Assembly: GCA_001789445.1 (NCBI GenBank)
Contig: MFZQ01000025.1
Span: forward strand, 1-37,986
Direction: 5' to 3'
Length of the DNA: 37,986 bases
From: Candidatus Roizmanbacteria bacterium RIFCSPHIGHO2_02_FULL_40_13b
Lineage (GTDB): Bacteria > Patescibacteriota > Microgenomatia > UBA1406 > HO2-37-13b
The notes beneath the pieces are model-generated. The model was not told the DNA's origin. It worked only from the letters and a program-made list of their open reading frames with translations, and searched no databases. The position numbers were made by a program, and so were the translations under genes. The number at the start of each line of letters is the position of its first letter. The stretch's first letter is position 1. Below are positions 1 through 37,986 of this stretch, in pieces.

Positions 1-789
1 CAATTGTGATTCATCTAGATTTACCCGGAGCTCTTTTCCATTGTGAACTACCAGTTGATACATTTGACCATTCTCATCAGTTTGTACATCTGCTGGGTCG
101 GCTACGGCAAGGCTTCCAAGAATATGAGTTGCCTCGTATTGAGCTTGTTGAGCTGTAGCCTGAGAAACGCCTTCATGAATTATAATAGCTGGATTAAGCA
201 GTAAGGCTCCTCCTGCCAGGGCGTTTACTCCATGACTTACTTTACTTGGCTCACCTCTTGCAGAAACACCGATTCCTTGAGCGATTCGTTGTCCGAGTGG
301 AGTATCTAGGGCACTCATATCAGACTCCGCTTTAGGTAACGGGTCTATTTTTTTAAGCTCTACAACATCCATTCCCAACCAAACCTGTTTCACAAGTTGT
401 GTATGAAGGCGCGCGGCTTCATCTCTATTATATTCGAGACTTCTTTTTGTATCTGGATCAGTTGAATTTTCGAATTTTGCAACGCGTCTCTCAAGCTCTA
501 TCATACGAGCTTGTTCTCTGGCTACACTTCTTTCAGAAGATGTCGAAGCCGCTGCATATTTCTTTGGATTGAATGTAATGAGGTAGTCTACTTTCTCTGC
601 GCCCGGAAAAACCAAGCCGTGTTCAGTCTGGAAATCTTGACGTGCGAAGGCGTCGGCTGCTTTTTCTTGTGGACTTCGAGTGTCGATAGCGCGCAGGAGA
701 TCTGACATTTCAACAATCTGGGGCGCTTGAAGTCCTTCGGTTTGGTGAAGTTCTGCCTGACTGTGTACTGTCATTTCAGCATGTGTCAT
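1..789 (-). CDS. hypothetical protein, partial (runs off the left edge)
   Basis: Open minus-strand frame from ATG at 789 (MTHAEMTVHSQAELHQTEGLQAPQIVEMSDLLRAIDTRSPQEKAADAF...) to the window edge with no stop. Missing from the ORF track because it is truncated. No family recognised. Confidence 0.75.
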   Translation of the reverse strand, partial: MTHAEMTVHSQAELHQTEGLQAPQIVEMSDLLRAIDTRSPQEKAADAFARQDFQTEHGLVFPGAEKVDYLITFNPKKYAAASTSSERSVAREQARMIELERRVAKFENSTDPDTKRSLEYNRDEAARLHTQLVKQVWLGMDVVELKKIDPLPKAESDMSALDTPLGQRIAQGIGVSARGEPSKVSHGVNALAGGALLLNPAIIIHEGVSQATAQQAQYEATHILGSLAVADPADVQTDENGQMYQLVVHNGKELRVNLDESQL

Positions 790-855
790 GATATCAACTA
801 AAGTATACCATAACTCTATAGGTTATAGTACTTCTACAATTAATTCTTGTCAAGA

Positions 856-1383
856 TTAATTTGTTTTTGTTATCTTTACAGCTACAATTCCTTCTGCGTA
901 CGTTTTTGAGAGATCGTTTTTTTCATCAATATATACTTCATCTCCCTTTTTAAGTTCGCTTATGGCTATCGGTTCTTCAGTTGTACCAATCAGTTTCCAT
1001 ACCGTTATCTTGCTAAGCATGTTTTTTGGGTATGTATACGTAACAGTTTTACCTTCAAAAGGCTTTACTTTTCCAATTAATCTAATTTCGAATCCTGCAG
1101 ACAAGTTTGAAGTACTTTCGATTACCCCGGTAAATCTACTCTCAATGACATTTGATGGTATGTTTGGATCAGGAGTTATGTTTTTTTTCATCTCTTGGAA
1201 ATTATTTATATTGAGATTTTTTGATACTTTTCCAGATTCAAAAACTGGAGTAGTTTGTGGAATTGTTTTATTTATAAAAAACGAATATGCTTCAAATATT
1301 ATAAGTGCGACGAGGGTGATAAGCACGATCAATAAAAACGTGTTTGTACTCCAGAATGGGGACTTTTTCACTTCCGGTTCCAT
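856..1383 (-). CDS. hypothetical protein with one N-terminal transmembrane segment
   Basis: ORF of 175 aa; hydrophobic segment TNTFLLIVLITLVALIIFEAYSFF near the N-terminus; preferred over the antisense ORF 962..1456. Confidence 0.75.
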   Translation of the reverse strand: MEPEVKKSPFWSTNTFLLIVLITLVALIIFEAYSFFINKTIPQTTPVFESGKVSKNLNINNFQEMKKNITPDPNIPSNVIESRFTGVIESTSNLSAGFEIRLIGKVKPFEGKTVTYTYPKNMLSKITVWKLIGTTEEPIAISELKKGDEVYIDEKNDLSKTYAEGIVAVKITKTN

Positions 1384-1428
1384 GCATATAAGTCTACCGT
1401 TTGCGCAAGGTGTATGTCAAGTTATCGG

Positions 1429-2430
1429 TTATTTATCAAGCTCTTTCTTGAAATAATCAACCCAGGGAACTTTTGAGGCATCAACCCCATTTGTCTGTGC
1501 TCGTGCATACGTAAAGTATGATCCAAATTGCAAGAAATGCAGAAATTCATTCAATTTTGTTGGAGCAGGAAGAGAAATATTGTTAACTTTTATTCCTTGT
1601 TTCTCAATTACTTGCTTGGTTAACATCATCCTCTTTTGTACGCGAGGAGAATATAATAATGAGTCAAGAAAGATAAACTCGACATTTTTATCCTTTGGAA
1701 AGGCCAAACCCTCCATGAAGTGATGATTAAGTTCTGGAACGAGGTTATATTCAGCAAACGTTTTTGCAGTTTCATTTGTCTGATTGCGCATCGTGTGTGC
1801 GGCGCCAGAGAGATGTTCTGCGGCAACGTAAATATACATCGCATTATTTGTATCTTTTTCAAAGGCCTCCGCTCTTTTCACAATTTCACTGTCGCCTTTT
1901 GTCAATTCATTTACAGATTGTTCAATTTCTTCTAAAAAAACGTTTAGAAGTCCTAGTCTCTGTAACATAGCTACAATTCCAAAAATCATGTATCCTACTG
2001 CAATTCGTGGCTGGCCAGAAGGATTATACGTAGGCGTTATGTGATAAAACGGGAGATTTTTGGAAGAGAAAAAGTCGGCAAGCTTTCCTCCCGTGGTGAG
2101 ACCACTTATATGCGCTCCTTTTTCATGAGCAAGATTTGCTGTATGCAGTGTTTCTTCTGTAGTTCCAGAATATGATGAGGCAAGAAATAAAGTGCTTTCG
2201 TTAACATAGCTAGGAAGCGTGTAATCATTACATGCAAGTATAGGAATTAAAAGCTTTTCTGGGAAAAGTGAAGTAATAACATAGTAGGGAAATAAAGATC
2301 CTCCCATACCTGCAATTACAATGTTTTGAACACTTTTATATGCTTGCGGAAACTCGATAGTTTTAACGTCTGCAAGCGCATGCTGAATTTGTTTTGGCAG
2401 AAATTGCATTGATTGTAGTGCGGTGTCCAT
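1429..2430 (-). CDS. bifunctional phosphoglucose/phosphomannose isomerase-like SIS-domain protein
   Basis: ORF of 333 aa; SIS-type motifs NIVIAGMGGSLFPYYV and LFLASSYSGTTEETL; C-terminal pattern typical of bacterial PGI/PMI. Confidence 0.85.
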   Translation of the reverse strand: MDTALQSMQFLPKQIQHALADVKTIEFPQAYKSVQNIVIAGMGGSLFPYYVITSLFPEKLLIPILACNDYTLPSYVNESTLFLASSYSGTTEETLHTANLAHEKGAHISGLTTGGKLADFFSSKNLPFYHITPTYNPSGQPRIAVGYMIFGIVAMLQRLGLLNVFLEEIEQSVNELTKGDSEIVKRAEAFEKDTNNAMYIYVAAEHLSGAAHTMRNQTNETAKTFAEYNLVPELNHHFMEGLAFPKDKNVEFIFLDSLLYSPRVQKRMMLTKQVIEKQGIKVNNISLPAPTKLNEFLHFLQFGSYFTYARAQTNGVDASKVPWVDYFKKELDK

Positions 2431-2487
2431 GTGTTTTATTCTACAGTATTTGGAGCCAAAAAAATAAGTATACAGCTCTTCAATGGT

Positions 2488-4599
2488 TTAATTGAGTTCC
2501 AAATACTCAAAAATCCCCTTTCCATTCTTTGCAATAAACGCCTTGTCAATTTTTTGAATAGGATCTGATCCAAGGAATTTTAATAGAGTATTTAGTTTTT
2601 CTTTTCGTTCCTCTTTGCTTTCTACTTGAGATAATATTTCAATATCTGATTCTATTTCAAAGTATTTAAGCTTGTCCTGTGCTGATAACTGCCAAAATAA
2701 TAAGAATCCACGTTCAGGAAAGTCAATTCCGAGAATTTTATATAAATCAATGATAACTGCCTTCTCAACTAATTCTCGTATTTTATCTGCCTCATGCATA
2801 TCTGAATCTACTTGTTCAAGTGGAACTGGTTTTCGACCAATTTCAACATACATTTTTGTTTTCGGTTCGGTTCCCGAAGGTCGAATAGTAACCTGAATAT
2901 GAATCGTTTCTTCATCTTTTGGTGTAAGATAAAAAACCAACATATTTCTTGATACTTTATCTGTTTCAGAAAGGAAGGGAGCACCTTCCCACGTATCTTT
3001 CATCTGTGATATTGCAAAATCTCCAAAGTGGTCGGGTTTATCTGCTCGAAGTGTAGCCTGGATTTTGGCTATATTACTAATACCTTCAGCTCCTGGTAAT
3101 CTAATTTCTGTTAAATAGTTTCTGAAATAGCCATATTTGCTATAAATTTCTTTTAGATATCCAGAAAGAGTTATTCCACGATCTTTACACATCGAAGCTG
3201 CTTCTGCAAGGAGTATTGCCGCAACGCATGAATCCTTATCTCGAATATAATTTCCTCGAACAACTCCATGACTTTCTTCACCGCCAATAATAAAGTCATC
3301 AATTCTACCCTCCTTTTCAAGGCGATTCATTTCAAACGCTATATATTTAATCCCTACTAGTAAATCTCCAATTACCTGTACATCGAACTTAGTTGCTATA
3401 GCGATAATAAGATTTGAGGTAACGATCGTCTTAATAATGACGTTTGAAGGCTTAAGTTTCTTTTGAGAAGCTAATTCTTGAAGTAAATACGCTACCTGAA
3501 TTGCCATAATTTCATTCCCATTAAAAAAGTGCCAACCATCAGACTCTTTAGACATAAGTCCAATACGATCTCCATCAGGATCAGTAGTAAGAATCATATC
3601 GGCATTAATAGTATTTGCCGGCTCAATAAGATTTTGATATGCTTCTTCAACCTCTGGATTTGGAATATTAAAGATAATTGAGGAAAACTTTGCATCAACT
3701 TCTCCGGAAACATCATCCATAGTAATATCAAAACCTAGATTTTTTAAGACGGGATATACTGACGTTGATGCTGTTCCATGAAACGGACTGAATAAGATTT
3801 TTGCAGAACGGTACGAAGGATTAAGTGAAGATGATGAGGCAGCATTTATGTACTCTTTATGATCTTTATCAGTCAGATATACAATAAGCCTATCTTCAAC
3901 TGCTTTGTTTAAATCTACGGTCTTAATATCTACGACCTCATTTACTACTACATCTACCAGCTCTTGATCATTTGGTGGTACAAGCTGGCCACCTGTTTCA
4001 TCCACCACCTTTTTACCGTTAAACTCTGGAGGGTTATGACTCGCACTGATCATATCTCCTCCAACTGCATGAACATGTCGCACTGAAAAAGATAATTCTG
4101 GAGTAGTAGAAAAAGATGTATAAAGATAAACTTTCACATCATTAGCGGCATATACTATTGCAGCGGCCTGTGCTAAGTCTTTACAATTCAATTTCCATAC
4201 TGGATTAGGTCGAGTATTATCATATACCCCTTCCTTCAAATACTGTCGAACGTCATATGCAATAACCACACCACGCGATTTAGCATCTTCGCCATACTTC
4301 TTAATTAAATACTGACTATGACCTTGCGCCGATGCTTGGATGGTCCATTTATTAATTCTATTTGGGCCAATTCCTACTAAACCCCGCCTACCTCCGGTAC
4401 CAAATGGGATAATTTGATAAAAGGAGTCAAGAAGTTCATCCCACTTTTCTGTTTCTACCAAATATTCAATCTGAGGTACATACTCATTAAACTCTGACTT
4501 ACTAACCCAGTCTGACAGAAATTTTAAAGCTTCGTTCTTGTATGATTCATCAACCCTTAAAGAAGTAAATCCTTGCTTAATTTTATCTAGAATATCCAT
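2488..4599 (-). CDS. phospho-sugar mutase (phosphoglucomutase/phosphomannomutase family)
   Basis: Motifs GTGGRRG, SASHNPPEFNG, TTDPDGDRIG, GGEESHG, RPSGTEPKTKMY. Start placed at MDILDKI (4599) rather than the ORF start 4692, which overlaps the upstream gene. Confidence 0.92.
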   Translation of the reverse strand: MDILDKIKQGFTSLRVDESYKNEALKFLSDWVSKSEFNEYVPQIEYLVETEKWDELLDSFYQIIPFGTGGRRGLVGIGPNRINKWTIQASAQGHSQYLIKKYGEDAKSRGVVIAYDVRQYLKEGVYDNTRPNPVWKLNCKDLAQAAAIVYAANDVKVYLYTSFSTTPELSFSVRHVHAVGGDMISASHNPPEFNGKKVVDETGGQLVPPNDQELVDVVVNEVVDIKTVDLNKAVEDRLIVYLTDKDHKEYINAASSSSLNPSYRSAKILFSPFHGTASTSVYPVLKNLGFDITMDDVSGEVDAKFSSIIFNIPNPEVEEAYQNLIEPANTINADMILTTDPDGDRIGLMSKESDGWHFFNGNEIMAIQVAYLLQELASQKKLKPSNVIIKTIVTSNLIIAIATKFDVQVIGDLLVGIKYIAFEMNRLEKEGRIDDFIIGGEESHGVVRGNYIRDKDSCVAAILLAEAASMCKDRGITLSGYLKEIYSKYGYFRNYLTEIRLPGAEGISNIAKIQATLRADKPDHFGDFAISQMKDTWEGAPFLSETDKVSRNMLVFYLTPKDEETIHIQVTIRPSGTEPKTKMYVEIGRKPVPLEQVDSDMHEADKIRELVEKAVIIDLYKILGIDFPERGFLLFWQLSAQDKLKYFEIESDIEILSQVESKEERKEKLNTLLKFLGSDPIQKIDKAFIAKNGKGIFEYLELN

Positions 4600-4615
4600 A
4601 AGAGATATTGCACAA

Positions 4616-5296
4616 TCATAGCGAATAGATGAGTAAGATATCAAGGGCTTTTTTGAGGGTATAAGCTGTGGAACCTGTTTTTTGAGCAACATCTATGCGA
4701 TATAGGGCGTCGTAGAATTTGATTAATTTTTCCCCAGTCCCCCATTTTCCTGCTTGACTTTTCAGCTTTCCTACTTGCCAAGAAGCAAGTTTGTCTGGAG
4801 ATTTACCACCTTCAACAAGAATAAGTTCTCGGATTCTTTTTATGAGCATGAAGACAATAATGTTGCTATCGACGACTTGAGTAAGCTGATTTAATCCAAA
4901 TAATGATTCCTTCTTATTTCCAGGATAAATCCCATCTAAAAATGTAAATATTGTAGTTGGAAGTTTGTGAGAAATGACTTTTGCATTTGTAAATACAAAT
5001 TTGACTGTCCGATCATCCGTATCTTCTTCCCACAGAATAAAGTCTATTTCTGCATCCTTCGTATCATATTTTTTTAATAATTCTCTATTCTCTTTCTTAC
5101 TGATTAAATTTTCTCCAAAAAAAACCTTTTTACTCGCAAATAACATGTTTGAGTCATAGAGCCATGTGGAAAGCTCGGGAAGATTCTGTGCCGTAAGCTC
5201 GATTATCTCAACTTCCTGAGAAGTATACTCTGTACGAAGCTCTACATATTTCTTTCTCGATTCAGCCGTGTTATCGCCGTAGAGGAGTGTAATCAT
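4616..5296 (-). CDS. holA: DNA polymerase III delta subunit-like protein (HolA family)
   Basis: ORF of 226 aa: MITLLYGDNTAESRKKYVEL... with C-terminal LASWQVGKLKSQAGKW...IKFYDALYRIDVAQKTG, a typical HolA-like domain III pattern. Confidence 0.65.
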   Translation of the reverse strand: MITLLYGDNTAESRKKYVELRTEYTSQEVEIIELTAQNLPELSTWLYDSNMLFASKKVFFGENLISKKENRELLKKYDTKDAEIDFILWEEDTDDRTVKFVFTNAKVISHKLPTTIFTFLDGIYPGNKKESLFGLNQLTQVVDSNIIVFMLIKRIRELILVEGGKSPDKLASWQVGKLKSQAGKWGTGEKLIKFYDALYRIDVAQKTGSTAYTLKKALDILLIYSL

Positions 5297-5320
5297 GAGA
5301 TTAGTATACCTTCTTTAGAA

Positions 5321-5983
5321 TTACATTTCTTTTCCTCTTTGAGAGTGCCCTTCAACTTTCGTTTTTACAGCTTCTTCCACCACTTTAATACTTTTATCCC
5401 CTCGTACAATTTGTAGACGATGTTTTCGGGCTAATCTGTGTAGCATTGGATCAATTAAATCATGGTACGCCCGAAGTCTTTTTACAACAGTCTCCGGATC
5501 GTCATCCTTTCGTGGCTCCATACCACGTTCAGCCGCTTCCTCTCTTCTAGTTCTTGCTCTTTCTTGAGACAGAGTATCTTGAACAAGAAGAAGAACATGA
5601 TCTTCGTGTACCTCATGATTCGATCGTAGATTTGCAAGCATACTATCAACTGCAGTTAGTTGTGGTTCTGTTCTTGGAAAACCCGAAAAAATAAATATTT
5701 TATTACCTTCAGCTTCACTTTCCATAACTTCTTGTCTAACAATATCAATAATTACATCATCGGGAATAAGTCTTCCTTCCTCTTCTACTGCTTGAATGTA
5801 GGGAAGCAGTTGGTCATGATATCTATTGTCATGATCACGCGCATTCCGAAAAATCTCACCGGTATTTATTACTGTTGCATAGGGACTCGTATTTAGAAGT
5901 TCTGTGGCTTGCGTATCTTTACCAGCACCAACTTTGCCGTAAAGGAAAATAAAATGAAGGGATTCTGGATTTGGCGGATTCAT
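5321..5983 (-). CDS. adk: adenylate kinase family nucleotide kinase
   Basis: P-loop FLYGKVGAGKDTQATELL, GEIFR, FSGFPRTEPQ, RLRAYHDLIDPM. Confidence 0.8.
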   Translation of the reverse strand: MNPPNPESLHFIFLYGKVGAGKDTQATELLNTSPYATVINTGEIFRNARDHDNRYHDQLLPYIQAVEEEGRLIPDDVIIDIVRQEVMESEAEGNKIFIFSGFPRTEPQLTAVDSMLANLRSNHEVHEDHVLLLVQDTLSQERARTRREEAAERGMEPRKDDDPETVVKRLRAYHDLIDPMLHRLARKHRLQIVRGDKSIKVVEEAVKTKVEGHSQRGKEM

Positions 5984-6027
5984 AGGCGTAGAATAGCATA
6001 TGGATGAGAAATTCTCAAGAGAACCTT

Positions 6028-6423
6028 TTATAAGTCTTCTTCTGTGCCAATGATTTCAGTCTCTGCGTACTGGTTAAATCGATATCCAAAACGTGGTTTT
6101 GATAATAAATAAATTGGATTATGTGGATCCGGTTCAATCTTCATCCTAATTGAGCGAATATTGACAGCTAATAGGTTCGTACCTAACGAAACCCCCCAAA
6201 TTCTTGTTTCTAAATCATCCGTTGAATGCCAGTGAATTAAATCATCGATCAATGTTTGTAGAATTCTAGATTGAGTTGGACTTAATTCTGTTTCACCTCT
6301 CTCATCCTTCCATACCATCAATCCCCATTCAGGAATAAATGCTTCGAGGCACGAAAGCGGTGAAAATCTTATAATTCCACTATCCGAACATTCTTCTTGT
6401 CCAGTACTCAATCTTTCAGGCAT
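6028..6423 (-). CDS. winged-helix DNA-binding protein, OmpR/PhoB C-terminal type, without a receiver domain
   Basis: LSPTQSRILQTLIDDL...VSLGTNLLAVNIRSIRMKIEPDPHNPIYLLSKPRFGYRF matches the Trans_reg_C pattern. Confidence 0.75.
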   Translation of the reverse strand: MPERLSTGQEECSDSGIIRFSPLSCLEAFIPEWGLMVWKDERGETELSPTQSRILQTLIDDLIHWHSTDDLETRIWGVSLGTNLLAVNIRSIRMKIEPDPHNPIYLLSKPRFGYRFNQYAETEIIGTEEDL

Positions 6424-6465
6424 AGATTAAGAATTATATCAAATCGGAGCTTTATATAGTGATCA

Positions 6466-6541
6466 TGGTGACCCCGAGGGGGATCGAACCCCTGATTCCC
6501 AGGATGAAAACCTGGTGTCCTAACCGCTAGACGACGGGGCC
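6466..6541 (-). tRNA. tRNA-Glu(TTC) with encoded CCA
   Basis: Minus strand: GGCCCCGTCGTCTAGCGGTTAGGACACCAGGTTTTCATCCTGGGAATCAGGGGTTCGATCCCCCTCGGGGTCACCA. Cloverleaf closes; anticodon TTC. Confidence 0.95.
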
Positions 6542-6553
6542 AATGTTAATTGG

Positions 6554-6796
6554 CTATTTATTGAACAACTTTTCTAGTCGTTCTCTCTTTTTCCACGATT
6601 TCAGGTAGGTTTCTCTCGATCGGGCTTCTCCTAAAGTTTCAAATTTCTCTTCGAGAACTAGAGCCCAAGGTCGATACTTTCTTGTAAATTTACTTGTTCC
6701 TTTATTGTGTTCTTTAAGCCTTCTATCAATATTACTTGTACATCCTATGTAATAAGTTCCATTGATGCTTGACTTTAGTATATATGTAAAATACAT
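6554..6796 (-). CDS. small GIY-YIG nuclease-domain protein (YhbQ/UPF0213-like)
   Basis: MYFTYILKSSINGTYYIGCTSNIDRRLKEHNKG...LVLEEKFETLGEARSRETYLKSWKKRERLEKLF is the classic small GIY-YIG pattern. Confidence 0.93.
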   Translation of the reverse strand: MYFTYILKSSINGTYYIGCTSNIDRRLKEHNKGTSKFTRKYRPWALVLEEKFETLGEARSRETYLKSWKKRERLEKLFNK

Positions 6797-6801
6797 AATG
6801 C

Positions 6802-6894
6802 ACCGCTAGATTCCGTCCTGTCCCGCTCATATGTATCGCGGACGAGGACGAGGACTCTCGGTCCGACCGAATCGGACCGGAGCGACGGGGCCAA
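6802..6894 (-). repeat. partial tRNA-Glu 5' copy interrupted by a 72-bp palindromic insert
   Basis: Plus strand: accgctaga (6802-6810), 72 bp (6811-6882), cgacggggccaa (6883-6894). The joined 21 nt equals 6523-6543 of the intact tRNA-Glu region. The insert contains ggtccga/tcggacc and an imperfect cgtcctgtcccgc/gcggacgaggacg inverted repeat. Confidence 0.85.
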
Positions 6895-6962
6895 GATACT
6901 TATATTTTATCACAAAACAATACCTTCTGCCAATACAGAAGATATTGTTTGCTTTACTTTAC

Positions 6963-7613
6963 CTAGACTTTTCTTCGTAAATCTTCCAAAATATCCTTTG
7001 CCAAGTCTTTTCCCCCCATTCCAAATGCAAGCCCTCCTGCAATTGCAAGCATCGCTACAATTCCGGTGAATAGAATTCGAACCAGATCTTGAGCAATTCC
7101 CAATTGATTAAGTACAATGAGTATGGTAAAGAAAATAATTGCGTATCTTGCCAATGTTGAAAGTGCATTTGAGCTTTTAGCGCCCATTGTACGAACGCTC
7201 TGACGTACAATATCACTTGCAAGATTTGCAAATATGATTCCAACAAACCCAATTACTACGGCTACAAGCACATTAGGTATATAGAATAGTAATTGCCTTA
7301 AAACTACGGTGACTTGGGAAAGTCCCCATACTTCAGCCGCTGGGATGAGGAAAAGAATAACCGTTGCCCAGCTTACGAGCTCAATGATGATTTCCTCCCA
7401 AATTTTTACTTCACCAGGACGTGCAAATTTTGTCTTTGAAATAAGCACTCCGATCTTAAAGAAATCAAAAAAAGAAATAAGCAATTTTCGGACAATTTGT
7501 GACAAAACAAGTCCGATTGCAAGAATGAGTAGGCCACCTAAAAAACTTGGTAAAAATAAGCTTGTACTTCGGGCGAACGTTGAAATGATTGGATTAATCG
7601 TATCAAATATCAT
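6963..7613 (-). CDS. mechanosensitive-channel-like membrane protein (conserved TM-helix repeat)
   Basis: Multiple TM segments with LFTGIVAMLAIAGGLAFGMGGKDLAKDILEDLRRK; start placed at MIFDTINPI (7613). Confidence 0.7.
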   Translation of the reverse strand: MIFDTINPIISTFARSTSLFLPSFLGGLLILAIGLVLSQIVRKLLISFFDFFKIGVLISKTKFARPGEVKIWEEIIIELVSWATVILFLIPAAEVWGLSQVTVVLRQLLFYIPNVLVAVVIGFVGIIFANLASDIVRQSVRTMGAKSSNALSTLARYAIIFFTILIVLNQLGIAQDLVRILFTGIVAMLAIAGGLAFGMGGKDLAKDILEDLRRKV

Positions 7614-7632
7614 ATATTTCACCCCCTCTCTA

Positions 7633-7986
7633 CTAACTGGTAACATTTTCAAAATGTTGTAGTTTTGTAATCGACATATCAGCATTATACTCTATAGAAA
7701 TCACGTCAATACGCAATTTTTGCGAAGTAATGGTATGCAACTTTGAATAGAGCAAAGCTCCCAATTTAATATGTGAGATTTTTCGATAGTTGACAGCTTC
7801 ATAAGGTTTTCCCATTCTATCACCAATACGAGCTTTCACCTCTACAAAAATATATGTATTATCTTTCTTGGCTATGATATCAATTTCAGCAGCACGAGAC
7901 CTGAAGTTTCGTTGCAGTATTGAATAGTGTTTCTTACGAAGATAATTATACGCATCTGTTTCTCCCTGCTTTCCAACAGTATTCAC
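7633..7986 (-). CDS. UPF0102/YraN family endonuclease-like protein
   Basis: GKQGETDAYNYLRKKHYSILQRNFRSRAAEIDIIAKKDNTYIFVEVKAR. A GTG start at 7986 (VNTVGKQGE) avoids the ~100 bp overlap with rplS seen in the 7633..8094 ORF. Confidence 0.82.
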   Translation of the reverse strand: MNTVGKQGETDAYNYLRKKHYSILQRNFRSRAAEIDIIAKKDNTYIFVEVKARIGDRMGKPYEAVNYRKISHIKLGALLYSKLHTITSQKLRIDVISIEYNADMSITKLQHFENVTS

Positions 7987-7993
7987 AGTTTTT

Positions 7994-8314
7994 TTATGAC
8001 AATCGCTCTCTAATATCTTTTTCAGACATGTCTCTAATAAAGTAAATCTTGGATCTGCGTACACTTCCTTTTTTGGCAACCTCAATCTTTTCAATAGATG
8101 GAGAATTTATGGGAAATATGCGTTCAACACCAATCTTACTTTTTGTCATTTTTCGAACAGTGAACATCTTATTTTCAACCATTCCACTTGTTGCCATGAG
8201 AATCCCTTCAAAAATCTGACGTTTTTCCTTTTCACCTTCTTTAAAAAGGTAGTGAATCTTCACGGTATCACCAATATGTGCAGAAATTTCTTTTACTGTA
8301 ATTACGTTTGCCAT
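7994..8314 (-). CDS. rplS: 50S ribosomal protein L19
   Basis: IGDTVKIHYLFKEGEKEKRQIFEGILMATSG...GVERIFPINSPSIEKIEVAKKGSVRRSKIYFIRD. Confidence 0.95.
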   Translation of the reverse strand: MANVITVKEISAHIGDTVKIHYLFKEGEKEKRQIFEGILMATSGMVENKMFTVRKMTKSKIGVERIFPINSPSIEKIEVAKKGSVRRSKIYFIRDMSEKDIRERLS

Positions 8315-8319
8315 AGGCG

Positions 8320-9990
8320 TTATTTTACCATTTTACTTTTTGCTTTACAAGCTGAAATAAATTCTATAAAAAGAGGATGTGGAGTCAGTGGAAGACTTTT
8401 ATATTCTGGATGTCCTTGGATGCCGATATAGAATGGATGATCGGATTTCTTTAGCTCAAATATTTCTGCTAAGTGTCCAACTCTTGACCATGCACTTATA
8501 TGTAATCCTTTTTTTTCAAAATCACTTGTATATTCGTTATTAAATTCATATCGATGGCGATGACGTTCACTTATAAGTCCTTTTTTCTTATCTAACAAAG
8601 CTAAATGTTTATTGTAAATTGAGTATGCGATTGATTTTTTGTCTACAAATGCTTCCCAGCCACCTAGACGCATTGTTCCGCCATACGCACGTTTCTTTAC
8701 TAGTTCGGCTTGTGATGGTATAAAGTGAATGACCAGATTTTTTGATTTCTTATTGTTTTCCTCGGTATTTGCATCTTGTAACTTCAGTACATCACGAGCA
8801 AATGCTACTACTGCAAGTTGCATACCATAACAAAGACCTAAATATGGAATCTTTTGTGTGCGAGCATATGATGCGGCGGCTATCATTCCTTCTGCTCCTC
8901 GTTTACCCCATCCAATTGGGACAATAATTCCATCGACTTTAGCAAGAAATTCTTCTGTTCCAAATTTTTCAACTTTCTGTGCATCTACCCACACGACGTT
9001 CACCTCGAGGTTATCCGGTACAGAGGCATGATCAATAGCATCAAAAAGTGCAGCATATGAATCTTTTAATTGATAATCTCCCGTTGCAAAATATTTTCCA
9101 ACGATTGCAATCGTAACAAAGTCTTTCTTTTTTGCTTCTGCTTTTTTAACCATATTTTTCCAAGAAGTCATTTGTGGCTTTTTATATGGAATTCCCAGTT
9201 TCTTGCAAATTTGTGCCGTGATATTTTGTTTTTCAATTACAAGTGGGATCTCATATACATTTTTCACATCATAGCTTGAAATGACATCTTCTTCGTGAAT
9301 ATTACAAAAGAGAGCAAGTCGTGACTTGCGACGATCGTCAATAGGTTTGTCACTTCGGGCAACGAGTATGTCTGGCTGAATTCCCATGGAGTTTACTGTA
9401 CGAACAGAGAGCTGGGCGGGCTTAGTCTTAGGTTCGCCTAAGTGACTTGGTGTGGGCAAATAACTTACATGAACATGAATGACGTCCCCTGGGTTTTTGA
9501 ATGTAAGCATACGAGAAGCCTCGTAATAGAGAATATTTTGATACTCGCCGGCAGTTCCTCCAAGCTCAATAACGGCAATATCTGATTTTGTAGCATCGAG
9601 CGCAATGCCAATTCTTCGAATAATTTCACCAGTTATATGAACTACCTCCTGTACATCTTCACCCATGTACTCAAACCGACGTTCTTTCTCGATAACTTCT
9701 CGATAAATTTGACCCATGGTTACAAAGTTTACCTTCGTCATATTGACACCTAGAAACTTCTCATATGTTCCCATATCCATATCAGCCTCTGTTCCATCTT
9801 CGCAGAGAAACGGGTCCCCGTGTTCTATCGGATTGATAGTGCCTGCGTCAATATTGAGGTAATTTTCGAATTTGATCGGAGTAACCTTATATCCAGAATT
9901 TTTGAGAAGTAAAGCGATCGAGGCAGTGGTAATGCCTTTCCCAAGGCCCGAAATGACTCCACCTGAAACAAAAATATATTTTTTTCTCAC
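8320..9990 (-). CDS. pyrG: CTP synthase
   Basis: KYIFVSGGVISGLGKGITTASIALLLK, KFENYLNIDAGT, and GATase domain PYLGLCYGMQLAVV. Confidence 0.98.
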   Translation of the reverse strand: MRKKYIFVSGGVISGLGKGITTASIALLLKNSGYKVTPIKFENYLNIDAGTINPIEHGDPFLCEDGTEADMDMGTYEKFLGVNMTKVNFVTMGQIYREVIEKERRFEYMGEDVQEVVHITGEIIRRIGIALDATKSDIAVIELGGTAGEYQNILYYEASRMLTFKNPGDVIHVHVSYLPTPSHLGEPKTKPAQLSVRTVNSMGIQPDILVARSDKPIDDRRKSRLALFCNIHEEDVISSYDVKNVYEIPLVIEKQNITAQICKKLGIPYKKPQMTSWKNMVKKAEAKKKDFVTIAIVGKYFATGDYQLKDSYAALFDAIDHASVPDNLEVNVVWVDAQKVEKFGTEEFLAKVDGIIVPIGWGKRGAEGMIAAASYARTQKIPYLGLCYGMQLAVVAFARDVLKLQDANTEENNKKSKNLVIHFIPSQAELVKKRAYGGTMRLGGWEAFVDKKSIAYSIYNKHLALLDKKKGLISERHRHRYEFNNEYTSDFEKKGLHISAWSRVGHLAEIFELKKSDHPFYIGIQGHPEYKSLPLTPHPLFIEFISACKAKSKMVK

Positions 9991-10043
9991 TACGGAATAG
10001 TATTGTACTGTGCATTTGTGGATATTACAAGAAGTATGTTATT

Positions 10044-12089
10044 TCATGCAGATACAGGGGTTTCTACCTTTTTTATCTCATGTAACTTCCATGCTGCGAA
10101 GTCACATTTGGGGTAATTTGAGCAACCGTAGAATTTTTTCTTTTTCTTCGTATACCTAATCACAATTGCTCCATTACATTTTGGACACAGCTCCTTCACT
10201 GTTTCATAAAAAGGTCTCGTAAATTTGCAGTCTGGGTATCCAGAACATGCATAAAATTTTCCATATTTTGAAAAACGAATCAAGAGTGGCTTTCCACACG
10301 TCGGACATTTTTCATCTGTTTTCTCCTGAACATCAATAAAGGTCTTGTCCTCTCCGGCTTCCTTGAGCGATTTTTTAAAGGGAACATCAAACTCCTGCAG
10401 TACCTGTAACATGGTCTCGCGTCCACCCGCAATCTCATCAAGTTTATCCTCAAGATCGGCTGTAAAGTCAATTTCAAAGATAGTCGCAAAAGCTTTTGTT
10501 AGATAGTCACACACAGCAGTACCGAGAATTGTGGGATAAAATCTATGTTCTTTCTTTTCCATATAGAGTCTTTCTTGAATTGTTGATATTGTTGGCGCAT
10601 ACGTTGAAGGTCTTCCAATTCCTCGTGCCTCAAGAGTTTTGATGAGAGACGCTTCGTTATATCGAGGTGGGGGATTCGTCTGTGTTTCAATGAAATCTAA
10701 TTTTGTGCTATCAAGTTTCTTCCCTTTTTCAGGCACAAATTGCACAATATTATCTTCTTTTTTAGGAGGATTAAGTGTTAAAAATCCAGGAAAGAGAATT
10801 CTTTCGTACGAGGATTCGAAAAGGTATTTTTTTCCACTTAGAATCTTCACTTTTGTTGTTTTTATTGATGCATCAGCCATTTGGGAACCAACGGCACGTC
10901 TAAAGATGAGTTCGTAGAGTTTACGATGCCCATTCCCTAAATCTACATCTTCCTCGAACGTTGGTAAAAGTTTCGTCGGTCGAATTGCTTCATGTGCTTC
11001 TTGTGCATTCTTGGATTTCGTTTTATACAACCGAGCAGTTTTTGGCAAATATTCGTTTCCATACTCTTTTTTAATCCAAGTCATACTTTCCGCAATAAAC
11101 TTTTCAGACAAATTAAAGGAATCAGTTCGGTGGTAGGTAATGAGTCCTTTCTCATAGAGCTTCTGGGCAAGACGCATCGTGAGCTTTGAGGAATATCCGT
11201 GGCGTCCCGATGCCTCCTGCTGAAGCGTTGAAGTTATAAAGGGAGGATTTGGTGATCGTTTTACTTCATTCTCAACCACTTCAGAGATAATAAATGAATC
11301 GCTCTTTAAGTCCTTCTCGATATTTAGAGCGCCCTCTTTATCGATCGATGTTTTTGCGTATGTATACGAGCCATCAAAAAGCTTGATTGTCGTCTTCTTT
11401 TCATAGAGTATTCCATCTTTTGAAATAAGGCGTGCTTCAATAGATTTCTTTTGAGAAGAATCCTCAAATACTCCTTCTACTTTATAAAACGGCTCACTCG
11501 TAAACTTATTAATCTCCTTCTCGCGCTCTACAACAAATCGGAGTGCAGTCGTTTGAACTCTTCCCGCAGAAAGCCAACGTTTTCCAATTTTCTTCCACAA
11601 TATAGGTGAAACTTGATACCCTACCAATCTATCGAGTATGCGCCGAGCTTGTTGTGAGTCAATAAGTGAAATATTTAGCTCCTGCGGATGCTGGAGTGCA
11701 TGAGCAAGCGCTTCATTCGTTATTTCATGAAAAACAATACGCTTAATAGTTGCATTCTTTTTTATGGAAATTTCTGGCCACTTTTCATCAATAAAACCTA
11801 AAATATATGCGATGTGATATGAGATTGCCTCACCTTCTCGATCTGCGTCTGTTGCGAGGATGATATTTTTTGCCTTTTTGGCAAGCTTTGTAATCGTATC
11901 AACAACGTCTTTCTTTTTGGTTGAGATAACGTAGTCTGGTTTAAATTTGTGTGCGATATCTATTCCAAGTTTACTTTCAGGTAGATCACGAATATGACCC
12001 ATCGTAGCTTCAACTCTGAATTTTTTAGGGTCTAGAAATTTGCTAAATGTTTTAGCTTTGGTGGGGGATTCGACAATAATAAGGTCCAT
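10044..12089 (-). CDS. topA: DNA topoisomerase I with two C-terminal zinc-ribbon motifs
   Basis: MDLIIVESPTKAKTFSKFL, ATDADREGEAISYHI, KLYEKGLITYHRTDS, CPTCGKPL...CSGYPDCKFT, CPKCNGAI...CSNYPKCDF. Confidence 0.97.
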   Translation of the reverse strand: MDLIIVESPTKAKTFSKFLDPKKFRVEATMGHIRDLPESKLGIDIAHKFKPDYVISTKKKDVVDTITKLAKKAKNIILATDADREGEAISYHIAYILGFIDEKWPEISIKKNATIKRIVFHEITNEALAHALQHPQELNISLIDSQQARRILDRLVGYQVSPILWKKIGKRWLSAGRVQTTALRFVVEREKEINKFTSEPFYKVEGVFEDSSQKKSIEARLISKDGILYEKKTTIKLFDGSYTYAKTSIDKEGALNIEKDLKSDSFIISEVVENEVKRSPNPPFITSTLQQEASGRHGYSSKLTMRLAQKLYEKGLITYHRTDSFNLSEKFIAESMTWIKKEYGNEYLPKTARLYKTKSKNAQEAHEAIRPTKLLPTFEEDVDLGNGHRKLYELIFRRAVGSQMADASIKTTKVKILSGKKYLFESSYERILFPGFLTLNPPKKEDNIVQFVPEKGKKLDSTKLDFIETQTNPPPRYNEASLIKTLEARGIGRPSTYAPTISTIQERLYMEKKEHRFYPTILGTAVCDYLTKAFATIFEIDFTADLEDKLDEIAGGRETMLQVLQEFDVPFKKSLKEAGEDKTFIDVQEKTDEKCPTCGKPLLIRFSKYGKFYACSGYPDCKFTRPFYETVKELCPKCNGAIVIRYTKKKKKFYGCSNYPKCDFAAWKLHEIKKVETPVSA

Positions 12090-12126
12090 GAAGGTTAATT
12101 ATACAGAAGAGAAATACACAATTGAG

Positions 12127-12155
12127 CAGTATAGGTAGAAAAGTGAAATATTTTG
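12127..12155. repeat. left arm of the 23S flanking processing stem
   Basis: cagtataggtagaaaagt (12127-12144) and aatattttg (12147-12155) are complementary to acttttctacctatatactg (15195-15214) and caaaatatt (15177-15185). Confidence 0.75.
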
Positions 12156-12159
12156 GTTA

Positions 12160-15172
<3,013 letters not shown>

Positions 15173-15176
15173 AAAT

Positions 15177-15214
15177 CAAAATATTATTGATGCGACTTTT
15201 CTACCTATATACTG
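15177..15214. repeat. right arm of the 23S flanking processing stem
   Basis: Complementary to 12127-12155; see the left-arm entry. Confidence 0.75.
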
Positions 15215-15249
15215 CTAATTGTTAAAGTGCAACTTGATAGATCTAGTAG

Positions 15250-15318
15250 GCAGTAGTTAGTAGTTGGTAGTTAGGGATTTTTACACCCTACCTACTAACT
15301 ACTAGCTACTAACTACTG
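15250..15318. repeat. large low-complexity inverted repeat between tRNA-Ala and 23S
   Basis: cagtagttagtagttggtagttaggg-atttttaca-ccctacctactaactactagctactaactactg; arms built from a ~7-8 nt word (TAGTTAG / CTAACTA). Confidence 0.8.
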
Positions 15319-15324
15319 AATCTG

Positions 15325-15396
15325 TGGACCCAAGGAGACTCGAACTCCTAACCCCCTCGTTGCAAACGAGGTGCGCTACCATTGCGCCATGGGCCC
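15325..15396 (-). tRNA. tRNA-Ala(TGC)
   Basis: Minus strand: GGGCCCATGGCGCAATGGTAGCGCACCTCGTTTGCAACGAGGGGGTTAGGAGTTCGAGTCTCCTTGGGTCCA; anticodon TGC; no encoded CCA. Confidence 0.95.
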
Positions 15397-15679
15397 GTTC
15401 CTTGGATATAAATACCACTCTTTTGTCCTCGGGTTTAAATCGTTTAAACAGCAAAAACTTCCCAAAGACGTAATTTTCTTGAAGGCTGTTTGGAAGATCA
15501 ACTATGCGATCGCCAATAGTGCCTTATGCGAATTTGTTTATAAGCATAACTTTATAAGGGATATAATAGCAAAATATGGGAGGTATGTCAACGACTTTAG
15601 TGAACTTAAGAATATAAACTACCTTGGTTGAAGTAAGAGCTATTGAAAAATAAAAACTCATTCCTGGAATACGAAGTAC

Positions 15680-16279
15680 CTATATTGACCAACCTGATTC
15701 GAACACGCCGTTACGATTCCACCAGTAGATTTTTTTTCGTGCTGCTAGCTTTCTATTTAACGGTTCATCAAACATTTCCTCCATTACTAATGCTAGTCGG
15801 AACTGCTCATCTGCAAGGTGGCGAATCAGAAGTTCATGGCGTTCAGCGATTGATAGTTCAGGGTACCTTCGTCCAACATATCCGAATAGATGACTCACAG
15901 CCCTCTCGAATCTCCCATTCACAAATAGCATGTCTTCTATATCATCGAATAAGCCTTTTGTCTCAATAGTGCTGTACGCTGGATTCGGTCGTATCGGTAG
16001 GAATGGACCAGATGATTTTAATGCAGCTTCATTAGGATTAGGATTACTTTCTATCCACTGAGTAAGCACATGTGCCACTGTGGCTTTGTCCGTTGATTCG
16101 ATCAGTGGATTTTTTACAACAAACTCCCATAAGTTATACACTGTCTCAAGTATTGGATACTCTGCCTGTTCGAGGCGTGGATGATAATCAGGTGGCATCT
16201 CCGGAATGCCCATCCTGGGGCGTGCATTTTCAGGAATATCTTCTACAGCCCATTGTGGTGGTTCAAGTCCTTCTTTCAT
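15680..16279 (-). CDS. hypothetical protein
   Basis: ORF of 199 aa, charged, no recognised motif; longest coherent frame in the interval. Confidence 0.6.
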   Translation of the reverse strand: MKEGLEPPQWAVEDIPENARPRMGIPEMPPDYHPRLEQAEYPILETVYNLWEFVVKNPLIESTDKATVAHVLTQWIESNPNPNEAALKSSGPFLPIRPNPAYSTIETKGLFDDIEDMLFVNGRFERAVSHLFGYVGRRYPELSIAERHELLIRHLADEQFRLALVMEEMFDEPLNRKLAARKKIYWWNRNGVFESGWSI

Positions 16280-16357
16280 ACTATGGGGATATTATATCAC
16301 AGTATGTAATACAGTGCCAATTTGATACTATCTAATCGAGTAAATTCGAAGAATTCC

Positions 16358-16765
16358 TTAATTCCTCTTTCTCCTTATTTTCCCAAGAAGTTTCAGATCT
16401 ATTGTTGTTCGGCGTAGCATTTCAAGGGCTTCTGTTCGCTCTGCTTCACCTGGCGCACTGGCGACGTCCTTCTCTGCTTGATCACGAGCGGCTAGAACTG
16501 CCTTTTCATCGATTTCATCTTGTCCATACGCTCGAGATACCAAGAGGATCGTTTTTCCACTTCCTGTTTCCAAATACCCACCTCCAATAGCCATAACAAC
16601 ATCTTCACCGGTTCGTTTTACGGTAATAATTCCCTCTGTAAGCTGTGAAAACAGTGGCATGTGTTTATTGAGAACAGTAATATCACCCGTAGTCGAGGGA
16701 ACGGTAACTGATTTTACATCTTCCTCGAATACTATTTTTTTTGGAGTAATTATTTGTAGTAACAT
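16358..16765 (-). CDS. atpC: F-type ATP synthase epsilon subunit
   Basis: MLLQIITPKKIVFEEDVKSVTVPSTTGDITVLNKHMPLFSQLTEGIITV; gene order. Confidence 0.95.
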   Translation of the reverse strand: MLLQIITPKKIVFEEDVKSVTVPSTTGDITVLNKHMPLFSQLTEGIITVKRTGEDVVMAIGGGYLETGSGKTILLVSRAYGQDEIDEKAVLAARDQAEKDVASAPGEAERTEALEMLRRTTIDLKLLGKIRRKRN

Positions 16766-16775
16766 ATTTTATTAC

Positions 16776-16906
16776 GTGTCATTCTTAACGTAGCATCTGT
16801 CATCCCCGACTTGATCGGGAATCTATTCAACTAGATTCCCGCCTCCGCGGGAATGACACCAGGATCCTATCCCTACGTCCTGCAGACTCCGGTCCAGGAT
16901 GACAGG
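16776..16906. repeat. composite intergenic palindromic repeat between atpD and atpC
   Basis: Contains tgtcatccccgacttgatcgggaatct, agattcccgcctccgcgggaatgaca and gatcctatccctacgtcctgcagactccggtccaggatgacag; near-copies at 36890-37003, 18295-18319 and 29898-29922. Confidence 0.85.
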
Positions 16907-16912
16907 ATAAAT

Positions 16913-18292
<1,380 letters not shown>

Positions 18293-18294
18293 TT

Positions 18295-18319
18295 AGATTC
18301 CCGCCTTCGGGGGAATGAC
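18295..18319. repeat. palindromic repeat GATTCCCGCC..GGGGGAATGACA
   Basis: agattcccgccttcgggggaatgac between atpD and atpG; same family as 16833-16858 and 29898-29922. Confidence 0.8.
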
Positions 18320-18328
18320 AAATTAGTA

Positions 18329-19180
18329 TTAATTACTAAGCGTTGAGGACATCATATCGAGAAGTTCCCCCGTTATGCTTGCCTGACGCAACTTATTACG
18401 CAAAAGTGTAAGCCCATCGATAATTTCTCCTGCACTATCTGTCGCATTCTTCATCGCCATCATTCGTGCACTATGTTCACTTGCCTGGGAATCTAGAATT
18501 GCTCCACGGATCGTTTCGGTTAAGTAATCAATAAGAAGTGGCTCTACAATTTCTTCAGCACTTGGCTCAATTAGATAATTTCCTACTTGAGCTTTCACTA
18601 CTTCATCAGTGTTTTTTTTCACATTTTTGACCGGTAGGAGCATTTTTTTAATCGGAGAAAACTGAAATGAAGATTTAAATTCGTTGTACACCAGATAAAC
18701 GCTATCATAGTTATCTAATTCATATTCAGATATGGCAAGGGAAAATATAGCAGATGCTGATTCTTCAAAAACAGGTTCGCTTGAAAAATCTGCAAGAATA
18801 GTCCCCTTTATTTTTGTAATAAAATCAGCTGCTTTTTTTCCAAGCACAATGAAATCATTTTTTGATGTATCAATATCAGAAAAAATAAAACGTAGAAGAT
18901 TAAAATGAAAGCTTCCGGCAAGACCTTTATTTGATGAAATAATAATAATTAAGTTTCGTCCACCTTCTTTTTTATTTGCGAGTAAACCACTCTTTAATTC
19001 GGCATTATCCGAAAGAACCCGATTAATCATCCCTTCGAGAGTTTGGCGATACAATTTACCTTCTTGAGCGGTAAGCTGCGCTTTTTTCATTTTAACCGCA
19101 GAAACCATCTGCATCGCATTTGTTATTTTCTTCACATTTCCAATTGTTTTTATTTTTTTTCGTACTTGTCTAAAATTCAT
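18329..19180 (-). CDS. atpG: F-type ATP synthase gamma subunit
   Basis: [36 protein letters not shown]-terminal [39 protein letters not shown]. Confidence 0.97.
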
Positions 19181-20679
19181 AGTTTTTGTTTCTTTATAAA
19201 CATTTCAGCTATTTTGTGTAATTCTTTTTCAGATCCTTCTTCAATTTTTTTGTCTATCTCTATCTTCTCAAGTAATTTTGTATGCGATGTTTGCATAAAG
19301 TCATTGAACTCAATTTCAAGCGCTTCAATTTTGGCTACCGGTATCGCATCTAAATACCCATTCGCTCCCATCCATAAAATAGCAACTTGGGCAGATAGTG
19401 ACAGCGGTGCATTCTTTTTTTGTCGCAAAAGTTGCGTCATTCGAGCTCCACGATCTATAAATTGCTTTGTTTTATCATCAAGTTCCGATTCAAACTGTGC
19501 AAACGCGGCAAGTTCTCGGTATTGTGCTAAATCATTTTTCAGCTTTCCAGCAACTTGTTTCATTGCCTTCGTTTGCGCCGAGCTTCCCACACGTGAAACA
19601 GAGATTCCAACATTAATTGCTGGTCGAATCCCAGAATTAAAAAGGTCTGTTTCCAAAAAAATTTGACCATCAGTAATTGAGATTACATTTGTAGGAATGT
19701 ATGCAGATACGTCTCCCTCAAGTGTTTGAATAATAGGAAGGGCAGTTAGTGAACCGCCACCGTATTTTTTATCAATTTTTGCGCTTCGCTCAAGTAGTCG
19801 TGAATGAAGGTAAAACACGTCTCCCGGATATGCCTCACGTCCCGCAGGACGACGCAAAATAAGTGATATTTGTCGATATGCCCATGCGTGTTTGGTCAAA
19901 TCGTCATACACTACCAAAACATCCTTACCTTTCTCCATGAAATATTCACCAATTGTAGTTGCAACATATGGGGCAATGTACTGCATAGCGGCAGAGTCGG
20001 ACGCTGTGGCAGCAACAACAATCGTATATTCCATCGCTTTTTGTTTTTTCAGAAGTTCGATAAGTGTTGCAGTAGTCGATTTTTTTTGTCCAATAATTGT
20101 GTAAATACAAATCATGTCACCTTTTTTCTGATTAAGGATTGTATCTATTGCAATAGTACTTTTTCCCGTTCCGCGGTCACCAATAATAAGTTCTCGCTGT
20201 CCACGACCAATGGGAACAAGTGCATCAATCGCTTTTATTCCGGTTTGAACAGGCTCGCTTACTGACTTTCGATAAATAATACCTGGAGCAACTTTTTCAA
20301 CTTGATACTTTTCAGTAGCCTTAATACTTCCTTTACCATCTATAGGTGAACCTATTCCATCAACAACTCGCCCAATGAAATCATCAGAGACAGCAATACT
20401 GAAGACGTCCCCCGTTGCCTCGACAGTTTCTCCTTCTTCAATTAATTCGTAGTTTCCAAATACAATTGCCCCAACTCCATCTTCAAGCAAATCAATGACC
20501 ATTCCGGTACTTCCTGCTTTAAAACGGAGCATTTCTCCATAAGAAACTGTTTGTAAACCATCGATGAAAACAACCTCATCTTTTACTTCTCGCACCGTTC
20601 CTACGTGTGTTTTGATAATAGCACCACTCTGTTTTCCACTACCCTCAATTTCCTGTAATATTTCATCAACTAAATTCAT
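19177..20679 (-). CDS. atpA: F-type ATP synthase alpha subunit
   Basis: [30 protein letters not shown]-like [36 protein letters not shown]. Confidence 0.99.
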
Positions 20680-20957
20680 ATATGGTTTGCAAGTAATCTA
20701 TCTAACCGGCTGGCTAGTGATCCATCAATAACCGTCGAGCCTTTTGCAACAACAAATCCAGCAAGGATCGATTTGTCAACAAGATATTCTATCTCACCTG
20801 TTTTTGTTCCCCCACCAAACTTCTTCTCAAATGTCAATTTTTCATTAGTAGATAATGCGTATGGAGTTTTGACAATGATACGCGATTCTGTTAAATCCCG
20901 TATCTTTTGTGTAATTACTATTTTTAGCTTAGCGCGCGTTGATTTATCAAGTTCCAT
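20676..20957 (-). CDS. atpH: F-type ATP synthase delta subunit (short)
   Basis: Position in the operon; C-terminal [29 protein letters not shown] typical of the delta subunit. Confidence 0.85.
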
Positions 20958-20958
20958 G

Positions 20959-21453
20959 TTAGTTTAACGTATCTGCTTTTTTTAATAGATTCGCTACAAT
21001 TTGCGACTGTTGTTTACTATCGAGTGAATCTCTAAGTACCAATCGTACAAGTTCACCGCTTGTGGTCATAACATCTTCCTTGACGCGGTCTCGCAGTACT
21101 TTTTCCTCTTCTTCAAGTTGTTTTTTGAGCTGTGCTTTAAGCATACCTACTTCCTCTTGTGCCTTAAGTCTTCCTTTTTCCTCAATTTTTTTTGCTGAAT
21201 TTTTTGCGTCTTGGATGATTTCGGCGGCTTCTTTTTGAGCTTTTTCAACAATCTTTTTTTCTCGTTCTTCCATCTTTGACTCCTCAAGTAGCATTTTTTC
21301 AGTCATTCTATCTTTTTCCTTTTCAGCTTCTTGTTGTTTTTTTATGAATTCAAAAAATGGCTTCGCCATAAATTTTTTGAAGATAAGAAAGAACAGGCCG
21401 AAATTAATCAGTTGTGCCAATAATAGCTTACCATCAATACCTAATGCTTCCAT
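20959..21453 (-). CDS. atpF: F-type ATP synthase b subunit
   Basis: N-terminal TM anchor LAQLINFGLFFLIFKKFMAKPFFEFI followed by a long charged coiled coil; operon position. Confidence 0.93.
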   Translation of the reverse strand: MEALGIDGKLLLAQLINFGLFFLIFKKFMAKPFFEFIKKQQEAEKEKDRMTEKMLLEESKMEEREKKIVEKAQKEAAEIIQDAKNSAKKIEEKGRLKAQEEVGMLKAQLKKQLEEEEKVLRDRVKEDVMTTSGELVRLVLRDSLDSKQQSQIVANLLKKADTLN

Positions 21454-21458
21454 ATATT

Positions 21459-21700
<242 letters not shown>

Positions 21701-21710
21701 ATAATTTATA

Positions 21711-21804
21711 ATTGTTAAATTGTTAAATTGTTAAATTGTTAAAGTGTTATGAAGACAAAAAATATATTTACAACAATTTAGCAATTTAATAATTTAGCAA
21801 TTTA
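21711..21804. repeat. AATTGTTAA word repeat with opposing copies between atpE and atpB
   Basis: attgttaaattgttaaattgttaaattgttaaag ... acaatttagcaatttaataatttagcaattta. Confidence 0.85.
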
Positions 21805-22527
21805 TTAATGATGTTCCGCTGTTGACATACTCAAAAATACTGCGCTTAACATGCTAAAAACGATCGCCTGAATAAATCCAACAAATATCTCAAGCATCAG
21901 AAAAGGAAATGATGCCAGAATCGGAATGAGAAATGCGACTACTGAAATAAGCACTTCTCCGGCGAATATATTTCCAAAAAGTCGAAATGCAAACGATAAG
22001 ACCTTTGATATCTCTGAAACAATTTCTAATATTCCAGTAAAAAAAGCTATCGGGCCACTAAAATTTAAAAACTTCCCGACAAATTTTTTTATTCCAATAT
22101 ATTTTATACCATACACTTGAATAAGTACAACGGAAATAAGAGCAAGGGCGACAGTTGTATTTAAATCAGCTGTTGCGGCACGCAGTATTGGTACAGATTC
22201 ATGACCTTCACGAATAAGGATACTACCAACTCCGGGAATGAGCCCAATCCAGTTTGAAAGTAAAATAAAGAAGAAAAAAGCCCCCAATACGGGAAAAAAT
22301 ACCGTTACTTTTTCTTGTAGAACTGATTTATATAAGTTGTAAAGTTGGGTTAAAATATATCGAATAAAAAAAACAAAGGTTGAATTTGTATCTCGCGATT
22401 TAATTTGAAACAAAAAACTAAGTGCCACAAATAATACTGTTAGAATTAACGATGCAAGAAGTGAATTAGTAATTCCCTGTCCCAAAATATGGAATATTAC
22501 TTCTGGTTTAATACTGATGTGCAACAT
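21805..22527 (-). CDS. atpB: F-type ATP synthase a subunit
   Basis: LSNWIGLIPGVGSI, FAFRLFGNIFAGEVLISVVAFLIP, FVGFIQAIVFSMLSAVFLSMSTAEHH. Confidence 0.97.
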   Translation of the reverse strand: MLHISIKPEVIFHILGQGITNSLLASLILTVLFVALSFLFQIKSRDTNSTFVFFIRYILTQLYNLYKSVLQEKVTVFFPVLGAFFFFILLSNWIGLIPGVGSILIREGHESVPILRAATADLNTTVALALISVVLIQVYGIKYIGIKKFVGKFLNFSGPIAFFTGILEIVSEISKVLSFAFRLFGNIFAGEVLISVVAFLIPILASFPFLMLEIFVGFIQAIVFSMLSAVFLSMSTAEHH

Positions 22528-22730
22528 TAGAATTCTTTCGTTAGCTTATACAAATTATAAAAAGTACTTACCGTTCCTAAAATGATCAAAATAATTACAA
22601 AAACACCTTTTGTTTTAAATGTATTATCAAGAAACAAACCCAAAAAAACTCCAACAAGAAGTGGAGTAAGTAAATAATACCCGATATTAAGCGATTTGGC
22701 AAGAAGCAAATTGGTTTTTTTATCTATCAT
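22527..22730 (-). CDS. AtpZ/AtpI-like small membrane protein
   Basis: 67 aa, two TM segments (YYLLTPLLVGVFLGLFLDN...FVIILIILGTVSTFYNLYKL), first in the atp cluster. Confidence 0.75.
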   Translation of the reverse strand: MIDKKTNLLLAKSLNIGYYLLTPLLVGVFLGLFLDNTFKTKGVFVIILIILGTVSTFYNLYKLTKEF

Positions 22731-25700
22731 TAGTTTCTTGAAACCTTCTCCAGATCAACTGCATTTTCAATTAAAACTGTTAAATCATCATCTTTAGCAT
22801 CAACTTTTCCTTTGAGTAGGACCACACCATTCGCCTTCCAGATTTCTTTTGTTGTATCAAATAATTTAGGAAAGATAATCATTTCAATTGAGCCAGTTTC
22901 ATCAAAAACAGATACAAATGCCATTTTGTTGTTATTTTTTTTTGTAGTGACTATCTTCACTCTTCCAATGCTCCCCGCAACTATAACTGACTTTCCTACA
23001 TCTTCGCCCGTTATTTCTCCAATTTTTTTATTTACTTTTCTCCTAATGATTGACTCAAATTGTGAAAGCGGATTTTTATCGACCGAAAAACCTAAAACTT
23101 CCCGCTCCATTGCAATGTATTCGCTTGTATCCTTAGACTCCTCTGGGAGTTCATCAATATACTTTTTTGTTTCCTTACTCGTAAAAAGGGAAAATTGGCC
23201 AGACTCCATTCCTTTCTTCTCTCTGTTTACTTCCTCAAGAGCAGCGGGATAATAGGAAAGTAGCGCTATTCTATTTCCAAATGCATCGAATGCTCCCGCT
23301 TTAATAAGACTTTCAACTGTTTTCTTATTCACTTTACGCGTGTCTACACGCAGTAGGAAGTCCTTCAATCCAGAAAAATTACGCACTTTTTTTATTTCAA
23401 CAATTGATTCAATTGCTGAATCTCCAACATTTTTTATTGCAGATAATCCGAATCTAATTACACCTCCCTCAATTGAAAAATCAAGAGAGGATTTATTAAT
23501 ATTTGGAGGAAGGACCGTGATCTCAAGCGCTCGGCATTCGTCAATCGCCTGCATCATTTTCAACTCTCTAACTCCACCTGCAGACCCTTGAAGCTCGGCA
23601 GAAAGAAGGGACGTCATGTACTCTACCGGATAGTTTGCTTTCATATACCCTGTCCAGTAAGCTATAAGCGCGTATGAGGCTGAATGAGCTTTGTTAAATC
23701 CATATGCCGCAAACTTCTCAATAAATCCATAGATTTTATCAACAACAGCTTGTGAATATCCATTATTGAGGGCACCCTCTCTAAATTTTGCCTCGCTCAC
23801 TTTCATAAGTGCCTTCTTTTTCTTACCAATTGCCATCCGGAATGTATCTGCTTCAGAAAGAGTAAAACCGGCAAGTTTATGTGCAATCTCCATGACTTGC
23901 TCCTGATACACTAAAACACCATATGTTTCTTCAAGCGTTTCCTTTAGGTCTTGATGTAAATACTTTATTTTTGATGGATTCTTTTTTCCTTCTAAAAAAC
24001 TAGGAATAAGGTCCATTGGTCCAGGTCGATAGAGAGCAACCATAGCTGAAATATCTGTCATTTTGGTTGGAATTAAATCTTTTGCAAGTTTGCGCATTCC
24101 ACCTGATTCAAGCTGAAATACTCCAACAGTACGACCAGAAGCGATTAAATCATATGTTTTCTTATCATCAAGCGGTACAGTATGAATGTCAATTTTTTCT
24201 CCTTGCGTTTGCTCTACAAATTTAATTGCATTTTCAAGTATGGTGAGATTACGAAGTCCTAAAAAGTCCATTTTCATAAGTCCAATTGCCTGACCATTTG
24301 AAACAGCATTCAGATCAAGACAGTACATATCGTATTGGGTTATTATGCGATCTCCTTTTGCCTCGCGCTGTAGAGGCACATATTCGGTTAAATCTTTATC
24401 TGCGATTATGACCCCAGCCGCATGTACTGATGAATGTCGAGCCAGGCCTTCGACTTTGCGGGCAATATCAAGTATTTTTTTTACTTCAATTTCAGTTTGA
24501 TACGCTATTTTAAGTGGGGGATTTTCGTCTATCGCTCGTTCAATAGTCATCGCAAACCCTTGTTTTCCAAGTGGAATCATCTTCGCAATTCGATCTCCAA
24601 GGCTGTATGAGTATCCGAGTGCTCGAGTCACATCACGAACCGCCAGACGAGCCTCCATACGCCCAAACGTGATAATTTGTGCCACTTTCTCACTTCCATA
24701 TTTTTCTGTAACGTATGCTAAAACCTCATCTCGCCGTGTGTCTGCAAAATCAATATCTATATCGGGAGGAGTTGGCCTGTCAACTGTCAGAAAACGTTCG
24801 AAGGGAAGATTGTAATCAAGCGGATTAATGTCGGTAATTCTAAGAATATAACTAATAATTGAACCAGCAACTGATCCTCTTCCTGGACCAACCGCAATAC
24901 CATGATCTTTTGACCAGTTCACAAAGTCAGCCACAATGAGAAAGTAGGTAGCATATCCTTTTGTTGAAATTACATCAAATTCGTAATCAATTCTCTGTTT
25001 AATAAGTGGATCCTTCATATCAAGGTTTCGACCTCCCACTCGTTCTAAAATAAGATCCATCAAATGATCAGAGGATGTTTTTCCTTTTGGCAATGGGTAG
25101 TTAGGCACAATCCATGTTCCAGACGGTATTTCTACATTACACAGATTAGCTACTTTTTGGGTGTTGTCAAGAGCCTCTGGATAATCTGAAAAAATTTCTC
25201 GCATTTCAACTTCTGTTCGCAGATAAAACTCCGGTGTCTCAATCATTGAAAGTGGCCTATTTTTTTCATGAATTGAATGTTGTGTTTGAATACAGAGTAA
25301 TATTTCTTGTGCGTACGCATCTTCTTTTTTTAGATAATGAACGTCATTTGTTGCAACAAGTGGAATTCCGAATTTTCTGGAAAATTCAACAAGTGTTTTA
25401 TTTACGAGCTCAAGATCGTCAACGTTGTTATACCTCTGTAGTTCAATATAAAAATTGTCCTTAAAAACCGACATATATTTTTTTAATATCGCTTCTGCTT
25501 TTTCTGGTTGATTGTGCCGTATTTGGGTATTAATTTCACTGTTCAGGCAACCTGAAAGGGCTATAATCCCCTCTCCATATTTTTCAAGAAGTTCAAAATC
25601 AATACGCGGTTTGTAATAGTAGCCTTCTAAATGAGCCATCGTTACAAGCTTTATAAGATTTTTATATCCTGTATAATTCTTGGCAAGAAGCACGAGGTGA

Positions 25701-25954
25701 AATTGATCCCGCTCACCACTCTTCTTATCAAATCTACTTTCTGCAGCCTTATATGTTTCAACACCAATAATTGGCTTTATTCCAGCATTTTTTGCCGCGG
25801 TATAGAATCGATATGCGCCGTACAGTGCCCCATGATCGGTAAGCGCAACAGAGCTTTGACCTTGTTCCTTTACTGCTGTAACCAAATCATCTATTTTTAT
25901 AAGTCCATCAAGTAGTGAATACTCTGAATGGACATGGAGGTGTGTAAATGCCAT
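22730..25954 (-). CDS. dnaE: DNA polymerase III alpha subunit
   Basis: PHP domain FTHLHVHSEYSLLDGL, VGPGRGSVAGSIISY, PPDIDIDFADTRRDEVL, LYRPGPMDLIPSFLEGK, YQEQVMEIAHKLAGF. Confidence 0.99.
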   Translation of the reverse strand: MAFTHLHVHSEYSLLDGLIKIDDLVTAVKEQGQSSVALTDHGALYGAYRFYTAAKNAGIKPIIGVETYKAAESRFDKKSGERDQFHLVLLAKNYTGYKNLIKLVTMAHLEGYYYKPRIDFELLEKYGEGIIALSGCLNSEINTQIRHNQPEKAEAILKKYMSVFKDNFYIELQRYNNVDDLELVNKTLVEFSRKFGIPLVATNDVHYLKKEDAYAQEILLCIQTQHSIHEKNRPLSMIETPEFYLRTEVEMREIFSDYPEALDNTQKVANLCNVEIPSGTWIVPNYPLPKGKTSSDHLMDLILERVGGRNLDMKDPLIKQRIDYEFDVISTKGYATYFLIVADFVNWSKDHGIAVGPGRGSVAGSIISYILRITDINPLDYNLPFERFLTVDRPTPPDIDIDFADTRRDEVLAYVTEKYGSEKVAQIITFGRMEARLAVRDVTRALGYSYSLGDRIAKMIPLGKQGFAMTIERAIDENPPLKIAYQTEIEVKKILDIARKVEGLARHSSVHAAGVIIADKDLTEYVPLQREAKGDRIITQYDMYCLDLNAVSNGQAIGLMKMDFLGLRNLTILENAIKFVEQTQGEKIDIHTVPLDDKKTYDLIASGRTVGVFQLESGGMRKLAKDLIPTKMTDISAMVALYRPGPMDLIPSFLEGKKNPSKIKYLHQDLKETLEETYGVLVYQEQVMEIAHKLAGFTLSEADTFRMAIGKKKKALMKVSEAKFREGALNNGYSQAVVDKIYGFIEKFAAYGFNKAHSASYALIAYWTGYMKANYPVEYMTSLLSAELQGSAGGVRELKMMQAIDECRALEITVLPPNINKSSLDFSIEGGVIRFGLSAIKNVGDSAIESIVEIKKVRNFSGLKDFLLRVDTRKVNKKTVESLIKAGAFDAFGNRIALLSYYPAALEEVNREKKGMESGQFSLFTSKETKKYIDELPEESKDTSEYIAMEREVLGFSVDKNPLSQFESIIRRKVNKKIGEITGEDVGKSVIVAGSIGRVKIVTTKKNNNKMAFVSVFDETGSIEMIIFPKLFDTTKEIWKANGVVLLKGKVDAKDDDLTVLIENAVDLEKVSRN

Positions 25955-25955
25955 A

Positions 25956-27347
25956 TTACTTTTTCAGTGCGGTTGTTAACCTTTCTTTAACAAGTGATGG
26001 GTCTGCCTGTCCATTCATTTCTTTCATAACTTTCCCTACTAGGAACATGATAACCGTTTCCTTACCCGATTTGTAGTCAGAAACTGCCTTTTCGTTTTCT
26101 TGTACAACTTTGGTGATTGATTGTGAAAGCGCTACTTCGTCCGTTTTGACTTGTTGAGTGGCTGTAGATGCTTTTTGTATAGAAACTTCAGGTGAATCCT
26201 GAGAACTTATTCGCTTATTAACGAGCATACTCGCTAATTTTGCTGGAGTAACCACACCGAGATCCTTCTCCGCCGGCTGGCGGATCAGGATGACAAGTAA
26301 TTGTTCAAAGTAATTAATAAGTAATGGATCGTGCGTAATGATAAACGCATCCTCAAATTTGATTGAGTGCTCGTTTACATACTTTTCAAGTTGAGCTGTA
26401 GGTAGTTCAGGAAGCGGTGGATTTTTTTCTTCCTCTGAAAACTCAAGTTGGGGAATGTCGGGTTCTGGGAAATAGCGATAATCATGTGCCTCCTCTTTAC
26501 TTCGTTGGGAAATTGTTTTTCCTGTTGCTTCGACATACCCTCGGGTTTCTTGAACAGGAGTTTCACCTTTTTCTAAAATCTCTATATGTCGTGTAACTTC
26601 ATAATCAATCGCATTCTTCACAAATTTAAACGAATTTATATTTTTAACTTCTACTTTATAATTCGGCAATTCCACTCCTCCCCCTAACTTCTCCTCCTCT
26701 CCTCCGCCCCCCCCAATCTCCCTATCCTCTCCTCCCCTCCTCGCTACCGAGATATTCGGTTCCAGCCTCATCGATCCTTCTTCCATATTTACATCTGAAA
26801 CTCCGAGTGATCGAATAAGTGTTTGGAGCTCCTCAAGAAATCTTTTTACATCGGAAGAATCGTGAAAATCTGGTTCAGTTACGATCTCGACCAGAGGCAC
26901 TCCTGAACGGTTATAGTCGACAAGTGATACTTTACCATCATGAATGAGTTTTCCAGCATCCTCTTCCAGATGAACTCTTCGGATTCTGAATTTTTTTTTA
27001 TTCTCAATCGAGTCGAAGTGAACCGAGAAGCTTCCGTGTTGTCCAATTGGCTCATCGTACTGGCTCAACTGAAAGCTTTTAGATAAATCAGGGTAAAAAT
27101 AGTGCTTCCTATCAAACTTTGAAATATTTGGTACAGTACACTCCAGTGCTTGTGCAATCTTAATCGTCCACTTAATTGCCTGCTTATTAGCAACAGGTAA
27201 TGCACCAGGGAGTCCTAAGCACACTGGACAGGTTTGCGAGTTGGGAGCCTTTCCAAACCAATCGGCGGGACATCCACAAAACATCTTCGACTTCGTTGAA
27301 AGCTCAACATGGATCTCAAGTCCAATTACTGGAATGTAATTATTCAT
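25956..27347 (-). CDS. gatB: Asp-tRNA(Asn)/Glu-tRNA(Gln) amidotransferase subunit B
   Basis: IPVIGLEIHVELSTKSKMFCGC, CPVCLGLPGALPVANK, RKHYFYPDLSKSFQLSQYDEPI, HDYRYFPEPDIP. Confidence 0.97.
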   Translation of the reverse strand: MNNYIPVIGLEIHVELSTKSKMFCGCPADWFGKAPNSQTCPVCLGLPGALPVANKQAIKWTIKIAQALECTVPNISKFDRKHYFYPDLSKSFQLSQYDEPIGQHGSFSVHFDSIENKKKFRIRRVHLEEDAGKLIHDGKVSLVDYNRSGVPLVEIVTEPDFHDSSDVKRFLEELQTLIRSLGVSDVNMEEGSMRLEPNISVARRGGEDREIGGGGGEEEKLGGGVELPNYKVEVKNINSFKFVKNAIDYEVTRHIEILEKGETPVQETRGYVEATGKTISQRSKEEAHDYRYFPEPDIPQLEFSEEEKNPPLPELPTAQLEKYVNEHSIKFEDAFIITHDPLLINYFEQLLVILIRQPAEKDLGVVTPAKLASMLVNKRISSQDSPEVSIQKASTATQQVKTDEVALSQSITKVVQENEKAVSDYKSGKETVIMFLVGKVMKEMNGQADPSLVKERLTTALKK

Positions 27348-27362
27348 TTTTATATTATTTCA

Positions 27363-27427
27363 CACCGAGATCTTTCACTTCGTTCAGGATGACACAGTGT
27401 CATTCTGAGTGGAACGAAGAATCTAGG
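27363..27427. repeat. ~65-bp near-palindromic repeat between gatA and gatB
   Basis: caccgagatctttcacttcgttcaggatgacac-agt-gtcattctgagtggaacgaagaatctaggtg. Confidence 0.85.
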
Positions 27428-28871
27428 TGTTGATTTTTAAATTTTCAATTGGCCCTCTGGCTTGTTCATATGCATAGGCTACTTGATAGAGTAACTGTTC
27501 ATCAAATTGTTTTGTCACAAACTGGATTCCCACGGGCAATCCCTCAACACTTCCAGCTGGAACTGAAAGCGCGGGCACTCCAGCTAGGTTCATCGGTGCA
27601 ACAAAAATATCTGATAAATACATAGCAAGCGGATCGTTTGCTTTTTCACCGAGTTTAAATGGAAGTGTGGGCGAAACTGGGCATAAAAGTGCATCTACTT
27701 TTTCAAATGCTTGGTCAAAATCTTGTTTGATACGTGTTCGTACTTTCAAAGCTTTATTGTAATATGCGTCATAGTAACCCGATGAAAGTGTATACGTCCC
27801 TATCATAATACGTCTTTTTGCCTCATCTCCAAACAGCTCTCTCCCCTTCCCAAACCGTGTCCCGGTCATTCTTCCCAAATTTGAACTTACTTCTGCAGGG
27901 ACAAGAATATAATACGTTTCTATTGCATACTCAACATGCGGAAGTGAAACTTCAATAAATTCTCCGCCAAGACGCTCCATCGTTTTGATTGTTTTTTGTG
28001 TAACTTCATCTACTTTTGAATCAATCCCTGAATGGGTAAATTCCTTAACTATCCCAATCTTTTTACCTCTCATTGATGTTTCAAGCTTTAAATGATATTT
28101 TGGAACATCTAACTTCGATGTTGTTCCATCGAGAGAATCATGGCCAGCGGTTACAGAAAGAATGAGCGCATTATCATATACATCCTTCGTAAAGTGTCCA
28201 ATTGAGTCAAATGATGAACCCATAGCGATAATTCCATATCGAGAAACACGTCCGTATGTTGGCTTTAACCCTACGAGATTAGTGAAGCTTGCTGGAAGCC
28301 GTATCGAGCCACCCGTATCCGTGCCTGTTGAAGCAAGGGACATTCCCGCGGCAAGTGCGGCGGCCGATCCGCTACTTGAGCCACCGGGAGTTCGAGAAAG
28401 ATCATATGGATTCTTCGTGGGTCCAAAGTCAGAATTCTCACCACTTGATCCATGCGCCCATGCATCCATATTTGCTTTTCCGAGAATAATTGCCCCTGCT
28501 TCTTTTAGTTTTTTTACAACTGTCGCATCAAATGGAGGAATATAGTTTTCAAGTACTTTTGAAGCCGCAGTCGTGCGCAGGCCCTTTGTAGAGTAAGCAT
28601 CCTTAAGAATGATTGGAATTCCTAAAAGAGGTTTATTGTTAAATTGTGAAATTGCTGCGCCCTCGCGAAGCCTCGGGCGAAGCGGGGTTAAATTGCTAAA
28701 TTGTTGGGCTTCATCAAGAGCATTTTCATTTACAGTAAGCACTGCATTAATCTCTGGATTTTTAGATTCAATGATGTTCAAGCACGAGCTGACAAGCTCT
28801 TCTACTGAAATTTCCTTTTTTTTCAACAGTTCAAGTGTTCCTTTTATGGTTAAATCTCGTGTATTAATCAT
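27423..28871 (-). CDS. gatA: Asp-tRNA(Asn)/Glu-tRNA(Gln) amidotransferase subunit A
   Basis: LLGIPIILKDAYSTKG, GKANMDAWAHGSSGENSDFGPTKNPYDLSRTPGGSSSGSAAALAAGMSLASTGTDTGGSIRLPA. Start placed at MINTRDL (28871), overlapping the gatC stop. Confidence 0.97.
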   Translation of the reverse strand: MINTRDLTIKGTLELLKKKEISVEELVSSCLNIIESKNPEINAVLTVNENALDEAQQFSNLTPLRPRLREGAAISQFNNKPLLGIPIILKDAYSTKGLRTTAASKVLENYIPPFDATVVKKLKEAGAIILGKANMDAWAHGSSGENSDFGPTKNPYDLSRTPGGSSSGSAAALAAGMSLASTGTDTGGSIRLPASFTNLVGLKPTYGRVSRYGIIAMGSSFDSIGHFTKDVYDNALILSVTAGHDSLDGTTSKLDVPKYHLKLETSMRGKKIGIVKEFTHSGIDSKVDEVTQKTIKTMERLGGEFIEVSLPHVEYAIETYYILVPAEVSSNLGRMTGTRFGKGRELFGDEAKRRIMIGTYTLSSGYYDAYYNKALKVRTRIKQDFDQAFEKVDALLCPVSPTLPFKLGEKANDPLAMYLSDIFVAPMNLAGVPALSVPAGSVEGLPVGIQFVTKQFDEQLLYQVAYAYEQARGPIENLKINT

Positions 28872-29178
28872 TATCGAATACAGCATCAACTTCAAATAAA
28901 TTATTTTTTTTCTGTGGAGCATTTGAAAGGGCTTCTTCTTGAGTAAGTACTGTTTCAGGAGTTATCTCATCACCTCGTGTTACATTTCTCAAGCCCGTAA
29001 CCTGATTCATGGGAGCAACTGATGATGTGTCAAGCTCATCGAGTTTTCCGATATATGAAATTATTGAGGAAAGTTCGGTTGCAAGCGTATTAATTTCCTC
29101 GTCTTTGAGAGTTATATGTGCAAGTTTGGCAATTTTAAGAACATCAGCGTTTGAAAGATTGGTAGAAGTACTGCTCAT
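28864..29178 (-). CDS. gatC: Asp-tRNA(Asn)/Glu-tRNA(Gln) amidotransferase subunit C
   Basis: DVLKIAKLAHITLKDEEINTLATELSSIISYIGKLDELDTSSVAPMNQVTGLRNVTRGDE. Confidence 0.96.
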   Translation of the reverse strand: MSSTSTNLSNADVLKIAKLAHITLKDEEINTLATELSSIISYIGKLDELDTSSVAPMNQVTGLRNVTRGDEITPETVLTQEEALSNAPQKKNNLFEVDAVFDND

Positions 29179-29233
29179 ACGAGCATATTGTAATCGAAAC
29201 TCATGTGTTTTTGGAGAGAAAATGAAGAACTTC

Positions 29234-29887
29234 CTATCTCTTTATTGCTTCGCTTACTGAATCAGTTGAATCTTTAACTTTATGTGCAGGAGAAATTTTA
29301 CGACCATAGTGAACGAGGCGGTGGGCGAAGTATTTCCATTCGCTTTTTGGAACTATTGCCATAAGATCTTTTTCAATCTTCACCGGATCCTTTTCATCGG
29401 TTAATCCAAACTTGTTTGAAAGTCGAATGACATGTGTGTCGACAATGATCCCTTCTTGAATGTTATAGCCATCGTTAAGGATAACATTTGCAGTTTTTCG
29501 AGCAACTCCAGGGAGTGTAAGGAGCTCATTCATCGTCTTTGGAACAACTGCGCCAAAGGTGTCTCGAACCATTTTTGCCGCTGCAAGAATATTTTTGGCC
29601 TTGTTTCGGTAAAATCCAGTTGAATGAATATCTTTCTCAAATTCTTCCTGGGTAGCGTTACAGTAATCCTCCAATTTTGGATATTTCTTAAAAAGATCTG
29701 CGGTGACAATGTTGACTCGCTTATCCGTACATTGGGCTGAAAGTACTACGGCGACTAAAAGTTCCCAGACAGAGGAGTATTTGAGCTCAACATGCGGAGT
29801 GGGAAAGATTTTGGTGAGTTCCTTATTTACAATGTGTGCCCGTTTCTTTCGAGCTTCTAATTCTATTGCAGTTTCTTGCTTTTTCAT
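29234..29887 (-). CDS. nth: endonuclease III
   Basis: WELLVAVVLSAQCTDKRVNIVT, LPGVARKTANVILND, VDTHVIRLSNKFGL. Start placed at MKKQETA (29887); the ORF-track start lies in a repeat. No obvious C-terminal FeS Cys cluster. Confidence 0.95.
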   Translation of the reverse strand: MKKQETAIELEARKKRAHIVNKELTKIFPTPHVELKYSSVWELLVAVVLSAQCTDKRVNIVTADLFKKYPKLEDYCNATQEEFEKDIHSTGFYRNKAKNILAAAKMVRDTFGAVVPKTMNELLTLPGVARKTANVILNDGYNIQEGIIVDTHVIRLSNKFGLTDEKDPVKIEKDLMAIVPKSEWKYFAHRLVHYGRKISPAHKVKDSTDSVSEAIKR

Positions 29888-29897
29888 AAAGTTCGTG

Positions 29898-29922
29898 GAT
29901 TCCCGCCTCCGCGGGAATGACA
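29898..29922. repeat. palindromic repeat GATTCCCGCCTCCGCGGGAATGAC
   Basis: ggattcccgcctccgcgggaatgac between htpX and nth. Confidence 0.85.
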
Positions 29923-29932
29923 ATGGAGTCGA

Positions 29933-30826
29933 TTACATCTCGCGTAGTAATTTAATCCTCTCTTCAACCGGCGGGTGCGTACTGAATAGTCCAGCTAGAA
30001 AACTTTTTGCTTTGCTTCCTTTATCTTTTTTGAATGGATTCTCGATGAACAAATGAGCTGTAGCATTAGATGCGGTCTTGAGAATGAGCGTATCTCCAGA
30101 AATCTTTTCTAGTGCGCTTGCAAGTGCGTCTGGATTACGGTTTAAAAGTGCGCCACTCGCATCAGCTAAATATTCACGACGACGTGATACTGCAAGCTGA
30201 ATAAGTGTTGCAATAAGCGGAGTTATAAATAGAAAAAGAATAAAAAAGATCATACCTAATTTACCTCCAGTATTATCATCATCTCCTCCCCATAATAGAC
30301 TTCTCGTTATCCAGTCAGCCACAAATGCAACCGTTCCCACAAGTACCGTTACAATTCCCATGAGCCGAATGTCAAAATTTTTTACGTGCGAAAGTTCGTG
30401 CGCAATAACGCCTTCAAGCTCTGCACGATTAAGTTTCTCGAGAATTCCCGTCGTAGCACAAACAACTGCGTGTTGTGGATCACGACCTGTGGCAAATGCA
30501 TTCATCGCGGGATCCTCGATAACATATACTTTCGGCATAGGAAGCCCGTCAGCTATCGCCATATTCTCCGTGACTGTATATAGATCGAAAAAGTCTTTCT
30601 TATCCGCAGGTTTTGCACCACTCATGGCGAGGACTATCTTATCTGAATAAAAATAGCTTCCGAAAGACATCATTATTGAAAAAAGAATTCCAAATACAAA
30701 GTAAAACTGGCTATCACCGAAATATTTACCAATTAAATAGAAGAAAAACGAAATGAAGGCAATAAAGAAGAACATGATGAAATATGTTCTCACCTTATTA
30801 CTTGAGATTTGATTGTGGATAGTCAT
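29933..30826 (-). CDS. htpX: HtpX-like membrane zinc metalloprotease
   Basis: VIAHELSHVKNFDIRLMGI (HExxH), MNAFATGRDPQHAVV, FSTHPPVEERIKLL. Confidence 0.96.
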   Translation of the reverse strand: MTIHNQISSNKVRTYFIMFFFIAFISFFFYLIGKYFGDSQFYFVFGILFSIMMSFGSYFYSDKIVLAMSGAKPADKKDFFDLYTVTENMAIADGLPMPKVYVIEDPAMNAFATGRDPQHAVVCATTGILEKLNRAELEGVIAHELSHVKNFDIRLMGIVTVLVGTVAFVADWITRSLLWGGDDDNTGGKLGMIFFILFLFITPLIATLIQLAVSRRREYLADASGALLNRNPDALASALEKISGDTLILKTASNATAHLFIENPFKKDKGSKAKSFLAGLFSTHPPVEERIKLLREM

Positions 30827-31380
30827 TAACTAAATTTCACTTTTACTTCTTTCTTCTCCTCCTCTGTGGCGGCAAAGAACGATTCTGGAGCAAAATTGAA
30901 CATATTCGCTACCAAACTGTTTGGAAACGTTTGAATTTTCGTGTTGTAATCAAGCACATTTGAATTTAAGAACTGTCGAGAATAGGCAATCTTATCTTCA
31001 GTATCTTCGAGCTGTCGTTGTAAATCCTTGAAGTTGTCACTAGCCTTTAAATCTGGATACGCTTCAGCAATCGCAAAAAGAGATTTGAGTGCTCCGGTAA
31101 GCATATTATTTGCCCCAGCTTTATCTTCATTGGAAGATGCGTTCATGAGTGCGCTTCGAGCTTTCGTAACATTTTCAAATACCTCTTTTTCGTGTTTTGC
31201 ATATCCTTTTACCGTTTCGACGAGGTTTGGAATGAGGTCCACTCGACGCTTCAATTGTACATCAATACCTGAAAACGCTTCCTTTATTCGAGCTTTCAAA
31301 ACAATGAAGCCGTTATACGTGGCAACTAAATACACAACAAATAACACCAACACTCCGATCAAAATTACAGTTATGTTCAT
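30826..31380 (-). CDS. lemA: LemA family protein
   Basis: [87 protein letters not shown]. Confidence 0.96.
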
Positions 31381-31485
31381 AAATTTTTTTCAACTTTTAA
31401 TCAATAATACGAAGATTATACACTATTCATGATATAATTACCTGTAAATTAGAAGCTGTAAAGATAGGATATAGCGAGCGGGTAA

Positions 31486-31559
31486 GGGGTCATAGCTCAG
31501 TTGGTTAGAGCGTCCGCCTGTCACGCGGAAGGTCGCCGGTTCGAGTCCGGTTGGCCCCG
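31486..31559 (+). tRNA. tRNA-Asp(GTC)
   Basis: GGGGTCATAGCTCAGTTGGTTAGAGCGTCCGCCTGTCACGCGGAAGGTCGCCGGTTCGAGTCCGGTTGGCCCCG; flanked by the inverted repeat agcgagcggg / cccgctcgct. Confidence 0.95.
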
Positions 31560-31582
31560 CTCGCTAATATATATTCTCAAAT

Positions 31583-31652
31583 CGGAAGGTCGAGGGCCGA
31601 GCGTAAGCGAGGTCCCAGCGAAGCGCGGGATTCGAGTCCGGTTGGTCCCGCT
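31583..31652 (+). repeat. partial tRNA-Asp 3' copy interrupted by a 38-nt GC-rich segment
   Basis: cggaaggtcg (31583-31592), 38 nt, ttcgagtccggttggtcccgct (31631-31652); the intact tRNA has cggaaggtcg-ccgg-ttcgagtccggttggccccgct. Followed by a T-run. Confidence 0.85.
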
Positions 31653-31670
31653 TTTTTGAAAACTCCAATA

Positions 31671-32147
31671 TTATCTTTCTTCAGGATTTGGATAGGCTAA
31701 AAATTTAGTTAATATTGCATTTGTGTTAACTAAAGGGGTTTCAATAAATGATATCAAAGATGTCCATTCATCAGGATCAATAGGTTCTCCGAAATTCCAG
31801 CGTTCCTCATATGTCAGATCTGAAGGTGGAGGATTATGAGCATATTCGATTTTCTTAGCATCATCTAAGTCAATATTAAACTCAACTGAATCAGAGCTTG
31901 ATGCTCCAATAATTCTTAGCTCTGCTCTTTCTGGCCTATCCCCGAATTTGGGGTTGTGTGTAAATACGAAATGCGGAGCACCTTTTACTGTAACTCCTTT
32001 TGATTTGATTCCAGCCATGTTAGCTTTCTCATCACCAACAATATTCTCAATTATTCTTATCGTTGCTTCTCGCTGGGCTCTTTGTTCAACTAATACGTCT
32101 ACTTCTCCTTCTTCAGGCATATAATTGAGTATAGCATATAAATACAA
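31671..32147 (-). CDS. hypothetical protein
   Basis: ORF of 158 aa; no family recognised; divergent from the LysM gene. Confidence 0.6.
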   Translation of the reverse strand: MYLYAILNYMPEEGEVDVLVEQRAQREATIRIIENIVGDEKANMAGIKSKGVTVKGAPHFVFTHNPKFGDRPERAELRIIGASSSDSVEFNIDLDDAKKIEYAHNPPPSDLTYEERWNFGEPIDPDEWTSLISFIETPLVNTNAILTKFLAYPNPEER

Positions 32148-32214
32148 TGAATCTATTTATTTTTCTACAGCTTATAACATTCATTCTGATATAGTTCTTA
32201 ATACATTGACCCCG

Positions 32215-32243
32215 TTGCAATGTTCTGAATCTCTCTTTATAAT
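32215..32243 (+). promoter_or_regulatory. candidate sigma70-like promoter of the LysM gene
   Basis: TTGCAA (32215-32220), 17-bp spacer, TATAAT (32238-32243), 32 bp before the ATG at 32276. Confidence 0.45.
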
Positions 32244-32275
32244 CCAATTATTAGTAAATATAGTAAAACTATTGT

Positions 32276-32833
32276 ATGGCACGAAGAAGTAAAGCTGTAA
32301 AATCTCCTGGAAGACGCGTAAACAAACAAACTGCTATTAACAATTACCAATCAATGATTGTGGGCCTTTTGGTATTCCTTGTCGGTCTAGGAATTGTCTA
32401 CAAAGTCATCATTTCCAAAATTCAGAATAATCAAAAACTACCAGGCGCATCTATTGAATTAACACAGGAAGCATCAGAAAAAGGAGTTCACATTGTAAAA
32501 GAAGGTGAAACATTGTGGCAGATTGCAGAAAACGAGACTGGATCGGGATACAAATCACCCGAGATTGCCAAAGCAAACAAGCTTACCGATCCAAATCATA
32601 TAGAGGTTGGGCAAAAAATTGTTATTCCTACACTCGAAACGCCAGCTGATCAAACTCAAAAACCAAGTATTACTGCAGCTAAATATACGGTTCAAGAAGG
32701 AGATACACTGTGGGACATCTCAATTCGAGCGTACGGAAATGGATTCCGCTGGCCAGAAATTGCAAAAGTAAACAATATTCCAAATCCTGATCTCATTTAT
32801 GTAGGAAATACACTCATTCTGCCGGGGAAATAG
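32276..32833 (+). CDS. membrane-anchored protein with two LysM domains
   Basis: N-terminal TM, then HIVKEGETLWQIAENETGSGYKSPEIAKANKLTDPNHIEVGQKIVIP and YTVQEGDTLWDISIRAYGNGFRWPEIAKVNNIPNPDLIYVGNTLILP. Confidence 0.92.
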   Translation: MARRSKAVKSPGRRVNKQTAINNYQSMIVGLLVFLVGLGIVYKVIISKIQNNQKLPGASIELTQEASEKGVHIVKEGETLWQIAENETGSGYKSPEIAKANKLTDPNHIEVGQKIVIPTLETPADQTQKPSITAAKYTVQEGDTLWDISIRAYGNGFRWPEIAKVNNIPNPDLIYVGNTLILPGK

Positions 32834-32854
32834 AAATGCTATAATTTTACTACT

Positions 32855-32926
32855 GCAGCGGTAGTTCAGTGGTAGAATGTCTCCTTCCCAAGGAGAAGGT
32901 CGCGGGTTCAACTCCCGTCCGCTGCT
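32855..32926 (+). tRNA. tRNA-Gly(CCC)
   Basis: GCAGCGGTAGTTCAGTGGTAGAATGTCTCCTTCCCAAGGAGAAGGTCGCGGGTTCAACTCCCGTCCGCTGCT; TATAAT at 32840-32845. Confidence 0.95.
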
Positions 32927-33036
32927 CTGAAGGCACTGGCGGGCAGTCAAGGATGAGCGCGGGATCCGATTCCCCTCACCCGCTCATCCGCCTTACGGGC
33001 GAGATGAGCGAGGCTCGACGAAAGTCGGCCCGGTCA

Positions 33037-34419
33037 TTATCCAAACAGCGCCCAAATAGTTGCGCCTCCGGCAACGACCATAATAAGGGTAACCGCCCAT
33101 CCAAAAAGCGTAGTTATCGCGTGATTTTTAAAACTTCCCATAATTTTTTCATTACTACTCATGAGAACGATAAATACTAGAATGACAGGTGCAATAAGTC
33201 CATTCAAGACTGCCGAGTAAATAAGCGCTTTAATTGGATCTATTCCCACAAAATTCATAACAAGTCCAATAATCATAGAAATCATGATTGCCCCATAAAA
33301 TGCACTTGCCCGTTTCAGCTTCTTATGAAGTCCAAATTTCCACCCAAAGCTTTCTGAAAGTGCATAGGACGATGATCCGGCAAGTATGGGAACCGCAAGG
33401 AGCCCGGTTCCTACAATACCAAAAGTGAACAAAAGATATGCGAATTCCCCCGCAAGCGGGCGAAGTGCCGCGGCCGCTTGTTCTGCCGATGTAATATCAG
33501 TAATTCCAGCAGTAAAGAGTGTAGCCGCACAGGTGGCGATAATAAAGTACATAACGAGGTTTGAAATAAACATTCCTGACCATACATCAACTCTCATTGA
33601 ACGTATATCTCGCTTCGTCACTTCCTGCCTATCTCGAATGGTCAATTTTCCATCAAGGATGCTTTCTTCGACTTCCTGCGAGGTTTGCCAGAAAAATAAA
33701 TACGGTGAAATGGTTGTTCCTAAAATTGCGCAAATGAGGATGATTTGTTCACGAGTTCCTGAAATTTCTGGGAAAAGTGTGTGTTTAAGTAGTAGCAGGG
33801 GCGAATTATGAACTAACAGACCGGACAAAACATATGAAACTAAAATAAGTGCGAGATATTTCAAATATTTTGCATATTTTTCATAGGTGCTATATATCTG
33901 CATTCCGAGGCTCAAAATAGTGAAAAAAATAATTAGCACTGTAAACGAGATATTTGGAAAAATAAGCTGACTTGCCTTAGCCATGGCACCCAAGTCTGCG
34001 CCAATATTGAATGTGTTTGTTATAAATAGTAGTAGTGTGATCACATAAAGTACCCAACGGGGATAGTGTTTTCGAATGTTTGCGGCCAGCCCCCGTCCAG
34101 ATACCATACCCAGCCGTGCACACATCTCTTGGACAAGCGCCATAAGCGGAAAGGTGAATCCAGCAAGCCACAACAGCTGCAAGCCATATTGCGCCCCAGC
34201 TTGGGAATAGGTAGCAATTCCCGAAGGATCGTCATCTGCCGCCCCAGTCGTAAGTCCCGGTCCTAAATTTTTCCAGAATTTATTGGCGCCCTTTACTCGC
34301 TTCTGGTCAGTTATTTTCTGTGCAAAGTCTCGAGACGCTTGTACTGTGGAATCAAGTGCTACCGCTGGTGCGCTCACAACTTTTTCAAAGTTATCCGGAT
34401 TCATAATAGATATACTCAT
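33037..34419 (-). CDS. Nramp-family divalent metal cation transporter
   Basis: LGPGLTTGAADDDPSGIATYSQAGAQYG (the DPSG variant of the Nramp TM1 DPGN motif); ~11 hydrophobic segments. Confidence 0.88.
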   Translation of the reverse strand: MSISIMNPDNFEKVVSAPAVALDSTVQASRDFAQKITDQKRVKGANKFWKNLGPGLTTGAADDDPSGIATYSQAGAQYGLQLLWLAGFTFPLMALVQEMCARLGMVSGRGLAANIRKHYPRWVLYVITLLLFITNTFNIGADLGAMAKASQLIFPNISFTVLIIFFTILSLGMQIYSTYEKYAKYLKYLALILVSYVLSGLLVHNSPLLLLKHTLFPEISGTREQIILICAILGTTISPYLFFWQTSQEVEESILDGKLTIRDRQEVTKRDIRSMRVDVWSGMFISNLVMYFIIATCAATLFTAGITDITSAEQAAAALRPLAGEFAYLLFTFGIVGTGLLAVPILAGSSSYALSESFGWKFGLHKKLKRASAFYGAIMISMIIGLVMNFVGIDPIKALIYSAVLNGLIAPVILVFIVLMSSNEKIMGSFKNHAITTLFGWAVTLIMVVAGGATIWALFG

Positions 34420-34487
34420 ATTAAGATAAAAACCGTGATAAATTCAAGTAGGAATGTTGTATAATTTAATGCGGAGTTGCCGATGTA

Positions 34488-34507
34488 CCTGCCTGCCGGC
34501 AGGCAGG
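34488..34507. repeat. perfect 20-bp palindrome CCTGCCTGCCGGCAGGCAGG (copy 1)
   Basis: Identical to 35876-35895. Confidence 0.95.
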
Positions 34508-34527
34508 GCTCAGTTCGACTGGACCTA

Positions 34528-34599
34528 GCCGTCCTAGCTCAATGGTAGAGCAAACGCATCGTAAGCGTTAGGTTATCGGTTCAAGTCCGATGGACGGCT
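34528..34599 (+). tRNA. tRNA-Thr(CGT)
   Basis: GCCGTCCTAGCTCAATGGTAGAGCAAACGCATCGTAAGCGTTAGGTTATCGGTTCAAGTCCGATGGACGGCT; anticodon loop ATCGTAA. Confidence 0.94.
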
Positions 34600-34616
34600 C
34601 CCAAATAAACACTGAT

Positions 34617-35318
34617 ATGATTGAATATAGAAATTCTCGAAGCAAAAAACAACGGCAAAATATAATTTTACTTTCAATTTTTGCAGTATTATTAATAATT
34701 TTTTTATTTACCTTTGGATTTAATCTACTTATAAATACAACACTTTTCATTGCGAATCTAACCAATAATTCCAACAAGTCGCAAGTAAACAAAAATGATG
34801 AATTTGTACTCGCTCCCGAATTGTTCTCACTTTCCGATGCTACTAGTTCTGCACAATTAGTTATAAATGGTACAGCCCAAAAAAATTCAAAACTTTCATT
34901 TTATGTTAATGGGCAAAAACAAAAAGAAATTATTATCGATGCGGACACATTTGAAGATGAGCTTACGCTTCAAAAAGGACAAAATGAAATTTACGTGCAA
35001 ATGGACATAGCCAAAGATACCATATCGAAAAAATCAGATACCTATCACATCGTGTACCTTGATCAAAAACCAAGACTAGAACTCGCATTCCCATCGGACG
35101 GGTTTAGAACAAATAAAAGCGATATAACAGTTTCTGGCAGTACAGATTCAGGAGTAAGTATTCGAGTAAATGGGTCTCCCGTCACATTGTCTTCTGATTC
35201 TAAATTTAATCAGACGTTACAGCTTTCAGATGGAGAAAATAAAATAGTAATAACTGCAACAGATCAGGCAGGAAACACGGAAACTAAAGAGTTAACGATC
35301 ACCCTCGAACGCGATTAA
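34617..35318 (+). CDS. membrane-anchored protein with bacterial Ig-like repeats
   Basis: N-terminal TM; PRLELAFPSDGFRTNKSDITVSGSTDSGVSIRVNGSPVTLSSDSKFNQTLQLSDGENKIVITATDQAGNTETKELTITL. Start at MIEYRN (34617) avoids overlap with tRNA-Thr. Confidence 0.8.
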   Translation: MIEYRNSRSKKQRQNIILLSIFAVLLIIFLFTFGFNLLINTTLFIANLTNNSNKSQVNKNDEFVLAPELFSLSDATSSAQLVINGTAQKNSKLSFYVNGQKQKEIIIDADTFEDELTLQKGQNEIYVQMDIAKDTISKKSDTYHIVYLDQKPRLELAFPSDGFRTNKSDITVSGSTDSGVSIRVNGSPVTLSSDSKFNQTLQLSDGENKIVITATDQAGNTETKELTITLERD

Positions 35319-36443
35319 AACCAAGAAAATTACTAGAACAAAGTTTGAAAGAAATACATTGTCAAAAAGTGAAGTGCTGGCAACTATTACTATAAATACT
35401 TTTTCCAGGATTGTTCCTTTTCTATAAATCGAATGTAGTAAATACATAAAAGCAAGAAGTCCAAAAACACCAGCTGTCGCAAAAATTGTCACAAAACTCG
35501 AAGAAAATGCTCCTCCCCCGTGACTTGCGGGTTCCTTAAACTCTCGGAGATGATTATATCCTATTCCGAGAACTGGATGTTTTATCGCAAGAGCAATTCC
35601 TCTTTTCACATCCTCAATCCGCGAACCGATAGAATATGTTCGTTCAAGCCGCACACTTTCCCCACTCGGCCGTGGAAGCATTGGCAGTAATAAAAAAAAT
35701 AACAATAAAACAACGTATATCAATTTTCTCACTTCGATTATTCGAATAATCGAATAAATACATCCTAGTACAAATCCAATATACGTGATTCGAGAATAGG
35801 TGAGGAGAATAAGGATGAAGAGAGATAGAGTAGTGGAGTAGTGGAGAAGTCGAGATTGAGAGGTGGAGAGATGGACCTGCCTGCCGGCAGGCAGGGAGCT
35901 GGAGGTTTTAAGAAAATTCCAGAAAAAAAGGAGAGTAAGTGTTACACCTAGCGGAGTTACGTCAAAATATGTTCCAAAAACACGAAACTCATGCGGGTCC
36001 CAGCCAAAATTGATAAGCGGTAAAAGGCTTGGAAAAAGAATATATTGTATTGTTGAAAGAACTATTGTTAGAAGTGTAAAAAAGATGAGACCAGAGTACA
36101 TATCCTCTTTAGGTATTTTTCGTAGTGAATAGAAGAATATAAAGTACAGGACAAGACGAACTAAATAGAGAAAAGCTACTAGGTTACTCTGTAATGAATG
36201 GAAAGGTAAAGAAATGAGAAGACTAACTCCTAAAGTTCCCAAAAAAAGCGATAGGGGAATGTTCTTTTTGATAAAAGTCAAAACTGTAAATTTCTGAAGT
36301 CTTATGTTTTTTGAGGCTAAAAAAATGATAAAAAACATGACAATTTCATGAATATAGAACGCTTGAGATCCTGAAAAGGGGATTCGTTGCAATTGGCCCA
36401 GGGAAAGAAAAAAGAAAAATAAATATAAAAGTCTACTTATCAT
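35292..36443 (-). CDS. O-antigen ligase/polymerase-like polytopic membrane protein
   Basis: Multiple TM segments, LTYSRITYIGFVLG and HPVLGIGYNHLREF motifs of the Wzy/ligase family. Confidence 0.75.
   Translation of the reverse strand: MISRLLYLFFFFLSLGQLQRIPFSGSQAFYIHEIVMFFIIFLASKNIRLQKFTVLTFIKKNIPLSLFLGTLGVSLLISLPFHSLQSNLVAFLYLVRLVLYFIFFYSLRKIPKEDMYSGLIFFTLLTIVLSTIQYILFPSLLPLINFGWDPHEFRVFGTYFDVTPLGVTLTLLFFWNFLKTSSSLPAGRQVHLSTSQSRLLHYSTTLSLFILILLTYSRITYIGFVLGCIYSIIRIIEVRKLIYVVLLLFFLLLPMLPRPSGESVRLERTYSIGSRIEDVKRGIALAIKHPVLGIGYNHLREFKEPASHGGGAFSSSFVTIFATAGVFGLLAFMYLLHSIYRKGTILEKVFIVIVASTSLFDNVFLSNFVLVIFLVLIAFEGDR
35876..35895. repeat. perfect 20-bp palindrome CCTGCCTGCCGGCAGGCAGG (copy 2, inside CDS)
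   Basis: Translated as LPAGRQV within the O-antigen-ligase-like ORF. Confidence 0.95.
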
Positions 36444-37219
36444 GCAGATTGTTTTAAAAACAACTTACTTCGCACTAAAAAAGAATGAAAACTCATCATG
36501 AAGCTGTACACAAATCCCGCGGGGCCATCCAAAAATCCTAATTTGATACCATAGGTGTACCAGAACTTACCAAATGGGTAGAGAACAATCTGAAATACAT
36601 TCGTTCGTGTTCCCTGTTTGTGAAGCTCAAGAGCTCGAATTGTTGAATATTTATTAATTGACTTCAAAAACTCTGCAATGCTTTGGTGTGGATAGTGATT
36701 AATAAATCCATTCAAATGTCCAGTCTCCCCTGTTGACTTAAATTGTTCATGCACCGCCCCTACCCACTTCCCACTCCCCTTTTTTACCAATCGAATAATT
36801 CCAGTTGTTCGAGCGCTGTGAGTTTCTCCATATTTGAGTTCTTTACCCCAAAAAAAATCTCTACGTTTCATATAATACGCAATAATCTTGTCATTATGGA
36901 TTCCCGCCTTCGCGGGAATGACATCCTTGTCATTCTGGAGCGTAGCGATAGAATCTGGAGATCCTATCCCTGCGGCCTTCAGCCTCCGGTCCAGGATGAC
37001 AGATAGCTCATTTGATAGTTCTTCATCACTATCAATAAAAAGTACCCAATCATTTTTAGCTTTCTTCATCCCTTCATTTCGAGCAGAAGAAAAGTCATCG
37101 TCAACTGGAATTGTTAGGATTTCATCGCAAAAAGAAAGTGAATCACGTAGTTTTTTTGTAAATGAATCCTCACTTGAAGAAAGTATGACAGTGGTAATCA
37201 TTAACTTATTGTACAGCAA
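36440..37219 (-). CDS. glycosyltransferase family 2 (WaaE/KdtX-like)
   Basis: DEILTIPVDDDFSSARNEGMKKAKNDWVLFIDSDEELSNEL, MKRRDFFWGKELKYGE, GKWVGAVHEQF. Confidence 0.88.
   Translation of the reverse strand: MLYNKLMITTVILSSSEDSFTKKLRDSLSFCDEILTIPVDDDFSSARNEGMKKAKNDWVLFIDSDEELSNELSVILDRRLKAAGIGSPDSIATLQNDKDVIPAKAGIHNDKIIAYYMKRRDFFWGKELKYGETHSARTTGIIRLVKKGSGKWVGAVHEQFKSTGETGHLNGFINHYPHQSIAEFLKSINKYSTIRALELHKQGTRTNVFQIVLYPFGKFWYTYGIKLGFLDGPAGFVYSFMMSFHSFLVRSKLFLKQSA
36890..37003. repeat. composite palindromic repeat inserted in frame in the glycosyltransferase CDS
   Basis: ttcccgccttcgcgggaatgaca plus tgtcattctggagcgtagcgatagaatct plus gatcctatccctgcggccttcagcctccggtccaggatgacag; near-copy in the atpD-atpC spacer. 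Confidence 0.85.
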
Positions 37220-37221
37220 AT

Positions 37222-37827
37222 TTAGATTCCTGTGAAGAAGCTCACGCGAGCTTTACCTTTTTGTAGCTGGTACCAAGCTAGAAATGCTTGGCGAAGTTTA
37301 GTTCGATAAATAGTATCACGTATTGCAAGTAGTTGACTTTGGTAGATTGCCCCCCTCCCTTTTTTAACACGATTTATTGTAAAGTACTCATTTATTTCCT
37401 CATCAGTCACTTTTATAGTACTTTTTAGCATTTTTTCAATAGACATTTGAATTCGTAGTTCTTTTTCAAATTGTGCTTTTGTTTGACGATTGGCAATTAG
37501 AATTGATTCGAACGTTGTTTTTTTTTGAAGTAACTGTTTTTTTATATCTGCGATTTTTATTGCAAGTTCCTTATCAGTTACTTCAATTTTTTTTCCTGCA
37601 AGAGATTGTTCAATAAGTTTTTCACTCACCAGTGTTTCAAGTACTTGTTGCCCGCTTGTAAGAGCAAGTCGGTGAACAAATTCTCCACTAGAAATATATT
37701 GGTTATTTACTCGAGCAATTGGAATGAAGCTTTTGAATTTAAAACCAATAATAAACGTTATAAGCCCGTACAGAATAAGATATACCGCAGTCTTTTGCCT
37801 TTGTGTAAGCTCTCTCCAGTTTTTCAT
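37222..37827 (-). CDS. SurA N-terminal-like chaperone domain protein, lacking a PPIase domain
   Basis: TM anchor, then ISSGEFVHRLALTSGQQVLETLVSEKLIEQSLAGKKIEVTDKELAIKIADIKKQL...ITDEEINEYF-like pattern. Confidence 0.75.
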   Translation of the reverse strand: MKNWRELTQRQKTAVYLILYGLITFIIGFKFKSFIPIARVNNQYISSGEFVHRLALTSGQQVLETLVSEKLIEQSLAGKKIEVTDKELAIKIADIKKQLLQKKTTFESILIANRQTKAQFEKELRIQMSIEKMLKSTIKVTDEEINEYFTINRVKKGRGAIYQSQLLAIRDTIYRTKLRQAFLAWYQLQKGKARVSFFTGI

Positions 37828-37986
37828 GGAGATATTATAGCATATTATTTAAAAAGAAAAGAATAGCTTTTTTTCTCTTTATTTTGTCCCAGTAATGCGT
37901 CTGAAAATCCTGATCTAGTCTTATTTCTTTCCATTATAAATGATCCCAGTTGACTTACATTTTTTGTTTTGAAATACTGAAATTAT

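Follow-up and report, generated by a model that had tools for sequence, protein, structure and literature searches.

A probable homing-type mobile micro-element with a minimal GIY-YIG nuclease and a double hairpin at a bacterial tRNA-Glu gene

Introduction

How does a small nuclease gene come to lie between an intact tRNA-Glu gene and a broken copy of the 5' end of the same tRNA? The question is raised by a locus of Candidatus Roizmanbacteria bacterium RIFCSPHIGHO2_02_FULL_40_13b (contig MFZQ01000025.1; the whole stretch of 37,986 nucleotides that was analysed is called the window). tRNA genes are known landing sites of large integrating elements, which use integrases; the elements described here have a length of a few hundred bases, encode an 80-aa nuclease and occupy nearly every tRNA type as well as tmRNA. 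An earlier note on the window held that a nuclease-bearing cassette had entered the 5' end of tRNA-Glu and regenerated it, a reading that empty sites in relatives and recurrence elsewhere support. We consider it probable that a mobile micro-element of the homing type lives at this locus as a parasite of the tRNA gene, which is its target, and that it consists of a minimal GIY-YIG nuclease and a double hairpin. This reading rests on comparison between genomes, which shows that the element is inserted where relatives have empty sites, that the arrangement recurs, that targets are mostly kept, that one element has used two RNA genes, and that the ORF is under selection.

Organization of the tRNA-Glu locus

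The locus and its flanks comprise the following features.

6028..6423, minus strand: winged-helix Trans_reg_C protein gene (PF00486), downstream flank, outside the element
6466..6541, minus strand: intact tRNA-Glu (TTC), downstream of the ORF (tRNA gene search)
6554..6796, minus strand: GIY-YIG nuclease ORF, 80 aa, catalytic domain only (Pfam PF01541, E 8e-18)
6802..6810, minus strand: broken tRNA-Glu copy, piece 2, TCTAGCGGT, tRNA positions 11-19
6811..6882, minus strand: double-hairpin insert, 72 bp (by folding; architecture common to other tRNA-Glu elements)
6883..6894, minus strand: broken tRNA-Glu copy, piece 1, TTGGCCCCGTCG, 2 leader bases and tRNA positions 1-10
6904..6933, minus strand: promoter-like site TTGGCA-18-TAAAAT with extended -10 (10/12 matches; 1 site found versus 1.2 expected by chance)
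6963..7685, minus strand: MS-channel-like membrane protein gene (PF05552), upstream flank, synteny anchor for empty sites

Read along the minus strand, the locus thus consists of the promoter-like box, TTGGCCCCGTCG, the 72-bp insert, TCTAGCGGT, the GIY-YIG ORF, 12 bases and tRNA-Glu. This layout had been described correctly to the base in the earlier note, except that the gap between TCTAGCGGT and the ATG (6796) is five bases (GCATT) and not six; its assignment of the small ORF to GIY-YIG agrees with the Pfam match. Removal of the 72 bp restores the 21-nt tRNA-Glu 5' end, as had been proposed: the 12-mer and the 9-mer join without mismatch to give two leader bases and tRNA-Glu positions 1 to 19. 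The 12-mer is repeated exactly in the split copy and the intact tRNA-Glu, and GGCCCCGTCG occurs just twice in the whole genome, both times at the 12-mer repeat sites of this locus. By our estimate, two adjoining pieces of one tRNA, a 12-mer and a 9-mer, would occur in the right order within ~100 bp with a chance of about 1e-9, and a chance origin of the split layout is dismissed because the same kind of split recurs at other tRNA genes. The left and right tRNA-Glu copies are identical, and a foreign origin of the right copy, expected from the parallel with fungal mitochondria, is therefore without support.

The only promoter-like match at the locus ends 9 bp ahead of the split tRNA-Glu copy, and relatives have a box of similar kind immediately 5' of the intact tRNA-Glu. 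The site is presumably the original tRNA-Glu promoter, consistent with the earlier suggestion that this promoter stayed with the interrupted copy.

Empty sites in relatives

The order of MS-channel gene and tRNA-Glu is kept in 22 relatives, and comparison of these loci, which the earlier note had recommended as a search for empty sites, found the GIY-YIG gene absent in 19 and present in 3. The occupied loci are those of the own genome, G010 and G034, and all three have a split tRNA copy of their own. In G010 the element is of another GIY-YIG lineage, and a separate double hairpin interrupts its broken tRNA-Glu copy. At empty loci the MS-channel gene and the tRNA are 4-209 bp apart, except in G023, where an unrelated ORF lies in a gap of 666 bp. 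At two empty loci, G006 and G028, short hairpins with tRNA-Glu-like letters lie 5' of the tRNA; these loci may be ORF-less relics.

Recurrence beside tRNA and tmRNA genes

The own genome (858 kb in 32 contigs, ~90% complete, 39 tRNA genes) has 11 GIY-YIG matches, ten of which are small ORFs, and five of these ten adjoin tRNA-Glu, tRNA-Pro, tRNA-Tyr, tRNA-His or tmRNA. A second independent case is found at its tRNA-Pro (L010), with ACGGGGTGTAGT, two perfect hairpins, ATAGCGGTAGAA, the ORF and an intact tRNA-Pro.

For a wider survey we used 119 GIY-YIG genes, namely those that match the window protein in 38 genomes (E ≤1e-8) together with the small family matches of the own genome; the set is centred on the window protein and is not a random GIY-YIG sample. 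A same-strand tRNA or tmRNA lies within 200-250 bp of 67 of the 119 genes and an opposite-strand one near none (0/119), with 1.4 neighbours expected per strand (40 such genes in 858 kb; binomial P 8e-97). The count of 67 is a lower bound, as the finder overlooked the tmRNA beside L147. At 44 loci (class D) the tRNA begins directly after the ORF, at 32 (class U) a tRNA or tmRNA end is followed by hairpins and then by the ORF start, and 9 loci fall into both classes. About half of the small GIY-YIG genes are not linked to a tRNA, and most of these form a separate clade, a point that weighs against the homing-type reading.

The recurrence for which the earlier note had called was readily found: the ORF is paired with a broken tRNA at Glu, Pro, Tyr, Ser, Lys, Val, His, Gly, Phe, Gln, Asn, Met and other tRNA genes, and in other phyla as well. 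A scan with the single window protein recovered the split-copy arrangement in named hosts such as WOR-1 (L154, whose genome is titled as curated and complete), Uhrbacteria (L155) and Kaiserbacteria (L161, with a tRNA copy split at two places). Chance adjacency or an assembly artefact might be suspected, since many of the genomes are fragmented drafts; however, the adjacency is far beyond expectation, and the arrangement is not an assembly artefact because it is present in a genome labelled complete (L154) and in the single-contig genomes G019 and G021. This explanation is already refuted by recurrence, and we give it virtually no weight.

Structure of the broken tRNA copies

Among class D loci with no other tRNA upstream, 26/33 have at least 17 nt of their own tRNA 5' end upstream of the ORF. 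The same score was reached by 1/59 control tRNA genes, and this one (L180) is a GIY-YIG locus overlooked by the filter. Removal of the hairpins gives a tRNA 5' end free of gaps and mismatches at ten loci (L002, L010, L017, L018, L020, L028, L037, L089, L100, L103). The hairpins mostly lie in the D-arm of the split copies; in L043, L081, L023, L029, L099 and L129 the leftover copy is longer, and they stand in place of its anticodon arm or its T arm. A mirror form, in which an intact tRNA is followed by the ORF and then by a 3' copy with a hairpin, is found in Ignavibacteria (L157) and Melioribacter (L163). After class U ORFs, copies of tRNA 3' ends are mostly at chance level, the exceptions being L138 and possibly L008 and L112.

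The GIY-YIG protein

The window protein has 80 residues in one domain, with an alignment-based structure model at pLDDT 92 (a single-sequence AlphaFold model gave pLDDT 48). The model is closest in fold to UPF0213 proteins, then to Slx1 and then to the I-TevI catalytic domain. UPF0213/YhbQ proteins are known as stand-alone proteins and not as tRNA-gene elements. They are also the closest solved relatives by sequence (PDB 1ywl, E 2e-9; PDB 1zg2, E 3e-7). Residues Y5, Y16, G18, R26 and E62 are invariant across 24 homologs, and dN/dS between homolog pairs is 0.07-0.24, so the protein is under purifying selection and in use. Matches to homing endonuclease profiles of PHROG (E 1e-6) are confined to the catalytic part. 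No phage protein with >40% identity to the window ORF is among the matches listed, and a scan of viral contigs with this ORF as query returned no relative. The single-domain protein has no DNA-binding domain, and such a bare catalytic domain leaves specificity as the main question, namely how it would recognise one tRNA gene.

Other kinds of element were considered and dropped. An Rfam scan at gathering thresholds of L002 and nine other loci matched only tRNA and tmRNA and no intron family, which led us to reject both a group I intron with an endonuclease and a riboregulator known to Rfam. REP/RAYT was dropped as the ORF is GIY-YIG and not the Y1 transposase TnpA_REP, and no further ORF of ≥60 aa lies between the flanking genes.

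Target fidelity and movement

In a tree of the 119 proteins, class D loci require 24 changes of tRNA type, compared with 34.5 for shuffled labels (minimum 30 in 300 shuffles), while host genome labels carry no signal (35 changes, 36.0 when shuffled); the tree is built on only 85 columns and leaves many forks open. In a search of 281 genomes of the same taxonomic class, homologs of the window ORF with at least 54% identity are all at tRNA-Glu, and below 54% the targets are mixed. Fidelity is not complete, since L154, which is 57% identical, lies at tRNA-Pro, and a second GIY-YIG lineage is also found at tRNA-Glu. These patterns suggest that a given lineage of the GIY-YIG protein mostly keeps to a single tRNA family.

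One element has also used different RNA genes. L116 (tRNA-Ala) and L147 (tmRNA) of one genome, and L153 (tmRNA) of a related genome, have a common hairpin leader and ORF, while their host genes are unlike except for a common T-arm and ...TCCACC end, which locates the left end of the element. Together, the loci combine a nuclease domain with conserved motifs, targets occupied in some genomes with ORF-less relatives, and a target that is kept, though not absolutely, across hosts. The comparative evidence indicates that the elements are mobile, and we infer that their movement is homing-like.

The ORF could instead be a resident gene of a tRNA operon, acting in processing or regulation, beside a partial tRNA that is a decayed tandem duplicate. 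Its proximity to the tRNA on the same strand and the purifying selection on the ORFs fit such a role. A resident gene is nonetheless extremely unlikely, given that the ORF is missing from 19 syntenic relatives, that targets vary within one genome, that the tree tracks target and not host, and that one element occurs at both tRNA-Ala and tmRNA.

The double hairpins

Folding of the 72-bp insert gives two hairpins, in agreement with the two inverted repeats seen earlier, with no unpaired base at the 5' end and two at the 3' end. Hairpin 1 (~6882-6855) has a 1-nt bulge and hairpin 2 spans ~6851-6813. A scan of the own genome found no second copy of the insert, which is therefore not a dispersed repeat there. 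The 100-nt leader of the window ORF folds with z -2.6 relative to shuffles, and median leader z is -2.2 in class D, -2.3 in class U and -0.15 in controls (P 1e-12). We used folding z-scores in place of a longest-perfect-stem statistic, which gave a weak signal.

Inserts of the tRNA-Glu family nearly always have two hairpins, located at position 11|12 or 18|19, and frequently have a one-base bulge in hairpin 1. Many have the common motifs T[C/G]CCGA...GAG[G/C]ATCCTCG...CGGGA, with stems that differ. Changes on both sides were found in 6/17 stem pairs of a five-sequence alignment, the test being confined to five sequences because MAFFT misplaced the stems of divergent hairpins. Across several tRNA families, all 18 folded inserts (hand-chosen examples) have exactly two hairpin domains with 0-3 unpaired end bases; in these chosen cases the hairpins are adjacent and their ends precise, as in double-hairpin elements. 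The tmRNA of L153 holds a 30-bp double hairpin TCCACCACAGGTGGATCAGCCTTTGGCTGA that the same-genus tmRNA of L147 does not have. Double-hairpin units thus appear to insert without the rest of the element as well.

Such observations raise the alternative that the double hairpins are themselves the primary mobile units, similar to REP or double-hairpin elements, and that a Slx1-like GIY-YIG protein acts on hairpins or cruciforms; tRNA genes would be favoured since their folded strands offer loops into which hairpins can insert, and since a redundant copy can bear such an insertion. Slx1, a branched-DNA nuclease, is the nearest solved fold after UPF0213; exactly two hairpins abut the cut tRNA, also in other loops (two sites in L161, the anticodon loop in L177); the two same-genus tmRNA loci differ by the 30-bp unit; and the non-tRNA GIY-YIG genes L003 and L006 are bordered by inverted GTCATTCCCGCG palindromes. 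However, hairpins as the primary units leave unexplained why protein lineages track tRNA type and why orientation is strictly same-strand, and we regard this alternative as unlikely.

The structured leader, with its tRNA-derived sequence, might also be a small RNA by which the GIY-YIG protein is guided or licensed, like the HEARO/omega RNA upstream of IscB. It lies directly 5' of the ORF and is abutted by tRNA sequence, its architecture is common to tRNA-Glu elements, in which some stem pairs have changed on both sides, and the protein has no DNA-binding domain. A guide RNA is nevertheless very improbable, as hairpin sequences are very unlike between target families and thus offer no common scaffold, Rfam matches in the ten loci are tRNA and tmRNA only, and the covariation set is five sequences. 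A further proposal, which we hold to be unlikely, is that the linked double hairpin, either as folded DNA or as RNA with tRNA-derived sequence, gives the bare GIY-YIG protein its specificity for tRNA genes. If true, the elements would form a widespread class of bacterial mobile elements, so far undescribed, with targeting directed by nucleic-acid structure or RNA.

Proposed mechanism

For a homing-type element, which we favour, the GIY-YIG protein would cut a cassette-free tRNA gene and recombinational repair would then copy the cassette into the cut gene. Insertion would yield one complete tRNA gene (in the window, 3' of the ORF) and one partial, hairpin-interrupted copy, and the host would survive because one complete tRNA remains. 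The hairpins may disable the redundant copy as a substrate for self-cleavage or for deletion by recombination between tRNA copies; alternatively, they may mark the element for the nuclease. The old tRNA promoter would read through the hairpins and the ORF into the tRNA, as may be suspected from the one promoter-like site, which precedes the broken copy.

Relation to known systems

According to PMC13096335 (citing Brok-Volchanskaya 2008), SegB of phages T4/T6 is a free-standing GIY-YIG homing endonuclease of tRNA regions. Its gene adjoins tRNA genes of many isotypes, the enzyme cuts within tRNA genes, its spread is recombination-driven, and the segB 3' end and the tRNA 5' end have microhomology (PMC13096335). 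By our own reading, the SegB motif RAWTSGAAC given there is in reverse complement the tRNA T-arm GTTCSAWTY. As far as this description goes, the likeness is that of a GIY-YIG nuclease gene at tRNA genes; in contrast to SegB, the window element encodes an 80-aa protein of the catalytic domain only, resides on a bacterial chromosome inside a tRNA gene, and has a hairpin-split copy.

Fungal mitochondria have mobile ORFs (mORFs) with duplicated gene ends, in Allomyces atp6 and in Glomus atp6, atp9, cox2 and nad3 (PMC3630166). There too an endonuclease ORF lies in an essential gene, with the complete gene regenerated and a fragment left (PMC3630166). The fungal mORFs occupy protein-coding genes at the C-terminal end and bring a foreign replacement copy (PMC3630166), whereas the bacterial elements are in tRNA genes, usually at the 5' end, with near-identical copies and hairpins in the leftover. 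Leftover and intact tRNA copies are both present in the window, and being identical they give no origin for the intact 5' end.

The double-hairpin elements of Allomyces mitochondria are insertions proposed to be mobile (Paquin 2000, cited in PMC5910586 and PMC4478555), and cryptophyte mitochondria are described as having tRNAs with palindromes (PMC5910586 / PMC4478555). So far as they are described, the Allomyces elements resemble the window hairpins in architecture. We know of no case in bacteria where double hairpins of this type are coupled with a nuclease ORF or with duplicated tRNAs.

In rRNA genes of the Candidate Phyla Radiation (CPR), some insertion sequences that contain neither a group I nor a group II intron code for GIY-YIG proteins, and the survey reporting them judged these ORFs to be outside a homing context (PMC11270868). 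Their host gene is rRNA, in contrast to tRNA for the window element, and the text of PMC11270868 mentions neither tRNA nor hairpins. One Patescibacteria paper merely lists GIY-YIG among transferred genes. By analogy the window element would work like SegB and the fungal mORFs, yet it is assigned to none of the systems compared. A search of the literature other than subscription journals and preprints found no description of this class of tRNA-gene elements, and no paper joining GIY-YIG with tRNA genes and the CPR or with UPF0213.

A homing-type element at tRNA genes would join SegB, fungal mORFs and double-hairpin elements into one testable scheme, and would explain the abundance of small GIY-YIG genes in these reduced genomes and the broken copies beside tRNA genes. 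It would also matter for gene-finding programs, where these put ORFs up against tRNA genes or inside them.

Additional observations

At L010, L016, L030 and L104 the ORF stop codon lies within the tRNA gene, and tRNA sequence thus encodes the final nuclease residues. The tRNA-Glu of L020 (G004) is flanked on both sides, by a split-copy GIY-YIG gene before it and a second GIY-YIG ORF soon after its 3' end. L177 has a tandem array in which tRNA-Glu positions 1 to ~38, a double hairpin located in the anticodon loop, and a GIY-YIG start occur again after the ORF. The tmRNA-linked leaders of L009, L142, L145 and L151 (four genomes) have a common structured stretch, ACACTTCGC ... GCGAAGTGT with GTCCC..CGTAGCT.., that ends near GAAGTGGG.

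Elsewhere in the window, tRNA-Asp is followed (31561-31651) by a short frame YILKS, resembling a GIY-YIG start, and then by a tRNA-Asp 3'-end copy, GGAAGGTCG ... TTCGAGTCCGGTTGGTCCCGC, broken by a 38-nt hairpin insert; this is apparently a decayed mirror-type element. A perfect palindrome CCTGCCTGCCGGCAGGCAGG lies 5' of tRNA-Thr (34479-34522) between GCCGATGTA and GCTCAGTT, like an ORF-less split tRNA 5' end; in L089, from another genome, this palindrome also interrupts the tRNA-Asn copy. Located 3' of tRNA-Gly(CCC) (32968-32985), GATTCCCCTCACCCGCTC resembles the 3' end of a different tRNA-Gly and is near GC-rich hairpins.

Two near-identical GIY-YIG ORFs of the own genome (L003 1400-1830 and L006 1450-1830, ORF forward; 92% nt identity) have inverted GTCATTCCCGCGAAGGCGGGAATCC palindromes on both sides and unrelated outer flanks; judged by these borders, they are a third class, not associated with tRNA. 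Similar palindromes are found in the window near 16836, 29900 and 36901.
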